The notes beneath the pieces are model-generated. The model ran no database searches and was not told the DNA's origin. It saw only the letters and a program-made list of their open reading frames with translations. The position numbers were made by a program, and so were the translations under genes. Shown one piece after another: positions 1 to 64,000 of a stretch of 64,000 nt of DNA. Origin of the DNA: Alphaproteobacteria bacterium. GTDB taxonomy: Bacteria > Pseudomonadota > Alphaproteobacteria > Sphingomonadales > Sphingomonadaceae. The stretch covers positions 1,302,001 to 1,366,000 of the forward strand of contig VBAC01000001.1 of assembly GCA_005883305.1 (NCBI GenBank). The letters run 5' to 3'. The first letter of the stretch is position 1, and each line of letters begins with the position of its first letter.

Positions 1-626
1 AGCCGCTCGCCGGCGAGCTCCGGATGGGCGTGATCCCGACCATCGCTCCGTTCCTGCTTCCGACCTTGCTTCCGCGACTGCGCGATCAATGGCCGGACCT
101 CAAGCTCTACCTGCGCGAGGAGACCAGCCAGGCGGCCTGCGACGCGCTCCAGCGCGGCCAGCTCGATTGCGTGCTCCTCGCCCTCCCCTTCGCCTGCGGC
201 GAGGTCGAGCGGGCTGAGTTGTTCGAGGACCGTTTCCTGATCGCCTTTCCGCCCGGCGCGGCCGATGGCTTGCCCGACGCGGTGCCGGCCTCGGCGATCG
301 ACGAGACCAAGCTGCTGCTGCTCGAGGACGGCCACTGCCTCAAGGACCATGCGCTTTCCGCCTGCAACCGGCCGGAGATGCGCGCCGAGGCGGCCATTCT
401 CGGCACCTCGCTGCATACTTTGGTGCAGATGGTCGACAACGGCCTCGGCACGACGCTCGTCCCCCAAATGGCCGTCACCGCGGGCATTCTCGAGGGCACC
501 CGGATCGTCGCCCGCCGCCTCGACGCCGACCACCCGTCCCGCCGCATAGCCCTCGTCTGGCGCAAGGGCAGCCCGCGCGAGAAGGAGTTTCGCCTGCTGG
601 CCGACGCATTGAAGGCGGCGGCCTAG
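1..626 (+). CDS. oxyR: OxyR-type LysR regulator, 3' part (5' end outside window)
   Basis: Peroxide-sensing LysR-family transcription factor. The frame is open from base 3 (…LAGELRMGVIPT), so the DNA-binding helix-turn-helix half lies upstream of the window. What remains is the effector domain. It carries the OxyR signature EDGHCLKDHALSAC, with two cysteines nine residues apart, the spacing of the E. coli Cys199/Cys208 redox switch. The C-terminal part (LVQMVDNGLGTTLVPQMA) is also typical of OxyR. The cysteine pair separates it from generic LysR proteins. Its target genes are not visible here. Confidence 0.92.
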   Translation, partial: PLAGELRMGVIPTIAPFLLPTLLPRLRDQWPDLKLYLREETSQAACDALQRGQLDCVLLALPFACGEVERAELFEDRFLIAFPPGAADGLPDAVPASAIDETKLLLLEDGHCLKDHALSACNRPEMRAEAAILGTSLHTLVQMVDNGLGTTLVPQMAVTAGILEGTRIVARRLDADHPSRRIALVWRKGSPREKEFRLLADALKAAA

Positions 627-671
627 CTTATCCCCCCTCCCCCATGAAGCTGCGCTTCACAGGGAGGAAAT

Positions 672-1238
672 CTAGTCCATGTGCTTCAGCCCGACCCTCA
701 GATAGTCCCAGCCGGTGACCAGGGTCAGGGCGGCCGCGGCCCAGAGGCTGATCAGGCCGACGAGATGGACCCACGGCCATTGCGGCAGCGCGCCCGAGAG
801 GATCAGCGCACCGAGCGACACCAGCTGGAAGGTCGTCTTCCACTTGGCGAGCTGGCTGACCGGCACCGAGACGCGAAGGGTGGCGAGGAACTCGCGCAGG
901 CCCGAGACGATGATTTCCCGCAAGAGGATGACGAGCGCGGGAATGAGGTGCCATTCGGCGATGACCGGAGTCCCGTCGAGCGGCGGCCGGGCCACGAGGA
1001 GGACGATCACCGAGGCGACCATGATCTTGTCCGCGATCGGATCGAGAAACTGGCCGAGCCGCGACACCGTCCCCTGGGCGCGGGCGAGGTAGCCGTCGAG
1101 ATAATCGGTGATTCCGACCAGGCAGTAGAGCACGAAGGTCACCGCATAATCCCACCCGCCCGGTCTCCACAGCAGGAAGACGAGGATGGGCACGGCGAGG
1201 ATGCGCGAGAGCGTCAGCAGGTTGGGCAGCGTCAACAT
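672..1238 (-). CDS. pgsA: CDP-diacylglycerol--glycerol-3-phosphate 3-phosphatidyltransferase
   Basis: Integral membrane enzyme making phosphatidylglycerophosphate, the first committed step to phosphatidylglycerol and cardiolipin. The 188-aa protein has the CDP-alcohol phosphotransferase motif D-G-x2-A-R-x8-G-x3-D-x3-D around residues 45-70 (DGYLAR … GQFLDPIAD). Several hydrophobic helices and the usual PgsA length are also seen. It begins at an ATG giving the family N-terminus MLTLPNLLTLSRI. It converges on oxyR. The next gene, an LplT-like transporter, also concerns phospholipids but is divergently oriented. Confidence 0.95.
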   Translation of the reverse strand: MLTLPNLLTLSRILAVPILVFLLWRPGGWDYAVTFVLYCLVGITDYLDGYLARAQGTVSRLGQFLDPIADKIMVASVIVLLVARPPLDGTPVIAEWHLIPALVILLREIIVSGLREFLATLRVSVPVSQLAKWKTTFQLVSLGALILSGALPQWPWVHLVGLISLWAAAALTLVTGWDYLRVGLKHMD

Positions 1239-1447
1239 GCAAGGCCGGCCTTAGCCCCAATAGGGCAGGATTGGGAGCGCCTTGGCACGATTCGAACGGA
1301 CATAGCCGGTTTGCGGGGTCTTGTGCGGCTTCGCGGGCGCGGACTATGACCATCGCGCAAGGCCCGTTTTTGATAACGACACAAGGATGCCGATAAAGTG
1401 ATCACTGGCCTGGCGTCCGCCAAGGGACTTGCTCGCTTTCGTTCCCG

Positions 1448-2836
1448 ATGACCGGAGCCTTCCATCTTCTCGGCACCCGCCGCTTCCTGCCGCTCTTCGC
1501 GACTCAGATGCTGGGCGCGTTCAACGACAATCTGTTCAAGAACGCGATGGTCCTGTTCGTCGTGTATCAGGTCTACAACAACGAGCAGGCGGAGACCTGG
1601 TTCAGCGCGATCACCACGGGCGTGTTCATTCTGCCCTTCTTTCTGCTTTCGGCTTTGTCGGGCCAGCTCGCCGACGCAACGGACAAGGCGCGGATCATTC
1701 GTATCGTCAAGGCGTGCGAGATCGCGATCATGATCGCCGGCGCGGCGGGCCTGCTGATGGCCTGGATGCTCTACGGGCCATCCGGGCAAGCGTGGCTGAC
1801 GAGGCATGCGCCCTATCTCCAGCCCGTCTTCCACATCCTGTTCATGCCGCTGCTGTTGCTGGCCCTGTTCGCGATGGGGGTTCATTCGACCTTCTTCGGG
1901 CCGATCAAATACGCGATCCTGCCGCAGCAATTGCGCGCCGACGAAGTGCTGGGGGGGACCGGGCTGGTCGAGGCGGGGACCTATATCGCCATATTGGGCG
2001 GCACCCTGCTCGCCGGAGTCATTTCGGTTCAGGCCTCGGCGGCCGCCGTGATCGCGATCGCCGTGGTGGGTTATCTGACCGGACGGCGCGTGCCGCCGGC
2101 GCCCGCGCTCGAGGGCGGGCATCCCATCGACCTCAATGTCGTGCGCTCCTCGATCCGGCTCGTCCAGGCGACTCTCCACATCCCGCGCCTTTACCTCGCG
2201 ATCGTCGCGATCAGCTTCTTCTGGACGATCGGTGCGGTGCTGTTCATCCAGTTCCCGCCGCTGGTGAAGAACGTGCTGACCTCGGACAAGTCGGTCGCCA
2301 GCCTGTTCCTCGCCATCTTCTCGGTCGGAGTCGCGATCGGCTCGGTGGCCGTGAACCGCTTGCTCAAGAACCAGGTGTCGGCGCGCTACGCAACGCCGTC
2401 GGTGCTGGCCATGGGCCTGTTCGTCGTCGCCTTCCACATTACGGCCAAGACCTGGATCGGCGCGGCCGACGGCACGCTCTACCGGATCGGCGATTTCATT
2501 CACCACCCCGGAGCGATGCCGCTCGTCGGGTCGCTGCTCGGAATCGCGGTGGCCGGCGGCATGTTCGTCGTGCCGCTCTACGCCTTCCTCACGACGACGG
2601 TGCCCAAGGCGCAGGCCGCGCGCACCGTCGCCGCCAACAACATCGTCAATTCGGGAGCGATGGTGATCGGCTCGGTGCTCGCGCTCGGCCTCACCCAGAT
2701 CGGCGTCACGACCGAGGACCAGCTGCTGCTTGCCGCGGCGATGTGCCTGGTTTCGGCGTGGCTGGCGTGGAAGCTGCACAAGGCGTGCGACGACGCGCCC
2801 TGCACCGACGCGGAAATCCTGCCGCCGACCGTTTAG
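1448..2836 (+). CDS. LplT-like MFS transporter (probable lysophospholipid flippase)
   Basis: A 462-aa polytopic membrane protein of the major facilitator superfamily. Its N-terminus (FATQMLGAFNDNLFKNA) is the hallmark of the LplT family, whose E. coli member flips lysophospholipids inward for re-acylation. In many bacteria the domain is fused to an acyltransferase/acyl-ACP synthetase (Aas). Here it stands alone and no acyltransferase follows. About 12 hydrophobic stretches are visible. The start is the first ATG consistent with the family; no strong ribosome site precedes it. The lysophospholipid substrate is inferred from family only. Confidence 0.82.
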   Translation: MTGAFHLLGTRRFLPLFATQMLGAFNDNLFKNAMVLFVVYQVYNNEQAETWFSAITTGVFILPFFLLSALSGQLADATDKARIIRIVKACEIAIMIAGAAGLLMAWMLYGPSGQAWLTRHAPYLQPVFHILFMPLLLLALFAMGVHSTFFGPIKYAILPQQLRADEVLGGTGLVEAGTYIAILGGTLLAGVISVQASAAAVIAIAVVGYLTGRRVPPAPALEGGHPIDLNVVRSSIRLVQATLHIPRLYLAIVAISFFWTIGAVLFIQFPPLVKNVLTSDKSVASLFLAIFSVGVAIGSVAVNRLLKNQVSARYATPSVLAMGLFVVAFHITAKTWIGAADGTLYRIGDFIHHPGAMPLVGSLLGIAVAGGMFVVPLYAFLTTTVPKAQAARTVAANNIVNSGAMVIGSVLALGLTQIGVTTEDQLLLAAAMCLVSAWLAWKLHKACDDAPCTDAEILPPTV

Positions 2837-2878
2837 GGTCGTAATCAATTAGGCTGGGCGGTTTTTCGTTCGATTACA

Positions 2879-2995
2879 GAGTCATCCCGGCGAAAGCCGG
2901 GACCCATGAACACGGCTTTCGAGGTAAAGCGAGACCGCACCGCCAGCCCCAGACCGCTTCGGTTCATGGGCCCCGGCTTTCGCCGGGGTGACTCC
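2879..2995. repeat. Dispersed inverted repeat, family R1 copy 1
   Basis: Two arms of about 30 bases in inverted orientation (GTCATCCCGGCGAAAGCCGG… and its complement) enclose about 55 unrelated bases. Related copies lie at 7093-7175 (divergent), 14793-14910, 32048-32163 and 49441-49595, always between genes. It could fold as a long hairpin downstream of the transporter gene. Confidence 0.85.
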
Positions 2996-3035
2996 TCTTG
3001 GGAGCGACACCCGACCTTCTCGTTGAGTACGGACC

Positions 3036-3212
3036 CTAGCTGAAGAGCGTGCCGAAGAAGACGAGGCCGCCGATCCATCCGGTGGCGAAGAGCTTGAGAT
3101 CGTCGAGCCAGGCCGCCGCCTCGACGCCTTCGAACGGCCGCGCGGGATAAGCCGCCAGCGACCGGGCCCGGTGGCCGGAGCGGCGAACGATGAGCGGCGA
3201 AAGGCGATTCAT
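3036..3212 (-). CDS. Small putative membrane protein
   Basis: An unrecognised protein of 58 aa from the ATG giving MNRLSPLIVRRSG; an upstream ATG in the same frame would give 70 aa. The last 20 residues are hydrophobic (ATGWIGGLVFFGTLFS), suggesting a C-terminal membrane anchor. The N-terminal half is basic. No clear ribosome binding site is seen, so the start is uncertain. It lies alone between repeat R1 and a divergent porin-like gene. No function can be assigned. Confidence 0.5.
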   Translation of the reverse strand: MNRLSPLIVRRSGHRARSLAAYPARPFEGVEAAAWLDDLKLFATGWIGGLVFFGTLFS

Positions 3213-3359
3213 GATCGCTATTAACAAAGGATTCACCATCATGTTCAATCGGAGATTTCACCGATGGTCCCACCCGTCTCGCGGCGGGACAAGAGGCGCT
3301 CCGATGGTTAGGAACGCGCCCGTCATCAAAGTTTCACATTCGTCATAGAACCATCGCAC

Positions 3360-3980
3360 ATGCTCCATTTGCCGCCTCCCGACCCCGCGTTCGAAGTCAG
3401 CATCGCCAGCCAGGGCGTGTCCAAGGGCCTGCGCCAGACCGAGGATGCGCAATTCCTCGTCCGAGGCGAGGTTGCCGTCGGCCACGTCTTCGCCGGCCTT
3501 TTGTGGAAGAATATCGATTCGGCCATGGCCGCCGGAGAGGGCCAATCCTTCGTCGGCTACCGCACGCGGGCGGGCGGCTTCGATTTGGCCGGGACGGTGG
3601 GCTATCACATCCAGACCGGCGCGATCGGGCATTTCGACGACGACCGATTCGAATTCAACGTCACCGCGTCGCGCGGCGTGGGACCGGTGACTCCGCGGAT
3701 CAGCGTCACCTACAGCCCCGACGATTTCGGCGGCACCGGCGAATCGCTTTACGCGGAAGCCGGCGCCGCGGTCGGACTGTTCCCGCGCGCGACCTTCAGC
3801 GCCAATGTCAGCCGGCGCGAGCGCGACGGCGCGCCCGATTATACCGCCTTCAACGCCGGAATCGGCTACAGCTTCGCCCGCCATGTCTCGGTCGACGTCC
3901 GCTATTACGACACCGCCCAGTCGGCGCTCGGCGCCATTTACGAGCCGCGTGTCGTCGCCGTCCTTCGCGCAAGATTCTAG
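3360..3980 (+). CDS. TorF-family porin-like protein without visible signal peptide
   Basis: A 206-aa protein with alternating hydrophobic/polar beta strands ending in an aromatic residue (…VLRARF), as expected for an outer-membrane barrel. The pattern (ASQGVSKGLRQTED … GEVAVGHVFAGLLWKNID) resembles the putative-porin family TIGR02001. Such proteins normally carry a signal peptide. Here the frame upstream of the ATG runs only 16 codons before a stop, without a hydrophobic core. Either the start is misplaced through a sequence change, or the gene is a 5'-truncated copy. The family call is moderate and export is doubtful. Confidence 0.55.
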   Translation: MLHLPPPDPAFEVSIASQGVSKGLRQTEDAQFLVRGEVAVGHVFAGLLWKNIDSAMAAGEGQSFVGYRTRAGGFDLAGTVGYHIQTGAIGHFDDDRFEFNVTASRGVGPVTPRISVTYSPDDFGGTGESLYAEAGAAVGLFPRATFSANVSRRERDGAPDYTAFNAGIGYSFARHVSVDVRYYDTAQSALGAIYEPRVVAVLRARF

Positions 3981-4093
3981 AGCGGCGGAGGAGGGCCTGC
4001 GGGAGAAGTGCCGGGACGAGGTCCCAAAAAAGGCACCCACTCTCCCGCTTTCGTTCATGCTACACTCAAAAAAGCCTTTGTATTCGCAGAGGC

Positions 4094-4393
4094 ATGACGA
4101 TCCAGAAACTTCCCGAAACGGGCCAGGATCATGGCTCATCCGGCCGCATCGACGACGCTGCCGTCGAGGACTACAATTTGCTGACGGCCGACCGCCGCGT
4201 CGAGGAGGTATCGCGCCGCGTCGCCGAGCAGATCCGGATCGTGGCGGAAATAGAAGCCGCGGGTGAGCCGTCGGAACGCGCGAGCCAGATCCTGCAGGAG
4301 CTGGAGCGGGAGCTCAAGCTTGCCACCGAGCAGCGCGAGACGGCGCGGCTGGACGCGTCCCGGCCCCAGGCGGAGGTCCGCGAGGCGGGCTGA
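4094..4393 (+). CDS. Hypothetical hydrophilic coiled-coil protein
   Basis: A 99-aa protein with no recognised family. Residues about 25-90 are rich in Glu, Arg, Ala and Gln with heptad-like spacing, suggesting a helical coiled coil. There is no signal or membrane segment. An AGAGG ribosome site precedes the ATG by one or two bases, which is close, so the start is tentative. It converges on the GIY-YIG remnant and tRNA-Ala on the other strand. Confidence 0.5.
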   Translation: MTIQKLPETGQDHGSSGRIDDAAVEDYNLLTADRRVEEVSRRVAEQIRIVAEIEAAGEPSERASQILQELERELKLATEQRETARLDASRPQAEVREAG

Positions 4394-4411
4394 CCGCCCG
4401 GGCATGGCCGC

Positions 4412-4474
4412 GATGAGGCCAATATAAACCTGGTCAGGATGGCCGATGCTTTGCAGGATGTAGACGTAGTTCAT
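4412..4474 (-). pseudogene. GIY-YIG endonuclease remnant (first ~20 codons)
   Basis: The minus strand begins MNYVYILQSIGHPDQVYIGL. This is the start of a UPF0213/GIY-YIG nuclease-domain protein, with both the VYI and YIG elements. Family resemblance then stops abruptly, and the frame continues as the antisense of the neighbouring hypothetical gene. The body of the roughly 90-aa family, including the catalytic Arg and Glu regions, is missing. I read it as a truncated relic beside a tRNA gene. Confidence 0.6.
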
Positions 4475-4512
4475 ACGCCTGTAGCCCGCCTCCGCCAGAG
4501 GCTATGGCGGGC

Positions 4513-4573
4513 AGCCTTCGCCCTATCCGGACCAAGGCTGGCTTGCCAGCCGTAGCCCGTCAGGGCGAAGGCT
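4513..4573. repeat. 12-bp inverted repeat beside tRNA-Ala
   Basis: AGCCTTCGCCCT (4513-4524) and its complement AGGGCGAAGGCT (4562-4573) enclose 37 bases. The right arm reaches the CCA end of the tRNA. On the minus strand this could form a hairpin just after the tRNA, serving as processing signal or terminator. It could also be a mobile palindromic element left next to the GIY-YIG relic. Confidence 0.55.
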
Positions 4574-4648
4574 GGTGGAGCCGAGGGGGATCGAACCCCT
4601 GACCTCTGCAATGCCATTGCAGCGCTCTCCCAGCTGAGCTACGGCCCC
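4573..4648 (-). tRNA. tRNA-Ala (anticodon GGC)
   Basis: Read on the minus strand, GGGGCCGTAGCTCAGCTGGG begins a complete cloverleaf of 76 nt with an encoded CCA end. The anticodon stem CTGCA/TGCAG closes the loop ATGGCAT, giving anticodon GGC. The T arm has GGTTCGATCC, and the acceptor stem pairs GGGGCC with GGCTCC (with wobble). Confidence 0.97.
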
Positions 4649-4733
4649 GAACCTTTTTTAGCTCCCGGGTGGGTCCGGGAGCGGTCGAAGGACGCCGCAT
4701 GTAGGCAAAGCGCCGTCCCTTCGCAAGGGAGGT

Positions 4734-5060
4734 TTAGACCTCTTCTTCGTCCCCGCCGGCGCCCGGAACGCCGATATCGTCGTCGCCGCCCAGATCGACC
4801 TCGTCGTCGGGATTTTCTTCGGCTTCCTCGTCGACGTCGATCTCCAGCTCCTCGGCGGCGAGATCCGCGTCTTCCTTCTCGACCTCGGCCTCGGGCTTGG
4901 CCTGCTCGAACGGCATCGGCTGCTTGGATTTCAGCACCGGCTCGGGCTGCCAGGCGACCCCGCAATTGACGCAGTGGACCGGATCGTCCTTACCGAGATC
5001 GTAGAAGCGGGTGGCGCATTTGGGGCAGGTCCGCTTGGTGCCCCATTCCGGTTTCACCAT
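4734..5060 (-). CDS. FYDLN-acid family protein (TIGR02300)
   Basis: A 108-aa protein starting MVKPEWGTKRTCPKC. Two CxxC pairs (CPKC near residue 12 and CVNC near residue 31) flank the family-naming FYDL motif and suggest zinc binding. The C-terminal half is a long acidic tail rich in Asp/Glu. This architecture is characteristic of an alphaproteobacterial family of unknown function. The ATG matches the family N-terminus, so the longer upstream frame is ignored. It is divergent from aroA across about 100 bases, which should hold both promoters. Confidence 0.9.
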   Translation of the reverse strand: MVKPEWGTKRTCPKCATRFYDLGKDDPVHCVNCGVAWQPEPVLKSKQPMPFEQAKPEAEVEKEDADLAAEELEIDVDEEAEENPDDEVDLGGDDDIGVPGAGGDEEEV

Positions 5061-5158
5061 GGGTGAAAAATCTCCGTGTTTCGTATGAAAGAGCCGGCGC
5101 ACAGGCCGTGATCGCGGGGCGCCTTGCCACATGGGGTAGGCGCTGTCAAAGCCAAGCC

Positions 5159-6445
5159 ATGATGTCGTTCGCGCCGCGCGGGCCCTTGCGAGGCACGGCC
5201 CGGGTCCCCGGCGACAAGAGCATCTCCCACCGCGCCCTGATCCTCGCCGCGCTCGCCGTCGGGCGGAGCCGGATCGAAGGGCTGAGCGACGGCGAAGACG
5301 TGGCGGCGACGATCGCCGCTCTGCGGGCGATGGGCGCGTGGATCGGGCAAGGGGCCGACCGCATCTGGACGGTGGACGGAGTCGGCGTCGGCGGCCTGCT
5401 CCAGCCGGAAGCGCCGTTCGCGCTCGGCAATTCGGGGACGTCGGCGCGGCTGCTGATGGGCCTCGTCGCGGGCCACGGAATTCGCGCGGCCTTCACGGGC
5501 GACGCCTCGCTGAGCCGGCGGCCGATGGCCCGCGCCGCCGACCCGCTGCGCCGCATCGGAGCGCGTATTTCCGGCAACCGGCTGCCGTTCACGATCGAAG
5601 GTGCCTGTCCTGCGCTTCCCGTCCGCCACCGGCTCGAAATCCCCTCGGCGCAGGTTAAATCCGCGCTGCTGCTCGCCGGACTGAACACGCCGGGGATCAC
5701 CGAGGTGACCGAGAGCGCGCCGACCCGCGACCATCTGGAGCGGCTGCTGCGCCTTTTCGGCGCCGAAATCGAGGTCGACGGGCCGCGGATCGCCTTGCGG
5801 GGCCAAGCGGAGCTTCTCCCTCGACATCTGACGATAGCCGGCGACGCCTCGGCCGCCGCCTTCCTTGCCGTGGCCGCGCTCGTCGTGCCGGGCTCCGAGA
5901 TTCGCATCGAAGGAGTCTGCGTTAATCCGGGGCGTACCGGACTTTACGAGGTGCTGGCCGAAATGGGCGGCGACATCGCCTTCGAGAACCGGCGCGAGGT
6001 TTCGGGCGAACCGGTCGCCGACCTCGTCGTGCGCCACAGCGCCCTGACCGGGGTGGACGTGCCGGCGGAGATCGCGCCGCGGATGATCGACGAATTTCCG
6101 ATCCTGTTCGTCGCCGCCGCTTTCGCCGGCGGGCGCACCAGAGCGCACGGCCTCGCGGAGCTCAGGCTGAAGGAATCGGACCGGATCGCTTCGATGGCGG
6201 CGGGGCTGGCGGCGATCGGCGTGCCAGTGGAGGAGGCGGGCGACAGCCTGACCGTCGAGGGCAGCGGCGGCGAGCCGCTCGCCGGCGGCGCCGTGATCGA
6301 CCCGCGGCTGGACCACCGGGTCGCGATGGCCTTCGCGGTGGCTGGCCTTCACGCGCGCTTGCCCCTAGGGATCGCCGACATGGAACCGGTCGCGACCTCC
6401 TTTCCGGGCTTTGCCGCCGCGCTCGACACACTGGCGGACGCATGA
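5159..6445 (+). CDS. aroA: 3-phosphoshikimate 1-carboxyvinyltransferase (EPSP synthase)
   Basis: Shikimate-pathway enzyme joining shikimate-3-phosphate and phosphoenolpyruvate. The 428-aa protein shows the PGDKSISHRA substrate loop near residue 20 and LGNSGTSARLLMGL near residue 90. GDASLSRRPM and, late in the protein, LKESDRIASMA follow. The pattern around NSGTSARLLMGLV resembles class II (CP4-like, typically glyphosate-tolerant) enzymes more than the E. coli type; that class call is inference. The start could be either of two adjacent ATGs (5159 or 5162). The stop overlaps cmk as ATGA, so the two are translationally coupled. Confidence 0.96.
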   Translation: MMSFAPRGPLRGTARVPGDKSISHRALILAALAVGRSRIEGLSDGEDVAATIAALRAMGAWIGQGADRIWTVDGVGVGGLLQPEAPFALGNSGTSARLLMGLVAGHGIRAAFTGDASLSRRPMARAADPLRRIGARISGNRLPFTIEGACPALPVRHRLEIPSAQVKSALLLAGLNTPGITEVTESAPTRDHLERLLRLFGAEIEVDGPRIALRGQAELLPRHLTIAGDASAAAFLAVAALVVPGSEIRIEGVCVNPGRTGLYEVLAEMGGDIAFENRREVSGEPVADLVVRHSALTGVDVPAEIAPRMIDEFPILFVAAAFAGGRTRAHGLAELRLKESDRIASMAAGLAAIGVPVEEAGDSLTVEGSGGEPLAGGAVIDPRLDHRVAMAFAVAGLHARLPLGIADMEPVATSFPGFAAALDTLADA

Positions 6446-7062
6446 TCATCGCCGTCGACGGACCTGCCGCTTCGGGCAAGGGCACGATCGCCCGAGCGCT
6501 CGCCGCCCGTTTCGGGCTGCCGCATCTCGACACCGGCCTGCTCTACCGCGCCGCCGCGCTCAACCTGCTGGAGATGGGCGGCGATCCCGAAAGCGAGTTC
6601 CAGGCCGCGCGTGCCTGCGACATCAGCCAGATCGATTTCGCCGACCCGGAGCTCAAGAGCGAGACGGTCGGCGGAATCGCCTCGCGAATCTCCGCCTATC
6701 CGCTGGTCCGCGAGGCGCTGCTCGAGCGCCAGCGCCGCTTCGCCGCCAACCCGGACGGCGCGGTGCTCGACGGACGCGACATCGGCACGGTGATCGCGCC
6801 GGAGGCCGACGCCAAATTGTTCGTCACTGCCAGCCCGGAGGTGCGTGCGGAGCGCCGCTTCGCGGAGCTGACGGCGCGCGGGCTGGAGGTCCATCTCCCC
6901 GACGTGCTCGCCGACATCCACGCCCGCGACACGCGCGACAGCGGCCGTGCCGCGGCCCCGCTGGTGATGGCGCCGGGGGCCGATCTGCTCGACACCAGCG
7001 CGATGACTCCGGACGAGGCGATCGCCGCGGCGATCGCGCTCGTCGAGGCGCGGCGGGGCTAG
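6442..7062 (+). CDS. cmk: Cytidylate kinase
   Basis: Phosphorylates CMP/dCMP for pyrimidine nucleotide supply. The 206-aa protein has the P-loop GPAASGKGT at residues 7-15, the family segment LDTGLLYRAAAL, and DGRDIGTVIAPEAD near residue 110. RDTRDSGRAAAPL is the CMP-specific region. It overlaps aroA by four bases, the conserved aroA-cmk order. In many proteobacteria rpsA follows; here small exported proteins follow after repeat R1. Confidence 0.96.
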   Translation: MIIAVDGPAASGKGTIARALAARFGLPHLDTGLLYRAAALNLLEMGGDPESEFQAARACDISQIDFADPELKSETVGGIASRISAYPLVREALLERQRRFAANPDGAVLDGRDIGTVIAPEADAKLFVTASPEVRAERRFAELTARGLEVHLPDVLADIHARDTRDSGRAAAPLVMAPGADLLDTSAMTPDEAIAAAIALVEARRG

Positions 7063-7092
7063 GCCGATCGACATTCGGGCATCCCTTTGCCC

Positions 7093-7175
7093 GTCACCCG
7101 CGCGAAAGGGGGGGCCAGCTTGTTTCTTCTCCCAGGCGATTGAAGAAGCTGGATTCCCGCTTTCGCGGGAATGAC
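7093..7175. repeat. Divergent inverted repeat, family R1 copy 2
   Basis: The left arm GTCACCCGCGCGAAAG and right arm CTTTCGCGGGAATGAC frame about 50 bases. The arms match the R1 family imperfectly (GAATGAC instead of GGATGAC). It occupies the gap between cmk and the next small gene. Confidence 0.6.
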
Positions 7176-7271
7176 GATGAAAATTGAAATGCCGATCCAT
7201 CCTAGGCCGAAAGGGGTTGCGCCGGCTCGTGCTTTGAGGGAGCTTTGGAAAAGGCCAGCAGGAGCAAGCAG

Positions 7272-7553
7272 ATGAGCCGTCCGGTCCTTCTCCTTTCCAC
7301 CGCCGCCGCGCTGGCGGCCACCGCCGCTTTCGCCCAGGCGCCGCAGCCCTCCGCCGCGCCGTCCGGCACCGGCACCGGCCCGAGCGAGTCGACCAAGATG
7401 GTCTGCCGAAGCCAAAGCGATTCCAGCTCGCGCCTGCGCCGGCAGCGGGTGTGCGTCACCCAAGCCGAATGGGACGAGCAGCGCCGCCTCAGCCGCCTCG
7501 ACGTCGAGAAGGCGCAGACCAATCGGCAATGGTGCAAGAACGGGCCTTGCTAG
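7272..7553 (+). CDS. Small secreted protein, function unknown
   Basis: A 93-aa protein with a classic signal peptide (MSRPVLLLSTAAALAATAAFAQA; cleavage expected after AFA). The mature part is short and charged, with three cysteines. It ends QWCKNGPC, and the segment MVCRSQ…RLRRQRVCVTQAEWDEQRR resembles small sphingomonad periplasmic proteins of unknown role. The ATG was chosen because AGGAG lies upstream at good spacing and it gives an intact signal peptide. Its 3' end overlaps the start of the next gene by 25 bases. Confidence 0.7.
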   Translation: MSRPVLLLSTAAALAATAAFAQAPQPSAAPSGTGTGPSESTKMVCRSQSDSSSRLRRQRVCVTQAEWDEQRRLSRLDVEKAQTNRQWCKNGPC

Positions 7554-8032
7554 CATTGGCGACAGCGGCCGCTTTGGCCGTTGCCTGCAGTCCGCAGGGC
7601 GGCAACGCTCAAAGGGACGCGGCGAAGGACGCCGCTATCACGCACCTTACCCTGCCGACCCACGACACATGCGAAGTGGCTCGGCATCCGGAACGCGTCA
7701 ACGGGCAAAGAGTGCGATTGAGGGCGATCGTCATTCAGGACGTCGAATACGCATTCCTGACCGAACAAAGCAGCGGGCTATGGTGCGATCGTCACATTGT
7801 GATCGACTGGCGGGAGTCGCCGATATCGGAAGTGGACCGCGCCATCATGGATTCCCGGCGCCTCTCCACGGCGACCCGCACGCTCGCGGCCGAAGCTGAG
7901 TTCGAAGGGATCATTCGCGCCTTGCCCAACGCCGCGCGCAACGACCCAAGGGTGCCACGGCCTGCCTTCGAGGCGACGATCCAAGTTGAGAGGGTCGATC
8001 ATGTGCGGCTGATCGAGGTCCCGACGTCTTAG
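7529..8032 (+). CDS. Putative lipoprotein, function unknown
   Basis: A 167-aa protein starting MVQERALLALATAAALAVAC. The lipobox LAVAC ends a short signal peptide, so the mature protein should be lipid-anchored at Cys20. The rest is a soluble domain with repeated Val/Arg strands (HPERVNGQRVRLRAIV … FLTEQSSGLWCDRHIVIDW), possibly OB-fold-like, though I cannot name the family. It overlaps the preceding secreted-protein gene and is probably co-transcribed with it. Confidence 0.68.
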   Translation: MVQERALLALATAAALAVACSPQGGNAQRDAAKDAAITHLTLPTHDTCEVARHPERVNGQRVRLRAIVIQDVEYAFLTEQSSGLWCDRHIVIDWRESPISEVDRAIMDSRRLSTATRTLAAEAEFEGIIRALPNAARNDPRVPRPAFEATIQVERVDHVRLIEVPTS

Positions 8033-8352
8033 AACGGCATCTTGAACCCGGGCGGGAGCTGCAAGCCGCCCGTCGCCCCGCGCATCGCTTCCGTGGCGGC
8101 GACGTCGGCCTTGGCGCGGGCGTCGTTGATCGCCGCGGCGACGAGGTCCTCGACCATCTGCTTTTCGGAAGGCTGGAGCAGGCTCTCGTCGATCGTGACG
8201 GCGATGATCCGGCCCTTGGCCGAGGCGCGAACCCTGACCAGCCCGCCGCCCGACGCCCCCTCGACCTCGACCTTGTCGAGATCCTCCTGCGCCTGCATCA
8301 GCTTGGTCTGGGCCTCTTGGGCCATCTTCATCAGTTCATCGAGATTCTGCAT
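8029..8352 (-). CDS. ybaB: YbaB/EbfC nucleoid-associated protein
   Basis: A 107-aa DNA-binding dimer that bridges or coats DNA and is nearly always encoded next to dnaX. The N-terminal helix NLDELMKMAQEAQTKLMQAQ and the core VEGASGGGLVRVRASAKG are family hallmarks. The dnaX stop and this ATG overlap as TGATG, which fixes the start; a GTG one codon earlier is also in frame. It converges on the upstream lipoprotein gene with a four-base overlap. Confidence 0.95.
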   Translation of the reverse strand: MQNLDELMKMAQEAQTKLMQAQEDLDKVEVEGASGGGLVRVRASAKGRIIAVTIDESLLQPSEKQMVEDLVAAAINDARAKADVAATEAMRGATGGLQLPPGFKMPF

Positions 8353-9941
8353 CACGCGCTCCGTTGTTCCTCAATCTTGAATCCGGCCAGCTCGGCATCC
8401 GGAAAGGCCTCGAACGCGGCCTTGATGATCGGCGTTTCGAGCACGTCCCGGCGCAGCCGCTCGGCCTCGCCCTTTTCCTGGTCGAGCAGGCTCGGCTCGG
8501 CCTCCCCGTCCGACGCGCCGACTTGCCACTGGGTTCCGGTCAGCGCCTTGAGCGCCGCCCCCAGATCGCGAAGGAAGTCGCCGGCCAGCGGCTTTGCGGG
8601 GCGGATGACGAGCTCGGGAGGGGCGTAGCGGACGAGGCCGACATAATCGTGCAGCTGCTGGGCGAGATGCGCCTTGCCGCCGCGCTCGATCGCCCGAACC
8701 AGCTCAGGGAAGCTTTCGGGGGCCTTGAGCAGCGCGCCCTGCTCGTCGGCCCTGGGCGCCGGAGTGCCGGACGGCGCGGCCCCCTCCCCGCCGCTTTGGC
8801 GGGAAAGCACCGCGCCCGGATCGGGAAGCTCCGAGGCATAGATCGCGCGCAGCACCGCCATCTCCGCCGCTTCGAGCGGCATCGGCGCGCTGTGGACTTC
8901 GCCCAGCCCCTTGAGCAGGAGCTGCCAGAGGCGGTGGATCGCGCCGTGGCCGAGCTTCGCCGCCCAATCGGCATAGGCTTCGCGCTCCTCGGCCGACCAG
9001 GCCGGATCCTCGCCGCCGCCGACCTTGGCGCGGGTGATTCCGTGGACCGATTCCAGAAGGCCGCGGAGCACCGCCGAAGGCTCGACTCCGAGATCGTACT
9101 GGTCCCTCAGCGCAGCCATCGCGCCGGGCGCGTCGCCGCCGAGGATCAGGCCGAGAAGCGCGCGGTTGGCGCCGCGGTCGGCGAGGCCGAGCATCGTCCG
9201 GACCTGGGCCGCGCCGACGCTGCCGGCGCCGTGGGCGATCGCCTGGTCGAGGATCGAAAGGCCGTCGCGGGCCGACCCTTCGGCGGCCCTGGCGATCAGC
9301 GCCAGCGCCTCGGGCTCGACCTCGACGCCCTCTTTTTGCGCCACCTCGCCGAAATGGCGGGCGAGCAGCTCCGCGGGGATCCGGCGCAGATCGAAGCGCT
9401 GGCAGCGCGAGAGGACGGTGATCGGGACCTTGTTGACCTCGGTCGTCGCGAACAGGAACTTCACGTGCGCCGGCGGCTCCTCGAGCGTCTTCAAAAGCGC
9501 GTTGAACGCATTCTTCGAGAGCATGTGGACCTCGTCCACGATATAGACCTTGTAGCGCGCCGTGACCGCCGAATAGCGCACCGCATCGATGATCTCGCGA
9601 ACGTCGTCGACGCCGGTGTTGGAGGCCGCGTCCATCTCGATAACGTCGATATGGCGGCCCTCGGCGATCGCCCGGCAGGGCTCGCAAATTCCGCAGGGCT
9701 CGATCGTCGGCCCGCCTTTGCCGTCCGGCCCGACGCAGTTCAGCGCCTTGGCGATGAGGCGCGCGGTCGAGGTCTTGCCGACCCCGCGAACGCCGGTGAG
9801 CAGGAAGGCGTGGGCGAGCCGGTCGCGCGCGATCGCGTTGGCGAGCGTTCGCACCATCGCCTCCTGGCCGATCAGCTCGGCGAAGCTTTGCGGCCGGTAT
9901 TTGCGGGCGAGGACCCGGTAGGGCTGGGGGGAATCACTCAT
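8352..9941 (-). CDS. dnaX: DNA polymerase III subunit gamma/tau
   Basis: Clamp-loader ATPase of the replicative polymerase. The 529-aa protein has the Walker A GVRGVGKTS near residue 42 and a four-Cys zinc module (C…CGIC…C). Walker B DEVHML and sensor-1 FATTEVNKVP follow. The C-terminal third (from about residue 370) is the divergent tau-like part. No A-rich slippage site for programmed frameshifting was seen. I start at MSDSPQPYRVLARKYRPQ, three codons inside the longest frame. It is operonic with ybaB. Confidence 0.95.
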   Translation of the reverse strand: MSDSPQPYRVLARKYRPQSFAELIGQEAMVRTLANAIARDRLAHAFLLTGVRGVGKTSTARLIAKALNCVGPDGKGGPTIEPCGICEPCRAIAEGRHIDVIEMDAASNTGVDDVREIIDAVRYSAVTARYKVYIVDEVHMLSKNAFNALLKTLEEPPAHVKFLFATTEVNKVPITVLSRCQRFDLRRIPAELLARHFGEVAQKEGVEVEPEALALIARAAEGSARDGLSILDQAIAHGAGSVGAAQVRTMLGLADRGANRALLGLILGGDAPGAMAALRDQYDLGVEPSAVLRGLLESVHGITRAKVGGGEDPAWSAEEREAYADWAAKLGHGAIHRLWQLLLKGLGEVHSAPMPLEAAEMAVLRAIYASELPDPGAVLSRQSGGEGAAPSGTPAPRADEQGALLKAPESFPELVRAIERGGKAHLAQQLHDYVGLVRYAPPELVIRPAKPLAGDFLRDLGAALKALTGTQWQVGASDGEAEPSLLDQEKGEAERLRRDVLETPIIKAAFEAFPDAELAGFKIEEQRSA

Positions 9942-10034
9942 CGCGCGCACCCTAGCGAGTCGGGCGGGGCCTGTCGAAGCTCCAGGACCGGCTCCAGAGG
10001 GGACAAAATTGATGCGTTCGTGAGAGCCATCGCG

Positions 10035-10661
10035 CTAGCGCGGGGCGACGACGGCGCCCGTCGAAGCGCGCGTTCCATTGACGCCGAGGCGATCGGCCCA
10101 ATCGGAATCGGGCATGATGTCCATCGCGCCGAGCGACCAGTAGACGATCAAAAAGGCGAGCAGGGCGACGTCCCAGCGGCGCTTGCGGGTGAACAGCAAA
10201 GCGACGAGCGGGAGGTAATAGGCCCCCTGCCAATAGAAGAACCAGACGTCGTTCCACGCCGGCAAGAGCCGCGCCAGATTGCGCGCGAAGACGATCGCGT
10301 TGATTCCGACCAGCGTGCCGAGCACCCAGCGCTTGCGCGCCCAGTAATGCGCATCGAGATCCGGCCATTCGTCGGGCGTTCGCGGGAAGACGAGGGCCGC
10401 CGCGAGGAAATAGGCGATGCCCAGCGCCGTCGAGACGATCACAGTCGGCCAAGTGACTTCGAGAACGGTCCTGAGCGACCACAGCCACATCCAGAAGGAC
10501 GCCACGTCGAACAGGACGAGCACGGCCAGCATCGGAGTGAGCCATCCGATCGGGCGCCGCGAATGCGAATCGATCGCGTCCGCCAGCTTCACCGCGACCT
10601 CGGCGACGATCAGGCCGAGCAGGATCCCGTAAAAGCCGGCGAGAAACTCGAAATCGCCCAT
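10035..10661 (-). CDS. Hypothetical polytopic membrane protein
   Basis: A 208-aa protein with about five hydrophobic helices (residues 8-28, 43-65, 70-92, 112-128, 137-180) separated by short charged loops. The start MGDFEFLAGFYGILLG is preceded by a G-rich ribosome site (GGGGGGTGAG). I do not recognise the family. It lies between dnaX and the SRP RNA gene on the same strand. The C-terminal region is polar. No enzymatic motif is visible. Confidence 0.65.
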   Translation of the reverse strand: MGDFEFLAGFYGILLGLIVAEVAVKLADAIDSHSRRPIGWLTPMLAVLVLFDVASFWMWLWSLRTVLEVTWPTVIVSTALGIAYFLAAALVFPRTPDEWPDLDAHYWARKRWVLGTLVGINAIVFARNLARLLPAWNDVWFFYWQGAYYLPLVALLFTRKRRWDVALLAFLIVYWSLGAMDIMPDSDWADRLGVNGTRASTGAVVAPR

Positions 10662-10716
10662 GCGCGCTCACCCCCCTGGAGGGAGTGATGGCAGAGCCGG
10701 AATCAAAGGGAAAGGT

Positions 10717-10807
10717 GGGAGCCGGAACGACCCGGCGCGTGAACTCGTTGCGGCTGCTTCCTTCCGGACCTGACCGGGTTGGCGAGAGCGCCGTCCGCCC
10801 GACTCCC
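10717..10807 (-). ncRNA. ffs: Bacterial small signal recognition particle RNA (4.5S)
   Basis: The minus strand contains GGTCAGGTCCGGAAGGAAGC, the universally conserved apical domain (symmetric/asymmetric loops and GGAA tetraloop) bound by Ffh. The flanks GGGAGTCGG (5') and CCGGCTCCC (3') pair over nine positions with one wobble, defining a hairpin of about 91 nt. The RNA partners with Ffh in co-translational membrane targeting. Confidence 0.95.
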
Positions 10808-10834
10808 GCGCGCCATATGGGAGGAAAGCCGCAA

Positions 10835-11137
10835 TCAAGCAAGGCCCCGGAAATGCCGCGGCGCATCCATCCGCTCGTGAAGAACGCGGATGATCTGCAG
10901 CTCGTGCTGATCGAAAACATAATAGATGCGGTGGCTGCCCGCCTTGCGGGAGCGGAGCCGCGGCGCCTCTGGGACGGGAACACCTCGTTTCGGACTGATC
11001 CTCAACCCCTCAATCGCGGCAAAGATGAGGTCGCGATATTTGACGGCCTGCTCGAGGCCCCAGTTTTCGATGGTGTAGAGGAAGATACCGGCAAGGTCCT
11101 CTTCCGCCCGCCGGCGTACAATCAGGCGGCGCGCGAT
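10835..11137 (-). CDS. parE: ParE/RelE-type toxin with no canonical start codon
   Basis: The minus-strand frame encodes a ParE-superfamily toxin. It reads RRLIVRRRAEEDLAGIFLYT near the start, then ENWGLEQAVKYRDLIF, SPKRGVPVPE, and a C-terminal SHRIYYVFDQHELQIIRVLH segment. It lies directly after the ParD-type antitoxin. Where family members start (M-x-RRLI) the codon here is ATC (11137). The next possible near-cognate codons are CTG and ATT (11122), the latter overlapping the antitoxin stop as TGATT. No ATG, GTG or TTG occurs in the first 40 codons. Translation may rely on coupling and a rare start, or the toxin may be silenced. Confidence 0.75.
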   Translation of the reverse strand: MARRLIVRRRAEEDLAGIFLYTIENWGLEQAVKYRDLIFAAIEGLRISPKRGVPVPEAPRLRSRKAGSHRIYYVFDQHELQIIRVLHERMDAPRHFRGLA

Positions 11138-11364
11138 TTCGCCTGCTCCCGGGCACGCTCCCAGATTTCGTCCAGGGTCAGATCGCTCACGCCGCCACGC
11201 TCGCCTTCGGCCAGCAGCTCGCGCAGGCGGCCGCGGCCGTCCTCGCGATCGACGCGGATGAGGTAGCGCATAAAATCGCTGGCATTGGCGAAATAGCCTG
11301 TCGCGACCTGCGCTTCGACATAAGCCCGCATTTCGTCCGGGAGCGAGATGTTCATCGTGGCCAT
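11122..11364 (-). CDS. parD: ParD-type antitoxin
   Basis: An 80-aa protein with the ribbon-helix-helix N-terminus MATMNISLPDEMRAYVEAQV. FANASDFMRYLIRVDREDG follows, typical of CopG/ParD antitoxins. The acidic/basic C-terminal tail should wrap the ParE toxin encoded immediately downstream. A strong sigma-70-like promoter lies just upstream. ParD usually represses its own operon through the RHH domain. Confidence 0.92.
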   Translation of the reverse strand: MATMNISLPDEMRAYVEAQVATGYFANASDFMRYLIRVDREDGRGRLRELLAEGERGGVSDLTLDEIWERAREQAKSRAA

Positions 11365-11370
11365 GACGCC

Positions 11371-11400
11371 ATTTTACGATTCTATGGCAAAGATTGTCAA
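11371..11400 (-). promoter_or_regulatory. Promoter of parDE
   Basis: On the minus strand a perfect TTGACA (11395-11400) is followed after 18 bases by TAAAAT (11371-11376), seven bases before the parD ATG. This is the best -35/-10 pair I noticed in the window. The -35 overlaps the last codons of the ferredoxin gene, and the short leader fits an autoregulated toxin-antitoxin operon. Confidence 0.7.
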
Positions 11401-11744
11401 CGCCCCTGCATGTTGTGGAAGCCGCCCGGGATGTGGACGGTGAGCGCGTCCAGCGCTTCCGTCAGCCAGATCTGGCAGGCGAGGCGCGAGCGGCGGGTGA
11501 CGTGGGCGGCGAGATCGAGCATGTCCTCCTCCTCCTCGCCGGCGGGCGGGAGCTTGGCGAAATCCTCGGCGGCGACGATCACGTGGCAGGTCGAGCAGGC
11601 CATCTGCCCCTCGCACGTGCCTTCGAGCGGCTGGCCGGCATTCTGGGCGATGTCGAGCAGGCGCGCGCCTGGCGGCGCGAGTACCTCCTGGATCTCGTTG
11701 CCGTCGGCCGAGACGAAGCGGACGCTGACCATTTTTGGGGTCAT
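11397..11744 (-). CDS. ISC-type 2Fe-2S ferredoxin
   Basis: A 115-aa ferredoxin with cysteine ligands in the pattern C-x5-C-x2-C (CEGQMACSTC, residues 44-53) and a fourth Cys at residue 90 (RLACQIW). This is the arrangement of adrenodoxin/ISC ferredoxins that supply electrons for Fe-S assembly. Its ATG overlaps the upstream cysteine desulfurase stop (ATGA), so it is coupled to the sulfur donor gene. Together with two desulfurases it forms a small Fe-S/sulfur-transfer operon. Confidence 0.92.
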   Translation of the reverse strand: MTPKMVSVRFVSADGNEIQEVLAPPGARLLDIAQNAGQPLEGTCEGQMACSTCHVIVAAEDFAKLPPAGEEEEDMLDLAAHVTRRSRLACQIWLTEALDALTVHIPGGFHNMQGR

Positions 11745-12961
11745 GCGGCGAAGCCGGGCTGGCGATCGGCGGCTTCGTTGATGAGGGCCAAAGCGGAGCG
11801 CAATTCCTCCTCGCTCGTATAGCGGCCGAAGCCGAGGCGGATCGAGGAGCGGGCCTCGCGCTCGGTGAGGCCGAGCGCGGCGAGGACTTGGCTCGGCCGG
11901 CCCGAGCCGCTGGCGCAGGCCGAGCCGGCGGAAAAGGCCACTCCACGCACCTCCGAGATCAGCCGGGCTGCGTCGATGCCGTCGCGGCGGAGGTTGAGAT
12001 TGCCGTGGTAGCGCCGGGTCTCCGAGCCGTTGAGGGTCCAGTCGGACAGCATCTCGCGGGCGATCGTCCACAAAAGCTGGACATCGTCCTCCCCGAGCAA
12101 GGCCGCGGCGGCGCCGAAGCCGGCGCAGAGCGCGGGCGAGAGCGTTCCGGAGCGGACGCCGCCCTCCTGCCCGCCGCCGTGCATGAACGGCTCGAGCGCC
12201 ACGCCGTCGCCGACCCAGAGCGCGCCGATCCCCTTGGGGCCGTGGATCTTGTGGGACGACAAGGCGACCATGTCGCAGGCCTCGATCGGGAGCGGGACTC
12301 GGCCGAAGCCCTGGACGGCGTCGCAGAAGAACAGAGCGCCGGCCGAATGGGCGATTCGGGCGATCTCCGCGACCGGCTGGATCACGCCGATCTCGTTGTT
12401 GACGAGCATCGCGGCGACCAGGCCGGTGCCGGGGGTGATGCGCTCTTCGACCAGGTTGAGGTCGACGAGGCCGTCGCGGCCGACCGGGAGGATCTCGATT
12501 TCAATGCCCTGCCCGGCCAGCCATTCGGCGCTGTCGAGCACGCAGGCATGTTCGGTGGCGAGGGTAACGATGCGTTTCGCGCCGCTGCTCTTGAGCGCCC
12601 AGTTCGCCGCTTCGGTGGCGCCGGAGGTGAAGTGCAAAGACCCGTTCGTCCCGAGCCCTTCGACGCCGCCTGCGGCGTCGCTCTGGGTAAACTCCGTCGA
12701 GGGACCCCGCCGAGCGGAGCCGAGGCTCTGTTTCTCGGCTTCGCTCGAATGGGTGTCTCGACTTCGCTCGACACGAACGGATGGATTGGTCAGCGCCTCT
12801 ACGACCTGCTCCCGCGCCACCTCCACCGCAGCAGCCGCCTCACGCCCCAATTTGTGCGGGCTGTGCGGGTTGGCGAATTTCTCTTCGAGCCAGGGGCGCA
12901 TCGCCGCGAGGGCCTCCGGGGCCATCGGCGTCGTCGCCTGGTAATCGAGGTAGATCGTCAC
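11741..12961 (-). CDS. Cysteine desulfurase carrying an in-frame palindromic insertion
   Basis: PLP enzyme (NifS/IscS family) moving sulfur from cysteine to a protein persulfide. The 406-aa product has the PLP-lysine in SSHKIHGPKG (K238) and the catalytic cysteine in FSAGSACASG (C349). Between the helix ending VVEALTN (about residue 59) and the strand LHFTSGATEAAN (residue 109), relatives have only a short linker. Here about 46 extra residues, rich in Arg/Ser/Glu, are encoded by a CGTTCGT-bounded repeat. The frame is preserved. The start is GTG, overlapping the upstream stop (GTGA). Whether the insertion is tolerated is unknown. Confidence 0.88.
   Translation of the reverse strand: MTIYLDYQATTPMAPEALAAMRPWLEEKFANPHSPHKLGREAAAAVEVAREQVVEALTNPSVRVERSRDTHSSEAEKQSLGSARRGPSTEFTQSDAAGGVEGLGTNGSLHFTSGATEAANWALKSSGAKRIVTLATEHACVLDSAEWLAGQGIEIEILPVGRDGLVDLNLVEERITPGTGLVAAMLVNNEIGVIQPVAEIARIAHSAGALFFCDAVQGFGRVPLPIEACDMVALSSHKIHGPKGIGALWVGDGVALEPFMHGGGQEGGVRSGTLSPALCAGFGAAAALLGEDDVQLLWTIAREMLSDWTLNGSETRRYHGNLNLRRDGIDAARLISEVRGVAFSAGSACASGSGRPSQVLAALGLTEREARSSIRLGFGRYTSEEELRSALALINEAADRQPGFAA
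12643..12780. repeat. Palindromic element (CGTTCGT/ACGAACG ends) inside a coding region
   Basis: About 138 bases bounded by CGTTCGT and ACGAACG. An inner hairpin is built from AGCCGAGG…CTCGGCTTCG, and GTCGAGGGAC and GTGTCTCGACTTCGC flank it. A shorter copy at 26246-26347 shares these blocks and lies inside another gene. This copy has an extra segment with GACGCCGCCTGCGGCGTC. It adds about 46 codons to the desulfurase without a stop. Confidence 0.85.
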
Positions 12962-14022
12962 GCCGCCCGGCGGCGCTCGTAGAGCTTGCGCCATTCGGCG
13001 AGCAGCGCGTCGATGTCCGCCTCGCAGGTCCGCGGGCCGAAGCTCACCCGGATCACCTCGCGCGCCCGCTCCTCCGCCATGCCCATGGCGAGGAGGACGT
13101 GGCTGGTCTTGAGGCTGCCCGACGAGCAGGCGCTGCCGGCCGAGACGGCGATTCCGGCGAGATCGAGCTGCATCATCTGCGCGGCGGCGGGGACGCCCGG
13201 CATGCGATAGGCGCCGATCGTGGCGATGCGCGGGGCGGCCTCGGCAACGATCTCGCCGCCGGAATCGCGGATCGCCGCGTCGAGCCGGGCGCGCAGGCGC
13301 TTCGCTTCCTCGTACCAGCCGTGATCGGCCTCGATGGCGGCGGCGAAGCCCATGATCATCGGAACCGCCGCCGTGCCCGGGCGGACGCCGCCCTCTTGCC
13401 CGCCGACTGCTTCGAGCGTCGCGGGATCGCGGATCAGCAGCGCGCCGATCCCCGGCGGGCCGCCGAGCTTGTGCGCGGCGACGACCGCGAAATCGGCTTG
13501 CGGGACTGGGAGCTTGCCGGCGCTCTGCGCGCAATCGACGAGCAGCAGCCCGCCCGCCCCCTTCACCCGCGCGGCGATGTCGGCGATCGGGTGGATCACG
13601 CCGGTCTCGTTGTTGACCGACTGGACGGCGACCAAGGGGCGATCGGCGCCCGCGAGGGCCGCATCGAGATCGGCGAGGTCGAGCGTGCCGTCGGCGCGCG
13701 CCGCGATCTGGCGCGCGTCGGGGACGGTGCGCAGGATCGCCGGATGCTCGATCGACGAGACGATCCGCGGCCCCGCCTTGGCGCGGCGAAGCGGGATCTC
13801 CAGCGCCTCGGTGGCGCCGCCGGTGAAGACCAGGGTGCCTTCGAAGCCCAGAGCGGCGGCGATGCGCGCGCGCGCATCCTCCATCGCGGCGCGGACCGCG
13901 CGTCCCTCGGCATGGGCCGAGGACGGATTGGCCCAGCTATCGCAGGCGGCGCGGATCGCCTCGGCCGCGTCGGCAAGGATCGGCGTGGTCGAGGCGTGAT
14001 CGAGATAGATGCGCGTGGCCAC
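12958..14022 (-). CDS. Cysteine desulfurase, first of a tandem pair
   Basis: A 354-aa aminotransferase class V protein with PLP-lysine K185 in AAHKLGGPPG and catalytic cysteine C299 in VSAGSACSSG. It starts MATRIYLDHASTTP, a typical NifS-family N-terminus. It is only moderately similar to the downstream paralogue, so the pair is not a recent duplication. The order desulfurase-desulfurase-ferredoxin, each overlapping the next, suggests coordinated sulfur transfer for Fe-S clusters or tRNA thiolation. No scaffold gene (iscU/sufU) is adjacent. Confidence 0.93.
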   Translation of the reverse strand: MATRIYLDHASTTPILADAAEAIRAACDSWANPSSAHAEGRAVRAAMEDARARIAAALGFEGTLVFTGGATEALEIPLRRAKAGPRIVSSIEHPAILRTVPDARQIAARADGTLDLADLDAALAGADRPLVAVQSVNNETGVIHPIADIAARVKGAGGLLLVDCAQSAGKLPVPQADFAVVAAHKLGGPPGIGALLIRDPATLEAVGGQEGGVRPGTAAVPMIMGFAAAIEADHGWYEEAKRLRARLDAAIRDSGGEIVAEAAPRIATIGAYRMPGVPAAAQMMQLDLAGIAVSAGSACSSGSLKTSHVLLAMGMAEERAREVIRVSFGPRTCEADIDALLAEWRKLYERRRAA

Positions 14023-14042
14023 CGGCCGTTCGTCCTTTCAAA

Positions 14043-14097
14043 TTGCGGATCGCCGCCGCTTCCCTATATAGGGCGCCCGCGCACGCTTCACGTGCGC
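14043..14097. promoter_or_regulatory. Divergent promoter region with inverted repeat
   Basis: Between the desulfurase and hydrolase genes, TTGCGG (14043) and TATATA (14065) could form a rightward promoter with a 16-base spacer. GCGCACG (14079-14085) and CGTGCGC (14091-14097) form a perfect 7-bp inverted repeat around CTTCA, placed where an operator or a leader hairpin would act. The regulator is unknown. Confidence 0.4.
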
Positions 14098-14127
14098 GTT
14101 CCTTTGAATATTCCAAACGCAGGTGCA

Positions 14128-14784
14128 ATGCCCGAAGTCATCTTTCCAGGGCCCGAGGGCCGTCTCGAAGGGCGCTTCAGCCCCGGCCCCCGCCCGCGCG
14201 CGCCGGTCGCGCTGATCCTCCACCCGCACCCGCAGGGCGGCGGAACGATGAACAACGCGATCGTGCTGGCGCTCTACAAGACCTTCGTTCGGCGCGGCTT
14301 CGCCACCTTGCGCTTCAACTTCCGCGGAGTCGGCAAGAGCCAGAGCGTGTTCGACAACGGCATCGGCGAGCTTAGCGACGCGGCGAGCGCGCTCGACTGG
14401 GTTCAGGCCATCCATCCCGAGGCGGAGACGACCTGGATCGCCGGCTTCTCCTTCGGCGCGTGGATCGGCATGCAGCTCCTCATGCGCCGGCCCGAGGCGC
14501 GCGGCTTCATCTCGATCGCGCCGCCGGCCAACATGTACGATTTCTCGTTCCTCGCCCCCTGCCCCTCCTCGGGAATCATCATCCAGGGCGAGGCGGACGA
14601 GGTGGTGACCCCGCTGGCGACCCAGAAGCTGGTCGACAAGCTCCGCACCCAGCGTCACATCACGATCGAGCACAAGACGATCCCGGGCGCCAACCACTTC
14701 TTCGCCCACGAGATGGACCAGCTGATGAAGGCGGTCGACGACTATCTCGACTTCCGGCTGGATCCCTCCTGCCCGATCAGGTGA
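14128..14784 (+). CDS. Alpha/beta hydrolase
   Basis: A 218-aa hydrolase-fold protein beginning MPEVIFPGPEGRLEGRF. It shows LHPHPQGGGTMNN near residue 32 and the nucleophile elbow GFSFGAW (residues about 109-115). An acidic residue in QGEADEVV and a late histidine in PGANHFFAHE complete a Ser-Asp-His triad. This is the COG2945 type of small hydrolases. Similar genes often neighbour desulfurase/ferredoxin clusters in sphingomonads, but the substrate is not known. It is divergent from the desulfurase operon. Confidence 0.88.
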   Translation: MPEVIFPGPEGRLEGRFSPGPRPRAPVALILHPHPQGGGTMNNAIVLALYKTFVRRGFATLRFNFRGVGKSQSVFDNGIGELSDAASALDWVQAIHPEAETTWIAGFSFGAWIGMQLLMRRPEARGFISIAPPANMYDFSFLAPCPSSGIIIQGEADEVVTPLATQKLVDKLRTQRHITIEHKTIPGANHFFAHEMDQLMKAVDDYLDFRLDPSCPIR

Positions 14785-14792
14785 CCCCTTAA

Positions 14793-14910
14793 AGTCATCC
14801 CGGCGAAAGCCGGGACCCATGAACGCGGGCTCCTGAAGATGAGGCGATCAGTTCGTCGCCTCCTGTGGAAATTCGGTGTTCATGGGTCCCGGCTTTCGCC
14901 GGGATGACTC
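14793..14910. repeat. Dispersed inverted repeat, family R1 copy 3
   Basis: Near-perfect inverted arms (GTCATCCCGGCGAAAGCCGG at the left, the complement at the right) enclose about 55 bases. The copy lies between two convergent genes (hydrolase and DDAH), where it could form a bidirectional terminator-like hairpin. Confidence 0.88.
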
Positions 14911-14929
14911 GTTGGTTCTCGGCCTTTCC

Positions 14930-15700
14930 CTATCGGCCCTTCCACCGCAGCGACATGCAGGAGAGGCCGGCGTCGATCTTGCGGATCTCGGCGACGGGGA
15001 GCGGGACGATCTGCGCGCGGGCGGCGAGCAATTCCGCCGTGCGCGGGTAATCGGCGCCGATCAGGATCGTGTCGTTCAGGCGGAGGAGGTTGGCGGCCTT
15101 CTCCTCGCCTGTGGGCGTCTCCATCACCTCCATCCCGCCGAACATGCCGGCCAGCGCAGGCGTGGCGATGACCGTCCCCTCGTCGACCAGCGCGCAGGCG
15201 GTCTTGAGGTGGAGCACGCCGGGCGGGGTCTCGACGGCCCGCGCCTCGCGTCCAAGCGCTCGGGCGAGCTCGCAGAAGCGCTTGGCGCCGAGCTTGTCGG
15301 TGCGCGCCGAGAGGCCGATCAGGATTTCGCCGGGGAGGATCAGGATGTCGCCGCCGTCGGCGAAGCCCTCGTCCAGCGCAAGCACCCGTTCGAAGCGGCG
15401 TTCGAGCACCGGCGCGATCTCGCTTGCCTCGCCCATCCGGCTGCACGCCCCGGGCTTGAGGAGGATCGCGCCCTCGGCGAGGACGAAGGCCGGATCCTCG
15501 ACGAACACCGAATCGGGATAGGCTTCGAGCGGCTCGAGCCTCTCGACCGCGAGGCCGGCGGCCTCAAGCGCGGCCAGATAGGCCTCGAATTCGGCGAGCA
15601 CGCCTTCGTAGGTCGGCGCTTCGGCGCCGGTGCGCAGGCCCTGGACGACGCTCGGCGCGGGGGTGCGGACGATCGCATTGTCGAAGGCGAAGACGCTCAC
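14930..15700 (-). CDS. ddaH: Dimethylarginine dimethylaminohydrolase
   Basis: Hydrolyses N-omega-methylated arginine to citrulline and a methylamine. The 256-aa guanidino-modifying enzyme shows the catalytic histidine in VLHLKTACAL and catalytic cysteine C248 in DAGLSCMSLRW. DSVFVEDPAFV and DGGDILI are substrate-binding acidic segments. The start is GTG, overlapping the upstream small membrane gene (GTGA). Proximity to polyamine genes a little downstream is suggestive only. Confidence 0.9.
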   Translation of the reverse strand: MSVFAFDNAIVRTPAPSVVQGLRTGAEAPTYEGVLAEFEAYLAALEAAGLAVERLEPLEAYPDSVFVEDPAFVLAEGAILLKPGACSRMGEASEIAPVLERRFERVLALDEGFADGGDILILPGEILIGLSARTDKLGAKRFCELARALGREARAVETPPGVLHLKTACALVDEGTVIATPALAGMFGGMEVMETPTGEEKAANLLRLNDTILIGADYPRTAELLAARAQIVPLPVAEIRKIDAGLSCMSLRWKGR

Positions 15701-15864
15701 AGGGTCCAGACCAGCACGTTGCCGAGCGCGACCAAAGCGGCGAGGATCATGAGAGCGCCCTTGGTCCGCTCGCCCCGCTTGAGGATCAGGTAAAGCCCGC
15801 CCGCGGCCAGCAGGAACGCGGCGATCATCAGGATGGACAGGATGGTGCCGCCGGGACCGTTCAT
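15697..15864 (-). CDS. Small two-helix membrane protein
   Basis: A 55-aa protein beginning MNGPGGTILSILMIA, with two hydrophobic helices (residues 7-26 and 36-54) joined by a basic loop LKRGERTKG. No family is recognised. It overlaps the DDAH gene by four bases, so the two are probably co-translated. A start 11 codons earlier is possible but adds only basic residues. Confidence 0.6.
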   Translation of the reverse strand: MNGPGGTILSILMIAAFLLAAGGLYLILKRGERTKGALMILAALVALGNVLVWTL

Positions 15865-15930
15865 TCGCCGGTTGATGGCACGGCGTTCGGCTTTCACAAA
15901 GCCTTAAGCGCGCGCGGATAGACCAGGCAT

Positions 15931-16152
15931 ATGAGCTTTGCCGCGCATCGCCCGTTCGAACAGGCGGTCGACACGATCGACCAGGCGATCCTGCCCAATC
16001 TTTCGCGGCTGCTCGACAGCGTGATCGAGAGCGCCTCGCTCGCCCGGCCCGGGGTCGATGCCGAGGCCTATTCGGCCGGCGTCCGCGCCACCGCGCGGCA
16101 GGTGGGTCAGCTGACGCGGCTCGTCGCGGCCGTCTCCAGCACCTCCGCATAA
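15931..16152 (+). CDS. Hypothetical small protein
   Basis: A 73-aa protein (MSFAAHRPFEQAVDTIDQAI…) with a mostly helical composition and no signal or membrane segment. It converges on and overlaps the 3' end of the dehydratase gene by 46 bases, which lowers confidence. Codon use resembles real genes, with strong third-position GC. No function assigned. Confidence 0.42.
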   Translation: MSFAAHRPFEQAVDTIDQAILPNLSRLLDSVIESASLARPGVDAEAYSAGVRATARQVGQLTRLVAAVSSTSA

Positions 16153-17078
16153 ACCGCCCAATCGACATTCCCGCCTGAGACGACGACGACGCTGCCCTCG
16201 GGCACGTCGCCCGCCTTGCCCGCGAGCAAAGCCGCCAGCGCGACCGCTCCGCCGGGCTCGGCGACGATCCTGAGCTCGCGGAAGGCGAACAGCATCGCCG
16301 CGGCGACTTCGGCCTCGCTCACGGCCAGCGCCGTCGCGCCGACCATCTGCAGGGTGCCGAAGGTGAGCGGCGAGACGAGCTTGGTCTGGAGCGCATCGCA
16401 GCGCGTCGGTGGAGCAGGCTCGACAACCGGCACGATATGCCCGAGCGCGAGCGAGCGGCCCATGTCGTCCCACCCTTCGGGCTCCACGACCATCGTGCAC
16501 GAGCCGGGCAGCGCAAGCGCAATTCCGGAGGAGAGGCCGCCGCCGCCGCACGGCACGAGCACAAAGGGGGGATCGTCGCCGAGCTGCTCGGCGATCTCGA
16601 CCCCTACGCTGCCCTGCCCTTCGATTACGTCGACATCGTCGAACGAGGGGACGAGCGTCGCGCCCTGCTCGGCCGCGAGGCGCGCGCCGATCTCCTCGCG
16701 GCTCTCGGTCGCGCGGTCGAAGAAGACGATCGTGGCGCCGGCGGCCCGAGTGCCCTCGACCTTCACCGCGGGGGCGTCGGCGGGCATGACGATCGTCGCC
16801 GAAATGCCGAGCGCCCGGGCGGCGCGGGCGACGCCCTGGGCGTGGTTTCCCGAGGAGAAGGCGACCACGCCGCGGCGCCTTTCCGCCTCGCCGAGCAGCG
16901 CCAGCCGGTTGCTCGCGCCGCGCAGCTTGAAGCTTCCGCCCTGCTGGAGGCATTCGGCCTTCACCCAGAGGCGCCGGCCACGCCAATCGAGCGGCAGGAG
17001 CGGCGTTTGGGTGACGATCCCGGCCAGTCTTTTCGCCGCTTCGCTGACACCGTTCGCCGTGGGCCTTCTCTGAGTCAC
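16107..17078 (-). CDS. Threonine/serine dehydratase family PLP enzyme
   Basis: A 323-aa fold-type II PLP enzyme with Schiff-base lysine K51 in GSFKLRGA. Cofactor-phosphate loop residues lie in PCGGGGLSSG (about 180-190), and SSGNHAQGVA is the substrate loop. It lacks the C-terminal ACT domain of biosynthetic IlvA, so it is of the catabolic dehydratase or serine-racemase type. The exact substrate (Thr, Ser or hydroxyectoine-derived amino acid) cannot be decided. It is divergent from the ornithine decarboxylase gene. Confidence 0.85.
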   Translation of the reverse strand: MTQRRPTANGVSEAAKRLAGIVTQTPLLPLDWRGRRLWVKAECLQQGGSFKLRGASNRLALLGEAERRRGVVAFSSGNHAQGVARAARALGISATIVMPADAPAVKVEGTRAAGATIVFFDRATESREEIGARLAAEQGATLVPSFDDVDVIEGQGSVGVEIAEQLGDDPPFVLVPCGGGGLSSGIALALPGSCTMVVEPEGWDDMGRSLALGHIVPVVEPAPPTRCDALQTKLVSPLTFGTLQMVGATALAVSEAEVAAAMLFAFRELRIVAEPGGAVALAALLAGKAGDVPEGSVVVVSGGNVDWAVYAEVLETAATSRVS

Positions 17079-17113
17079 ACAAGCTCCTCTGAAACAATGG
17101 AAATTCGAAGGTC

Positions 17114-17142
17114 TTTACACGGCGGACCGTGACCCATATATC
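17114..17142 (+). promoter_or_regulatory. Candidate promoter of the decarboxylase gene
   Basis: TTTACA (17114-17119) and TATATC (17137-17142) are spaced by 17 bases, matching sigma-70 consensus at five and four positions. It lies about 75 bases before the TTG start, leaving room for the structured leader described separately. Confidence 0.6.
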
Positions 17143-17217
17143 GCGCCCCGCAGCCCCAGGGGACTTCCAAACCGCAAGGCTGCTTTTTCGTCAACTGCCC
17201 GTTGGAGGTCCCTTGAG
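17143..17217 (+). promoter_or_regulatory. Structured leader of ornithine decarboxylase (candidate speF motif)
   Basis: Two mutually exclusive folds are visible. Fold one has GCAGCC (17150-17155) pairing with GGCTGC (17178-17183), followed by TTTTT, a terminator-like hairpin. CAAC/GTTG (17192-17204) forms a small stem. Alternatively GGGACTTCC (17160-17168) can pair over nine positions with GGAGGTCCC (17204-17212), which contains the ribosome binding site. Alphaproteobacterial speF leader RNAs are known upstream of such decarboxylase genes. The match is from position and layout, not from a covariance search. Confidence 0.6.
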
Positions 17218-18456
17218 TTGCACAAGCATCATAGCGCGCTGGGGCTAGCGACCGCCCCGTCCGGAGCCGCCTGCGGCGCCGAACTCGCCAAGCTGCGCCC
17301 GGTGCAGCCTGTCACGCTGATTCGCCCGCACGCCGCGCGGCGCGCCGCCCGATTCTTCGTCGAGAAGTTTCCGGGCCGCTCGCTCTATGCGGTGAAGGCC
17401 AATCCGTCGCCGGAACTGCTCAAGGTCCTGTGGGAAGCGGGAGTCACGCATTACGACGTCGCATCGATCGCCGAGGTGCGCCTGGTCGCCGAGACGCTGC
17501 CCGGGGCGGTGCTGTGCTTCATGCACCCGGTGAAGGCCGAGGAGGCGATCGCCGAGGCCTATCACGTCCATGGCGTGCGCACCTTCAGCCTCGACACCGA
17601 GGACGAGCTGGAGAAGATCGTCGATGCGACGGCGACCGGCGGTGTCGCGGCCAGCGACCTCAACCTGCTGGTGCGAATTCGCGTCTCCTCCGATCATTCC
17701 AAGCTAAGCCTCGCCTCCAAGTTCGGCGCCGAGCCGAACGAGATGAAGTCGCTGCTGATGGCCACCCGCCAGGCGGCGGACGCGCTCGGCATCTGCTTCC
17801 ACGTCGGCAGCCAGGCGATGACCCCGGCGGCCTATGCCGAGGCGATGGAGCGCGTTCGCGCGGCGATCGTCGAGGCGGCGGTGACCGTCGACATCGTCGA
17901 CGTCGGCGGCGGCTTTCCCTCCTGGTATCCCGGCATGGAGCCCCCGCCGCTGGAGACCTATTTCGAGGTCATCCACAAGGCGTTCGAAGACCTGCCGGTC
18001 TCTTATTCGTCGGAGCTGTGGTGCGAGCCCGGCCGGGCGCTCTGCGCCGAATATGCGAGCCTGGTCGTGCGCGTCGAGAAGCGCCGCGGCGACACGCTGT
18101 ACATCAACGACGGGGCCTATGGCGCGCTGTTCGACGCCGCGCATATCGGCTGGCGCTTCCCGGTGAAGCTGCTCCGCGAGGGGGGATCGAACGCGAAGGA
18201 CATGCCGTTCAGCTTCTACGGGCCGACCTGCGACGACCTCGACCATATGGCCGGGCCGTTCCTTCTGCCTTCGGACGTCCAGGCCGGCGACTATGTCGAG
18301 ATCGGAATGCTCGGCGCCTATGGCTGCGCGATGCGGACCGGCTTCAACGGCTTCGGCTCGGACATGCGCGTCGTCGCCGGGGACGAGCCGATGGCGACGC
18401 TCTACGGGGCTGCCGAGGCGGAACGGGCGGTTCCTTCGAACGTCGTTACGCTGTAA
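17218..18456 (+). CDS. Type III PLP ornithine/lysine decarboxylase
   Basis: Makes putrescine from ornithine (or cadaverine from lysine). The 412-aa eukaryotic-type decarboxylase has the PLP-lysine in LYAVKANPSP (K60) and the histidine in CFHVGSQ. The glycine loop VDVGGGFP, CEPGRALCAEY, and the catalytic cysteine segment GPTCDDLD near the C-terminus are also present. I chose the TTG at 17218 because GGAGG lies nine bases upstream. It is followed, after a repeat, by a DHS-like synthase, forming a homospermidine pathway. Expression probably depends on the leader structure. Confidence 0.92.
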   Translation: MHKHHSALGLATAPSGAACGAELAKLRPVQPVTLIRPHAARRAARFFVEKFPGRSLYAVKANPSPELLKVLWEAGVTHYDVASIAEVRLVAETLPGAVLCFMHPVKAEEAIAEAYHVHGVRTFSLDTEDELEKIVDATATGGVAASDLNLLVRIRVSSDHSKLSLASKFGAEPNEMKSLLMATRQAADALGICFHVGSQAMTPAAYAEAMERVRAAIVEAAVTVDIVDVGGGFPSWYPGMEPPPLETYFEVIHKAFEDLPVSYSSELWCEPGRALCAEYASLVVRVEKRRGDTLYINDGAYGALFDAAHIGWRFPVKLLREGGSNAKDMPFSFYGPTCDDLDHMAGPFLLPSDVQAGDYVEIGMLGAYGCAMRTGFNGFGSDMRVVAGDEPMATLYGAAEAERAVPSNVVTL

Positions 18457-18464
18457 CTTTTTTC

Positions 18465-18546
18465 GTCATTGCGAGCGTAGCGAAGCAATTCCAGTGCGGC
18501 GTCCGGGCCGGCTGGATTGCTTCGTCGCTTCGCTCCTCGCAATGAC
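18465..18546. repeat. Palindromic repeat, family R2 copy 1
   Basis: Inverted arms GTCATTGCGAGCGTAGCGAA… and …CTCCTCGCAATGAC enclose a GC-rich centre. A second copy is at 45733-45815. It separates the decarboxylase from the synthase and ends only about eight bases before the ribosome site of the latter. Confidence 0.88.
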
Positions 18547-18563
18547 GGTGGATGGAGACCAAT

Positions 18564-19619
18564 ATGACCACCGACACCCTCGCCAACGACACCCGCAAGG
18601 CGGAGCTGCTGTCGACGACCGTCGAGCATATCGACATCAAGAGCTTCGACGCGCGCCCGATCGTCGAGGCGATGCGCAAGATGAGCTTTTCCAGCCGCGA
18701 CCTGGGCCGCGCCACCGACATCTACAACGAGATGCTCGCCGACAAGGATTGCTCGGTGATCCTCGTCGTCGCCGGCTCGACCTCGGCGGGCGGCTGCATG
18801 GATCTCTATGCGGACCTGGTGAAGCACAACATGGTCGACGCGATCGTCGCCACCGGCGCGACCATCGTCGACATGGATTTCTTCGAGGCGCTCGGCCACA
18901 AGCATTACCAGGCGAACGAGATCCCTGACGACGACACCCTGCGCTCGCTCTACATCGACCGGATCTACGACACCTATATCGACGAGGAGCAGCTCCAGCA
19001 CGTCGACCACACGATTTTCGAGATCGCCGAGACGCTGGAGCCCAGGGCCTACAGCTCGCGCGCCTTCATCCGCGAGATGGGCCGCTACCTCCAGACCCAC
19101 GGCAAGAAAGACCACAGCCTGGTCAGGCTCGCTTTCGAGCATGACGTGCCGATCTTCTGCCCGGCCTTCACCGACAGCTCGGCGGGCTTCGGCCTCGTCA
19201 AGCACCAGGTCGACTCGATGAAGGCGGGCAGGCCCTATCTCACGATCGATTCGATCGCCGATTTCCGCGAGCTGACCGACATCAAGATCAAGGCGGGGAC
19301 CACGGGCCTGCTGATGATCGGCGGCGGCGTGCCGAAGAATTTCGTTCAGGACACGGTCGTCTGCGCCGAGATCCTCGGCCACGACGATGTCGAGGTGCAT
19401 AAATATGCGGTACAGATCACCGTCGCCGACGTGCGCGACGGCGCCTGCTCCTCCTCGACCCTCCAGGAGGCGGCGAGCTGGGGCAAGGTCTCGACCGCGC
19501 TCGAGCAGATGGTGTTCGCCGAGGCGACCACCGTCCTGCCTTTGCTCGCCAGCGACGCCTATCACCGCGGCCACTGGAGGAAGCGTACGAAGCGTGCGTT
19601 CGGTAAGATGTTCGACTGA
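18564..19619 (+). CDS. Deoxyhypusine-synthase-like protein (probable homospermidine synthase)
   Basis: A 351-aa DHS-family protein. Bacterial members next to ornithine decarboxylase act on putrescine/spermidine, giving homospermidine or related polyamines, since bacteria lack the eIF5A substrate. It has the NAD-binding segments VVAGSTSAGGCMDLYADL and MIGGGVPKNFVQD, and the conserved lysine region AASWGKVS. The start at 18564 has GGAGA five bases upstream and is preferred over an ATG four codons earlier. It forms a two-gene polyamine unit with the decarboxylase. Confidence 0.88.
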   Translation: MTTDTLANDTRKAELLSTTVEHIDIKSFDARPIVEAMRKMSFSSRDLGRATDIYNEMLADKDCSVILVVAGSTSAGGCMDLYADLVKHNMVDAIVATGATIVDMDFFEALGHKHYQANEIPDDDTLRSLYIDRIYDTYIDEEQLQHVDHTIFEIAETLEPRAYSSRAFIREMGRYLQTHGKKDHSLVRLAFEHDVPIFCPAFTDSSAGFGLVKHQVDSMKAGRPYLTIDSIADFRELTDIKIKAGTTGLLMIGGGVPKNFVQDTVVCAEILGHDDVEVHKYAVQITVADVRDGACSSSTLQEAASWGKVSTALEQMVFAEATTVLPLLASDAYHRGHWRKRTKRAFGKMFD

Positions 19620-19746
19620 TTTTCCGAATCTAATTCACACCCGCAATAGTCGGATCGTCCTACCAAGGCCCAGACCGCGCCAGATGGGATTGACGGGCTC
19701 CCAGCAGCGGCCGACAATGTCCGTCGCCTGACCGTGGAGTCGAGCG

Positions 19747-20667
19747 ATGGCGACCGTGCGAACAATTCAACAGGGCATGATCAAGCCGGAAGAACATTGG
19801 CCCTATACGATCGTTGTCTTGGCCAATCCTTGGATCGAGGCGCCTGAGAGCCCCGATGGGTTCGTCATCGACCCGATCATCTCGAACGAAGACGTCTTTG
19901 ACGAGCGGGCCAGCTTCCTGCTCGAAGCGATCTTCGGCCGTCTCCCGGGCCAGGGCGAGACAATGCTGGGGACGATGGCCCAAGACTTCCGGGTGATCAG
20001 CGTGTTCGATGCCGAGCGGCCGCGCTCGGATGAGAATGCCCTCATCTCGCATGACAACACGAACATCGTCGTGCCGCGGCAGGATAAGTTCGCGCCATTC
20101 CTTGAAACGATCGAAGTGACGGGAATGGGCAGGCTGAAGGCCGATGTCGTATTTGCGATTACAGGCTCCGCCACCCATGACCGCAGCAGTGCCTGGTTCA
20201 CGCTGGATGACGAGGGCGTTGCCGGCCGCAGCTTCACGATCGACGGACGGACAATGGTACACCGACCCGAAAACATCATGCCGGGTACGGTCGCGCTTCA
20301 CACGAGTGCGTCGTCGATCGTCGGATTGCACGAATTCGGCCATGCCGCGTCCAGTTGGAAAAACGGAATGGTCACCGACCTCTATGTCGATGGCGGGTCG
20401 GGAATCAACAAGCGCCGCGGCAGGCCAGTACCCTCCCTTTTCGCGGTTTATGACGGAACCAGGTATGCCGCCTCCGCCAATCGCGGTGGAACTTTGACCT
20501 ATCCGGACGACTGGACTTCCTATCATTGCGAGCTCGTCGATACTGCCTATCCCGCGGTGATGGACGACTTCTGGAAGGCCGCCGGCGGTAAGTATGAGCG
20601 GTGCCGTCACGACAAGCTGACTCGCCAATTCTTGCTGGATCGCATCCGGACCATTATGTCCCGTTGA
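19747..20667 (+). CDS. Orphan protein with HExxH zinc-peptidase-like motif
   Basis: A 306-aa protein I do not recognise. Residues 195-199 are HEFGH within IVGLHEFGHAASSW, the classic zincin metal-binding/catalytic motif preceded by a hydrophobic helix. A third ligand is not obvious; acidic or histidine residues further on (YHCELVDTAYP) are candidates. There is no signal peptide or membrane segment. Base composition is less GC-rich than neighbours and codon use is more mixed, suggesting acquisition. GGAG precedes the ATG. The next small gene follows after ten bases and is probably co-expressed. Confidence 0.7.
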   Translation: MATVRTIQQGMIKPEEHWPYTIVVLANPWIEAPESPDGFVIDPIISNEDVFDERASFLLEAIFGRLPGQGETMLGTMAQDFRVISVFDAERPRSDENALISHDNTNIVVPRQDKFAPFLETIEVTGMGRLKADVVFAITGSATHDRSSAWFTLDDEGVAGRSFTIDGRTMVHRPENIMPGTVALHTSASSIVGLHEFGHAASSWKNGMVTDLYVDGGSGINKRRGRPVPSLFAVYDGTRYAASANRGGTLTYPDDWTSYHCELVDTAYPAVMDDFWKAAGGKYERCRHDKLTRQFLLDRIRTIMSR

Positions 20668-20677
20668 GGAACGCGCC

Positions 20678-20995
20678 ATGGAACCCCTGAGACCCGTCGA
20701 TATTGCGAAAGCGCTTGCAGCCGGGGCCACCGAGGCCGATTTGGCCGAGTATAACCGATTGATCGCCGAACGTTTCACGACCAATCCCTATCTCGCGACT
20801 TCTCCGGAGGATGAGGCGAGGGCGACGGAGCGGGAAAAGCGGATCGGCGATCTACACCAATTGCTCTTTAGTGCGGTTCCCCTCCGGCAGGCCGAAGCAC
20901 CGGTTATAACCGGGGAACCGCCTCACCAGGGCCTGGCGTTTCGCCTGTTCAACTTGGTACGCGAGCGCCTGGCAGGCCGGACGACGCAGGTTTGA
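20678..20995 (+). CDS. Small partner of the HExxH protein, unknown function
   Basis: A 105-aa hydrophilic protein (MEPLRPVDIAKALAAGATEADLAEYNRLIAERF…). Residues about 7-80 look helical, with no signal or membrane segment. Only ten bases separate it from the preceding HExxH gene and GAGG precedes its ATG, so the two likely form one transcript. The end RLFNLVRERLAGRTTQV is basic. Possible roles as a chaperone or inhibitor of the putative peptidase are guesses from adjacency. Confidence 0.6.
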   Translation: MEPLRPVDIAKALAAGATEADLAEYNRLIAERFTTNPYLATSPEDEARATEREKRIGDLHQLLFSAVPLRQAEAPVITGEPPHQGLAFRLFNLVRERLAGRTTQV

Positions 20996-21043
20996 GTGCT
21001 ATTCCGGCCGGCCGCGCACTTCGTTCTGAGTACCGATCGAGTT

Positions 21044-21263
21044 TCATGTTTCCCGCTCGGCGAGGAGAGCGAGAGGGCGCCGCGGCGCCTCGCCGATCAG
21101 GAGGATGCCCACGAAGCCGCCGAGCACGGCGATCATCATGTACCAGCCGGGCACGACCGGCTTCCGGTCAGTCAATCAGCTGCTTGACCGCGAACTGCGT
21201 CGTGCCTCCGAAGATCGCGATGGCGAGGGCGTAAATGACTCCCAAGGTCCCGGCGCGAATGCG
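21044..21263 (-). pseudogene. C-terminal remnant of an MHS-family MFS transporter
   Basis: On the minus strand, two frames read AGTLGVIYALAIAIFGGTTQ then, after a frameshift near 21170, VVPGWYMMIAVLGGFVGILL. Together they match the last two transmembrane helices of metabolite:H+ symporters of the ProP/KgtP type. Only about 70 codons remain and the frame is interrupted by a stop (…QLID*). No upstream part of the gene is present. The gap of about 410 bases between flanking genes holds only this relic. Confidence 0.65.
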
Positions 21264-21409
21264 CAGATCGGCACGTTGCCGATCGTCCTCGCCGCGATCT
21301 GCCTGCGTGCCAAGGTCATCCCGCTTCCCTTACCCGACCGAGGCTGTCATGTCCGTTGCGTCGGCGCAATGGTTCCCGCACGTTCGCCGGATCGAAGAGG
21401 GAGACGCAG

Positions 21410-21856
21410 ATGCACAGCTCGATTCTTGCGCCCGTCGTGGCGCTCGTCGCGTGGACGCTCGTCATGATGCTGTGGCTCTACGCAGTCCGCTTCCCGGCGA
21501 TGCGGCGAAAGGGCATCAGCCTCAAGGGCCGGGTCGGGAGCAAGGGCGGCGACCTCGACGGAATGGTCGAGCCGGAGGTCCAGTGGAAGGCGCACAATTA
21601 CAACCATCTGCTGGAGCAGCCGACCTTGTTCTACGCGATCTGCATCACTCTGGCGCTGATCGGCGGCGGCGGGATCTGGATCAACGTCTGGCTCGCCTGG
21701 GCCTATGTCGGCCTTCGCATCCTCCACAGCCTGGTGCAGGCGACGACCAACGTCGTCCGCTGGCGCTTCCTGCTGTTCGCCGCGGCCTCGCTTTGCCTGC
21801 TCGGACTGACCGTCCACGCCGGGGCGATGCTCCTGCACGGCCATCTCGCCCACTAG
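21410..21856 (+). CDS. MAPEG-family membrane protein
   Basis: A 148-aa four-helix membrane protein. The central motif EVQWKAHNYNHLLEQPTLFYA (about residues 57-77) with E, N and R residues is the glutathione-binding signature of the MAPEG family. YVGLRILHSLVQAT follows as usual. Bacterial members may act on glutathione conjugates, but substrates are unknown. The start at 21410 has GAGGGAGA upstream and gives the family N-terminus. It converges on the RNA methyltransferase gene. Confidence 0.9.
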   Translation: MHSSILAPVVALVAWTLVMMLWLYAVRFPAMRRKGISLKGRVGSKGGDLDGMVEPEVQWKAHNYNHLLEQPTLFYAICITLALIGGGGIWINVWLAWAYVGLRILHSLVQATTNVVRWRFLLFAAASLCLLGLTVHAGAMLLHGHLAH

Positions 21857-23001
21857 CGCGAGAAGCAGGCCGCGAGCTCGACGTGGACCGACCAGCGGAA
21901 CTGGCCGACCGGTTGGACCCAGTCGAGCCGGTAGCCGCCCTCGATCAGCGCCCTGGCGTCGCGGGCGAAGGTGGCCGGGTTGCACGAGACATAGGCGATC
22001 CGCGGCACCGATGAGGCGGCGAGCGCGTCGACCTGCTCGCGCGCGCCGGCGCGCGGCGGATCGAGCACGACCGCCTCGAATCGATTGAGCTCGGCGGCGT
22101 CGAGCGGGCGGCGATAGAGGTCGCGGTGATCGACGAAGACGCCCCTGCCCGAGCCCTTGAGCGCGGCGGCCGCGTCGCGCGCGCCTTCCGCCGCGTAGAC
22201 CTTGGCATTCAGCGCCAGCGCGAAGGTGCCGAGACCGGCGAAGAGATCGGCGACTATGCCTGCACCGCCGGCGGCTTCGCGCACCGCGGCGACCAGCGCG
22301 GCCTCTCCCTCGGCGGTGGCCTGGAGGAAGGCGCCGTGCGGAAGGGCGACGGGAACGCCGGAGAGGCTGATCGTCACCGGCTGCGCCTCCCAGAGGGTCT
22401 GCGCACCGTAGCCGTCGTCGAGCGCGAGGCGGGCGAGGCCGTTCTCCTGCGCGAAGGCGATCATCGCCTCGGTCGCCTCGAGCCCCTCTACGGTGACTCC
22501 TTCAAGCAGCAGGTCGACGCCCTGGTCGGCCAGGGTCATGGTCGCGGCCGCCCTGCCGCGGATCAGTCGGCGGAGCGGGGCGACGAGGGCGAACAATTCG
22601 GGGCGCACGACGTGGCATTCGCGCATGTCTATGATTCGGTGGCTGGCCTCGGCGTTGAAGCCGACCAGCCCTGCGGCCGCCTTCAGCGATGCGCGGCGGC
22701 GGGTGCGCGGCGGCGAAAGGTGAGGCGCGCGCAGATCGGGAATGCCTAGGCCCTGGGCGGCCAGCGCCGCGGCGATTCGGTCATTCAGGTAATTCGCATA
22801 GGCCGCGTCGTCGACATGCTGGAGCTGGCAGCCGCCGCATTCGGGGAAGTGGCGGCAGGGCGGATCCTGCCGGTGCGGGCCGGGCACCACCGCGGCGCCC
22901 TCGATCCGGTCGCCCGGCGCGGTCATCGGCACGAACCGGCCGCTTTGGGTCACTCCGTCGCCGCGCGCGGCGAGGGCGACGATGGTTTCCCCCTCGCTCA
23001 C
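21853..23001 (-). CDS. 23S rRNA m5U methyltransferase-like enzyme (TrmA/RumA family)
   Basis: A 382-aa SAM-dependent uracil-C5 RNA methyltransferase. An N-terminal iron-sulfur motif is visible as CRHFPECGGCQLQH (C49, C55, C58), with a fourth ligand expected in MRECHVV. The SAM site is DLFAGLGTFAL and the catalytic cysteine lies in YVSCNPATFARD. The GTG start overlaps the Nnr stop (GTGA); a longer frame upstream lies within nnr. The position methylated (U747 or U1939 type) cannot be told from sequence alone. Confidence 0.9.
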   Translation of the reverse strand: MSEGETIVALAARGDGVTQSGRFVPMTAPGDRIEGAAVVPGPHRQDPPCRHFPECGGCQLQHVDDAAYANYLNDRIAAALAAQGLGIPDLRAPHLSPPRTRRRASLKAAAGLVGFNAEASHRIIDMRECHVVRPELFALVAPLRRLIRGRAAATMTLADQGVDLLLEGVTVEGLEATEAMIAFAQENGLARLALDDGYGAQTLWEAQPVTISLSGVPVALPHGAFLQATAEGEAALVAAVREAAGGAGIVADLFAGLGTFALALNAKVYAAEGARDAAAALKGSGRGVFVDHRDLYRRPLDAAELNRFEAVVLDPPRAGAREQVDALAASSVPRIAYVSCNPATFARDARALIEGGYRLDWVQPVGQFRWSVHVELAACFSR

Positions 23002-24335
23002 AGGCAGCTGATGAGATCGTCGGCGATCATCTTCGGACCGGCCCGCCGCGCCGCCTCGGCATGGCGCCATACGCCGGCGCAGGCGGCCTCGAACGGCTCC
23101 TTCCCCGCGGCGCGCTCGGCGGCGATGATGCCGGCAAGGACGTCGCCGGAGCCGGCTGTCCCGAGCCAGGGAGGCGCTGTGCCGTGGATGGCGGCCCGCC
23201 CGTCCGGCGCGGCGACGACGGTGTCCGGACCTTTGTAAGCGATGACCGCGCCGCTTTGCGCCGCGGAGGCGCGGGCGCGGTCCACCTTGCTTCCTTCCAG
23301 CGCGCCGAACAGCTTCTGGAACTCGCCGTCATGGGGGGTGAGGATCGCGCCTTCGATTCGCTCGGGTCCGCCGTCGGCGAGCATGGCGAGCGCTCCGGCG
23401 TCGAGCACCAAGGGATGCCCCGAGGCCAAAGCGGCGTCGAGCAGTTCCCGCCCGCTCCTGAGGCCCGGCCCGAGAAGCAGAGCCCCGATCCTCTTATCGT
23501 CGAGCCGGTCAAGCGGGTCGCCGGGCATCTGGATCACCGCGGCCGGCACGCCCGGCACGAATTCGCGGGCCTGGAGGCGGACCACGCCGGCGCCGGACCG
23601 CATCGCCGCCGAGGCCGCGAGCGCGCTCGCGCCGGGCATGTCGCCGGCGATGATCGTGACGAGGCCGCGCGTATATTTATGGCTGTCCGGCCCGGGCACC
23701 GCCGCGATCGGCCGCGGGATCTCGGCGAGGCGGCTCTCGGCGCTGATACCGATGTCGGCGACGACGATCCGGCCCATGTGGCGCGCGGCGGGCTGGAGCA
23801 GATGCGCGGGCTTCAGCGTCTGGAACGTGACGGTGAGATCGCAGTCCGGAACGGGCGAGAGGATGGCGCCGTCGTCGCTCGAGACACCGCTGGGCAGGTC
23901 GACCGCCACGCGAACGCGGGCGGGCAGCGCGCACAGGCGGCGCGATACCTGATCGTCGAGTGGGCGCGTGAGGCCGGTGCCGAACAGCGAGTCAATCAGG
24001 AGCGCCGCCGGTTCCGCCTCGTCGAAAGCCTCGACCGGCCCGCCCCAGCGTGCCCGGGCCGAGCCGGCGGCCGCCGTCCCGGGCTCGCCGAGCGCCGCGA
24101 CGCGCACCGCCATTCCGCGCGCGGCGAGCTCGCGGGCGATGACATAGCCGTCCCCGCCATTGTTGCCCGGGCCGCACAGGACGAGCGCTGGAAGCGGCCC
24201 GGCAAAGCGCCAGATTGCCTCCGCCGCGGCTTTGCCCGCGCGGTCCATGAGCTGTTCCACGCTGGCACCCGCCGAGACTGCCGCCGCTTCGGCCGCGCGC
24301 ATTTCGGCGGCGGTGAGGATCGTTCGTCCGGTCAA
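22998..24335 (-). CDS. nnr: Bifunctional NAD(P)H-hydrate epimerase/dehydratase
   Basis: Repairs hydrated NADH/NADPH. The 445-aa protein combines an N-terminal YjeF epimerase domain (residues about 1-200, with GPGNNGGDGYVIAREL and DSLFGTGL) and a C-terminal ribokinase-like dehydratase. The latter has GDMPGASALAASAAMRSGAG, LTPHDGEFQKL and the nucleotide site GTAGSGDVLAGI. The start is a TTG overlapping the preceding lipoprotein stop (TTGA); no closer ATG keeps the epimerase domain whole. It lies in a three-gene chain lipoprotein-nnr-methyltransferase. Confidence 0.94.
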   Translation of the reverse strand: MTGRTILTAAEMRAAEAAAVSAGASVEQLMDRAGKAAAEAIWRFAGPLPALVLCGPGNNGGDGYVIARELAARGMAVRVAALGEPGTAAAGSARARWGGPVEAFDEAEPAALLIDSLFGTGLTRPLDDQVSRRLCALPARVRVAVDLPSGVSSDDGAILSPVPDCDLTVTFQTLKPAHLLQPAARHMGRIVVADIGISAESRLAEIPRPIAAVPGPDSHKYTRGLVTIIAGDMPGASALAASAAMRSGAGVVRLQAREFVPGVPAAVIQMPGDPLDRLDDKRIGALLLGPGLRSGRELLDAALASGHPLVLDAGALAMLADGGPERIEGAILTPHDGEFQKLFGALEGSKVDRARASAAQSGAVIAYKGPDTVVAAPDGRAAIHGTAPPWLGTAGSGDVLAGIIAAERAAGKEPFEAACAGVWRHAEAARRAGPKMIADDLISCL

Positions 24336-24664
24336 CGCCCGCGGACCCGCGCCGGGAGGCGGAAACGGTCGCCGCCTATGGCCACTTCGATGCGGCCGTC
24401 GTCGAGCAGGGTGACCACCGCCTGCTCCGCCCCGTCCGCAGCGCCCACGCCCGTTCCGTCCGTCGCGACCCTGAGCCGGCGAAAGCCGCCGTCCGGCTTG
24501 CGGACGGTCAGCAGCGGCCCCTCGGCCTCGACGATGCAATTGTGCTCGAACGCGGTCGAACCCTCGACCTGACAGTCGATCCGGTCGTCCGCAACGGACA
24601 CCGCGCTTCCCTGCGGCGCCGGCCCGCAGGAAGCGAGAAAAAGGGCAAGCAGAGCCAAACGCAT
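24332..24664 (-). CDS. Putative lipoprotein
   Basis: A 110-aa protein starting MRLALLALFLASCGPAPQGS. The lipobox LASC puts the lipidated residue at Cys13. The mature part holds two further cysteines (IDCQVEG and HNCIVEA), possibly a disulfide, and a beta-rich C-terminus (RIEVAIGGDRFRLPARV). It begins the operon with nnr, overlapping it by four bases. Family not recognised. Confidence 0.72.
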   Translation of the reverse strand: MRLALLALFLASCGPAPQGSAVSVADDRIDCQVEGSTAFEHNCIVEAEGPLLTVRKPDGGFRRLRVATDGTGVGAADGAEQAVVTLLDDGRIEVAIGGDRFRLPARVRGR

Positions 24665-24764
24665 GGCACCCCCTATCATCTCGGTGGCATGGCTTCGACC
24701 CGCAACCGGACGCATCGCGGCGCGGCGTTCACGGTGAAAGCGTGAACGGGCGCCCTTGCAAGGC

Positions 24765-25400
24765 TCAGGAAACGTAGCGGGCAGTCGTCTTCGCGGCCAC
24801 TTCCTCAGCCGCAACGTCGGGGGCCAGCTCAATGAGCTTGAACGGGCTCTGGTGATCGGGCCGCTGGAACACGGCCAGATCGGTGACGATCATGTCGACC
24901 ACGTTCTTGCCGGTCAGCGGCAGCGTGCAGGCGGGGATGAACTTGGGATCGCCGTTCTTGGACGTGTGCTCCATCACGACGATGATCTTCTTGACGCCGG
25001 CGACCAAGTCCATCGCGCCGCCCATGCCCTTGATCATCTTGCCGGGGATCATCCAGTTGGCGATGTCGCCATTCTCGGCCACCTCCATCGCTCCGAGCAC
25101 GGTGAGATCGATATGGCCGCCGCGGATCATCGCGAAGCTGTCCGAGCTGGAGAAATAGCTCGACGAGGGCAGCTCGCTGATCGTCTGCTTGCCGGCGTTG
25201 ATCAGGTCGGGGTCTACCTCGTCGTCATAAGGGAACGGGCCGATGCCGAGCATCCCGTTCTCGCTCTGCAGAGTCACCTCCATGCCCGGCGGGATGTTGT
25301 TGGCGACGAGCGTCGGGATGCCGATGCCGAGATTGACGTAATAGCCGTCGCGCAGCTCCTTCGCGGCGCGGGCGGCCATCTGGTTGCGGTCCCAGGGCAT
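24765..25400 (-). CDS. scoB: 3-oxoacid CoA-transferase subunit B
   Basis: Transfers CoA between succinyl-CoA and acetoacetate-type acids in ketone-body or leucine catabolism. The 211-aa beta subunit contains the catalytic glutamate in QSENGMLG (E47) and [12 protein letters not shown] near the N-terminus. [14 protein letters not shown] and the long conserved [13 protein letters not shown] segment follow. Its ATG overlaps the stop of the acid phosphatase gene (TGATG). The usual partner scoA lies upstream, but a phosphatase gene intervenes. Confidence 0.95.
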
Positions 25401-26377
25401 CAGTTGTTTCCTCGTTCGGGGGCGGGCCAGCGGCGATCCGCGGGGAAGACGTCGTCGATTCCGCCGCGAAGGCCCGAGCCGTAGACGGGGTTCGGGAGGA
25501 TGAACCAGCCGTTACCCCAGAGCCAGGCGAACGGCTCCGTGATCGCGGCGCGGCGGCGCTCCGGGACGGGCAGGTCGCGCGCGTTGAACAGGTCGGAGAA
25601 GTCGCCGAGCTGGTCGCCGGCCATGGCGATCACGCAATAACGCTCGGAGATCGCCGTGCGGCGCGGGTCCTTGGCCGAGCCCGCCGCCACGTCGCCCTGA
25701 AGCCAGAGCGTCCGGCCATGCTCCACGGGGCCGAGGCCGGCGCCGTCTATCGTGGCGGTATTCTGGGCGGCGAAGCGCGACAGGCGGTTGGAGTTGAAGA
25801 TCACCGTGACGCGGGCGCGGCGGATGGCGTTGAGGGCGCTCACCGCCCCGGGTGTGGGAAGCACGGCGTTCGCGCCGGTCTCCTCCCAGCGGTTCCAGCG
25901 CTCCTGGTCGTAGGTCCGGCCGGGATGGATGGCGTCGTCATATTCGTAGCCGAGATTCTGAAGCGCCGTCTCGTCCACGTCGAGCACGACCGCGAGCGGC
26001 CGCCGCCCGCAAGGCAGGAAGCGCGGCGCGGCAAGCGTCGATCCCGGGGCGAGCACCACGCTCTGGCGCGGACGGTGCCGGGCGGCCGCCACGACGTAAT
26101 TGCGGAACGCGTGATAGGCCTGAATCCCGCTCGCCCCGCCCTCGCCCGAGCCGTAGAGCCATTGCATGCCGGCCGGCGGCGTGGCGGGACGCGGAGTCTG
26201 GGCGGAAGCGGCGGCGGCGAAAAGAGCCACACCAAGTCCCAAAACCGTTCGTCCCAAGCGAAGTCGAGGGACCCCGCCGACCGAAGCCGAGGCCCTTGAT
26301 CTCGGCTTCGCTCGATAGGGTGTCTCGACTTCGCTCGACACGAACGGATCTCGTGAAACCTTGGCCCGCCCCCTCAT
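25400..26377 (-). CDS. HAD-family acid phosphatase (P4/class B-like) with repeat in its N-terminus
   Basis: A 325-aa exported phosphatase of the lipoprotein e(P4)/acid phosphatase family. The nucleophile motif is [11 protein letters not shown] (D133, D135) and the second HAD motif lies at VIFNSNRLS. The ATG overlaps the scoA stop (ATGA). Residues about 9-42 come from the CGTTCGT-bounded repeat and precede the hydrophobic signal segment [16 protein letters not shown], giving an abnormal n-region of about 43 residues. An in-frame TTG just after the repeat could start a normal signal peptide. A mature lipidated cysteine is not seen. Confidence 0.82.
26246..26347. repeat. Palindromic element, second copy, inside acid phosphatase gene
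   Basis: About 102 bases with ends CGTTCGT and ACGAACG and an inner hairpin AAGCCGAGG…TCTCGGCTTCG. It shares these blocks with 12643-12780 but lacks that copy's extra internal segment. The two lengths differ by 36 bases, a multiple of three. It is read in a different frame here ([10 protein letters not shown]) from that used in the desulfurase ([10 protein letters not shown]). Confidence 0.85.
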
Positions 26378-27081
26378 GCCGCGTCCTTCTCCCGCACGGT
26401 GCGAAACTCGATTCTCTTGTCGTAGGGCGCGCCGAGGATCATGCGCTTGATATAGATGCTCGGCACGTGGACGCAGTCGGGATCGAGGCTGCCGACGGGC
26501 ACGATCTCCTCGACCTCGGCGACGCAGACCTTGCCCGCCGTGGCCATCGGCTGGTTGAAGTTGCGCGCGGTCTTGCGGAAGACGAGGTTGCCGCTCTCGT
26601 CGGCCTTCCAGCCCTTGACGATCGAAAGGTCGGCGCGGATACCGCGCTCCAGGATGTAATCCTGGCCGTCGAAATTCTTCACCTCCTTGCCCTCGGCGAC
26701 GACGGTGCCGACGCCGGTTTTGGTGTAGAAACCCGGAATGCCGGCCCCGCCCGCGCGGCAGCGCTCGGCGAGGGTCCCTTGCGGACAGAATTCGATGTCC
26801 AGCTCGCCCGCCAGATATTGCCGCTCGAACTCCTTGTTCTCGCCGACATAAGACGAGATCATCTTCTTCACCTGGCGCGTGCGAAGCAGCTTGCCGAGCC
26901 CCTCATTGTCGATCCCGGCATTGTTCGAGGCGATCGTGAGATCCTTGACGCCCGATGCCTGGATCGCGTCGATCAGCCGCTCGGGGATGCCGCACAGGCC
27001 GAAGCCGCCGGCGCAGATCGTCATTCCGTCGAGCAGCAGCCCTTCGAGCGCGGCTGCGGCGTCGGGGTAGATTTTCTTCAT
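26374..27081 (-). CDS. scoA: 3-oxoacid CoA-transferase subunit A
   Basis: Alpha subunit of the succinyl-CoA:3-ketoacid CoA-transferase; 235 aa. It shows the CoA-transferase signature GGFGLCGIPERLIDA (residues about 25-40) and SNNAGIDNEGLG. Conserved C-terminal pieces are KTARNFNQPMATAGKVCVAEVEEIV and PSIYIKRM. GGGAG precedes the ATG at 27081; a longer frame adds 18 non-conserved residues. It is the first gene of scoA-phosphatase-scoB, all overlapping. Confidence 0.95.
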   Translation of the reverse strand: MKKIYPDAAAALEGLLLDGMTICAGGFGLCGIPERLIDAIQASGVKDLTIASNNAGIDNEGLGKLLRTRQVKKMISSYVGENKEFERQYLAGELDIEFCPQGTLAERCRAGGAGIPGFYTKTGVGTVVAEGKEVKNFDGQDYILERGIRADLSIVKGWKADESGNLVFRKTARNFNQPMATAGKVCVAEVEEIVPVGSLDPDCVHVPSIYIKRMILGAPYDKRIEFRTVREKDAA

Positions 27082-27212
27082 CGGCAGGCTCCCTCGTCCT
27101 AAGCCGCGATAGTCACCCCGCGCCACCGAGGTCAACCGCGACGGCCAGGCCTTAACCGCCGCGAAAGTGCGTGCCGCTATGGAGGGGCTTTCACCCGACA
27201 GGGGAATGCCCT

Positions 27213-27965
27213 TTGCTCCACGTACCCATCCGGCAGGCGCCCGCGCTCGCCACGCCGTTCCGGATCAATCCCGAGCTCGATCTCGGCGCGATCCGGCGCG
27301 CCTACGATGAAGATGGCCGCGTCCGGATCTACAATCTGCTCGTCGATGGCGCGGCCCAGCTGCACGATCATTTGAGCGATCGGCCGGATTGGATCTACCT
27401 CATCAACAACGGCGCCGACGTCCTCGAGATCGATCCCGCCGAGCGCGCGCGGATCGGCAAGAGGCGCTGGGCCGCGATCGAGGCGGAGGCGCACCTGCGC
27501 GTGCGCGAAGCCTTCCAATATCGCTACCAGGCGCTGCGCGTGCCGACGGCGGAGGAGATGGCTTCCCTGGACGACCCGCTGACCGATTTCGCCCGCTTCA
27601 TGCAGAGCGGCGAAATGCTCGAATTCCTGCGCGCGGCGACCGGCCACGACGCTCTGAGCTTCACCGACGGCCAGGCCACCGCCTATGGCCCCGGCGACTT
27701 CCTCACCGGCCATGACGACGATGTCGAAGGCAAGGACCGGCTGGCCGCCTACGTGTTCGGGCTGACGCCCTATTGGCGGCTCGAATATGGCGGGCTGCTG
27801 CTGTTCCACGGCGAGCACGACCGCACCGCGGCGGGCAACGTGCCGCGCTTCAACACGCTGGATCTGTTCTCGGTGCCGCGCCAGCACAGCGTGTCGATCG
27901 TCACCCCCGCAGCGCCGCATCGCCGAATGGCGGTAACCGGCTGGCTGCGCAGCGGTTCGCGCTAA
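27213..27965 (+). CDS. 2-oxoglutarate/Fe(II)-dependent oxygenase
   Basis: A protein of about 250 aa of the prolyl-4-hydroxylase-like dioxygenase superfamily. The iron ligands are seen as LTGHDDD (His-x-Asp, near residue 170) and a distal histidine near RQHSVSIV/APHRR, with the arginine that binds 2-oxoglutarate. DRLAAYVFGLTPYWRLEYGGLLLFH is characteristic of the family. The start is uncertain: a TTG at 27213 has AGGGGA upstream; a GTG at 27171 would add 14 residues. A short GG-leader peptide gene follows on the same strand after about 150 bases. Confidence 0.85.
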   Translation: MLHVPIRQAPALATPFRINPELDLGAIRRAYDEDGRVRIYNLLVDGAAQLHDHLSDRPDWIYLINNGADVLEIDPAERARIGKRRWAAIEAEAHLRVREAFQYRYQALRVPTAEEMASLDDPLTDFARFMQSGEMLEFLRAATGHDALSFTDGQATAYGPGDFLTGHDDDVEGKDRLAAYVFGLTPYWRLEYGGLLLFHGEHDRTAAGNVPRFNTLDLFSVPRQHSVSIVTPAAPHRRMAVTGWLRSGSR

Positions 27966-28117
27966 CCGATTAACCCGCTGACGCGCTCCTGTCCCCCCTT
28001 GGGACGGGCCGTTTTTCGCTGTTGTCGCAGCGATCTGAGCCTGTCAGGCACCCCATCACACCAGCCGGGGAAGGCTGATGGGACCAGGGGCCACGGCCCG
28101 CCAACAGGAGACATCGA

Positions 28118-28306
28118 ATGCGCGATCTTCACGCTTTTGAGCTTTCGCAGGTCAGCGGCGCCGGCTGCTCGCCCTGCCCGCCGACCACGACCAAGAACAA
28201 CAACGGCTACGGCAACGGCGCCGAGTCCGGCCCGCCCCCGGGCAATTCGGGCGCGCACAATCCCCAGCTGACCACCTCGAATTCGGGGCCGAAGGGTCCC
28301 CGTTAA
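28118..28306 (+). CDS. 62-aa peptide with double-glycine-type leader (bacteriocin/RiPP-like)
   Basis: The peptide begins MRDLHAFELSQVSGAG. The pattern EL-x2-V-S-G-A/G is that of leader peptides cleaved by C39-type exporters. The predicted mature part starts at Gly or Cys (CSPCPP) and is rich in Asn, Gly, Pro and Thr. It includes YGNG and several PP/GP pairs, and has only two cysteines, close together. AGGAG lies seven bases before the ATG and a strong terminator follows, so it is a self-contained small gene. No C39 transporter, immunity gene or maturase is adjacent, other than the 2OG-Fe(II) oxygenase upstream. Confidence 0.6.
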   Translation: MRDLHAFELSQVSGAGCSPCPPTTTKNNNGYGNGAESGPPPGNSGAHNPQLTTSNSGPKGPR

Positions 28307-28325
28307 GGCTCCACGGGCCAAAGTG

Positions 28326-28365
28326 GAGAGCCCCGGGTCCGCTTGGCCCCGGGGCTTTTTGCTGC
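28326..28365. terminator. Rho-independent terminator between convergent genes
   Basis: AGCCCCGGG … CCCCGGGGCT forms a hairpin of about nine pairs around TCCGCTTGG, followed by TTTTT on the plus strand. It ends the peptide gene; the SCP2 gene converges from the other side and may use it in part. Confidence 0.82.
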
Positions 28366-28665
28366 CTAGCCTTTGAGCTTCGCCAGCACGCCCTGGAGCT
28401 GCATGGCGTTGGACATGTCGCCCTCGACCTTGAGCTTGCCCTGCATGAAGGCGGTCATGCCGTCGAGCTTTCCGCTGGCGAGATCCTCCCAATCGCTCCA
28501 GGCGACCTTCAGCGTCGTGTCCGCGTCGCCGTCTTCCTCGGTCACCGCGCTGGCATTGCCGTCGAGCATGACGACGCCCTGATCGCCGAAGTCGAGCTTG
28601 ACGCGCTTGCCGGGGACGAAAGCCTGGGCCTCGTTGAGGCGGGCGGCCATCTCGCTCTTGGTCAT
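28366..28665 (-). CDS. SCP2 sterol-binding-domain protein
   Basis: A 99-aa single-domain SCP2-like lipid carrier. The pattern KRVKLDFGDQGVVMLDG near residue 20, ADTTLKVAWSDWEDLASGKLDGMTAFMQGKLKVEGD and the final helix are typical. Bacterial members bind hydrophobic ligands such as acyl-CoA, with unknown physiological partners. GGAGAG precedes the ATG at 28665, so the longer frame with 10 extra residues is discarded. Confidence 0.92.
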   Translation of the reverse strand: MTKSEMAARLNEAQAFVPGKRVKLDFGDQGVVMLDGNASAVTEEDGDADTTLKVAWSDWEDLASGKLDGMTAFMQGKLKVEGDMSNAMQLQGVLAKLKG

Positions 28666-28769
28666 GTTCTCTGCTCTCCGTTGGACGATCGCCACTCCCT
28701 GACTTTCGCCGCCGCGCCCGTCAAGCCGCCTCCTTCCCTCCCCGCTTCAAGCCCGCTAGTCGGGCGGGC

Positions 28770-30977
28770 ATGGACGCCGCCGAAGCCATCCACGAAAAGT
28801 TCGTCGCCAGGCTGAGCAGCGGACGGCTGCCGCGGCGGATGAGCGACATCCAGCCGGACGAGGTCGGCCTGTCGCGCGAGGCGATGGTCGAGCTGTTCTA
28901 CAGTCAGGTCGCGAGCCGCCAGATGGATCGCCTCTCGCGCCGGCTGCAGGCGCGGGGCGAGGGCTTCTACACGATCGGCAGTTCGGGCCACGAAAACAAC
29001 GCGGCGGTCGCCGAGGCGCTTCGCCTGGGCGACATCGCCTTCCTCCACTACCGCTCCAATGCCTTCCAGCTCCACCGCTCCAAGCAACTTCCGGGGCAGA
29101 CGCCCTGCTGGGACATGCTGCTGTCCTTCGCCGCCTCGGCCGAGGACCCGATCTCCGGCGGCCGGCACAAGGTGATCGGCTCCAGGCCGCTCAACATCCC
29201 GCCACAGACGAGCACCATCGCCTCGCATTTGCCGAAGGCGGTGGGCGCGGCGTTCAGCATCGGCATCGCCCGAACCCTGAAGCTCGACGACGCTCCCCTT
29301 GCCCGCGATTCGATCGTGCTCGCCAGCTTCGGCGACGCCTCGGCCAACCATTCGACGGCACAGGGCGCGTTCAACACGGCCGCCTGGGCCGCCTATCAGG
29401 GCACGCCGATGCCGCTCGTCTTCCTCTGCGAGGATAATGGCATCGGCATCTCGACCCGCACGCCGCGCGGTTGGATCGCGGCCTCGTTTCAGGACCGCGA
29501 GGCGCTCAAATACATCCACTGCACCGGTCTCGACATGGTGGACGCCTGGCGCGGCGCTCGGGAAGCGACGCGCTATGCGCGGACCGAGCGGAAGCCCGTC
29601 TTCCTGCACATGGATTGCGTGCGGCTCTACGGCCATGCCGGATCCGACATGCAGAGCGCCTACCTGTCCAAGGCGCAGATCGAGGCCGACGAAGAGCGCG
29701 ATCCGCTCGTCTACAGCGCCGCTTTGCTGGTCGAGCAGGGCATCCTCTCGGAAGCCGACATCCTGGAAATCTATAACGAAACCGAGACCACGCTGGCCCG
29801 GATCGGCGAGCAGGCGATCACGCGCCCGAAGCTGACCAGCAGCAAGGCGGTGATGGAAAGCCTGATCCCGCCGAAGCGGGATCTGCCGGCGGCGAACACG
29901 CCCTCGCCCGAAGACCGCCAGGCGCTGTTCGCGCGCGACTTGGGGATGATGGACAAGCCGCAGCACATGGCGCGGCTGCTGTCCTGGGCGCTGGCCGATC
30001 TCATGCTCGCGCACAGGAACGTTATCGTCGCCGGCGAGGATGTCGGGCCCAAGGGCGGAGTCTACAACGTGACCGCCAAGCTGCACGAGCGCTTCGGCCC
30101 GGCGCGGGTGATCAACACCCTGCTCGACGAGCAGAGCATCCTCGGCCTCGGCATCGGCGCGGCGCATAACGGCCTTCTGCCGATCGTCGAGATCCAGTTC
30201 CTCGCCTATGTCCACAATGCCGAGGATCAGCTGCGCGGCGAGGCGGCGACTCTCAGCTTCTTCTCCAGCGGCCAGTACACCAACCCGATGATCGTCCGCA
30301 TCGCCGGGCTAGGCTACCAGAAGGGCTTCGGCGGCCATTTCCACAACGACAACAGCCTCGCCGTCTTCCGCGACATCCCGGGGCTGATCCTCGCCTGCCC
30401 CAGCAACGGCGCCGACGCCGTCGAGATGCTTCGCGAGTGCGCGCGACTCGCGCTCGAGGATCAGCGCGTGATCGTCTTTTTGGAGCCGATCGCGCTCTAC
30501 ATGACCCGCGACCTGCACGAAGAAGGCGACGGCCTGTGGACCGCGCCTTATGCCGCGCCCGGCGAGGCCAAGCCGGTCCGGTTCGGCGATCTCGGAGTCC
30601 ATGGCACCGGCACCGACCTCGCCATCGTCACCTACGGCAACGGCTATTACCTTTCCCGCCAGGCGGAGAAGATCCTCGCCGAGCAGCACAAGCTGAAGCT
30701 TCGGGTCATCGACCTGCGCTGGCTGGCGCCGCTGAACGAGGACGGCCTGATCGAGGCGACGGAGGGCTGCGAGCGCGTGCTGATCGTCGACGAATGCCGG
30801 AGGACCGGCTCGCAGAGCGAGGCGCTGATGGCCCTGTTCGCCGAGCGCGCGCCCGGAACTCCCTGCGCCCGGATCACCGCCGAGGACAGCTTCATCCCGC
30901 TCGGCCGCGCGGCGACCCTGACCCTGCCGAGCCGCGATTCGATCGTCGCCGCGGCGCTGGAGCTGGTCCGTGGCTGA
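28770..30977 (+). CDS. Fused alpha/beta 2-oxoacid dehydrogenase E1
   Basis: A 735-aa thiamine-diphosphate enzyme joining the usual E1 alpha and beta chains in one polypeptide. The N-terminal half has YTIGSSGHENNAAVAEAL and the ThDP/Mg motif GDASANHSTAQGAFN…DNGIGIS (residues about 190-230). The C-terminal half begins near residue 400 (ALADLMLAHRNVIVAGEDVG) and carries the transketolase-like pyrimidine and C-terminal domains. No E2 or E3 gene is nearby. Instead its last eight bases overlap a FabD-like gene, suggesting the acyl product is handed to a dedicated transferase. The substrate is probably a branched or unusual 2-oxoacid (inference). Confidence 0.87.
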   Translation: MDAAEAIHEKFVARLSSGRLPRRMSDIQPDEVGLSREAMVELFYSQVASRQMDRLSRRLQARGEGFYTIGSSGHENNAAVAEALRLGDIAFLHYRSNAFQLHRSKQLPGQTPCWDMLLSFAASAEDPISGGRHKVIGSRPLNIPPQTSTIASHLPKAVGAAFSIGIARTLKLDDAPLARDSIVLASFGDASANHSTAQGAFNTAAWAAYQGTPMPLVFLCEDNGIGISTRTPRGWIAASFQDREALKYIHCTGLDMVDAWRGAREATRYARTERKPVFLHMDCVRLYGHAGSDMQSAYLSKAQIEADEERDPLVYSAALLVEQGILSEADILEIYNETETTLARIGEQAITRPKLTSSKAVMESLIPPKRDLPAANTPSPEDRQALFARDLGMMDKPQHMARLLSWALADLMLAHRNVIVAGEDVGPKGGVYNVTAKLHERFGPARVINTLLDEQSILGLGIGAAHNGLLPIVEIQFLAYVHNAEDQLRGEAATLSFFSSGQYTNPMIVRIAGLGYQKGFGGHFHNDNSLAVFRDIPGLILACPSNGADAVEMLRECARLALEDQRVIVFLEPIALYMTRDLHEEGDGLWTAPYAAPGEAKPVRFGDLGVHGTGTDLAIVTYGNGYYLSRQAEKILAEQHKLKLRVIDLRWLAPLNEDGLIEATEGCERVLIVDECRRTGSQSEALMALFAERAPGTPCARITAEDSFIPLGRAATLTLPSRDSIVAAALELVRG

Positions 30978-32019
30978 GAAACTCTCCGCGCTCGTCGTCT
31001 GCCCCGGCCGGGGAACCTACGGCAAGGCCGAGCTCCGCTATCTGAAGCGCTTCCACGGCGACAAGGCCGGCCTGATCGAAGCCTTCGACGCCCTTCGCGC
31101 CAAACGGGGGCAGCCGACCATCTCCGAGCTCGACGGCGCCGAGCGCTTCAGCCCCGCTTTGCACACGCGCGGCGACATCGCCTCGCCGCTGATCTTCTCC
31201 GCTTCCTATGCCGACTTTTTAAGCATCGACCGCGAGCGTTTCGCCGTCGCCGCGGTGACCGGCAATTCGATGGGCTGGTACACGGCGCTCGCCGTCGGCG
31301 GCGCGGCGAGCGCGGAGCGCGGCTTCGCGATCGTCGACGCGATGGGCGAGAACAGCCAGGCCGGCGAGCCCGGCGGCCAGGTACTGCTGACCCTGGTCGG
31401 TGAGGACTGGCGCCCGCTGCCCGGCCTTCGCGAGCAGGTGCTTGCCCTCGTCGAGCGCGTGGACGGCCTCTACGTCTCGATCGAGCTCGGCGGAATGATG
31501 GTCCTCGCCGGCACCGAGAAGGCGCTAGAGACCCTGCTCGCCGAGGCCCCGCCAACTCCGGCGCGCGACCCGCTTCGGCTGGTCAATCACGGCCCCTTCC
31601 ACACGCCGCTGATGAAAGGCTCGTCCGAGCGAGCGCTCGATCTCCCCGCGGAATGGATCGGCGGGCCCGGCGTGCCGATGATCGACGGCCGCGGCCATAT
31701 CTGGCGTCCCCACGCCAGCAACGCGGAAGCGCTTCGGCGCTACACCTTCGCCGACCAGATCCTGGAGCCCTATGATTTCACCCGCGCGATTCAGGTGGCG
31801 GTGAAGGAATATGCGCCCGACCGGATCATCCTGCTCGGCCCCGGCGACACGCTGGGCGGAGCGATCGCCCAGGCGCTGATCGCCATCGAATGGCGCGGGA
31901 TGCGTTCGAAGGCCGAGTTTCAGGAAGCGCAGGCTTCAGGGGCACCGGTCCTTCTCGCCATGGGGCGGGAAGACCAGCGGGCGCTGGTGACGGCGGAGCG
32001 AAGGTCCGAACTCAATTAG
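30970..32019 (+). CDS. FabD-like acyltransferase coupled to E1
   Basis: A 349-aa protein of the malonyl-CoA:ACP transacylase superfamily. The nucleophile serine is S100 in VTGNSMGWYTAL, and a catalytic histidine lies in NHGPFHTPLM (H211). QVLLTLVGEDW and the C-terminal LLGPGDTLGGAIAQ also match the fold. The oxyanion-loop sequence CPGRGTYG replaces the usual FPGQGSQ, and the serine box differs from canonical GHSLGE, so the acyl group may not be malonyl. It overlaps the E1 gene by eight bases and is surely co-translated. Confidence 0.83.
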   Translation: MAEKLSALVVCPGRGTYGKAELRYLKRFHGDKAGLIEAFDALRAKRGQPTISELDGAERFSPALHTRGDIASPLIFSASYADFLSIDRERFAVAAVTGNSMGWYTALAVGGAASAERGFAIVDAMGENSQAGEPGGQVLLTLVGEDWRPLPGLREQVLALVERVDGLYVSIELGGMMVLAGTEKALETLLAEAPPTPARDPLRLVNHGPFHTPLMKGSSERALDLPAEWIGGPGVPMIDGRGHIWRPHASNAEALRRYTFADQILEPYDFTRAIQVAVKEYAPDRIILLGPGDTLGGAIAQALIAIEWRGMRSKAEFQEAQASGAPVLLAMGREDQRALVTAERRSELN

Positions 32020-32047
32020 CGGAAGCCCTGCCCCGCCAAACTAACCG

Positions 32048-32163
32048 AGTCATCCCGGCGCAGGCCGGGACCCATGAACGCCGATGATGGAGGACTAGCG
32101 ACGCCGCCGGAGCCGGATCTCGCCGTCAGAGTTCATGGGTCCCGGCCTGCGCCGGGATGACTC
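32048..32163. repeat. Dispersed inverted repeat, family R1 copy 4
   Basis: Arms GAGTCATCCCGGCGCAGGCC and the complementary GGCCTGCGCCGGGATGACTC enclose about 55 bases. GCAGGCC replaces GAAAGCC symmetrically in both arms, a compensatory change that supports selection or maintenance of the hairpin. Confidence 0.88.
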
Positions 32164-32213
32164 TGAAGTGCCGAGCCAATCCGTGGATGTGAGACTCGGC
32201 TGAGTGCGTGCGC

Positions 32214-32573
32214 CTACCCCCGCTCGCCCGCCCGGCGGACTCGGGCGGTGAGCCGGATCGGCCTTTGCTGGCAATGATCGGTGACCGTCGCCGAGCAGGG
32301 CGGCGCCTCGGTCGTCGAAGCGATCGCGCCCGCGCCCGAGGGAGCGGGAGCAGCGGCCGGAGCCATGGCAACCGCCGGCGAGTCGATCCGGTTGGCGGCG
32401 AGGTTCTGCCGGGTGCGGACTCCGCGCTCGTAGAGCTGGATGCAATGGTCGGTGACGGTGCGCGAGCAGGCCGGATAAGCCATGTCGGAGTGCGCCGGGG
32501 CGGTCGCGACGGGTGGGCTTGCGCTGACCAGACCCAGCCCTGCAATTGCGCCGAAAAGAATACGCTCCTTCAT
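32214..32573 (-). CDS. Secreted protein with duplicated CSxTVTDHC motif
   Basis: A 119-aa protein with signal peptide MKERILFGAIAGLGLVSASPP…. The mature part contains CSRTVTDHCIQLYERG and, about 50 residues later, CSATVTDHCQQRPIR. Each repeat has two cysteines seven residues apart, separated by an Ala/Pro-rich linker. The repeats might each bind metal or heme or form disulfide loops; no family is recognised. The start gives a clean signal peptide. Confidence 0.68.
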   Translation of the reverse strand: MKERILFGAIAGLGLVSASPPVATAPAHSDMAYPACSRTVTDHCIQLYERGVRTRQNLAANRIDSPAVAMAPAAAPAPSGAGAIASTTEAPPCSATVTDHCQQRPIRLTARVRRAGERG

Positions 32574-32628
32574 TGGCCGACTCCTGTCTCGCGTGTGGCG
32601 ATGAAGGTTAACCATAATGGGTTTCGCC

Positions 32629-33297
32629 CTAAAGACCAAATGGATAGCTCTCGTCCCAACCTTCCTCCCCGATCAGCGGCACGAAGCGGACCGCGCCGAG
32701 ATCCTCGCTTCGGTAGCTGTCCTCGCTTGTGCGGGTGACCTTGACCAGGCTCTGCACCGCATTCGGCTCTCCGACCGGCATGACCAAAGTGCCCCCGACG
32801 CCGAGCTGCCGCTTCAGCGCCGCCGGCACATGCGATCCGCTGGCGGCGGCGAGGATCGCGTCGAACGGCGCGTCCTCCGGTTGACCCGCCGAGCCATCGC
32901 CCTCGACGATCCGGACGTTGCCGTAGCCGAGCCGCCCCATCCGCTCCGCCGCGAGGCGGGCGAGCTCGGCGTGCCGCTCGACGGCGATCACCTCGCCCGC
33001 GATCCGGCCCATCACCGCCGCCGCGTAGCCGGAGCCGGCCCCGATCTCGAGCACCTTATCCCCCGGCGCGATCTCGGCCGCGTCGATCATCAGAGCGACG
33101 ATATAGGGCTGGGAGATAGTCTGATCGGCCTCGATCGGCAGCGGCGTATCGGCGTGCGCCAGATGGGCGAGGTGCTCGGGCACGAAAGCCTCGCGCGGCA
33201 CCTCGCGCATCGCTCCAAGCAGGCGCGGATCGGCAAGTCCGCGGCCCTCGATCTGGCGGCGGACCATCTCCTCGCGCGCGGCCGCGAAGTCTGGCAT
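32629..33297 (-). CDS. pcm: Protein-L-isoaspartate O-methyltransferase
   Basis: Repairs isomerised Asp/Asn residues. The 222-aa enzyme starts MPDFAAAREEMVRRQIEGRG and carries QTISQPYIVALM (substrate loop). The SAM motif KVLEIGAGSGYAAAVM (about residues 80-95) and the C-terminal GGTLVMPVG are also present. It is divergent from another small methyltransferase gene across 36 bases. Confidence 0.94.
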   Translation of the reverse strand: MPDFAAAREEMVRRQIEGRGLADPRLLGAMREVPREAFVPEHLAHLAHADTPLPIEADQTISQPYIVALMIDAAEIAPGDKVLEIGAGSGYAAAVMGRIAGEVIAVERHAELARLAAERMGRLGYGNVRIVEGDGSAGQPEDAPFDAILAAASGSHVPAALKRQLGVGGTLVMPVGEPNAVQSLVKVTRTSEDSYRSEDLGAVRFVPLIGEEGWDESYPFGL

Positions 33298-33333
33298 GCA
33301 GCGCTAAATGGTTGAAGCCGGAGCGCGTTCCCG

Positions 33334-33933
33334 ATGTCTCATTCGAAGCGGATCGTCGGCCTGTACGAGGACCATGCCGCCGCCTGGGACCGCCAGCGCC
33401 CCCGCGATCTGCACGAGGCGGCCTGGCTCGAGCGCTTCGCCGCCTTCCTTCCGGCCGGCGGCAGCGTGCTCGACATCGGCTGCGGCATGGGCGAGCCGGT
33501 CGCCCGCTGGTTCATCGAGCGGGGCTACCGGATCACCGGCACCGATTCCGCGCCCTCGCTGATCGCCCTCGCCGAAAGCCGTTTCCCCGAGATGGAATGG
33601 CTCGTCGGAGACATGCGCGGGCTGGACCTCGGCCGGGCGTTCGACGGCATCCTCGCCTGGCACAGCTTCTTCCACCTCGCCCATGACGACCAGCGGGGGA
33701 TGTTTCCCATCTTCGCCGCCCATTCGGCTCCCGGCGCGCCCTTGATGTTCACCAGCGGAACCAGCCATGGCGAGGCGATCGGCGAGTGGATGGGCGAGCC
33801 GCTCTATCATGGCAGCCTCGCGCCCGAGGAATATCGAGCGCTGCTCGCCGCGAACGGCTTCGGCGTCGCCGCCCACAAGGCGAGCGATCCCGACTGCGGC
33901 GGCTCGACGGTGTGGCTCGCGATAAAGGAATGA
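33334..33933 (+). CDS. Class I SAM-dependent methyltransferase
   Basis: A 199-aa Rossmann methyltransferase with SAM motif SVLDIGCGMGEPVARW near residue 45. The acidic ribose-binding segment ITGTDSAPSLI and motif FDGILAWHSFFHL follow. The pattern resembles small UbiE/Methyltransf_11-type proteins without a defined substrate. It is divergent from pcm; the shared gap probably contains both promoters. Confidence 0.85.
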   Translation: MSHSKRIVGLYEDHAAAWDRQRPRDLHEAAWLERFAAFLPAGGSVLDIGCGMGEPVARWFIERGYRITGTDSAPSLIALAESRFPEMEWLVGDMRGLDLGRAFDGILAWHSFFHLAHDDQRGMFPIFAAHSAPGAPLMFTSGTSHGEAIGEWMGEPLYHGSLAPEEYRALLAANGFGVAAHKASDPDCGGSTVWLAIKE

Positions 33934-33990
33934 AAAGCCGCGGCCGGATCGACCGGCCGCGGCAAATTAGTCGTCGTGATCGCGGAGGGG

Positions 33991-34323
33991 TCAGCTGGGC
34001 TGGCCCGAGCCGCCTTTCTCGAAATCGTCGCTGTCTTCGCCTTGCTGGCGGGTCTTGTCGAACTGGCCCTGCTCCTGCTGGCCGCCGAAGCCGCCTTCGC
34101 CCTTCTGGCTGCCCTGGCCGCTTTCGCTCTTCTGACCGAATTCCTGGCCGCCCTGCTGGGCCTGGTCCTTGCCGGCGCCGGCGAGCTCGTCCTGCTTGCC
34201 CTGGCCGAATTCCTGCGAGCCCTGCTCGCCTTTCTCCCCCTGCTGCTTGTCGAACTGCCCGAAAGCCGGCTTCTCGCCCTGCTGGTCGGATTGCTGACCC
34301 TGATCCTTGTTGAACTCGCCCAT
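33991..34323 (-). CDS. Low-complexity Gln/Gly/Lys-rich hydrophilin-like protein
   Basis: A 110-aa protein made almost wholly of Gln, Gly, Lys, Glu, Asp and Phe, with repeated F-x-Q units (FGQFDKQQGEKG, QEFGQGKQDE, QEFGQKSESG). No hydrophobic core, signal or membrane segment is present, so it is probably disordered in solution. Such compositions occur in desiccation- or osmotic-stress hydrophilins; the role here is inference. Third-position GC is normal for the genome, so it is not an artefact frame. Confidence 0.62.
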   Translation of the reverse strand: MGEFNKDQGQQSDQQGEKPAFGQFDKQQGEKGEQGSQEFGQGKQDELAGAGKDQAQQGGQEFGQKSESGQGSQKGEGGFGGQQEQGQFDKTRQQGEDSDDFEKGGSGQPS

Positions 34324-34527
34324 GAGGAGACCCTTCACGACTGCCGGCGTCGGCGGCACCACGCCGCCGCTCGCCCGGGAAAGATAACTCAAATCAGTAA
34401 CCTGCGGTTCCGGCGGCTGGGCGCTCAAATCAATCCTGCGAGCGGTTCGGACGGTATGAAATAATGTTGCGCAAACTCAATAAAGGAATATGGTATTTTG
34501 TTGTCCTTTCAGGTGGCAGGGGGAACT

Positions 34528-36294
34528 ATGGGCAACTCGCCTGAATACGGCGCAAATTTGCGCAATATCGTGCTCGGCCTGTTCATTACCGCGACTTGCG
34601 GCGCCTGCACCCATTTGCAGACCAATCCGACGGGAGACGTTCCTTCCGTCGCTGGAGGGGCCGCCTCGACGGCGGGCGCTCAGCGTGGTCTTTCTTATGC
34701 GCTGCCCATGGTGCAATACCATTTGAAGATCTCCCGCTCGCTCGATTCCTGCCCGGACGACCGCCCCCCCACCTTCGCGACCAAGGTGGAAGCCAGCGAG
34801 CGTTATGTCGCGGGCGAACGGTTCGAGGTCGACTATCAGGTTATGTCGTCGATCTTGAAGACAACAAATTTTGAGATGACGTGGCATGAATCGGGGACGA
34901 TCAGGACGGTCAATGCCCGGGCGCAAGACCAAACCGGTACCGTGCTCACCAATCTTGCAAGGATCGGTCTTTCGGTCGCCTCCGCCGCGGGGGGCGTACC
35001 CATCGCCCCGGCTGCCTTCAATGACCTCACGGCGTCGACCTATTCGAACCTGAACATCCATCGCCCTGCCGAAGGCCCCGTTCCGATCGTGACCCTTCGT
35101 TGTTCGGCCGCGGCCCGCGCCGACCTCGCTGAACTCAAGCAGAAGACTGACGCGGTAACGGCACTGACCCCCGTCATCGCCGGGCTGAACGCCGACGTCG
35201 TTCGGCTCAGCGCGCTCGCTTCGCTGGAGGTGATGCTGCCGGCGGACCAGGCCGAGCTCAGCGCCCAGGTTCATACGCTCATGCTCAAGGAGCAGGAGCT
35301 GAGGACGCTGGTCGATCAAATCGCAACCCTGCAAGCGCGGCTCAGTGCGAGTGACGAGGTGGATTGGCCCGTCCAGCCGAGCGGACCCGGTGCGCACAGC
35401 GCAACGATCGGCCCGGACCAGGCGAGTCTTCGCAGACTAATGACGTTGCTCGAGATTTACGTGGACGGGCAACGGATGGACCCGCAACCGGCGGACCTGC
35501 TGCCAATGTCCGTGATTTGCCGCGGAATTGGGGAGCCGGTGCCGGCCTCCCGCTGTCTCAGCGACCTTGCTGCGCTCAGCTTGGGCATTGTTCCCTCGGT
35601 TTCGCAGGATTCCCATCCGGCGCGGACAGCCGATGAAAGGTTGAATTCCTCGGTGATCCCGCCTTCGGACCGCCGCTGGGCTCGGGGGATATTCATTCGT
35701 GAACCGATCGACGGGCGGCTGATTGTCTGTGCTGCGCCCGAGGTGGTGGCCGGCCAGGAGTGCACAAACGGCACACGCCCCGTTCTGCGCGACGAACCGC
35801 TTATCGCGCCCCAATTGGGTCGGCTGCGGCTATTGCCTTTCCGAAGCAGGGCATTCGAGAACAATGAGCTAAAGCTTTCGATGCGCGCCAACGGCTTCGT
35901 CGAGCAGTTCAGCTATGGGGAGGAAAGCTCCGCCGCAGCGGCAACAGGCACCGCGGCCGATATTGCCGAGCGGTATCAGGTCGCGCAGGAGGCCAGGGAG
36001 ACCGAACGCCGGAGCGACATCCAATATGCGCGGGATACGCAAACCTACTTGCGCAATGAAGCGGCCGCAAGCCGGGCGGAGCAGCTGGCCCAACTCACCA
36101 ACCAACGCGACCTTCTCATCGCCCAAAGGGATCTGCTCACGACGCAAACCGGAGTGCCGGATCAAGCCGGTATCGCTCAGCTCGCCGCGGAAAAGGCGCG
36201 CATCGATGGCGAGGTGGCCCTGGTTCAGTCGCAAATCGCGCGATTGCGGGCAGCCACTGAATTGGCGGGCGCGCAAGCGGCGCGCTCGCCCTGA
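34528..36294 (+). CDS. Large lipoprotein-like protein with C-terminal coiled coil, unknown
   Basis: A 588-aa protein starting MGNSPEYGANLRNIVLGLFI. A hydrophobic stretch ends at TATCGAC, so lipid attachment at a cysteine near residue 27 is likely. The middle (residues about 70-200) is mixed alpha/beta. Residues about 205-280 and 480-585 are Gln/Ala/Arg-rich helical repeats with strong coiled-coil character. Codon use and base composition are less GC-rich than neighbours, suggesting later acquisition. AGGGGGA precedes the chosen ATG. I do not recognise the family. Confidence 0.66.
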   Translation: MGNSPEYGANLRNIVLGLFITATCGACTHLQTNPTGDVPSVAGGAASTAGAQRGLSYALPMVQYHLKISRSLDSCPDDRPPTFATKVEASERYVAGERFEVDYQVMSSILKTTNFEMTWHESGTIRTVNARAQDQTGTVLTNLARIGLSVASAAGGVPIAPAAFNDLTASTYSNLNIHRPAEGPVPIVTLRCSAAARADLAELKQKTDAVTALTPVIAGLNADVVRLSALASLEVMLPADQAELSAQVHTLMLKEQELRTLVDQIATLQARLSASDEVDWPVQPSGPGAHSATIGPDQASLRRLMTLLEIYVDGQRMDPQPADLLPMSVICRGIGEPVPASRCLSDLAALSLGIVPSVSQDSHPARTADERLNSSVIPPSDRRWARGIFIREPIDGRLIVCAAPEVVAGQECTNGTRPVLRDEPLIAPQLGRLRLLPFRSRAFENNELKLSMRANGFVEQFSYGEESSAAAATGTAADIAERYQVAQEARETERRSDIQYARDTQTYLRNEAAASRAEQLAQLTNQRDLLIAQRDLLTTQTGVPDQAGIAQLAAEKARIDGEVALVQSQIARLRAATELAGAQAARSP

Positions 36295-36297
36295 TCC

Positions 36298-37080
36298 TCA
36301 AATGAGACCCGCCAGCGGGCTCGAAGGATCCGCGTAGCGGCGCCGGCCCATTCGCCCGGCGAGGTAGGCGAGGCGCCCGCTCTCGACCGCGAGCCTCATC
36401 GCGCGGGCCATCAGAACGGGGTCCTTCGCCTCGGCGATCGCGGTGTTCATCAGCACGCCGTCGCAGCCCAATTCCATCGCCACGCTCGCGTCCGACGCGG
36501 TGCCGACACCCGCGTCGACCAGCACCGGCACGCCCGCGCCTTCGACGATCAGCCTTATCGTCACCCGGTTCTGGATTCCGAGCCCGGAGCCGATCGGAGC
36601 GCCCAGCGGCATGATCGCCACCGCGCCGGACTCTTCGAGCTGCTTCGCGGCGATCGGATCGTCGACGCAATAGACCATCGGCTTGAAGCCCTCCTTCACC
36701 AGGGTCTCCGTGGCCTTCAGCGTCTCGCGCATATCGGGATAGAGAGTCTTGGCCTCGCCCAGCACCTCGAGCTTGACCAGCTCCCACCCGCCCGCCTCGC
36801 GCGCCAGCCGGAGCGTCCGGATCGCCTCCTCGGCGGTGAAGCAGCCGGCGGTGTTGGGGAGGTAGGTGATCGTCTTCGGGTCGATATAATCGGTCAGCAG
36901 CGGCTGGCCCGGATCGGAGATGTTGACCCGCCGCACCGCGACGGTGACGATCTCCGCCCCCGAGGCCGCGACCGCCGCCGCGTTCTGCTCGAAGCTCTTA
37001 TACTTGCCGGTGCCGACGATCAGCCGCGAGGAGAAGGTCTTGCCGGCCACGGTCCATGTGTCCGCCTGGGCTGGAATCAC
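36298..37080 (-). CDS. thiG: Thiazole synthase
   Basis: Builds the thiazole phosphate of thiamine using ThiS-thiocarboxylate, DXP and dehydroglycine. The 260-aa TIM-barrel protein has [34 protein letters not shown], the Schiff-base lysine segment [16 protein letters not shown], and [12 protein letters not shown]. The partner thiS lies upstream on the same strand at 37763-37975, separated by an opposite-strand gene and a repeat. The usual thiS-thiG adjacency has therefore been broken. Confidence 0.95.
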
Positions 37081-37187
37081 GCTGCGGGTGTCCGTTCCTT
37101 GTTGGGTGGGTGCCGCCGATATAGGCGCGAACGCCCCCGGAGAAACCCCGACTTTCGCAAAGCCTCCGGCGGCCTTACAAATCGGGC

Positions 37188-37625
37188 ATGATCCTGCGAC
37201 TCCTGATCCTGGTCTCGGCCGCCTTCCTCCTTCCCGCGCAGGCTTGCGCTCAGGAGCCCGATATCGTCGTCCAGGGCGACGCCGCGCGCGCCGAGATCGA
37301 GCGAGTCCTCAACGCCGACAATCTCGACACCACCCGACTGAGCGCCCGAGACGTCGTCGACATCATAACGGGAATCCCGCGCGGCCGGGCGCCCGAGGAT
37401 TTCTGGAACGCCTACCAGCTCCACGTCCGCGCCTGGAGCCGCCTGGCCGACGCGGTCGAGCGCGCCCAGAGTGCGCAGGGCGAATCGACTCTTGGCGAAG
37501 GTATGGAGGAGGTCGAGGCCGCCGAGGGGGCGATCGAGACGACGTTCGACGAGGTGGAGCGGATCGCCACCCGCTACGGCGCCCGCCTTCCGCCGCCCCC
37601 CGTCGACACCAATTCGATCGCCTGA
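37188..37625 (+). CDS. Periplasmic hypothetical protein
   Basis: A 145-aa protein with signal peptide [22 protein letters not shown]. The mature domain is acidic and helical ([34 protein letters not shown]…). No catalytic motif is visible. It sits between thiG and thiS on the opposite strand, so it was likely inserted into the thiamine locus. Confidence 0.65.
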
Positions 37626-37648
37626 TCAGCTTGGATTAACCATTCACC

Positions 37649-37747
37649 GCTCATCCTCAGTAGGGACTGAGCCTGGCGAAGGCCCGTATCGAAGGACCAT
37701 CCTTCGATACGCCGTTTCGACAGGCTCAACGGCTACTCAGGATGAGC
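37649..37747. repeat. Palindromic repeat, family R4
   Basis: Outer arms GCTCATCCTCAGTAG…CTACTCAGGATGAGC pair with each other. Inner blocks CTGAGCCTGGCGAAGG and CCGTTTCGACAGGCTCAACGG, and the central hairpin GTATCGAAGGACCATCCTTCGATAC, complete a long cruciform-capable sequence. It lies between convergent genes and could act as a bidirectional terminator. Confidence 0.85.
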
Positions 37748-37762
37748 GGGTGTGGGTATCTC

Positions 37763-37975
37763 CTACCCGCCCCCGACGAACGTCACGATCTCGAAATCGT
37801 CGCCGTCCTCGACTCGCACCTGCGAGAGCGCCGATCGGGGCACGATCTCGAGATTGCGCTCGACCGCGACCTTGGCCGGCTCGAGGCCGAGCTCGAGCGC
37901 GAGATCGGCAACGCTGATCCCCGCCGCCACGCGCCGGTGCGCGCCGTTGACCCTGATCGAAACCGTCTCGTCCAT
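37763..37975 (-). CDS. thiS: Sulfur carrier protein ThiS
   Basis: A 70-aa ubiquitin-fold sulfur carrier. It begins MDETVSIRVNGAHRRVAAG and ends IVTFVGGG, providing the C-terminal Gly-Gly that becomes the thiocarboxylate. KVAVERNLEIVPRS is the conserved central segment. It ends with one Gly more than the minimal GG. It lies about 700 bases upstream of its partner thiG. Confidence 0.92.
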   Translation of the reverse strand: MDETVSIRVNGAHRRVAAGISVADLALELGLEPAKVAVERNLEIVPRSALSQVRVEDGDDFEIVTFVGGG

Positions 37976-38022
37976 CCGCCTTCCTTTGCGCTTGCGCGGC
38001 GGGCGTCATATAGGCGCTGGCC

Positions 38023-38463
38023 ATGGCGGCGCTACCGGTCATCTACGTTCTCAACGGCCCCAACCTCAACCTGCTGGGCCTTCGCGAGCCCGAGATCTAC
38101 GGCTCGGACACGCTCGACGACATCGCCGACAGGCTGCAGGACAAGGCGAAGGCGCTGGGCCTCGCCATCGACATGCGCCAGTCGAACCATGAGGGCCACC
38201 TGATCGACTGGCTTCACGAGGCGAACGCCACGAGCGCCAAGGCCGTGCTGCTCAACGCCGGCGGCTACAGCCATAGCTCGGTCGCGCTTCACGACGCGGT
38301 CAGGGCGATCGCCGTGCCGGTGATCGAAGTGCACCTTTCCAATCCGCAGGCGCGCGAGGGCTTTCGCCGCCACTCGCTGGTCGCCTCCGCGGCCAAGGGG
38401 ACGATCGCCGGTTTCGGCGCGCTCGGCTACGAGCTTGCTCTGGACGCGGCCGCCCGTCTCTGA
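38023..38463 (+). CDS. aroQ: 3-dehydroquinate dehydratase, type II
   Basis: Third step of the shikimate pathway; 146 aa. The sequence has [24 protein letters not shown] with the catalytic Tyr and Asn, and [29 protein letters not shown] and the catalytic-histidine region [19 protein letters not shown] follow. It is followed closely by accB and accC, the aroQ-accBC order common in proteobacteria. Confidence 0.96.
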
Positions 38464-38510
38464 CAGGGAACGCCCACCCAATGGGGATTGGGCATGCGTA
38501 GAGGGGTAAT

Positions 38511-38984
38511 ATGAGCGACAAGGACAGCGCCGACGAGCCGATGCGGGTCGATACGGACCTGGTCAGGAAGCTCGCCGAGATGCTCGACGAGAACGACCTC
38601 AGCGAGATCGAGGTCGAGGACAACGGCCGCCGGATCGTGGTCAAGCGCAAGCTTTCGGGCGCGCCCGCCGCCTACGCGCCGCCTCCGCCGCCCGCCGCGA
38701 GCGCCGCCCCGCCTCCTCCCGCCGCCCCGGATCAGCCGCCCGCCGCGCATCCCGGCGCGGTCAAGTCCCCGATGGTCGGCACCGTCTACCTCTCCGCCGA
38801 GCCCGGCGCCGCGCCGTTCATGAGCATCGGCGCGAGCGTGAAGGAGGGTGACACCTTGCTCATCATCGAGGCGATGAAGGTGATGAATCCGATCGCCGCC
38901 CCGCGCTCCGGCGTGGTCAAGCAGATCCTCGTCCAGGACGCCCAGCCGGTGGAATATGAGCAGCCGCTGGCGATCATCGAATGA
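38511..38984 (+). CDS. accB: Biotin carboxyl carrier protein of acetyl-CoA carboxylase
   Basis: A 157-aa carrier. The biotinyl-lysine lies in EAMKVMNPI near residue 122. The protein has an N-terminal helical interaction region (LVRKLAEMLDENDLSEIEVE), a long Pro/Ala hinge (residues about 55-80), and the lipoyl-like biotinyl domain. GAGGGG precedes the ATG. It is translated with accC 42 bases downstream, supplying fatty-acid synthesis. Confidence 0.96.
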   Translation: MSDKDSADEPMRVDTDLVRKLAEMLDENDLSEIEVEDNGRRIVVKRKLSGAPAAYAPPPPPAASAAPPPPAAPDQPPAAHPGAVKSPMVGTVYLSAEPGAAPFMSIGASVKEGDTLLIIEAMKVMNPIAAPRSGVVKQILVQDAQPVEYEQPLAIIE

Positions 38985-39026
38985 AGCGCGGCCTCCCCGT
39001 CATCCATCCGGGTCGGACGAAGTAAG

Positions 39027-40376
39027 ATGCCGATCGAGAAGGTCCTGATCGCCAACCGCGGCGAGATCGCGCTTCGAATCCACCGCGCCTGCCACGAAAT
39101 GGGGATCAAGACGGTCGCAGTCCATTCGACCGCGGACACCGAGGCGATGCACGTCCGCCTCGCCGACGAGGCGATCTGTATCGGCCCGCCACCGGCCAGC
39201 GAATCCTATCTCAACATCCCGGCGATCATCTCCGCGGCCGAGATCAGCCATGCCGACGCGATCCACCCCGGCTACGGGTTCCTGAGCGAGAATGCCCGCT
39301 TCGCCGAGATCGTCGAGAGCCACAACATCATCTGGATCGGCCCCAAGCCCGAGCATATCCGGACGATGGGCGACAAGATCGAGGCCAAGATCACCGCGGC
39401 CAAGCTCGGCCTGCCGCTGGTGCCGGGCTCCGCCGGGCCGGTCGAGACCCTCGCCGAAGCGAAGAAGGTGGCCGAGGGCACCGGCTATCCCCTGATCGTC
39501 AAGGCCGCCTCGGGCGGGGGCGGCCGCGGAATGAAGGTGGTCAATTCGCCAGACCAGCTCGAAACGCAGATCAGCCAGGCGCGCTCCGAGGCGAAGAGCG
39601 CCTTCGGCGACGACACCGTCTATATCGAAAAATATCTCGGCGACCCGCGCCACATCGAGTTCCAGGTGTTCGGCGACGGCAAGGGCAATGCCATCCACCT
39701 GGGCGAGCGCGACTGCTCGCTCCAGCGCCGCCACCAGAAGGTTCTGGAGGAAGCGCCCTCGCCGGTCGTCACTCCGGAGGAGCGCGACCGGATGGGCGGC
39801 ATCGTCAGCAAGGCGATGGCCGACATGGGCTATCGCGGCGCCGGCACGATCGAGTTCCTCTGGGAGAATGGGGAATTCTACTTCATCGAGATGAACACCC
39901 GCCTCCAGGTCGAGCATCCGGTGACCGAGGCGATCACCGGCCTCGATCTCGTCCGCGAGCAGATCCGGATCGCGGGCGGCCACCCGCTGACGCTTCGCCA
40001 GCAGGACGTCCAGTTCCGCGGCCACGCCATCGAATGCCGGATCAACGCCGAGGACCCCAGGACCTTCGCCCCCTCGCCCGGCACGGTGAAGCAATATCAC
40101 GCGCCGGGCGGAATGAACGTCCGCGTCGATAGCGGCCTCTACGCCGGCTACAAGGTGCCGCCTTATTACGACAGCATGATCGCCAAGCTGATCGTCTACG
40201 GCACCACCAGGGCGGGCGCGATGCGCCGCCTGCGCCGAAGCCTCGAGGAGTTCGTGATCGAGGGGATGAAGACCACGATCCCGCTTCACCAGAAGCTGCT
40301 CGACGATCCCGAATTCCAGGCCGGAGACTATACGATCAAGTGGCTGGAAGAGTGGCTGGCGCGCGACGGAAGCTGA
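39027..40376 (+). CDS. accC: Biotin carboxylase of acetyl-CoA carboxylase
   Basis: ATP-grasp enzyme carboxylating biotin on AccB; 449 aa. Features in order are [18 protein letters not shown] and [11 protein letters not shown]. The glycine-rich ATP loop [14 protein letters not shown] follows near residue 160, then [19 protein letters not shown] and the metal/bicarbonate segment [16 protein letters not shown]. Length and order match the family. It is the last gene of aroQ-accB-accC. Confidence 0.97.
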
Positions 40377-40445
40377 CCCGCCGCCGCCTCCTTTACCCCC
40401 TCCCCCGCCAGCCCTATGAAGCCATAGGGGATTGGGGAGGCATTC

Positions 40446-41015
40446 ATGCTCATCACTTTGATCGTTCTCGGAGTCGTCGTCGTCCTGCTCATCTGGGGCG
40501 TTGCGATCTACAACCGGCTGGTGCGGCTTCGCGCCCTGGTCAAAGAGGGCTTCAGCGGGATCACGGTGCAGCTGCGCCGCCGCGCCGACCTCATCCCCAA
40601 CCTCGTCGCCACCGTTCAGGGCTATGCCACCCACGAGCGCGAGACCCTGACCCAGGTGATCGAGCATCGCGGCGACGCGGTTGCGGCCAAGGGGGTCGCG
40701 GCGACCGCCCAGGCCGACACCGCCTTCTCGGCGATGCTGGGGCGGCTGATGGCCGTCGCCGAGGCCTATCCCGACCTCAAGGCCGACGACAATTTCCGAC
40801 AGCTTCAGGACGAGCTCAGCGAGATCGAGGACAATCTGCAGAGCGCCCGGCGCTACTACAACGCCACCGTCCGCGACCTGAACACGCGGGTCCAGTCCTT
40901 CCCCGACGTGATCTTCGCCCGGCCGCTCGGCTTCACCGAAGAGGAATTCTACACCGACACCGACGCCTCGATCCAGAACGCGCCGGTGGTGAGCTTCGAC
41001 GCCGCGAAGGCCTGA
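40446..41015 (+). CDS. LemA family protein
   Basis: A 189-aa protein with one N-terminal membrane helix (residues 3-22), then the conserved helical LemA domain. YNRLVRLRALVKEGFSGITVQLRRRADLIPNLVATVQGYATHE and LQDELSEIEDNLQSARRYYNATVRDLN are its strongest matches. LemA proteins often pair with a DUF2207 or TPM-domain membrane protein, as here. Function at the envelope is not established. Confidence 0.94.
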   Translation: MLITLIVLGVVVVLLIWGVAIYNRLVRLRALVKEGFSGITVQLRRRADLIPNLVATVQGYATHERETLTQVIEHRGDAVAAKGVAATAQADTAFSAMLGRLMAVAEAYPDLKADDNFRQLQDELSEIEDNLQSARRYYNATVRDLNTRVQSFPDVIFARPLGFTEEEFYTDTDASIQNAPVVSFDAAKA

Positions 41016-41019
41016 GCCG

Positions 41020-42993
41020 GTGACCGCCTCACGGCCGTTCGCCGCGCTGCTGGTGGTCGCGCTGGCCTTCCTCGCGCCGGCTTCCGCGCCCGCCAAGCCG
41101 ACCGGGGGCAAGGATCCGTTCGTCGCGGCCAGCCAGGGTGGCGAGCGGATCGTCTCCTACCGAAGCGACATCGACCTCGCGCGCGATTCCTCGCTCCACG
41201 TTACCGAGACGATCCGGGTCAACGCCGAGGGCGGCGACATCCGTCACGGCATCTACCGCGATTTCCCCACCCGCTACGAGCGGGACGGACGCACGGTCCG
41301 AGTCGGCTTCACCGTCGAGAGCGTCGAGCGCGACGGCCAGGCCGAGCCTTGGTCGCGCGAATCGATCAGCAACGGCGTGCGCGTGAAGATCGGCGACGCC
41401 GACGTCGACGTGCCCCCCGGCGAGCACGTCTACACGATCCGCTACACCACGACGCGGCAGCTCAACTTCTCCAACCCCGCCTTCGACGAGCTCTACTGGA
41501 ACGTGACCGGCAACGGCTGGGTCTTCCCGATCGATTCGGCGGAAGTCCGGGTTCACCTGCCCCAACCGGTCGAGTTCGGGGAGACGAACCTCTACACCGG
41601 CCCACAGGGATCGACCGACCACAACGCCGAGCTGGTTTCGAGCGAGGCCGACGCCATCGTCCTGCGCACCACCCGGCCGCTGGGGCCCTATGAGGGCTTC
41701 ACCGTCTCGGTCACCTGGCCGAAGGGCGTGATTTCGGCCCCGCCGCCGCCTTCCGCTTTCTCGCAATGGATGCAGGATTACGGCCCGCTCGCCGCCGGCC
41801 TGCTCGCCCTGGCGGCGCTGGCCGGATTCTATTTCTACGCCTGGCTTCGGGCCGGGCGCGGTCCGATCCCCGGAACGGTCGTGCCGCTGTTCTCGCCGCC
41901 CGAGGGGATGAGCGCGGCGGCGGTCCGCTACGTTCGGCGGATGCGCTTCGACAATCGCTGCTACGCCGCCGCCATCGTCGACAGCGGGGTCCACGGCAAG
42001 ATCCGCCTGGTGGAGAGCGAGGGCGGCTTTTTCGGCGGCAAGAAGACCCGCATCGAAAAGACCGCCGAGCCCGACGACATGGCCCCGCCCGAGCGCGCGA
42101 TGCTTGGCGCGCTGTTCGTCTGGAGCGAAAGCGTCGAGATGGACAAGAAGAACCATGCCGTGTTCGGCAAGGCGAAGAGCGGCCTCCAGGAGGGCCTCGC
42201 CGAGGCCTATAAGGGCAAACTCTTCCTGACCAATCTCGGCTGGGCCTGGGCGGGGCTGTGGCTGATGCTGGCGGCGATGATGCTGGTCGGCGGGATGCTG
42301 ATCTCCGCCGATCCCTTCGCCGATCCCGGCGACGGCGCGGTCGCCTGGCTCGGCCTCGGCCTGTTCCTCGTCGCGCTCGGCCTCGCGCCTCGGGCCAGGC
42401 GCAGCGGCGCCGGGGGCTGGATCGCCCTCGTCGTCTCCATCCTCGCCGGCCTGGCCGGGCTGTTCTTGCTGGTCGGGATGCTGGCCATAGCCTCGGGCGC
42501 CGGGCTGGTGCTGCCGATCCTCTCGCCGCTGCTCGCCTTGCCGCTCGTGATTTCCGCCTTCTGGTGGATGGCGGCGCCGACCAGGGAGGGCCGCTCGACC
42601 ATGGACTCGATCGCCGGCTTTCAGAAATATCTCTCGGTCACCGAGGAAAACCGGCTCGAAGTGCTCCACCCGCCGGAGAAGACGCCCGAGCTGTTCGAAC
42701 GCTATTTGCCTTATGCGATCGCGCTCGGAGTCGAGAACAGGTGGGCGGCGCGCTTCGCCGCCGTTCTCGCTGCGGCCGCCGCCGATCCGAACCGGTCCGG
42801 CCATACGGGCATGGGCTGGTACGTCGGCAGCCAGTCTCCCTGGGCCGACCCGGGCCGCTTCGCCGGCGCGGTGGGCGGCGCCCTGGCCAGCAGCGTCGCA
42901 TCGGCGGCGACCGCGCCGGGATCGAGCAGCGGCTCGGGCGGCGGCGGCTTTTCGGGCGGCGGCGGCGGCGGTGGCGGGGGCGGGGGCTGGTAG
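41020..42993 (+). CDS. DUF2207 membrane protein with Gly-rich tail
   Basis: A 657-aa protein starting at GTG, with signal peptide (ALLVVALAFLAPASAPAK). A beta-rich extracytoplasmic DUF2207 domain (residues about 40-230, YRSDIDLARDSSLHVTETIRV) comes next. A membrane helix near 255-275, a cytoplasmic region, and two or three further helices at about 405-515 follow. The end is a low-complexity Ser/Gly tract finishing in GGW. It follows lemA by five bases, the usual LemA-DUF2207 pair. Confidence 0.93.
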   Translation: MTASRPFAALLVVALAFLAPASAPAKPTGGKDPFVAASQGGERIVSYRSDIDLARDSSLHVTETIRVNAEGGDIRHGIYRDFPTRYERDGRTVRVGFTVESVERDGQAEPWSRESISNGVRVKIGDADVDVPPGEHVYTIRYTTTRQLNFSNPAFDELYWNVTGNGWVFPIDSAEVRVHLPQPVEFGETNLYTGPQGSTDHNAELVSSEADAIVLRTTRPLGPYEGFTVSVTWPKGVISAPPPPSAFSQWMQDYGPLAAGLLALAALAGFYFYAWLRAGRGPIPGTVVPLFSPPEGMSAAAVRYVRRMRFDNRCYAAAIVDSGVHGKIRLVESEGGFFGGKKTRIEKTAEPDDMAPPERAMLGALFVWSESVEMDKKNHAVFGKAKSGLQEGLAEAYKGKLFLTNLGWAWAGLWLMLAAMMLVGGMLISADPFADPGDGAVAWLGLGLFLVALGLAPRARRSGAGGWIALVVSILAGLAGLFLLVGMLAIASGAGLVLPILSPLLALPLVISAFWWMAAPTREGRSTMDSIAGFQKYLSVTEENRLEVLHPPEKTPELFERYLPYAIALGVENRWAARFAAVLAAAAADPNRSGHTGMGWYVGSQSPWADPGRFAGAVGGALASSVASAATAPGSSSGSGGGGFSGGGGGGGGGGGW

Positions 42994-43040
42994 GCTATAG
43001 GCCCGCCGCGAACGCCGCCGACGCATGAAAGGGACCTCGG

Positions 43041-43382
43041 GTGAAAGCCACCATCTATCACAACCCGATGTGCGGAACGTCGCGCAAGACTCTGGAAATC
43101 CTGCAGGACTCCGGCACCGACCTGAACGTCGTCGAATATCTGAAAACCCCGCCCTCGGCCGCCGAGCTGGCCAGGCTCTACGAGCGCGCCGGCATCGCCC
43201 CGCGGGAGGGGCTGCGGATGAAGGAGGCCGAGGCTCAGGCGCTCGTCGAGCGCGGCGCGAGCGACGATGAAATCCTCGAAGCGATGGTCCGCAACCCGAT
43301 CCTGATCGAGCGGCCCTTGGTCGAGACCGGCAAGGGCGCGCGCCTGTGCCGGCCGCAAGACAGGGTCCGCGAAATCCTGTAG
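43041..43382 (+). CDS. arsC: ArsC-family arsenate reductase (glutaredoxin-linked type)
   Basis: A 113-aa thioredoxin-fold reductase beginning (GTG) MKATIYHNPMCGTSRKT. The catalytic cysteine is Cys11 in the anion loop CGTSRKT. The arginines of the arsenate site are expected in PREGLRMKE and NPILIERPLVETGKGARLCRP. No arsR or arsB is adjacent, so a role in arsenate resistance is family inference; some homologues are redox regulators (Spx/YffB type). Confidence 0.88.
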   Translation: MKATIYHNPMCGTSRKTLEILQDSGTDLNVVEYLKTPPSAAELARLYERAGIAPREGLRMKEAEAQALVERGASDDEILEAMVRNPILIERPLVETGKGARLCRPQDRVREIL

Positions 43383-43405
43383 GGTCGCCGCCGCGGGAGA
43401 AGGGC

Positions 43406-44140
43406 ATGCGCTCGATCGCGGTTTACAGCCTGAAGGGCGGGGTCGGGAAGACGACCCTCGCGGTCAGCCTCGCCTGGGCCTCGGCCGTGCGCTCGGCGCG
43501 GCGGACTTTGCTGTGGGACCTCGATCCGCAATCGGCGGCGAGCTTCCTGCTCGGCGGCGCGCTCCACGGCAGGAACGACGCCCAGGCGATCTTCTCCAAA
43601 GACGTCGATCCGCAGAAGCTGATCCAGGCCACCGGCATCGCCCGGCTCGACCTTCTCCCCGCCGATTCCTCGCTTCGCGGGCTCGACCGCTTCCTGTTCG
43701 GCCTCGGCAAGAAGAAGCGCCTGCTGAAGCTGATCGAGGATGTCGGCCGGAAGTACGACCGCGTCCTGCTCGACGCTCCGCCCGGGCTGACCGAGACGAG
43801 CGAGCAGGTTCTTCGCGCCGCGGACATGATCATCGTGCCCGTCATCCCCTCGCCGCTGTCGCAGCGGGCGCTCGACGAGGTCGTCGCCCATCTCGACCGT
43901 CATTCGCTGCGCAACGGGCCGATCCTGCCGGTGTTCAACATGGTCGACCGCCGCCGCTCGCTGCACCGCGCCGCGCTCGAGGCCAAGCCCGACTGGCCGG
44001 CCATCCCGATGGCCAGCGCCTTCGAGGCGATCAGCACCGAGACCGGCGGCGTGGCGCGCCTTCCGCCCGCCTCGCCCGCCGCCTCCGCCCTGTTCAGCCT
44101 TTGGACAGGCGTGGAGAGGAAACTCGCCGGCTCCAAATGA
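43406..44140 (+). CDS. ParA/MinD-like ATPase
   Basis: A 244-aa deviant-Walker ATPase with SLKGGVGKTTLAV at residues 8-20, DLDPQSAAS (Walker A'), and the Walker B-like DRVLLDAPPGL near 120. No ParB or partition site is present nearby, so it is an orphan positioning-type ATPase, not the chromosome partition protein. It is translationally coupled to aat (ATGA overlap), which is an unusual partner. Confidence 0.87.
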   Translation: MRSIAVYSLKGGVGKTTLAVSLAWASAVRSARRTLLWDLDPQSAASFLLGGALHGRNDAQAIFSKDVDPQKLIQATGIARLDLLPADSSLRGLDRFLFGLGKKKRLLKLIEDVGRKYDRVLLDAPPGLTETSEQVLRAADMIIVPVIPSPLSQRALDEVVAHLDRHSLRNGPILPVFNMVDRRRSLHRAALEAKPDWPAIPMASAFEAISTETGGVARLPPASPAASALFSLWTGVERKLAGSK

Positions 44141-44838
44141 AGATTCTCGATCCCGATCTGCTTCTGCGCGCTTATTCGATCGGCGTCTTCCCGATGTCCG
44201 ACAGCCGCGACGCGAGCGACCTCTATTGGGTCGAGCCGAGGCGCCGGGCGATCCTCCCGCTGGATTCGTTCCACCTTTCGAGATCGCTGCGCAAGCTCCT
44301 GAAATCGGAGACCTATCAGGTCACGCGGGACCGGGCCTTCACCGAGATCGTGAGGCTCTGCGCCGAGCGCGAGGAGACCTGGATCAACGGCGAGATCGAG
44401 GCCAGCTACGTTCGCCTGCACGAGGCCGGCCGGGCGCATTCGATCGAGGTGTGGCAGGACGGGGCGCTTGCCGGAGGCCTCTACGGGGTCCGGCTCGGCG
44501 CCGCCTTCTTCGGCGAGTCGATGGTCTCGCTAAGGCCCAGCGCGTCCAAGATCGCGCTCGCCTGGCTGGTCGCGCGACTCGTCGTCGGCGGCTTCCGCCT
44601 GCTCGACTGCCAGTTCATCACCCCGCACCTCAAGAGCCTCGGGGCGGTCGAGATCGACCAGAAGGACTATCTCGTGCTGTTGGATTCGGCGCTGGGCGGC
44701 GGCGAGGGCGCCGGGGCCGCGCCGGCCGGGCCGGTCGAGTTCGAGGCGCTGGACCGGCTGCTGGCGTCGCGGCCGGAAGGCGCCGGAGTTCCGCCCGCCG
44801 GGTGGGTCATCGCGCAGCTCTTGGGCCAGACGTCGTAG
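44137..44838 (+). CDS. aat: Leucyl/phenylalanyl-tRNA--protein transferase
   Basis: Adds Leu or Phe to proteins with basic N-termini, marking them for ClpAP (N-degron pathway). The 233-aa protein shows YSIGVFPMSDSRDASDLYWVEPRRRAILPLD, then RDRAFTEIVRLCAER and TWINGEIEASYVRLHEAGRAHSIEVW. GGLYGVRLGAAFFGESM and LLDCQFITPHLKSLGAVEI are the family blocks. Its 3' end overlaps the convergent DUF2155 gene by 172 bases. Confidence 0.94.
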   Translation: MKILDPDLLLRAYSIGVFPMSDSRDASDLYWVEPRRRAILPLDSFHLSRSLRKLLKSETYQVTRDRAFTEIVRLCAEREETWINGEIEASYVRLHEAGRAHSIEVWQDGALAGGLYGVRLGAAFFGESMVSLRPSASKIALAWLVARLVVGGFRLLDCQFITPHLKSLGAVEIDQKDYLVLLDSALGGGEGAGAAPAGPVEFEALDRLLASRPEGAGVPPAGWVIAQLLGQTS

Positions 44839-45275
44839 ACCGGATGCTCGACGAGGTTGAGCGACGGGCTTTCCTTGTAGAGCCAGCCTGAAAAGACCCG
44901 GCGGAAGCGGTCCGAGCGCGGCTCGCGAACGTCGAGCTGCACGAAGGCACCGGTCAGCTGCTGCACCTCCCACGGGGCGCTGATCTCGCAGGCGCGAAGC
45001 CGGACGATCACGTCGCCGACCCGAATCGCCTGGCCGGGACGCAGCGTGAGGTCGCGCGAAATGCCGTTGCGCTTGTTGAGCAGTCCGATCACCGCCACCC
45101 GCTGGGCCATCGGAGTCGTCCCCGGCGGCTCGCGGGTGACAGTTTGTGCGATGTCGACCGTGTCGGCCTCGGCGGCCGCATTGCCCTGCTGGTTCTGCTG
45201 CTGGGCGCCGCGCGGGCCGCAGGCGGCGAGCGCGAGCGGCAGCGCGAGGGCCAGGGTCCAGGTCCGGCCGGCCAT
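44667..45275 (-). CDS. DUF2155 lipoprotein-like protein
   Basis: A 202-aa protein starting MAGRTWTLALALPLALAACG, with a lipobox LAAC. The conserved DUF2155 core runs from AVIGLLNKRNGISRDLTLRPGQ to SGWLYKESPSLNLVEHPVYDVWPKSC (to about residue 155). This domain is typical of alphaproteobacteria and its function is unknown. The last 45 residues (Ser/Pro/Ala-rich) are coded opposite the end of aat and probably have no conserved role. It neighbours the NDUFA12 gene. Confidence 0.9.
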   Translation of the reverse strand: MAGRTWTLALALPLALAACGPRGAQQQNQQGNAAAEADTVDIAQTVTREPPGTTPMAQRVAVIGLLNKRNGISRDLTLRPGQAIRVGDVIVRLRACEISAPWEVQQLTGAFVQLDVREPRSDRFRRVFSGWLYKESPSLNLVEHPVYDVWPKSCAMTHPAGGTPAPSGRDASSRSSASNSTGPAGAAPAPSPPPSAESNSTR

Positions 45276-45277
45276 GA

Positions 45278-45658
45278 TCAGTCGGGCAGCCAGGGCTGGT
45301 AGTCGCCGCTCGCCGCCGCCCTTTGCCCGCCCTGCTCGAGCGCGCCCGAGGGGCGATAGGCCTCCACCGTTCCGGTCAGGTTCGCCGTCGCGGGCTTGAG
45401 GAACTTCGGCGCCGGCGGAAGCGCCTTGTCGGGCACGTCGTCAATCTGCCGCGTCAGCCAGGAATACCATTCGGGCGGCACCCGGCTGACGTCGTTCGAT
45501 CCGTTGTACATGACCCAGCGGCGCCCGCCCTTGCGTCCCTCGAAATAGAGATTGCCGAGATCGTCCTTGCCGACCTGGCTGCCATTGTGCCAGCTGTAGA
45601 GCGCGGTGCCGGTCGACGCGCCCTCCCACCAGGTGAACAGATTTTTGAAGAAACCCAT
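45278..45658 (-). CDS. NDUFA12-like complex I accessory subunit
   Basis: A 126-aa protein starting MGFFKNLFTWWEGASTGTALYSWHNGSQVG. YFEGRKGGRRWVMYNG and PPEWYSWLTRQIDDVP are hallmark blocks of the B17.2/NDUFA12 subunit. Alphaproteobacteria share it with mitochondrial complex I. The ATG is internal to a longer frame whose extra residues are encoded partly by repeat R2. It precedes the DUF2155 gene by two bases, so the pair is co-transcribed, an order seen in related genomes. Confidence 0.94.
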   Translation of the reverse strand: MGFFKNLFTWWEGASTGTALYSWHNGSQVGKDDLGNLYFEGRKGGRRWVMYNGSNDVSRVPPEWYSWLTRQIDDVPDKALPPAPKFLKPATANLTGTVEAYRPSGALEQGGQRAAASGDYQPWLPD

Positions 45659-45732
45659 GGGGCTTGCGCCTAGCCCCGAAGCGAAGGAGGGCGCAAGTGC
45701 CCTGGAGCGCGAGCGTGCTATCTTACCCAAGC

Positions 45733-45815
45733 CGTCATTGCGAGCGTAGCGAAGCAATCCAGTGCTGCTTGGGAGGCTCGCTGGATTGCTTCGTCGCTAT
45801 GCTCCTCGCAATGAC
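45733..45815. repeat. Palindromic repeat, family R2 copy 2
   Basis: GTCATTGCGAGCGTAGCGAA and the complementary …TCGCTATGCTCCTCGCAATGAC face each other around TGCTGCTTGGGAGGC. It matches 18465-18546. It fills the gap between the NDUFA12 and DUF192 genes. Confidence 0.88.
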
Positions 45816-45829
45816 GGATGAGGGGCCCC

Positions 45830-46309
45830 TCAGTCCGTCCAGCTGACCCGGTCCCCCTCGCGGATCCCCAAAGCGGCCGCCCGCCCGCCGGCCAGCTCGA
45901 GCACCGCGGTCATCGGCTCCGCAACGGCGATCGCAGTCTCCGAAAGCGGCACGGCGTTGGCGGCGACCCGCGCGATGGTCCCGTCGGGGCGGACGAAGAT
46001 CATGTCGAGCGGAACGAGCGTGTTGCGCATCCAGAAGCTGGCTGGCGCCGGCGGATCGAACGGGAAGAGCATGCCCGCATCCGGCGCAAGCTCGTGCCGC
46101 TCCATCAGCCCGTGCTCCTGCTGCGCCGGCGTTCGCGCGACCTCGACGGTGAAGACATGCCGCCGTCCGCCGCTCTCGACCGTCAGCGTCGCGAGATCCA
46201 TGCCAGCGGGCGAGATTCGCGCCGTCGCGGCGGCTTGCGCCTCGTTCGCCGCAGGCTCGGCGCGGCAGGCGGCCAGCGCCAGCAACAGCGCCCCGGTCCA
46301 GGCCCGCAT
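45830..46309 (-). CDS. DUF192 family lipoprotein
   Basis: A 159-aa protein starting MRAWTGALLLALAACRAEP (lipobox LAAC). The DUF192 domain shows VARTPAQQEHGLMERHELAPDAGMLFPF, then FWMRNTLVPLDMIFVRPDGTI and VLELAGGRAAALGIREGD. These small periplasmic barrels are widespread and uncharacterised. It follows the double cold-shock gene after two bases and is probably co-transcribed with it. Confidence 0.92.
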   Translation of the reverse strand: MRAWTGALLLALAACRAEPAANEAQAAATARISPAGMDLATLTVESGGRRHVFTVEVARTPAQQEHGLMERHELAPDAGMLFPFDPPAPASFWMRNTLVPLDMIFVRPDGTIARVAANAVPLSETAIAVAEPMTAVLELAGGRAAALGIREGDRVSWTD

Positions 46310-46311
46310 GG

Positions 46312-46908
46312 TCAATCCGGCTCGACCTCGACCGCGAGGGGGCCCTTGCGGCCGTCCGCGATTCGCGCGCGCAGCCGCTGATCGGGCAGCAGGTCGTGAA
46401 GGCCGCCGCGCCGCACCGTCTCCATATGGACGAAGATATCCTGGCTCAGATCGTCCTCGCGGACCAGGAAGCCGTAGCCGCGCAGGCGGTTGAACCATTT
46501 GACCAGCACCGGCTCGAACGGCCCGGCCTCGTCTGCGAGGCTCACCGGGTCGATCCGGTCCCCTTGAACCGCGCCGCGCGGAACGTCCGGCGCCACCGCC
46601 GAGCTCAGATCGATGCCCAGCACCTTGCGGGCCTGAAGCCCGCGCTCCTGCTCGGCGACCAGGCACTCGACCGTCGCGCCCTCGGGCAGGCTGCGCCGGT
46701 CGTGCTCCTTGAGCACGCTGAAGTGGATCAGGATGTCGCCATTAGCGCCGTCGCTGACAAGGAAGCCGAAGCCGCGCGTCGCGTCGAACCATTTGACCGT
46801 GCCGGTGAGCCGGACGAGCGAGTCTTCCGACGGCGCCGCATTCGGCGCGTCTCCGCTCTCCGTTGTCGAAGAAGCCCCCACAGCAAGCGCATCGCGACGC
46901 GACGTCAT
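46312..46908 (-). CDS. Double cold-shock-domain protein
   Basis: A 198-aa protein with two cold-shock folds. The first (residues about 35-100) has [18 protein letters not shown]…[13 protein letters not shown] with RNP-1/RNP-2 aromatic residues. The second (about 130-195) has [19 protein letters not shown]…[13 protein letters not shown]. Two-domain Csp proteins are common in alphaproteobacteria, where they bind single-stranded RNA/DNA in stationary phase and cold. It lies divergent to nothing and upstream of DUF192. Confidence 0.93.
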
Positions 46909-46977
46909 TTACGCCCGATCCCCCTCGATCAGGCGGCAAAGCTATCACGTTTTCAACATTTGGAAACCATAAGCTTT

Positions 46978-47520
46978 TCAGGCCCCGTCCGCATCCGGGA
47001 CTTCGCCCGGGCGGGCGCCGACGATCCGCCGGACGAGATCGGCCGGGTGCCCGGCGCGGACCATCGCCGCGAAGGCCTTTTCCCGGGCGGGCCGGTCCGG
47101 CTCGGCGGCGGCGAACGGGCCGATCCGGCGGCGCTCGGCGAAGCGAAGCGCCGCCTCCCACGCCGCCGCCTCGGCCGCGCCTCTCGCTTCGTGCGCGTCC
47201 TCCTCCTCGATCCCGGCCGCGCGCAGCGCCTGGCCGACCCGCCTCGCGCCGAAGCCGCGCCGGGAAAGCGCCGCCCCGCGCGCGGCTGCGAAGGCGCGGT
47301 CGTCAACATAGCCGAGCGCCGCCAGCCGCTCGACCAGCGCCTCCACCGGCGGCTTCCCCTCCCCCGCCCAGCCGCGCTCCTTGAGCTTGCGGACGAGGTA
47401 GAATCGCAGCTTGGCGCGAGTCGTGGCATAGCGCCCGGCGTAGAAAAGCGCGGCCTGCTCGAGCGCCTCGCCGTCGATCGGGGGCCTGTCTTTGCTCTTT
47501 CGGCTGTAACTCACCGCCAT
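46978..47520 (-). CDS. recX: RecX-family regulatory protein
   Basis: A 180-aa helical protein of the RecX family, which blocks RecA filament extension. YAGRYATTRAKLRFYLVRKLKERGW and LAALGYVDDRAFAAARGAALSRRGFGARRVGQALRAAGI are typical three-helix repeats. The recA gene is not nearby. Its ATG overlaps, on the opposite strand, the first possible start of the acyl-AMP ligase gene, so both promoters must be embedded in coding sequence if that start is used. Confidence 0.88.
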   Translation of the reverse strand: MAVSYSRKSKDRPPIDGEALEQAALFYAGRYATTRAKLRFYLVRKLKERGWAGEGKPPVEALVERLAALGYVDDRAFAAARGAALSRRGFGARRVGQALRAAGIEEEDAHEARGAAEAAAWEAALRFAERRRIGPFAAAEPDRPAREKAFAAMVRAGHPADLVRRIVGARPGEVPDADGA

Positions 47521-47545
47521 GTTTGTGCCACAGTCGGGCCGGATT

Positions 47546-49399
47546 ATGAACGCGCCTCGTCTCCTAGAGCGGAGGCTGAACGCGTTGGGCGCCTTGCGCC
47601 CGCCAAAAAGGATTCAGCCAGACGTGCTTGATAAAGATGGCCAGGTGAAATCGCGTCCCGCCGGGCAGGCGAGCGCGCTCCAGCCGACTCCCACCGACGA
47701 CGATCTGCCGCGCCGCTACGCCGATTTCGCGACGATGACGGAGGCGCTCGATTATGCCGCGCAGGGGCAAAAGGGCATCAACTTCCACGACGCCCGCGCC
47801 ACCCTGGTGCGCGTCTATCCCTTCGCCGAGCTGCGCGAGGACGCGCTCGCCGCCGCCCGCCGCTTCGCTGCGCGCGGGATCGCGCCCGGCGAGCGCGCGG
47901 CGCTGATCGCCGAGACCGCGCCCGAGTTCATCGCCCTCTTCTTCGGAGCGCTCTACGCCGGCATATGGCCGGTGCCGCTGCCCCTGCCGACCTCGTTCGG
48001 CGGCAAGGAGGCCTATATCGAGCAGCTCGGCGTCCAGCTGAAGAGCGCCGATCCGGCGCTGCTGCTCTATCCCCCCGAGCTGACCATGGCCGCCGCGGCT
48101 GCTGAGAGCGCCGGCGTCGCGGCCGAGGATTGGGCGACCTTCTCAGCCGCCGAAGCGGGTGAGGTCTCGCTGCCCGAGCCCAAGGCCGACGACATCGCCT
48201 ATCTGCAATATTCGAGCGGCTCGACCCGCTTCCCGCACGGCGTGGTCATCACCCACAAGGCGCTGATGTCGAACCTCGCCGCCCATGCCCATTCGATGCA
48301 TATCGGCCCGGGCGACCGCGGCGTTTCGTGGCTTCCTTTCTATCACGACATGGGCCTCGTCGGCTGCATGCTCTCGATCGTCGCCAACCAGATGTCGGCC
48401 GATTATCTCAAGACCGAAGATTTCGCCCGCCGCCCGCTCGCCTGGCTCGACCTGATCAGCCGCCACAAGGGCACGGCGATGAGCTATTCGCCGACCTTCG
48501 GCTACGACATCTGCGCGCGGCGCGTTTCGAGCCAGACCGACGTCGCCAACCGCTTCGACCTGTCGCGCTGGCGGGTGGCCGGCAACGGCGCCGACATGAT
48601 CCGCCCGGACGTGATGCAGTCGTTCGTCGACACCTTCGCTCCGGCCGGATTCAAGGCGACCAGCTTCCTCCCCAGCTACGGCCTCGCCGAGGCGACGCTG
48701 GCGGTGACCGTGATGCCGCCCGGCGAGGGGATCCTCGTCGAGCTGGTCGAGGAGACGCTGCTCGCCGGCGGAGGCCCCGGCGAGCGCGACCGGCCGCAGC
48801 GCTACCGAGCGGTGGTCAATTGCGGGCGTCCCGTGCGCGAGATGGAACTGGAGATCCGCGGCGACGAGGGCGGCACGCTCTCCGAGCGCGAGATCGGACG
48901 CGTCTTCTGCCGCGGCGCCTCGGTCATGGCCGGCTATTTCCGCGACGAGGAGGCGACGCAGGCCTGCCTCGACGAGGAGGGTTGGCTCGACACCGGCGAC
49001 ATGGGCTATCTCTCGGACGGCTATCTCTACGTGGTCGGCCGCGCCAAGGACATGATCATCATCAACGGCAAGAACCACTGGCCGCAGGACATCGAGTGGG
49101 CCGTCGAGCAGCTCCCCGGCTTCAAGGCGGGCGACATCGCCGCCTTCTCGATCACCACGCCGGGCGGCGAGGAGACTCCCGCGGTGCTCGTCCAGTGCCG
49201 CACCTCCGACGATGCCGAGCGCGGCCGCCTGCGCGACGCGATCCGCGAGCGGGTCCGGGCGATCACCGGAATCAACTGCGTGATCGAGCTGGTCCCGCCC
49301 CGCTCGCTGCCCCGCACCAGCTCGGGCAAGCTTTCGCGGGCCAAGGCGCGGAATTTGTATCTGTCGGGCGAGATTGCGACTTACGACGTAGCGGCCTAG
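47546..49399 (+). CDS. Fatty acyl-AMP ligase (FAAL-like)
   Basis: A roughly 617-aa adenylate-forming enzyme. ATP-loop YSSGSTRFPHGVVITH replaces the common SGSTGxPKG. Later motifs are SWLPFYHDMGLVGCML, SYGLAEATLAVTV, WLDTGDMGYL and KDMIIINGKNHWPQDIEW, matching FAALs that feed acyl-adenylates to carrier proteins rather than CoA. No polyketide synthase or carrier gene is adjacent. The start is uncertain: ATG 47519 overlaps recX, ATG 47546 is used here, and a GTG near 47645 would give a more typical N-terminus. Confidence 0.88.
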   Translation: MNAPRLLERRLNALGALRPPKRIQPDVLDKDGQVKSRPAGQASALQPTPTDDDLPRRYADFATMTEALDYAAQGQKGINFHDARATLVRVYPFAELREDALAAARRFAARGIAPGERAALIAETAPEFIALFFGALYAGIWPVPLPLPTSFGGKEAYIEQLGVQLKSADPALLLYPPELTMAAAAAESAGVAAEDWATFSAAEAGEVSLPEPKADDIAYLQYSSGSTRFPHGVVITHKALMSNLAAHAHSMHIGPGDRGVSWLPFYHDMGLVGCMLSIVANQMSADYLKTEDFARRPLAWLDLISRHKGTAMSYSPTFGYDICARRVSSQTDVANRFDLSRWRVAGNGADMIRPDVMQSFVDTFAPAGFKATSFLPSYGLAEATLAVTVMPPGEGILVELVEETLLAGGGPGERDRPQRYRAVVNCGRPVREMELEIRGDEGGTLSEREIGRVFCRGASVMAGYFRDEEATQACLDEEGWLDTGDMGYLSDGYLYVVGRAKDMIIINGKNHWPQDIEWAVEQLPGFKAGDIAAFSITTPGGEETPAVLVQCRTSDDAERGRLRDAIRERVRAITGINCVIELVPPRSLPRTSSGKLSRAKARNLYLSGEIATYDVAA

Positions 49400-49440
49400 A
49401 ATCCATACTCAATTGGCTCGCCCAGTTGGCGAGCGATTTC

Positions 49441-49595
49441 AGAGTCATCCCGGCGAAGGCCGGGACCCATGAACTCTGTATTCGGTGGAAAGACGTAGGT
49501 CTGCGCTTCTCCTGCACCCAAAGTGTTCATTGGTCCCGGCCTTCGGGGTCCCCGCAAAGTACTACTTTGCGGGGCGCCCCTTCGCCGGGATGACT
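49441..49595. repeat. Dispersed inverted repeat, family R1 copy 5, with nested insertion
   Basis: Arms GTCATCCCGGCGAAGGCCGG and its complement match the R1 family. The right arm is interrupted by 33 bases (49546-49578), described separately, so this copy is longer than the others. Confidence 0.88.
49546..49578. mobile_element. 33-base palindromic insertion within repeat R1
   Basis: The segment contains CCCCGCAAAGTA-C-TACTTTGCGGGG, a perfect 12-bp palindrome around one base (49550-49574). It splits the R1 right arm exactly between CCTTCG (49540-49545) and a second CCTTCG (49579-49584). This looks like a 6-bp target duplication. Removing the insert and one CCTTCG restores an intact R1 arm. Confidence 0.7.
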
Positions 49596-49626
49596 CCTTT
49601 GGTTTCCCACTCGAAGGGTGAACGGC

Positions 49627-49690
49627 AGGCCGGCCGTTCGCGTGGCCTTGCCACCGGCGCGCAGCTTCGCTACGCGCCTCGCTCCGGCCT
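49627..49690 (-). repeat. GC-rich repeat family R5, copy A (inverted, before tRNA-Trp)
   Basis: On the minus strand it reads AGGCCGGAGCGAGGCGCGTA then GCGAAGC…GCGCCGGTGGC…GGCCACGCGAACGGCCGGCC. The same blocks recur at 49769 (plus), 54096, 54974 and 55711. Copies A and B face away from tRNA-Trp, so the tRNA is flanked by inverted copies. Confidence 0.75.
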
Positions 49691-49768
49691 AGGAGTGTAG
49701 CTCAGTCTGGTTAGAGCATCGGTCTCCAAAACCGAGGGTCGTGGGTTCGAATCCCTCCACTCCTGCCA
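49691..49768 (+). tRNA. tRNA-Trp (anticodon CCA)
   Basis: A complete cloverleaf starting AGGAGTGTAGCTCAGTCTGG with encoded CCA end. The anticodon stem TCGGT/ACCGA closes loop CTCCAAA, giving anticodon CCA. The T stem GTGGG/CCCTC has one U-U mismatch, otherwise all stems pair. In related bacteria this gene directly precedes secE-nusG; here secE is about 8.5 kb away. Confidence 0.96.
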
Positions 49769-49905
49769 CCGAAGCGAGGCGCGCAGCGAAGCAGCGCGGC
49801 GGTGGCCAAAGGCCACGCGAACGGCCGGCCGACGGGTCCGCACAGCGGATCCCGATCGACGTCACGGCACAATGGTGGCGTGACGGAGCGCCCCGCCTCC
49901 AACTC
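49769..49905 (+). repeat. Repeat R5 copy B with AATG-loop hairpin
   Basis: Directly after the tRNA: GAGGCGCGCAGCGAAGCAGC…GGTGGCCAAAGGCCACGCGAACGGCCGGCC. A hairpin then follows at 49861-49884, GTCACGGCAC-AATG-GTGGCGTGAC (one mismatch in ten pairs). Three further hairpins of this design occur at 54187, 58004 and 59112. Confidence 0.8.
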
Positions 49906-50034
49906 CGTAACATACCTCATAGACCGCCCGCCCCACTGGCCTTACGCAATCGTCCGGTATAAGGGCGCTTGGGGGCGGGCACGGCCGCGTACCTCAAGTG
50001 TTTGCGTGCCACATCCCGGACGCCAAGGGGGCTC

Positions 50035-50970
50035 ATGCGCGTGAGACGCTCATCAGCACAGGAATCGCGGCTCAGGCCGCCGATCCGCGCCATCCTCGCT
50101 GCCCTACCCCTCCCGCTCACCCTCACCGCATGCGCGGGCGGGATCCTCGATCCGATCGGGCCGGTGGGCAACGACAACGCCCAGATCCTGATCGACGCGA
50201 CCTTGATCATGCTGGTGATCGTCGTCCCGACCATCCTTCTCGCCTTCTTCGTCGCCTGGCGGTACCGCGCGTCGAACGCCAAGGCCGAATACCTGCCCTA
50301 CTGGTCCTATTCGGGCCGCATCGAGGCGGTGGTCTGGTCGATCCCCATACTCACCATCATGTTCATCGGCGGCGTGATCGTGATCGGCTCCTACCGGCTC
50401 GATCCCTTCCGGCCTTTGCCCTCGTCGGTGCCGCCGGTCGAGATCCAGGTCGTCTCGCTCGACTGGAAATGGCTGTTCATCTACCCCGAGCAGGGGATCG
50501 CGACGGTCAACCGGCTCGTCATCCCCGCCGGCCGTCCGATCCATTTCCAGCTCACCTCGGCCAGCGTTCTCAACACCTTCTTCGTGCCGCAGCTGGGCTC
50601 CATGATCTACACCATGCCGGGCATGGTCTCGCAGCTCAACCTGCAGGCCGACCGGCCGGCCTCGACCTGGGGGCAATCGGCCCATTTCAGCGGCGACGGC
50701 TTTTCCGACATGCAGTTCGAGGTGCGAAGCGTTGCGCCGGCCGAGTTCGCGGCCTGGGCGCAGGGCGCGCGCGGCGCCGGGCCCGTGCTCGACCTGCGGG
50801 CCTATGCGCTGCTCGCCCGGCAGAGCCACCGCGACCCGCGGGCGACCTTCGGCAACGTCGATCCCAACCTCTTCCGCGCCATCGCCATGCAGCGCATCCC
50901 GCCGGCCCCCGGACCGGAGCCGGGCGCCGCTCATGGGGGCCGCGAAGTCACGCCCGCAGGGAGGCACTAG
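50035..50970 (+). CDS. cyoA: Cytochrome bo3 ubiquinol oxidase subunit II
   Basis: A 311-aa lipoprotein-type subunit II. The signal ends LPLTLTACAGG; two membrane helices and a cupredoxin domain follow. The copper-A cysteines of cytochrome c oxidases are absent: the region reads HFSGDGFSDMQF, the quinol-oxidase signature. SLDWKWLFIYPEQGIATVN is the family block. AGGGGG precedes the ATG at 50035. First gene of cyoABCD; heme O synthase (cyoE) is not in this window. Confidence 0.94.
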   Translation: MRVRRSSAQESRLRPPIRAILAALPLPLTLTACAGGILDPIGPVGNDNAQILIDATLIMLVIVVPTILLAFFVAWRYRASNAKAEYLPYWSYSGRIEAVVWSIPILTIMFIGGVIVIGSYRLDPFRPLPSSVPPVEIQVVSLDWKWLFIYPEQGIATVNRLVIPAGRPIHFQLTSASVLNTFFVPQLGSMIYTMPGMVSQLNLQADRPASTWGQSAHFSGDGFSDMQFEVRSVAPAEFAAWAQGARGAGPVLDLRAYALLARQSHRDPRATFGNVDPNLFRAIAMQRIPPAPGPEPGAAHGGREVTPAGRH

Positions 50971-50974
50971 GCGC

Positions 50975-52990
50975 ATGTTCGGCAAGCTGAGCTGGTCGGC
51001 GATTCCCTGGGATCAGCCCATCCCCTTGATCACCGGGGCGATCGTCATCCTGGCCATCGCCGGCGTTCTGGCGCTCGCCACCCGGATGAAGTGGTGGCCC
51101 TATCTGTGGCACGAATGGATCACCAGCGTCGATCACAAGCGGATCGGGATCATGTACGTGCTGCTCGGCGTGGTGATGCTGATCCGCGGCTTCGCCGACG
51201 CGATCATGATGCGCACGCAGCAGGCGATGGCCGTCGGCGGCTCCCAGGGCTATCTCGAACCCGAACATTACAACCAGGTCTTCTCCGCCCACGGCACGAT
51301 CATGATCTTCTTCGCCGCGATGCCGCTGGTGATCGGATTCATGAACTTCGTCACGCCCTTGCAGCTCGGCGTTCGCGACGTCGCCTTCCCGACGATGAAC
51401 TCGGTCAGCTTCTGGCTGACCGCCTCGGGCGCCCTGCTGGTCAACGTCTCCCTGTTCGTCGGCGAGTTCGCGCGCACCGGCTGGCTGCCCTACCCGCCCT
51501 TGAGCGAGAGCGGCTACTCGCCCGGAGTGGGGGTCGATTACTATCTCTGGGCGGTCCAGATATCGGGGATCGGCACCCTGATGACGGGGATAAACTTCGT
51601 CACCACGGTGCTGAAGATGCGCTGTCCGGGCATGAGCCTCTTGCGCATGCCGATCTTCTGCTGGACCGTCCTCGCCTCGAGCCTGATCATCGTCGCCGTC
51701 TTCCCGATACTCACCGCGACTCTCGCCATGCTCAGCCTCGACCGGGTGTTCGGCTGGCACTATTTCACCGCCGATCTCGGCGGCAACCCGATGATGTTCA
51801 TGAACCTGATCTGGGCCTGGGGGCATCCCGAGGTCTACATCCTGGTCCTGCCCGCCTTCGGCATCTTCTCGGAGGTCTTCTCGACCTTCTCGGGCAAGCC
51901 CCTGTTCGGCTATCGCTCGATGGTCGCGGCGACGATGTTCATCTGCATCGTCTCGATGATGACTTGGCTGCACCATTTCTTCACCATGGGCTCCGGCCCC
52001 GCGGTCAACGCCGCCTTCGGCATCTCGACCTCGATCATCGCCGTCGGCACGGGGGTCAAGATCTACAACTGGATCTTCACCATGTACGGCGGCCGGGTCC
52101 GCTTCGGCGTGCCGATGCTGTGGTCCTTGGGCTTCGTCTTCACCTTCGTCATCGGCGGAATGACGGGCGTGTTGCTCGCCGTCCCGCCGGCCGATTTCAT
52201 CGTCCACAATTCGATGTTCCTCGTCGCCCATTTCCACAACGTGATCATCGGCGGCGTGGTCTTCGCGCTTTTCGCCGGGCTCCACTACTGGTTCCCGAAG
52301 GCGTTCGGCTTCCGCCTCCACGAGGGCTGGGGCAAGGCCGCCTTCTGGTTCCACTTCGCCGGCTTCTGGCTGACCTTCACGCCGCTCTACATCCTCGGCC
52401 TCCAGGGCATGACCCGCCGCCTCCAGCACGTGAACATCGACCAATGGAGCGGAATGCTTTCGCTCTCCGTCCTCGGAGTAGCGGTGACCACGATCGGCGC
52501 CCTCTGCCAGATCGCCATGCTGCTCGTCTCGATCCTCCAGCGCGAGAAATTGCGCGACCTGACCGGCGATCCGTGGGACGGACGAAGCCTCGAATGGGCC
52601 ACCCCCTCCCCCGCGCCCTTCTTCAACTTCGCCGTCACCCCCAATGTCGAGGGCGAGGAGGCCTATTGGGGGATCAAGACCAGAGCGATCGAATCGCAGC
52701 AGCTGTCGGACGAGCCGAAATACGAGCCGATCGAGATGCCGGTCCACTCGCCGGTCGGCTTCTACACCGCGGTCTTCGCCAGCGTGACGGGCTTCGCGCT
52801 GATCTGGCATATCTGGTGGCTCGCCGGCCTCGGCCTGGTCGGCGCCTGGGCGGGCTTCGTCGTCTTCGCCTGGCGCGACGTCCATGAGTTCCACGTTCCC
52901 GTCGAGGAGGTCGCCCGGGTCGACCGCGCCCGGCGCGAGGCGCGCGAGGCCCTGCTCGATCGGATCGCCGCGCAAGGAGCGCCGGCATGA
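50975..52990 (+). CDS. cyoB: Cytochrome bo3 ubiquinol oxidase subunit I
   Basis: Catalytic heme-copper subunit, 671 aa, with about 15 membrane helices. Heme/copper histidines are visible in FSAHGTIMIFF (low-spin heme), WAWGHPEVYILVLPAFG (Cu-B His with cross-linking Tyr), TWLHHFFTMG (Cu-B pair), and VAHFHNVIIGG (heme o3/b). The extra N-terminal helix HEWITSVDHKRIGIMY is normal for CyoB. GGGAGG lies upstream of the ATG. It pumps protons while reducing oxygen with quinol. Confidence 0.96.
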   Translation: MFGKLSWSAIPWDQPIPLITGAIVILAIAGVLALATRMKWWPYLWHEWITSVDHKRIGIMYVLLGVVMLIRGFADAIMMRTQQAMAVGGSQGYLEPEHYNQVFSAHGTIMIFFAAMPLVIGFMNFVTPLQLGVRDVAFPTMNSVSFWLTASGALLVNVSLFVGEFARTGWLPYPPLSESGYSPGVGVDYYLWAVQISGIGTLMTGINFVTTVLKMRCPGMSLLRMPIFCWTVLASSLIIVAVFPILTATLAMLSLDRVFGWHYFTADLGGNPMMFMNLIWAWGHPEVYILVLPAFGIFSEVFSTFSGKPLFGYRSMVAATMFICIVSMMTWLHHFFTMGSGPAVNAAFGISTSIIAVGTGVKIYNWIFTMYGGRVRFGVPMLWSLGFVFTFVIGGMTGVLLAVPPADFIVHNSMFLVAHFHNVIIGGVVFALFAGLHYWFPKAFGFRLHEGWGKAAFWFHFAGFWLTFTPLYILGLQGMTRRLQHVNIDQWSGMLSLSVLGVAVTTIGALCQIAMLLVSILQREKLRDLTGDPWDGRSLEWATPSPAPFFNFAVTPNVEGEEAYWGIKTRAIESQQLSDEPKYEPIEMPVHSPVGFYTAVFASVTGFALIWHIWWLAGLGLVGAWAGFVVFAWRDVHEFHVPVEEVARVDRARREAREALLDRIAAQGAPA

Positions 52991-53685
52991 GCGACGACTC
53001 CCTGCTTCCCGCCGCGGTCGAGGCGGTCCGCCGGGTCCGCGAGGATCCCCACCGGCTCGGCCACCGCGATCCGCACGCCGGCGGCCCGGTCGCGGGCACC
53101 GGCCAAGGGGTGACCGGCCCGGCGACCAAAAGGATCGTCGTGGGCTACGGCTTCTGGCTGTTCCTGCTCAGCGACATCGTCATGTTCTCCTGCTTCTTCG
53201 CCGCCTTCGCGGTGCAGCACGAGGCCACCGCCGGAGGGCCGGCGATGCGCGAGCTGGTCGACGTTCCGCGGGTCGCCTGGCAGACCGCCGCCCTGCTCCT
53301 GTCGAGCTACACCTGCGGCCTCTCCTTCGCCGCGACCAACCTTCGCAACAAGCTCTGGACTCAGATATTCCTCCTCATCACCGGCCTTCTCGGCCTCGCC
53401 TTCGTCATCATGGAGCTGGTCGAATTCATTGAGCTGGCCCAGCGCGGGATCACCCCGCAGGTCAGCGGCATGCTCACCTCCTTCTTCGGGCTGGTGGGCC
53501 TGCACGGCCTCCACGTCACCCTGGCCGGCCTGTGGCTTCTGACGATGATGGCCCAGGTCCAGCTCAAGGGCTTCCGCCCCGAAATCGTCCACCGGCTGAT
53601 CTGCTTCAACCTGTTCTGGCACGCGCTCGACATCGTGTGGATCGGCATCTTCACCATCGTCTACCTGATGGGAGCGATCTCATGA
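52987..53685 (+). CDS. cyoC: Cytochrome bo3 ubiquinol oxidase subunit III
   Basis: A 232-aa five-helix subunit. YGFWLFLLSDIVMFSCFFAAFAV and FFGLVGLHGLHVTLAGLWLL, with a late FNLFWHALDIVWIGIFT, are subunit III blocks. The N-terminal 40 residues are a hydrophilic extension longer than in E. coli CyoC. It is coupled to cyoB by an ATGA overlap and to cyoD by another. Confidence 0.95.
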   Translation: MSDDSLLPAAVEAVRRVREDPHRLGHRDPHAGGPVAGTGQGVTGPATKRIVVGYGFWLFLLSDIVMFSCFFAAFAVQHEATAGGPAMRELVDVPRVAWQTAALLLSSYTCGLSFAATNLRNKLWTQIFLLITGLLGLAFVIMELVEFIELAQRGITPQVSGMLTSFFGLVGLHGLHVTLAGLWLLTMMAQVQLKGFRPEIVHRLICFNLFWHALDIVWIGIFTIVYLMGAIS

Positions 53686-54095
53686 GCCGCCTCGACTACG
53701 ATCCTTTGCCCTATGCCGGCGCGCTCGACGACCGCGAGGACCACGCCCCCGGCGACGAGCCGCTGGAGAGCGCCGGCCACTATATCTTCAACTCCAATCT
53801 CGGCCTCGGCTTCTCGGTCATCCTGACGATCGCCGCCTTCGTCATGGCCGGCACCCAGCTCATCTACGCGCCCGCGATCCCCGTCGCCCTGCTCGTGCTC
53901 GCCGTCGCCCAGATGGGCGTGCATCTCGTCTACTTCCTCCACATCACCACCGGCCCGGACAACACCAACAACGTGCTTGCGCTGGCCTTCGGCATCCTCG
54001 TCGTGGGTCTGATCGTGGTCGGCTCGATCTGGATCATGAGCAGCATGAACCAGCATATGATGCCGATGGATGAGTTGATGCGGCAGCAGCGGTAG
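53682..54095 (+). CDS. cyoD: Cytochrome bo3 ubiquinol oxidase subunit IV
   Basis: A 137-aa protein with three membrane helices (residues about 45-63, 68-90, 103-122) and the conserved AQMGVHLVYFLHI core. The start is fixed by ATGA overlap with cyoC. A hydrophilic N-terminus of about 40 residues (DDREDHAPGDEP) precedes the helices. The stop codon lies at the boundary of repeat R5 copy C. Confidence 0.93.
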   Translation: MSRLDYDPLPYAGALDDREDHAPGDEPLESAGHYIFNSNLGLGFSVILTIAAFVMAGTQLIYAPAIPVALLVLAVAQMGVHLVYFLHITTGPDNTNNVLALAFGILVVGLIVVGSIWIMSSMNQHMMPMDELMRQQR

Positions 54096-54215
54096 CAAGG
54101 CGCGTAGCCCTCGCTACGCGCCGGTGGCCGAAGGCCATGCGGACGCTCGGCCAGCCTGCCGAAACAACGTGAAGGACAGGACTGACGTCACGGGACAATG
54201 GTCCCGTGGCGGGCT
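54096..54215 (+). repeat. Repeat R5 copy C with AATG-loop hairpin
   Basis: Begins at the cyoD stop: GGCGCGTAGCCCTCGCTACGC…GCCGGTGGCCGAAGGCCATGCG. At 54187-54210 GTCACGGGAC-AATG-GTCCCGTGGC forms a ten-pair stem with one wobble. Base changes relative to copy B keep pairing (GGGAC/GTCCC instead of GGCAC/GTGGC). Confidence 0.8.
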
Positions 54216-54234
54216 CATACAAAGCGGCCGCGCC

Positions 54235-54276
54235 ATTTCCCACTAGGGGAAAAATACTTCCTTCCCATCACGGGAA
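54235..54276. promoter_or_regulatory. Two inverted repeats upstream of higBA (probable operator)
   Basis: ATTTCCC-ACTAG-GGGAAAAAT (54235-54255) and TTCCC-ATCAC-GGGAA (54262-54276) lie just upstream of the toxin gene. Both contain TTCCC/GGGAA half-sites. HigA-type antitoxins bind such palindromes to repress their own operon, so this is the likely operator. The -10/-35 elements are not clear. Confidence 0.55.
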
Positions 54277-54291
54277 ATGCCATAAGGCCTC

Positions 54292-54594
54292 ATGAGGCTG
54301 ATCGCCCGTAATACCCTAGTCGAGTTCGGCGAGCGACACCCGAAAGCTAGGGCCTCGCTGGCGCACTGGACGAGCGTGGCGCGGGCGTCGGCCTGGAGCA
54401 ATGTCGGCGAGGTGCAGGCGGCTTTTTCAAAGGCCAAGGCGCCGGGCGGCGATCGGGTCCGGTTCGAGGTGCCGGGGGGCGACTACAGGATGATCGTCGC
54501 TTTCGACTTTCGCCGGGGCATCGCGTTCGTCAAGTTCGTCGGCACCCATGCCGAGTATGACCGGGTCGACGCGCTGACGGTCAGCCGTTTCTAG
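54292..54594 (+). CDS. higB: HigB-type toxin (mRNA interferase)
   Basis: A 100-aa toxin starting MRLIARNTLVEFGERHP. SVARASAWSNVGEVQAAFSKA and the C-terminal FDFRRGIAFVKFVGTHAEYDRVDA are the HigB blocks, the latter with the catalytic Lys/His/Asp region. HigB cleaves mRNA at the ribosome. Toxin-first order with the antitoxin 11 bases downstream is typical of higBA. The toxin frame is intact, whereas the antitoxin gene is frameshifted. Confidence 0.9.
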   Translation: MRLIARNTLVEFGERHPKARASLAHWTSVARASAWSNVGEVQAAFSKAKAPGGDRVRFEVPGGDYRMIVAFDFRRGIAFVKFVGTHAEYDRVDALTVSRF

Positions 54595-54605
54595 GAGCAG
54601 GTAGG

Positions 54606-54973
54606 ATGGACATTCGCCCGATCAGGACCGTCGAGGACCACGCGCCGCGCTCGAGGAAATCGAGGCGCTGTGGGGAGCGGAGGACGGCACGCCGGAAGGC
54701 GACCGCCTCGATGTGCTCGCGACCCTCGTCGAGGCCTATGAGGAGAAGCGCTGGCCGGTCGACGAGCTGGACCCGGTCGAGGCCATCGAGGCGGCGATCG
54801 CGCATGAAGGCCGAAGCCGCGGGGACCTCGCCGGCCTGATCGGCCAGTCCCGCGCCACGGAAATCCTGCATCGCAAGCGCGCGTTGACACTGCCGATGAT
54901 CCGCAAGATCGCCGCCGCCTGGCACCTGCCCGAGCGCGTGCTGGTGAAGGACTATCCGCTTGAGCGACGGTGA
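54606..54973 (+). pseudogene. higA: HigA antitoxin with 1-base frameshift
   Basis: The gene starts MDIRPIRTVEDHA in one frame and continues in another as ALEEIEALWGAEDGTPEGDR, then LDVLATLVEAYEEKRWPVDELDP and the HTH region SRGDLAGLIGQSRATEILHRKRAL. The join, near 54645, needs one base that is missing (GCGCCGCG where GCxGCCGCG is expected). A GTG at 54713 could still start an 86-aa protein that keeps the Xre-type DNA-binding domain. It is either a real mutation, a sequencing slip, or a shortened antitoxin. Confidence 0.78.
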
Positions 54974-55050
54974 CGGAGCCCGCGTGGTGCGCGCCGGTCG
55001 CCGAAAGCCACGCGAACGATCGGCCAGCTTGGCGGACCTCGGACCTGATC
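54974..55050 (+). repeat. Degenerate repeat R5 copy D
   Basis: Immediately after the higA stop: GTGCGCGCCGGTCGCCGAAAGCCACGCGAACGATCGGCCAGC. It matches the central block of copies B, C and E with several substitutions; the hairpin with AATG loop is not present here. Confidence 0.6.
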
Positions 55051-55167
55051 CGCCTGAGATCAGCACATGGGTCGCCGAGCGGAGCGAGTCGCGTACCGTT
55101 CCTCTCGGGCGTGGATTTGATCATCGATTGATGTCATATTCCGTGCCTCAACAGGAAAGACGGAATC

Positions 55168-55359
55168 ATGCGCACCACCCTCGCCCTTGACGACAAGCTC
55201 CTCGCCGCCGCCCAGGAATATACCGGCATCAAGGAAAAGTCGGCGCTCGTCCGCGAAGCGCTGAAGGCGCTGGTCGAGCGCGAGGCAGCGCGCCGGCTCG
55301 CCCGCCTCGGGGGCAGCGAGCCCGATCTTGTCGCCCCGCCCCGCCGGCGGTTCACTTGA
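55168..55359 (+). CDS. vapB: VapB-type antitoxin
   Basis: A 63-aa protein beginning MRTTLALDDKLLAAAQEYTG, followed by SALVREALKALVEREAARRLARLGG. This is the DUF2191/VapB family with an N-terminal ribbon-helix-helix and a C-terminal toxin-binding tail. AGGAAAG precedes the ATG. The stop overlaps the TTG start of vapC (TTGA). Confidence 0.92.
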   Translation: MRTTLALDDKLLAAAQEYTGIKEKSALVREALKALVEREAARRLARLGGSEPDLVAPPRRRFT

Positions 55360-55727
55360 TCCTCGCCGATACGTCGATCTGGGTCGATCATCTGCATCGC
55401 GGAGATGCGCGGATGGCGGGCCTGCTCGACGATGAGGAAATTCTGATTCATCCGCTGGTCATCGGCGAGATCGCGCTTGGCAACCTGCGCAACCGCGCCG
55501 AGATCATGGACCGCCTCCGCCAAATGCCGAGCGCCGCCCGCGCCGATGACGAAGAGGTGCTGGCACTGATTGAACGGCACAAAATGTTCGGCACCGGCAT
55601 CGGCCTGGTCGACGCCCATTTGCTCGCCTCGACTCTGCTGGCCCCGGAAACCCGGCTCTGGACGCGTGACCGGCGCCTGCGAGAGGTCGCGGAAAGGCTG
55701 GGGATCGCGGCGGAGCGAGGCGCGTAG
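55356..55727 (+). CDS. vapC: VapC-type PIN-domain toxin
   Basis: A 123-aa PIN ribonuclease starting (TTG) MILADTSIWVDHLHRGD. Acidic active-site residues are D5, the glutamate in IGEIALG (about E43), and the aspartates in LVDAHLLAS and LWTRDRRL. VapC toxins cut initiator tRNA or rRNA. The stop codon lies inside repeat R5 copy E, so the last residues (AAERGA) are partly repeat-encoded. Confidence 0.93.
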   Translation: MILADTSIWVDHLHRGDARMAGLLDDEEILIHPLVIGEIALGNLRNRAEIMDRLRQMPSAARADDEEVLALIERHKMFGTGIGLVDAHLLASTLLAPETRLWTRDRRLREVAERLGIAAERGA

Positions 55728-55769
55728 CGAAGCAGCGCGCCGGTGGCCGCGGGCCATGCGAACGGCCGG
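55711..55769 (+). repeat. Repeat R5 copy E at the vapC 3' end
   Basis: GGAGCGAGGCGCGTAGCGAA…GCAGCGCGCCGGTGGCCGCGGGCCATGCGAACGGCCGG closely matches copies A and B. It overlaps the last codons and stop of vapC. No AATG-loop hairpin follows in this copy. Confidence 0.75.
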
Positions 55770-55852
55770 GATATCCGCTATAGGTGGGTGCTTGCTGTCC
55801 GCTGTTCCATCCGGCCGACGTTGGGCTATTGGGACTTAGAGCGATGTCGGGC

Positions 55853-56023
55853 TCAACCGAGAGGCGGCGGAGGGGGCTCGCCCTCACCCCAATCGTCTAG
55901 TTCCCGAAGCCAAGTTTCGATCTGGCGAGCTTCAAGCGGCTTCATTTTTCCAATAATACTCTCATAGAAGTCGCGCACGCCACGTCGGTACGCCTCGCGC
56001 ACATCCGGCTCGTCAAAGCGCAT
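55853..56023 (-). CDS. Small hypothetical protein (56 aa)
   Basis: The minus strand encodes MRFDEPDVREAYRRGVRDFY, then MKPLEARQIETWLRELDDWGEGEP and a run of prolines. A strong ribosome site GGAGGG lies four bases before the ATG, which supports translation. The pattern of a short amphipathic protein with W-x-REL-D-DW resembles tiny sphingomonad proteins of unknown function. It is divergent from the nuclease-like gene. Confidence 0.65.
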   Translation of the reverse strand: MRFDEPDVREAYRRGVRDFYESIIGKMKPLEARQIETWLRELDDWGEGEPPPPPLG

Positions 56024-56175
56024 GTACCCTCCAATCTTGAGTCATTCCCAGTGGATCGAGACTGCTATTCCGATCCTCTATCAGAGCCGAACAGGAGAAT
56101 GAACGCTTTCCTCGGAGCTTGCTTCGGGTGCTCAATCAGATAGGCTCACTAGTCGTTGAATGGGAGGGATATCCT

Positions 56176-57225
56176 ATGGAGCTTGAGGCACGTCTCGCGG
56201 AGCTAGGCAAAGTCGTCCGCGAACACCGCGAGGTGCTGCTTACGGAAGAGGCCGCAAAGACAGCCCTTGTCATGCCATTTCTCCAGGCACTTGGATACAA
56301 CGTATTCAACCCATCTGAGGTTGTCCCTGAGTTTACGTGCGATGTCGGGATCAAAAAGGGAGAGAAGGTCGATTACGCAATCTGTGAAAGTGGCTCCGTC
56401 AAGATGCTTATCGAGTGCAAGCCTGCCAGCTCGGAGTTGAACGTCAGCCACGCTTCCCAGCTCTTCCGGTACTTTGCCACCACAGACGCTCGAGTTGCAA
56501 TCCTCACCAACGGTGTCGTCTATAAGTTCTTCTCGGACATCGACAGTCCTAACAAGATGGACGACAAACCGTTTTTTACCCTTCAGCTCGATAACGTTCG
56601 GAAGTCCGACCTGCGCATTCTCGAAGGTTTCACCAAGCAGGGTTTCGACATCGAAAATATTGTCCAGGAAGCAGGCAATCTTAAGATGCAATCGCTGGTC
56701 TACAAGGAGCTCCAAAAGGAGTTCCAAGAACCTTCGGATGAGTTCGTCCGGCTTATTGCCACCAAAATCCACACCGGGCGCATCACGACTCAGATTAGAG
56801 ACAATTTCAAATCGCTTATCATCAACTCCGTATCTTCACTCATTCGAGATCGAGTGACGGAGCGCCTTACCTCTGCCCTGAGCGCTTCGGCTCCCGGCGA
56901 CGAGGAAGCTTCGGAAGAGACCGGCGAGGAGGCAACGTTCACGACGGAAGATGAGATTGCCGGTTTCAATATCGTGCGAGCGATTGGCGCGAAAGCGGTT
57001 GATCCCAAGCGCATTGTGATGCGGGATGCCAAGTCATATTGCGCGGTCTTGTTGGACGACAATAACCGCAAGACTGTTGCGAGATTGCACTTCAACAGCC
57101 CAACGGCGCGCTACTTCGGAACGTTTATAGGCAAGGAAGAGACGCGGCACCCGATGCTCGATCCGGTTGAAATCTATCGGCACGCGGAATTGATTCTGAA
57201 GCGCATTCAGGAGCTCGCTAGCTGA
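56176..57225 (+). CDS. Orphan type I restriction HsdR N-terminal-domain protein
   Basis: A 349-aa protein with a PD-(D/E)xK nuclease domain in the first 130 residues. DVGIKKGEKVDYAI (D66), MLIECKP (E80, K82) and the following QLFRYFATTDARVAILTNGVVYKFF match HsdR_N/DUF4268-type proteins. The rest is helical, with a C-terminal domain ARLHFNSPTARYFGTF. No helicase motor, hsdM or hsdS is present. Base composition is markedly lower in GC than its surroundings, indicating transfer. GGGAGG precedes ATG 56176. A defence or nucleic-acid role is inferred. Confidence 0.78.
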   Translation: MELEARLAELGKVVREHREVLLTEEAAKTALVMPFLQALGYNVFNPSEVVPEFTCDVGIKKGEKVDYAICESGSVKMLIECKPASSELNVSHASQLFRYFATTDARVAILTNGVVYKFFSDIDSPNKMDDKPFFTLQLDNVRKSDLRILEGFTKQGFDIENIVQEAGNLKMQSLVYKELQKEFQEPSDEFVRLIATKIHTGRITTQIRDNFKSLIINSVSSLIRDRVTERLTSALSASAPGDEEASEETGEEATFTTEDEIAGFNIVRAIGAKAVDPKRIVMRDAKSYCAVLLDDNNRKTVARLHFNSPTARYFGTFIGKEETRHPMLDPVEIYRHAELILKRIQELAS

Positions 57226-57348
57226 TTCAGATTGCCACAGTAATAGCACTTGTTGATCATGCTTCCGCTCGCAACGGGGACGAACAGGCGGGCTTGGAAC
57301 AGGCTCGGCGCGAAAGGCTAGTTGGCGGACCCAAGTGGAGCCACCGTG

Positions 57349-57647
57349 ATGGCGCTTGAAACCTTTCCCGTCGAACTCGCGCCCTTCTACGAGAGCGAGG
57401 AGGCGCAGGAGGAATTGCTGAACGACGTGCTGGCGAGCGGCCATGCCGGCTATATGCCAATGCGCTCGGCATCATCGCCCGCGCGCGCGGCATGTCCGGC
57501 CTCGCCGCCGAAACCGGCGTGAAGCGCCAGCAGCTCTACCGGGCGCTGAGCGCGGACGGCAACCCGACGCTGGAGACTCTGACCAAGGTGGTGAAGGCGC
57601 TCGGCTTCCGGCTTGCGGCGCAGCGCGAGCGGGCGGAGGCGGCCTGA
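57349..57647 (+). pseudogene. Addiction-module antidote (HigA/HTH type), frameshifted
   Basis: The first frame reads MALETFPVELAPFYESEEAQ…LASGHAGY. After a one-base loss near 57455 the second frame continues ALGIIARARGMSGLAAETGV, then KRQQLYRALSADGNPTLETL and KVVKALGFRLAAQ. Joined, they give a family-length antidote (TIGR02684 type) of about 98 aa with an intact helix-turn-helix. No killer-protein gene is recognisable upstream, so it is probably a decaying remnant. Confidence 0.75.
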
Positions 57648-58003
57648 GGGCCGCTGCGCGCCGCTCGCCTGCGACCGCGCTTTCCCACACCCCTATGTTC
57701 ATGCTATGATCCGCCGATGGCCCCGCCCCGATTCGTCGCGACCGCCTTCTCCACTCCTCCCCGGAGCCCCGATTTTGGAAGGGGCGGTTTTTTTGCCCTT
57801 AGGAAGCGGAAACTTCGGAAACTTCCGCGGCGTCCGCAGAGAGGAACGCCCCGTCATCGGACCTTGGAATCCGGGGTCCAGCCCTGCCTCTCGGCAACCC
57901 TCAACTTCCTCAACTTATTGGCCGCCCGTGTCGTGCATTCGCTCGGCTGCAAACTAACGTCAGTGCGAACATTGGGACCATTCGCCTGGCTGCCGAAGCC
58001 TCT

Positions 58004-58075
58004 GCCACGGCACCATTGTGCCGCACCGTCGATCGGGCTCGGCTCCCCCGACCCGCCGGCCGGGCGGGTCCGACT
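58004..58075 (-). repeat. Repeat R5 copy F (inverted) with AATG-loop hairpin
   Basis: On the minus strand the hairpin GGTGCGGCAC-AATG-GTGCCGTGGC (58004-58027) has a six-pair inner stem. Upstream of it on that strand lies CCGCCCGGCCGGCGGGTCGG…GAGCCGAGCCCGATCGACGG. The same layout (CCGGCGGGTCG…GAGCCCGACCGACGTC then hairpin) appears in copy G in the opposite orientation. Confidence 0.7.
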
Positions 58076-58117
58076 CCCGAATCGCGCTGCGCGCTATCCC
58101 CGGGTCGGCTTCGCCCC

Positions 58118-58146
58118 TTGCCGTTGGCGGCGGGGCTCGTTATCTA
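58118..58146 (+). promoter_or_regulatory. Candidate secE-nusG promoter
   Basis: TTGCCG (58118-58123) and TATCTA (58141-58146) are separated by exactly 17 bases and lie about 90 bases before secE. With tRNA-Trp now far upstream, secE-nusG needs its own promoter; this is the best match in the interval but only partly consensus. Confidence 0.45.
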
Positions 58147-58237
58147 CCCCGCCTAATCCGAAAAGCGGTAAAGGCACGCCGACCCCAAGGGGGCGGCGGA
58201 GAGCACTTGCCCGAAAGAGAAGATTATAGGAGCGAGC

Positions 58238-58435
58238 ATGGCACGCGTGAGCCCCGGCGAATTCATCCGGCAGGTCCGGTCCGAATCGGCCAAGATCGTC
58301 TGGCCGTCGCGGCGCGAGACGGTGATGACCGGCATGATGGTCGTGATCATGACCAGCCTGCTGGCGGTCTTCTTCCTCGGCGTCGACACCGCGTTCAGCA
58401 CCATCGTCCACTTCCTGCTCGGCCTGCTGAGCTGA
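58238..58435 (+). CDS. secE: Preprotein translocase subunit SecE
   Basis: A 65-aa single-helix subunit of the SecYEG channel. FIRQVRSESAKIVWPSRRETVMTGMMVV is the conserved amphipathic helix plus hinge, and residues about 33-60 form the membrane helix. AGGAG precedes the ATG. It is followed 34 bases later by nusG, the universal order. Confidence 0.96.
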   Translation: MARVSPGEFIRQVRSESAKIVWPSRRETVMTGMMVVIMTSLLAVFFLGVDTAFSTIVHFLLGLLS

Positions 58436-58469
58436 GCGCCGCCGCCAGAATTCAAGGAACCAAAAGACT

Positions 58470-59009
58470 ATGTCCCGCTGGTACATCATCCACGCTTATT
58501 CGGGCTTCGAGAACAAGGTCCGCGATTCGATCATGTCCGAGGCGACCCGGATGGGGCTGACTCCCCTGGTCGAGAGCGTCGAGGTGCCGACCGAGAAGGT
58601 GACCGAGGTCCGCCGCGGCAAGAAGGTCACGTCCGACCGCAAGTTCTTCCCCGGCTACGTGCTCGCCAAGCTCAAGATGAACGACGACGTCTACCACCTG
58701 GTCAAAAACACGCCCAAGGTGACCGGATTCCTCGGCTCGATGGGCAAGCCGCAGCCGATCTCCGACGCCGAGGCCGCTCGGATCCTCAACACCAAGGACG
58801 AAGCGGCCAAGGCCGAGCCGAAGACGCGGATCAGCGTCGATTACGAGATCGGCGACGCGGTGAAGGTGCTCGACGGCCCGTTCGCGAGCTTCAACGGCGT
58901 GGTCGAGGAGCTCGATTTCGAGAAGGGCCGGGTCAAGGTGTCCGTCTCCATCTTCGGCCGCGCGACGCCGGTCGAGCTCGAGTTCGAGCAGGTCGAACGG
59001 GTCAAGTAG
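58470..59009 (+). CDS. nusG: Transcription termination/antitermination protein NusG
   Basis: A 179-aa elongation factor that binds RNA polymerase, Rho and the ribosome. The NGN domain begins WYIIHAYSGFENKVRDSI and includes RKFFPGYVLAKLKMNDDVY. The KOW domain (residues about 127-165) reads GDAVKVLDGPFASFNGVVEELDFEKGRVKV. AAGGA precedes the ATG. Normally rplK follows directly; here repeat R5 and a CHASE2-EAL gene come between. Confidence 0.97.
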   Translation: MSRWYIIHAYSGFENKVRDSIMSEATRMGLTPLVESVEVPTEKVTEVRRGKKVTSDRKFFPGYVLAKLKMNDDVYHLVKNTPKVTGFLGSMGKPQPISDAEAARILNTKDEAAKAEPKTRISVDYEIGDAVKVLDGPFASFNGVVEELDFEKGRVKVSVSIFGRATPVELEFEQVERVK

Positions 59010-59039
59010 CGAAGCCGCCCGGCATTGGTGCAGCCGGCG

Positions 59040-59140
59040 TGAAACGCCGCGCAAGCTAAGGCCGGAGTCGGCGCCCGCCGGCCGGCGGGTCGCGCAGCGA
59101 GCCCGACCGACGTCACGGCACAATGGTTCCGTGACGGCTT
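59040..59140 (+). repeat. Repeat R5 copy G with AATG-loop hairpin
   Basis: After nusG: GCGCCCGCCGGCCGGCGGGTCGCGCAGCGAGCCCGACCGAC, then the hairpin GTCACGGCAC-AATG-GTTCCGTGAC at 59112-59135, nine of ten positions paired. Orientation is the same as copies B and C. Confidence 0.8.
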
Positions 59141-59217
59141 CCCCCCGGGCCTCGCGGCTTCGCCCCTGCGGGTCCCACGCGCATCAACAACGTCGGGTTA
59201 ATCCAATTCGGTAAGGT

Positions 59218-61563
59218 TTGCGTGCTATCGCGCAGGCTCCCTTGGCTGAGTTTCGACGCAACGCTGTGAAGATCAAGCACATTCTCGCCCGCCGCCCGTT
59301 CAAAGCGCTGATGATTGCGCTGCTGGTCGGGCTCGTCTTCGGAGTCGCCCAGATCGGCGAGCCGCTCGAGAACATGATCGAGTTGGGCCGCAACAAGCTG
59401 CGCAGCCATCCGGCGAGCGGATCGATCGTGCTGATCGCGATCGACGACCGCAGCGTCGGCGAAATCGGCAGCGCGCATTGGAACGGCAGCCAGTTGGCAA
59501 GCCTGGTCCGGCAGGCAGACGCCGCGGGGGCCCGTCAAATCCACCTCGACGACGAGCTCGACGATGTCGGCACGGCGCGGCAGGCGGCAGACCTGGAGTC
59601 GGCGCTGGGCAGCGCCCGCGCCCAAATCCTGCTGCCGGCCCGTTTCTCGATCAACCCGGTGTCGGGCGCGCGATCGGATTATCTGCCGCCGGCCCGCTTC
59701 GCCCGCCATGCTCGCCTTGCGAACACCAACCTTTTCGTGTGGTGGGACGACCGCGTGTGGCAGCACCCCTATGCCGCGGAGATCGGCGATCGCCCCGTGC
59801 CATCGCTGAGCAGCCTGCTGGGCGGCGCCGACCCGAAACCCGGCGCCCTGTTCCGCATCGACTATGCGAACGACATACGATCGATTCCGATGGTGAGCGC
59901 GAGCGACGTCCTCGACCACAGGATCGGGCCTGAGCAATTCGCCGGGAAGCGGGTGGTCATCGCGCGTACCGATATCGGGGTCGAGCATTACCGGGCGCCA
60001 GGCGTCACGCTCGTGCCCGGTATCCTGATCCACATCGCCGCCGCCGAGACGATCCTGCGCGGTGTTCCGCTCGATCTCGGCTGGCCCATCCCGCTCGCCG
60101 TCGCCCTGCTCCTGGCCGCTGCGGTAGTCTGCGCCAGGCGGCGGGCGATCGCGGCGGGGATTCTCGCGCTCGCCGTGGCTGCCGCGATCATCGCGCCGCT
60201 GCTGCTCGAGATCGCCGGAATCCACATCCAGATGCTGCCGCCGCTCGCCGCCCTCCTCACTGCGGCTGTCGTCCGCATCGTCGCCCGGCTGCGGCGCACC
60301 TACCAGACTCGCGGCACCATCAACATCGTCACCGGCAAGCCGAATTTGCAAGCGCTGCATCAGGCCGAGCGGAACGCGGGCATCGTCGTGTCCGCGCGGG
60401 TCGCCAACTACGCCCAGATTACCGCCACTTTGCCCCCGCAGAACGAGAAGGAACTGGTCGAGCAGATTTTCGGCAGGCTCGAATTCGGCGCGGACGGCGC
60501 GCAAATCTATCAGGCCGACGAAGGGGTGTTCGTGTGGGTCGCGCGCGACGACCGCGACGAAAGCATCGTTCAGAGGATCGAAGGCCTCCAGGCGCTGTTC
60601 CGAAGCCCGATCGTGGTCGCGACTCGGCTGATCGATCTCGCCGTCACCTTCGGCCTCGATCACGATGCCTCGCGCCCGCTGGCGCAGCGCACGTCCAGCG
60701 CGCTGGTCGCCGCGGACGAAGCGCTGCGCGACGGCAAGCGCTGGGCCAGCTTCAATCCGGCCACCATCAAGGATGCGGACTGGGCGATGTCGCTGCTCGG
60801 CCGGCTCGATCACGCGATCGACAAGAAGGAGCTGTGGGTCGCCTATCAGCCGAAGGTCGATTGCAAGACAGGCGCGACAATCGGGGCCGAGGCTCTGGTG
60901 CGCTGGGCCCACCCGGAAAAGGGACAGCTCCCCCCGGACCAGTTCGTCGGCGCGGCCGAGCGCGGCGGCCGGATCGACCGGCTGACCTATTTCGTGCTCG
61001 ACAGCGCCCTGGCCGCGGTCGCCAGGATTCAGGGGCGCGATCCGGACTTCACGATGGCGGTGAACCTGTCGGTGCTTTTGCTGAGCAGCAGGACCCTCGT
61101 TCCGACGGTCGAGGCCCTTCTTCTCCAGCACAGGGTCGAGCCGCGGCTGCTGACGCTCGAAGTGACCGAAACCTCGACGCTTGGCAGCGCGGAAGACCAG
61201 CTCGCCAATCTCAAGCGGCTGAGCGACATCGGCGTGCAGCTTTCGATCGACGATTACGGCACCGGCTTTTCGACGCTGGAATATCTGCGGCGCATTCCCG
61301 CTTCGGAGATCAAGATCGACCGCAGCTTCATCGCCATGCTTTGCAACTCTCAAAGCGACCGCATCATGGTCAACTCCACCATCCAGCTCGCCCATTCGCT
61401 GGGGCGCAAGGTGGTCGCCGAAGGCGTCGAGAGCCAGGAGATACTGGATGAGCTTCGGCGCATGGGTTGCGACGTCATCCAGGGCTATCATACCGGCCGC
61501 CCGGTGCCGCTCGCGGTGCTGCTGAAGCGGCTGAAATCGACGGGCGCGCAAGAGGCCGCCTGA
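59218..61563 (+). CDS. CHASE2-EAL cyclic-di-GMP phosphodiesterase
   Basis: A 781-aa membrane signalling protein. An N-terminal helix (about 29-47), a periplasmic CHASE2 sensor (about 50-280, IVLIAIDDRSVGEIG), three membrane helices (about 285-355), a degenerate GGDEF-like region (about 370-520, no GGDEF motif), and an EAL domain (about 535-775) follow in order. Catalytic EAL residues are present: GAEALVRW, MAVNLS, LEVTETSTL, IDDYGTGFSTLEYL, IKIDRSFI, VVAEGVES. So hydrolysis of c-di-GMP is expected. The start may be TTG 59218 or GTG 59266 (MKIKHILARRPF). It is inserted between nusG and rplK. Confidence 0.9.
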   Translation: MRAIAQAPLAEFRRNAVKIKHILARRPFKALMIALLVGLVFGVAQIGEPLENMIELGRNKLRSHPASGSIVLIAIDDRSVGEIGSAHWNGSQLASLVRQADAAGARQIHLDDELDDVGTARQAADLESALGSARAQILLPARFSINPVSGARSDYLPPARFARHARLANTNLFVWWDDRVWQHPYAAEIGDRPVPSLSSLLGGADPKPGALFRIDYANDIRSIPMVSASDVLDHRIGPEQFAGKRVVIARTDIGVEHYRAPGVTLVPGILIHIAAAETILRGVPLDLGWPIPLAVALLLAAAVVCARRRAIAAGILALAVAAAIIAPLLLEIAGIHIQMLPPLAALLTAAVVRIVARLRRTYQTRGTINIVTGKPNLQALHQAERNAGIVVSARVANYAQITATLPPQNEKELVEQIFGRLEFGADGAQIYQADEGVFVWVARDDRDESIVQRIEGLQALFRSPIVVATRLIDLAVTFGLDHDASRPLAQRTSSALVAADEALRDGKRWASFNPATIKDADWAMSLLGRLDHAIDKKELWVAYQPKVDCKTGATIGAEALVRWAHPEKGQLPPDQFVGAAERGGRIDRLTYFVLDSALAAVARIQGRDPDFTMAVNLSVLLLSSRTLVPTVEALLLQHRVEPRLLTLEVTETSTLGSAEDQLANLKRLSDIGVQLSIDDYGTGFSTLEYLRRIPASEIKIDRSFIAMLCNSQSDRIMVNSTIQLAHSLGRKVVAEGVESQEILDELRRMGCDVIQGYHTGRPVPLAVLLKRLKSTGAQEAA

Positions 61564-61583
61564 CGCGAGTCCTTGCAATGACA

Positions 61584-61612
61584 AAGGCCCCGCCGAAGCG
61601 GGGCCTTCCTTG
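61584..61612. terminator. Strong bidirectional hairpin terminator
   Basis: AAGGCCCCGC-CGAA-GCGGGGCCTT is a perfect ten-pair stem with a four-base loop, followed by CCTTG. It ends the EAL gene and also the tiny minus-strand ORF on the other side. Confidence 0.85.
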
Positions 61613-61641
61613 TATCAGCCCTTGTGAGAGCTAATAGCGGT

Positions 61642-61680
61642 TCAGCGCCAGGTGCCGCCGCCCATAAGCCATGCCCACAT
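61642..61680 (-). CDS. 12-residue ORF with strong ribosome site
   Basis: The minus strand encodes MWAWLMGGGTWR. GGGAGGAAA lies about six bases before the ATG, an unusually good ribosome site for this window, and the hairpin terminator follows the stop by about 30 bases. The Trp/Gly-rich peptide is too short for homology. It may be a real micropeptide, a leader peptide, or chance. Confidence 0.4.
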   Translation of the reverse strand: MWAWLMGGGTWR

Positions 61681-62082
61681 GATATTTCCTCCCTCTGAAG
61701 TTCTCCAAGAGGGGATCGGACGCCTACCGCTTGGCCAAAAGCTGCCGGAGGTTTCCCCAATCGAACCTGGAAAGTTGCCTTTCGCCGGTTCCGACTGGCC
61801 TACCGGATCGGTATCCAACCCTTCCTCGCTAATCATAGTCCAAGCGCTCGCTGAAACCTGTCGCATGGTTACAAAAAAATTTACTATCGAAATAAACGTC
61901 CTGTTAACGCAATGGCTTAGCTAGCTATTTTTTGCCCGCAGGCTCTAAGGCGGTCCCGAATTTGCCCGGGCGAGCGAGTTGCGCTATGGGCCGCGCCTCC
62001 AGCGCATCAGCCTTGGAAAATTGCGGGAGACGCGCCTCACCGGCGTGTCGTCTGGACCGCTCGACTTGAAAGAGAGTGACAC
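61681..62082. other. Gene-free interval before rplK
   Basis: About 400 bases without a supportable longer gene. Near 61865-61915 it is AT-rich (ACAAAAAAATTTACTATCGA), unusual here. On the minus strand TTAACA and TAAATT are 18 bases apart there and could drive the micro-ORF. The rplK promoter should also lie in this gap, but no clear match is seen. Confidence 0.5.
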
Positions 62083-62514
62083 ATGGCAAAGAAGATAACG
62101 GGCTATATCAAGCTCCAGGTGCCCGCGGGCGCCGCCAATCCCTCGCCTCCGATCGGCCCCGCCTTGGGCCAGCGCGGCGTCAACATCATGGACTTCTGCA
62201 AGGCGTTCAACGCGGCGACCGGCGAGATGGAGAAGGGCATGCCCATCCCCACCGTCATCACCGTCTATGCCGACCGCTCGTTCAGCTTCGAGACCAAGAC
62301 CCCCCCGGCCTCCTACTTCCTCAAGAAGGCGGCACGGATCTCTTCGGGCTCCAAGGAGCCGGGCAAGATCGCGGGCGGCAAGGTGACGCGTGCCCAGTTG
62401 CGCGAGATCGCCGAGGTGAAGATGAAGGACCTCAACGCCAACGACATCGAATCTGCGGCGCGGATCATCGAAGGCTCCGCCCGCGCGATGGGCCTCGAAG
62501 TGACGGGGAGCTAA
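62083..62514 (+). CDS. rplK: 50S ribosomal protein L11
   Basis: A 143-aa protein of the GTPase-associated centre. It starts [43 protein letters not shown] is the L11 signature. [26 protein letters not shown] and the C-terminal 23S rRNA-binding domain follow. GAGAG precedes the ATG. It is four bases upstream of rplA. Confidence 0.98.
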
Positions 62515-62518
62515 GGAC

Positions 62519-63214
62519 ATGGCCAAGCTCACCAAGAAGCAGAAGGCGCTCGCCGGCCTCGACCGGCAGAAGCTCTACGGCGTCGACGAGGCGATCGCGC
62601 TCGCGAAGGCCAATGCCACCGCCAAGTTCGACGAGACGATCGAGATCGCGCTCAACCTCGGCGTCGATCCGCGCCATGCCGACCAGATGGTCCGCGGCGT
62701 CGTGACTCTCCCGGCCGGCACCGGCAAGGACGTGCGAGTCGCCGTGTTCGCCAAGGGCGACAAGGCCGAGGAAGCGAAGAAGGCGGGTGCCGACGTGGTC
62801 GGCGCCGAGGACCTGATGGAGACCATCCAGGGCGGCCAGATCGACTTCGACCGGGTCATCGCGACGCCGGACATGATGGGCATCGTCGGCCGGCTCGGCA
62901 AGGTGCTCGGCCCCAAGGGCCTGATGCCGAACCCGAAGCTCGGCACGGTCACCCCGAACGTCGCCGAGGCGGTCAAGGCCGCCAAGGGCGGCCAGGTCGA
63001 GTTCCGCGTCGAGAAGGCCGGCATCATCCACTCCGGCATCGGCAAGGCGAGCTTCACCGAGGCCGACCTGCGCAAGAATTTCGACGCGTTCGTCGATGCC
63101 ATCGTCAAGGCGAAGCCCTCGGGCGCCAAGGGCAAGTATGTCCAGAAGGCGGCGATCAGCTCGAGCATGGGACCGGGCCTCAAGCTCGACGTCGCCGAGG
63201 TGGCCTCGGTCTGA
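62519..63214 (+). CDS. rplA: 50S ribosomal protein L1
   Basis: A 231-aa protein of the L1 stalk and repressor of its own operon in many bacteria. [32 protein letters not shown] and [20 protein letters not shown], with [19 protein letters not shown], are family blocks. It follows rplK by four bases. In many genomes rplJ-rplL come next; here a terminator and a glycosyltransferase gene follow. Confidence 0.98.
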
Positions 63215-63237
63215 CACCCGAAAATTAGCGAGACGAT

Positions 63238-63270
63238 GAAGGGCCGGAAGCGAAAGTTTCCGGCCCTTCT
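63238..63270 (+). terminator. Terminator after rplKA
   Basis: GAAGGGCCGGAA (63238-63249) and TTCCGGCCCTTC (63258-63269) form a perfect 12-pair stem with an 8-base loop. The T tract is short (TCTCGTAT), so termination may be partial. Confidence 0.8.
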
Positions 63271-63301
63271 CGTATGGCGGCGCACGGCGCTATGACGGGT
63301 C

Positions 63302-64000
63302 ATGGAGACGACAGACGGCACCCTGTTCGCGCAAGACGGGCGGCCCCTGGTCGCAATCTTCCGCTCACCCGTCTTCAATGCTTCGGAGACCTTCGTGCGT
63401 ACGCAGGCGGCGGGTCTGGAGCGCTACCAGCCGCTCCTCATCGGGCTCGAGGACAAGGGACACGTGCCCGAGGCGCTGGCCAACCGGATCATGATGGCCC
63501 ATGGCGCGGGCGAACGGTTCATGGTGCGGCTCGGCTATTGGGGACGCCTCGGAGAGCGTGCCGCCGCTGCCAAGCCGGTGCTGGTGCACGCGCATTTCGG
63601 CACCGATGGGGTGCTCGCGCTGCCGCTGGCGCGGCGGCTCGGAGTACCGTTGGTCACGACCCTGCGCGGCTTCGAGATGAGTCGGCGCCGGCTGCTGACG
63701 TCGGGGCGGCTCTCGTGGATGCGCTACGCGCTCGGGCGAAGCCGGCTGATGCGCGAGGGCGCCCTGTTTCTCACCGTGTCCGCCTCGCTGCGGGAGAGGG
63801 CTTTGCTGCAGGGCTTTCCCGTGGATCGCACGCACGTCCACTATAACGGCGTGGACCTGGTCCGCTTCGGCGCGCGCCGGGAGGACGACGGCGAAACCGT
63901 GCTCCATGTCGGTCGGCTGGTCGAGAAGAAAGGCACGGCCATCTTGCTTCGCGCCTTCGCGAAGGTGCGCTCGGGAACGCTCGTGATCATTGGCGAAGGA
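63302..64000 (+). CDS. GT4-family glycosyltransferase, 5' part (runs off window)
   Basis: The frame from ATG 63302 stays open to the window end (233 codons). It begins METTDGTLFAQDGRPLVAIF, then VFNASETFVRTQAAGLERY. HAHFGTDGVLALPLARRLGVPLVTTLRGFE and VHYNGVDLVRF are typical of retaining GT4 transferases, as is VLHVGRLVEKKGT, the start of the donor-binding half. The acceptor is probably an exopolysaccharide or lipopolysaccharide intermediate (inference). The C-terminal catalytic E-x7-E region lies outside. Confidence 0.85.
   Translation, partial: METTDGTLFAQDGRPLVAIFRSPVFNASETFVRTQAAGLERYQPLLIGLEDKGHVPEALANRIMMAHGAGERFMVRLGYWGRLGERAAAAKPVLVHAHFGTDGVLALPLARRLGVPLVTTLRGFEMSRRRLLTSGRLSWMRYALGRSRLMREGALFLTVSASLRERALLQGFPVDRTHVHYNGVDLVRFGARREDDGETVLHVGRLVEKKGTAILLRAFAKVRSGTLVIIGEG

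Follow-up and report, generated by a model that had tools for sequence, protein, structure and literature searches.

Palindromic repeats of unrelated families lie in frame at the same protein loops in free-living Sphingomonadaceae

Protein-coding palindromes have been viewed as peculiar to Rickettsia and Wolbachia and linked to the relaxed selection that acts on small populations living inside cells. The closest described systems fall into a few groups. The Rickettsia palindromic elements (RPE-1 and others) are multicopy palindromes residing in frame within unrelated conserved genes, with their inserts modelled as solvent-exposed (Ogata 2000, 2002, in the accounts summarised in PMC2229807, PMC10969869 and PMC3767692). 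Different element groups were found there at near-identical sites of orthologues, without a decision between a hotspot and a single origin (PMC3767692). The CGTC-tagged REPs of alphaproteobacteria occur mostly as head-to-head dimers and have no dedicated transposase; intragenic REPs were reported in free-living bacteria including Erythrobacter litoralis and Sphingopyxis alaskensis, and RecB of two Xanthomonas was hit at about the same site (Di Nocera 2013, PMC3733652). Small non-autonomous hairpins fused in frame to genes are likewise known among those MITEs of bacteria that contain open frames (ERIC/RU-1, RU-2, RU-3 and Correia), for which PMC2229807 and PMC2759123 do not describe the reuse of one loop by unrelated elements.

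The window analysed here, a stretch of 64,000 nucleotides from a sphingomonad genome, contains a palindromic repeat in a long and a short form, together with the following features:

11741–12961, minus strand: NifS/IscS-type cysteine desulfurase (csd), 406 aa, GTG start, insert at about residues 59–106
12642–12780, no strand assigned: palindromic repeat, long form, 139 nt, in frame within csd, with the ends CCGTTCG...CGAACGG
12657–12695, no strand assigned: extra 39-nt segment in one arm of the long form, delineated by comparing long and short copies
12958–14022, minus strand: tandem NifS-like paralogue upstream of csd, without insert, overlapping the csd start
25400–26377, minus strand: P4-type acid phosphatase (PF03767; TIGR01533 below its cut-off), with the repeat in the signal-peptide n-region
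26245–26347, no strand assigned: palindromic repeat, short form, 103 nt with 47-nt arms, in another reading frame

The original prediction had described an element of about 138 bases at 12643–12780; the palindromic repeat is real, but it starts one base earlier, at 12642. The short form of the repeat measures about 103 nt and the long form 139–153 nt, with arms of about 47 nt built around the core CGAGCGAAGTCGAG; where a copy is intact, its two arms differ in type, GT/AC versus CC/GG. The 39-nt segment stands where the short form has GAA and forms its own 9-bp hairpin (CGACGCCGC/GCGGCGTCG, 12661–12680), and the long form as present in csd is common to at least four other genome copies. The csd copy folds as a long hairpin, with DNA z-scores of −5.3 (plus strand) and −4.8 (minus strand), and the hairpin of the short copy is stronger (−8.1 and −9.4). 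The genome search proposed at the outset yielded about 28 loci in the 3.03-Mb genome, copy counts being those of sequence searches. On average 4.7 of the six frames of the repeat are open, compared to 4.0 for dinucleotide shuffles and 3.2 for palindrome-preserving shuffles. As this excess is only modest, strong coding optimisation of the repeat was rejected; its GC-rich composition explains most of the open frames.

The likeness to the Rickettsia RPEs is one of behaviour. In both systems a palindrome of 100–150 nt occurs in many copies, with in-frame copies in unrelated conserved genes (here at seven of about 28 loci, the phosphatase copy being N-terminal), and the insert lies in a surface or disordered region with the fold undisturbed, as predicted here from the Csd model. 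In contrast, the host here is GC-rich and free-living, and we observed unrelated repeat families along with uninserted sister species, whereas the Rickettsia orthologues all carried an insert. With uninserted sister species in free-living bacteria, the question of hotspot versus ancestry therefore becomes testable. The comparison with RPEs made by the original prediction was thus apt for the behaviour, but the novelty it saw in a free-living alphaproteobacterium had been pre-empted by the in-frame palindromes reported in 2013 (PMC3733652); the new part is the reuse of the same loops by unrelated palindrome families.

The element shares with the CGTC REPs that it is an alphaproteobacterial palindrome with intragenic copies. 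The latter are, however, defined by an unpaired CGTC/TGTC/CCTC tag, an AT-starting stem of 8–9 bp, a loop of 4–5 nt and a CCA tail (PMC3733652), whereas the window element, 103–139 nt long with CCGTTCG ends, lacks the CGTC tag, the AT-starting stem and the CCA tail in a consensus of 48 ends read by eye, and its assignment to the CGTC REPs was rejected. CGTC-like dimers nonetheless occur in relatives, within loops of Csd (G008) and of MtaB (G009, G011, G019 and G024). Terminal inverted repeats (CCGTTCG/CGAACGG), sharp at both ends, are a feature shared with MITEs. The ERIC/RU-1, RU-2, RU-3 and Correia elements differ in mostly having target duplications or TA ends, neither of which was seen in the window repeat; no target-site duplication was apparent in its flanks, and no very near relative offered an empty site for comparison at the nucleotide level. 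Like the GTAG REPs mobilised by RAYTs, the repeat is dispersed in the genome, and the one RAYT of this genome adjoins a palindrome of its own. This only RAYT-type gene (locus L056) is flanked at 1190–1290 and 1886–1912 by ggggacagttact(a/g)gtaac(t/c)gtcccc palindromes, which differ from the window repeat and belong to the same broad type as the palindrome that G011 carries in its csd loop. Testing the family PF01797 revealed no transposase tied to the repeat, and in contrast to the GTAG REPs no such protein was detected in several of the genomes richest in the window repeat (G019, G006, G062, G189, G208 and G279). A resident RAYT is therefore not required, and its role as a necessary mover in cis was rejected. 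A literature search for named sphingomonad repeats gave nothing specific.

Within csd, the frame running from the GTG at 12961 to the stop codon ending at 11741 is open across the whole element, which contributes about 46 stop-free residues. This agrees with the expectation that about 46 residues are added in frame to a PLP enzyme between two core elements, as the spacing from LDYQ to TSGATE is 108 residues in this Csd and 61–66 in most homologues. The AlphaFold model has a mean pLDDT of 85.6, where insert residues 64–102 fall below 50 and are placed between a helix (37–58) and a strand (107–112), and outside the insert it matches IscS/Nfs1 structures. The residues invariant across Csd homologues are retained, among them the Lys, His and Cys motifs of the active site. 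The insert is predicted to be a disordered loop between intact core elements and, given the intact modelled fold and the kept active-site motifs, the csd gene looks functional with a disordered passenger loop. The tandem pair of the NifS-like paralogue and csd is kept in most relatives.

Assessing the coding frames with a codon model trained on the window, seven of the about 28 loci overlap a coding frame, comprising csd, the N-terminal phosphatase copy and five further internal ones; the remaining assessed copies appear intergenic. For these five, the coding frame passes stop-free through the repeat inside conserved genes, encoding two E2 acyltransferases (in the linker between the lipoyl and E3-binding domains), hydantoinase A, the tRNA methylthiotransferase MtaB and a biotin-carboxylase/acyl-CoA carboxylase. 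With at least five further in-frame copies in conserved genes, the absence of the element from other coding regions, which had been put forward as a counter-argument, does not hold. The same element had also been anticipated in another frame in a second gene, and it is indeed present in the phosphatase gene, where it separates the ATG from the signal peptide's hydrophobic core. Because of this N-terminal position its translation, although likely, hinges on the start codon. Additional repeat-like stretches were observed in some hosts: a SucB-type E2 (L037, region G000:C1:684957) has the CGTTCGT repeat in its first linker and a repeat-like fragment, GDPSTTLGTG, in the second; in hydantoinase A (L034, region G000:C1:1625598) another stretch resembling a repeat, SSPERGGGPRAERV...PPPRSGED, lies towards the C-terminal part; and MtaB of this genome (L039, region G000:C1:1403219) has a second, CGTC-like repeat, RHSRESGNPASF, near its C-terminus.

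For the comparison with relatives, we searched the family and 26 genomes of the genus; near relatives with a name go under Sphingosinicella. Among 120 distinct Csd proteins the LDYQ–TSGATE distance was 61–66 in most and 72–108 in 12. Thus, most homologues lack the segment, which speaks against a normal loop carried by all of them. Eleven of the 12 long linkers are palindromic repeats by fold or sequence, where the whole-insert z-scores of G062 and G008 are weak, but their ends are recognisable or two separate hairpins are present; a non-palindromic insert of 30 aa in G017/UBA2369 was left out of this count. The 11 palindromic inserts are all located at reference residues ~52–58, after the helix that ends in AL and ahead of the strand running to TSGATE. 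They fall into four sequence families, spread over 11 species from three genera:

CGTTCGT type: G000, G004, G006, G019, G062 (Sphingobium boeckii), G189 (Sphingomonas sp. ID1715), G208 and G279
CGTC-like REP dimer: G008
GGGGACATGTAC...TGTCCCC dimer: G011
AGTGACTGTCACT palindrome: G012

The CGTTCGT type uses at least two reading frames in Csd. Within the three genera it is mostly the species richest in genomic copies that carry it (stratified permutation, P = 5e-5), and phylogenetically independent pairs relating csd insert to copy number gave 6:0 at a threshold of 40 copies, which was picked after the data were seen. Some repeat-rich genomes have no csd insert. The csd insert of G239 (L129), left out of the 11 and of the tree described below, did enter the copy-number test, with G239 scored as a carrier; it is of the same kind and includes an N as well as a frame jump, probably the product of an assembly fault at the hairpin. 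The csd of G003 appears broken. Elsewhere in Csd, we observed one other clear insertion of at least 12 residues, the second-site insert LSPPLPEREGPGVG of Sphingomonas sp. PAMC 26605 (L213), a repeat-like peptide.

A comparable pattern was obtained for three other sites, picked since this genome has inserts there, the repeats of the other species being independent of this choice. At one loop of MtaB, 10 of 26 species have repeat-like inserts of at least two families, not counting the non-palindromic inserts of G002 and G003. Inserts at one loop of the carboxylase are present in 4 of 25 species, each of different sequence. At the N-terminus of the acid phosphatase, 3 of 11 species carry a palindrome, of the CGTTCGT type in this genome and of other types in G024 and G008 (z −10.7 and −8.7).

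We consider it probable that non-autonomous palindromic repeats insert widely, that selection retains the in-frame copies in permissive loops, and that the same loops are thereby filled independently. The element would be such a repeat, REP- or MITE-like, and repeats of this kind would insert at many places in the genome. Purifying selection would purge most genic copies and keep the in-frame, stop-free ones in surface loops or linkers, and because few loops would qualify, the Csd helix–strand linker, the MtaB loop, the carboxylase loop and the signal-peptide n-region would be filled independently by different palindrome families in different species. The encoded peptide would be a tolerated, disordered passenger.

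Alternatively, the loops could be hotspots by mechanism and not by selection, with the insertion machinery recognising a DNA feature of the loops. In several uninserted MtaB genes the site reads TCGTTC, a match to CGTTCG at the end of the repeat, and the flanks beyond the repeat ends show a weak non-G bias (CCC–AAA) and nothing more. However, no such end match is found in the Csd and carboxylase linkers, the same loops are occupied by unrelated families whose ends differ, and the left boundary of the Csd inserts differs by several codons between species, rendering targeted insertion unlikely.

A single old insertion in the ancestor of the carriers, followed by many losses and divergence or exchange, as proposed for Rickettsia RPE-4/6/7, would account for all palindromic csd carriers residing in one part of the Csd tree (a 31-row fork), for the identical left boundary base and frame of three lineages (G006, G189 and G279), and for the scar-like appearance of some insert-free MtaB loops (G015, TCGTTCGTCCCG). 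We nevertheless regard it as rather improbable. On a careful Csd tree built without the linker columns, the palindrome label changes at least nine times, six of them forced by strongly supported branches, and a topology uniting the carriers in one clade is rejected (p-AU 0.0001 when only the CGTTCGT type is considered, 0.004 with every carrier included). The sister species G019 and G008 harbour different palindromes in csd, whereas uninserted sisters show an ordinary linker of 5–7 residues; G208 carries a csd palindrome and its sister G254 has no insert. Neither G254 nor G148 contains any core motif in its genome. The inserts moreover stem from unrelated families in different frames, and the same pattern recurs at four different loops. 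Together, the uninserted sisters and the unrelated families therefore favour repeated and independent use of the same loops. As the carriers cluster in one part of the family tree, some older csd insertions with loss or exchange are likely among the set.

That the insert provides the enzyme with a selected function, such as regulation or partner binding, is very unlikely: inserts do persist in conserved enzymes, which is no direct support, but the site is occupied by unrelated peptides in different frames, the insert is predicted to be disordered and most relatives lack it. An ordinary lineage-specific loop that is palindromic by chance would fit the variation of the native linker length by a few residues, but is virtually untenable and already refuted by the same DNA occurring about 28 times in the genome, mostly between genes, and by the strong hairpin z-scores.

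Independent filling of permissive loops thus remains our preferred reading, in which the selective filter, a neutral role of the peptide and the very mobility of the repeats are what we infer from these patterns. The reuse of loops by unrelated palindromes is the more surprising feature and is invisible from the window alone. There is a small chance that several unrelated palindrome families enter a small set of loops across Sphingomonadaceae in frame via a shared site-favouring insertion process; if so, the length evolution of these protein loops would be driven by mobile DNA. Coding palindromes are found here in conserved metabolic enzymes of free-living bacteria with uninserted sisters available, and they represent natural experiments on which loops tolerate 20–50 extra residues and a route from repeat DNA to protein.

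Follow-up and report, generated by a model that had tools for sequence, protein, structure and literature searches.

It is rather likely, in our view, that the short peptide gene described here supplies a dedicated peptide type I secretion system with a standalone substrate, exported in trans and probably hydroxylated at an SPxPP motif. The gene lies in a stretch of 64,000 nucleotides, the whole of which we call the window, at C1:1302001-1366000 of a Sphingomonadaceae genome of 3.03 Mb. A first-pass annotation had noted, at 27213-28306, a leader-bearing peptide reading frame behind an oxygenase gene; these coordinates comprise the oxygenase gene together with the peptide gene, and the observation is confirmed.

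Is the peptide gene real?

The answer is yes: the 62-residue reading frame of the precursor P0001 (28118..28306, forward strand) is a real gene and not a chance frame. A ribosome-binding site, AGGAG (28106..28110, forward strand), lies 7 nucleotides ahead of its ATG, and the gene is followed by an intrinsic terminator (28322..28363, forward strand), a hairpin (GCCCCGGG/CCCGGGGC) with a T-run that folds at -31.7 kcal/mol (z -4.98; 0 of 200 shuffles were equally good), so that the good ribosome site and the terminator of its own with which the peptide had been credited have both held up. A terminator scan of the window misses this hairpin and lists a site at 27988-28008, after the oxygenase gene, instead. 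We see no sign of a riboswitch, because Rfam gives sub-threshold matches only on 27100-28800 and the stretch 28030-28170 folds no better than shuffles (z -0.81).

What refutes the idea of a chance or decaying reading frame is above all conservation. A syntenic orthologue in G684 keeps the same gene order, with scoB, scoA, the oxygenase (74%) and the peptide followed by SCP2-like, E1-like and FabD-like genes, and the conserved core from K26 to R62 (KNNNGYGNGAESGPPPGNSG...GPR; 28193..28303, forward strand) is under purifying selection, the differences among five window-like cores being mostly synonymous (pooled pN 0.038, pS 0.269). A chance frame would fit the lack of any family match, since neither P0001 nor the other members of the peptide system gave a Pfam, NCBIfam or PADLOC match when scanned, and it would fit the absence of P0001 from most genomes; yet with orthologues, selection, leader pattern, ribosome-binding site and terminator all in place, it is vanishingly improbable.

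The 32 precursors that we collected, drawn from 17 genomes or plasmids, fall into three kinds. The A peptides are Lys/Ser/Gly- or Arg/Ser/Asn-rich and, in the cases read, have the companion gene behind them; the B peptides, which are the window type, are represented by 12 sequences, each of which has NNG[YF]GNG, PGxS and an Arg at its C terminus, and all keep the core consensus KxNNG[YF]GNG…PGxSG…R; a few others make up kind C. The window peptide itself reads YGNGAES, and we do not regard its YGNG as the pediocin box, YGNGVxC, because no V or C follows, and none of the 32 tallied peptides has V and C at that place. A profile built from 12 family peptides finds matches in 11 of the 26 genomes of the genus (all matches with a locus were read, as were three without one from fetched stretches, and the duplicate locus copies L096/L105 and L098/L107 were counted once; G687, G690, G691 and G693 are 68-87% complete). 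A weak match in G693 (C13; L106/L142) held no clear leader peptide and was dropped. When P0001 alone was searched against 298 genomes of the family, 16 genomes responded at E <= 0.01, of which G218 and G281 are the only real ones beyond the query, the other 13 looking like chance frames. The first-pass annotation had made its proposal hang on conservation of the peptide and of its leader in relatives: there are orthologues and 12 window-type sequences, the five window-like cores show pN well below pS, and the leader pattern is present in every one of the 32.

Some members of the family deserve separate mention. G688 holds a 91-residue peptide with the same leader and a core that is mostly serine (L146:3812-4087), the G281 cluster (L043:11872-18452) adjoins radC-like and conjugation-like reading frames, and in G218 two tandem leader peptides (L041:8390-10127) adjoin an integrase-like one, these neighbours being named by eye.

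How would the peptide leave the cell?

The leader, MRDLHAFELSQVSGA (28118..28162, forward strand), reads MRDLxxxELxxVxGA|G (M-R-D-L-x3-E-L-x2-V-x-G-A-G), and its positions L-12, E-8, L-7, V-4, G-2 and A-1 fit the double-glycine consensus read by C39 exporters; cleavage would be expected after Ala15. A double-glycine-type leader had been proposed from the first, and the broader form L-12, E-8, L/W-7, V-4, G-2, A/G-1 is indeed found, with MR.L...E...V.G[AG] running through all 32 peptides. At the DNA level the pattern stands above its control, with 2 matches in the 3.03-Mb genome against 0 in the reversed control, and 9 matches in 5 of the 298 family genomes against 1 in the control; those in G005 and G177 look like chance frames on reading, and that in G038 proved to be a different GG peptide.

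The second match in the own genome is a 55-residue peptide at the C39 exporter locus, 1.2 Mb from the window, and this is the only C39 peptidase/exporter that the genome holds. Domain searches place there an OMF gene (C1:119009-120406, reverse strand), an MFP gene (C1:120557-121789, forward) and the C39-ABC gene (C1:121828-123936, forward); convergent with the last is the gene of a 319-residue companion protein (C1:123908-124867, reverse), and beyond it lies the exporter-linked A peptide, which has the same leader as P0001 (C1:124974-125141, reverse). Because the sole C39 locus bears a peptide with the same leader, we read its exporter as serving P0001 in trans. This is just what the first-pass annotation, seeing no exporter next to the peptide, had predicted and proposed to look for in the genome, and the catalytic motifs are intact: all 7 exporters that we read keep the Cys, His and Asp motifs of C39. 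Scored against the NHLP bacteriocin export model TIGR03796, the own-genome exporter reaches 476.8 bits, below the cut-off of 853.3. An exporter is physically linked to the same peptide family in the own genome, in G685, where a window-type peptide directly adjoins the OMF, MFP and C39 genes, and in Blastomonas, whose plasmid pBSY18_3 has the order peptide A, companion, 2OG oxygenase, peptide B, C39, MFP, OMF.

The surroundings of these and other C39 exporters are worth recording in their own right. Beside the own C39 locus (L002:13222-19981, or C1:125222-131981) stand a second ABC exporter without a C39 domain, glycosyltransferase genes and another HlyD-type adaptor, and the region resembles a surface-polysaccharide locus. 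In two plasmid versions without the oxygenase, those of Rhodobacter sp. CZR27 and Paracoccus liaowanqingii (L085:11487-13594, L086:11311-13567), the C39 operon is extended by genes for a histidine-kinase-like protein and a response regulator, which hints at signalling linked to the peptide, and in Methylobacterium nodulans pMNOD02 a FemA/FemB-type gene comes after the C39 operon (L088:11778-12809). The same family also contains a separate double-glycine system, in G038, where a different GG-leader peptide of 84 residues (GGYGGGG...; L044:3680-3934) precedes another C39 exporter by ~2.3 kb.

Is the oxygenase a partner of the peptide?

The gene ahead of the peptide (P0002; 27213..27965, forward strand) encodes 250 residues from a TTG, with a GTG at 27171 as a possible alternative start. 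Both PF13661 (6.1e-19) and PF13640 (1.2e-12) match over cut-off, and the nearest solved proteins by profile are OGFOD1 (1.8e-14) and TPA1 (1.7e-9), followed by PHD-type prolyl hydroxylases, in keeping with the prolyl-hydroxylase-like 2OG-Fe(II) oxygenase described upstream on the same strand in the first pass. The likeness extends to the HxD...H iron ligands and Arg, found in 6 of 6 members of the peptide-linked clade discussed below, and we infer that proline would be the substrate. OGFOD1 and TPA1 act on a ribosomal protein and the PHD enzymes on HIF, and the window enzyme differs from all of these in being a single short domain that is genetically tied to exported peptides.

How tight is that tie? 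Homologues of the oxygenase occur in 90 of the 298 family genomes, mostly without peptides. Some of the family's oxygenases are identical, over the stretch compared, to those of Polymorphobacter records, which marks the family as sphingomonad-like. A leader peptide lies within ~1.5 kb at 3 of the best 30 family loci (own, G281, G218) and at 2 of 19 further loci in the genus (G684, G687), ~1.5 kb having been scanned on each side of the 27 and 17 peptide-free loci, and all 5 peptide-adjoining enzymes belong to a single clade: with that of Blastomonas, the six peptide-linked oxygenases group together at 100/100 against 26 others, as own, G281 and G218 had in a first tree (100/99). The oxygenase precedes a B peptide on the same strand, at 152, 154, 170 and 164 bp, in the window, G684, G687 and Blastomonas respectively; elsewhere its reading frame overlaps the end of another gene, which is the companion gene behind peptide A in G281 and the C39 gene in G218. 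The four B peptides just named are also the only window-type peptides that adjoin the oxygenase, 8 of the 12 lying away from it, and G680, G688 and G689 (97-100% complete) have a window-type peptide, still Pro-rich (CPPPPPPPC, YTPPPPC), and no oxygenase homologue at 1e-10. The comparisons thus argue for a link that is real but optional. The pairing suggested in the first pass survives as a genuine association, on the strength of G684 synteny and the clade, and fails as a necessity, just as the spacing that it proposed to compare is 152-170 bp in four genomes and has no counterpart in those three.

Two further oxygenases should be mentioned. One, on an S. parapaucimobilis plasmid (47.6%), has clpB and TonB receptors as neighbours and no annotated peptide, and we set it aside. 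The other is in G687, where a convergent reading frame flanks the window-type peptide opposite the clade oxygenase (L144:3972-4820); by eye it resembles a JmjC/cupin-type 2OG oxygenase (HFDPEHN) and is possibly a second modifying enzyme.

The proposed site of hydroxylation is S-P-C-P-P, residues 18-22 (28169..28183, forward strand), which starts at the third residue past the predicted cut. The hypothesis arose from the first seven genomes, in which S-P-x-P-P came soon after the leader in own, G281, G218 and Blastomonas and in none of three plasmids without the oxygenase (for their hosts we relied on ~15 kb of annotation and a search confined to the plasmids). Ten more were then added to the tally, which now stands at 6 of 6 genomes with a clade oxygenase against 0 of 11 without (Fisher 8e-5, uncorrected for kinship). 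Of the 13 peptides in the oxygenase genomes, 6 are without SPxPP, and Pro-rich heads other than SPxPP occur where the oxygenase is missing. We think that the SPxPP prolines are probably hydroxylated by the linked oxygenase. As for the suggestion that this is a RiPP, the defining pair of leader precursor and linked tailoring enzyme is found, the latter as a clade-specific and optional oxygenase, and P0001 is by that token a putative member of the class.

The peptide might instead pass through the C39 exporter unmodified, with the oxygenase a co-travelling neighbour that has another job, for example as a ribosomal or elongation-factor prolyl hydroxylase. Such a job would suit an enzyme whose closest solved proteins, OGFOD1 and TPA1, have a ribosomal protein as substrate, and it would explain why the oxygenase family is mostly peptide-free and why G680, G688 and G689 manage without it. 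It does not explain why one clade alone is peptide-linked across several unrelated contexts (the scoAB locus, the G687 contig, the Blastomonas plasmid and the exporter loci of G281 and G218), nor the SPxPP association, nor why G687 keeps two more oxygenases of the wider family elsewhere in its genome. We regard the unmodified peptide as unlikely, if worth bearing in mind, and continue to favour hydroxylation.

What else belongs to the system?

The companion protein, of 319 residues, is encoded directly after the Lys/Ser-rich peptide gene and has no Pfam or NCBIfam match. Of the 26 genus genomes it is present in 8, every one of which is also among the 11 peptide carriers (p 1.1e-4); beyond the genus we found it in 3 of 298 family genomes and 4 of 72,556 plasmid records, among 385 class genomes in the own genome only, and in viral contigs there was no relative. 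A structure predicted from 3 sequences scored poorly (pLDDT 43.1) and was discarded, and one from 10 sequences reached pLDDT 72.8. For the latter, Foldseek ranks ParB, Noc, sulfiredoxin and the serine kinases SerK/SbnI highest, a weak match at a best E of 0.014, and the best VIA Z is 7.4 (rmsd 2.5-2.7, 97-98 aligned), scores that may mean a shared arrangement only; VIA rows under the ParB/Srx group, which are small heat-shock proteins at Z under 3.4, were ignored. The companion is accordingly predicted, from the model, to be ParB/sulfiredoxin-like in fold, and in this it resembles the ParB/sulfiredoxin/SerK-SbnI proteins (PMC12704722), from which it is set apart by the weakness of the match and by its place right behind a Lys/Ser-rich peptide gene. 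It bears an NG[YH]HR motif, and one may speculate that it is a peptide-serine kinase.

Upstream of A, B and C genes alike there is a palindrome, GTCCC-N5-GGGAC; the window's copy is at 27991..28005 (no strand assigned), its distance to the peptide ATG being 127 bp. The motif was recognised post hoc. Counted at its spacing of 5, it occurs in 14 of 32 regions at <=1 mismatch and in 22 of 32 at <=2, whereas other gaps from 1 to 10 give at most 3 and 6 regions, and 200 dinucleotide shuffles at <=1 mismatch average 0.295 regions and never exceed 2. Distances to the ATG run from 94 to 138 bp (for G685 we took the aligned site at 105, not an equal-scoring one at 186), and the own A gene has a 2-mismatch version only. 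Since the terminator-like site 27988-28008 after the oxygenase coincides with this shared element, it may be an operator, and we read the palindrome so because the A/T tract that follows many copies consists of A's in some genes and of T's in others; it may also act as a terminator. A sigma-54 reading was rejected, there being no clear -24/-12 box by eye, and our literature search on the palindrome found no paper. The palindrome alone does not define a regulon, since the own genome has 4 exact sites against 7 in the reversed control, with no enrichment.

What might the peptide do outside the cell?

Put together, the proposed route starts from what the sequence of P0001 offers, a C39-type double-glycine leader whose pattern recurs in the exporter-linked peptide. 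The adjacent OGFOD1/TPA1-like oxygenase would hydroxylate one or more SPxPP prolines; the sole C39 ABC transporter, with its HlyD-type and TolC-type partners, would cut the leader after GA and export a product of ~47 residues, with a Cys/Pro-rich head and the conserved Asn/Gly/Pro core; and this B peptide would act outside the cell with the Lys/Ser-rich A peptide of the exporter locus. Killing, adhesion or matrix formation, and signalling all have precedents as the extracellular role, and a matrix or signal function is as conceivable as that of a bacteriocin; either would fit within the export scheme that we favour.

A class II microcin-like bacteriocin, perhaps as half of a two-peptide pair with the A peptide, is possible, though somewhat on the unlikely side. 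A double-glycine leader with C39, MFP and OMF is the layout of microcin V, the A precursors carry a net charge of +7 to +14, and the system looks mobile, with relatives on plasmids or near conjugation-like genes. With class II microcins and other C39 (PCAT) peptides, such as microcin V and its CvaAB-TolC, our system shares the leader pattern, the C39 ABC transporter, the HlyD-type adaptor and a TolC-like factor, and it departs from microcin V in its scattered substrate genes exported in trans, its conserved Asn/Gly/Pro core, its linked 2OG oxygenase and ParB/Srx-like companion, and the lack of a recognised immunity gene. The microcin precedent is covered by PMC10231218. There is an alphaproteobacterial one too, the contact-dependent CdzC/CdzD of Caulobacter, likewise a two-peptide system with a type I exporter; according to PMC5380434 the Cdz peptides are likely unmodified and need CdzI, a small immunity protein with three TM segments, whereas here modification looks likely and no CdzI-like gene was recognised. 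Indeed, neither the window's reading frames nor, by eye, the neighbours of eight peptide loci yielded a recognisable immunity gene, the window-type precursors carry a net charge of just 0 to +6, their core is unusually constant for a toxin, and PADLOC, Pfam and NCBIfam are silent on them.

A role in matrix, adhesion or biofilm, or in signalling, for a peptide exported by C39 like EbfG1-4 of Synechococcus is a quite realistic prospect, while still falling short of probable. There several GG-motif peptides share one C39 exporter, PteB, and EbfG1-4 are required for biofilm, as PMC4997328 reports. Low-complexity repeat cores with Cys would suit such a role, as would the glycosyltransferase genes that adjoin the exporter locus and the exact palindrome, one of four, that precedes a Wza-like polysaccharide-export reading frame (named by eye) by 142 bp; against it, palindrome sites are few and unenriched genome-wide.

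What does it mean for the field?

Our boldest extrapolation, which we consider a long shot, would have two precursor types under one leader, a near-neutral prolyl-hydroxylated B and a Lys/Ser-repeat A phosphorylated by the companion, co-regulated through GTCCC-N5-GGGAC and exported in trans by one C39 pump to form hydroxyproline-containing surface or signalling material outside, and this would make it a Gram-negative secreted peptide system of a new class. Among the open-access matches listed, with subscription journals mostly outside that scope, no title or abstract describes the system. What we can offer is a conserved peptide family, defined in 11 of 26 genomes of one genus, and a prolyl-hydroxylase-type oxygenase tied to exported double-glycine peptides, with SPxPP as the predicted site of modification. 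For the ParB/sulfiredoxin fold there may be a new role here, and the system would be a case of hydroxyproline in a bacterial secreted peptide and of a trans-acting C39 exporter with scattered substrates.
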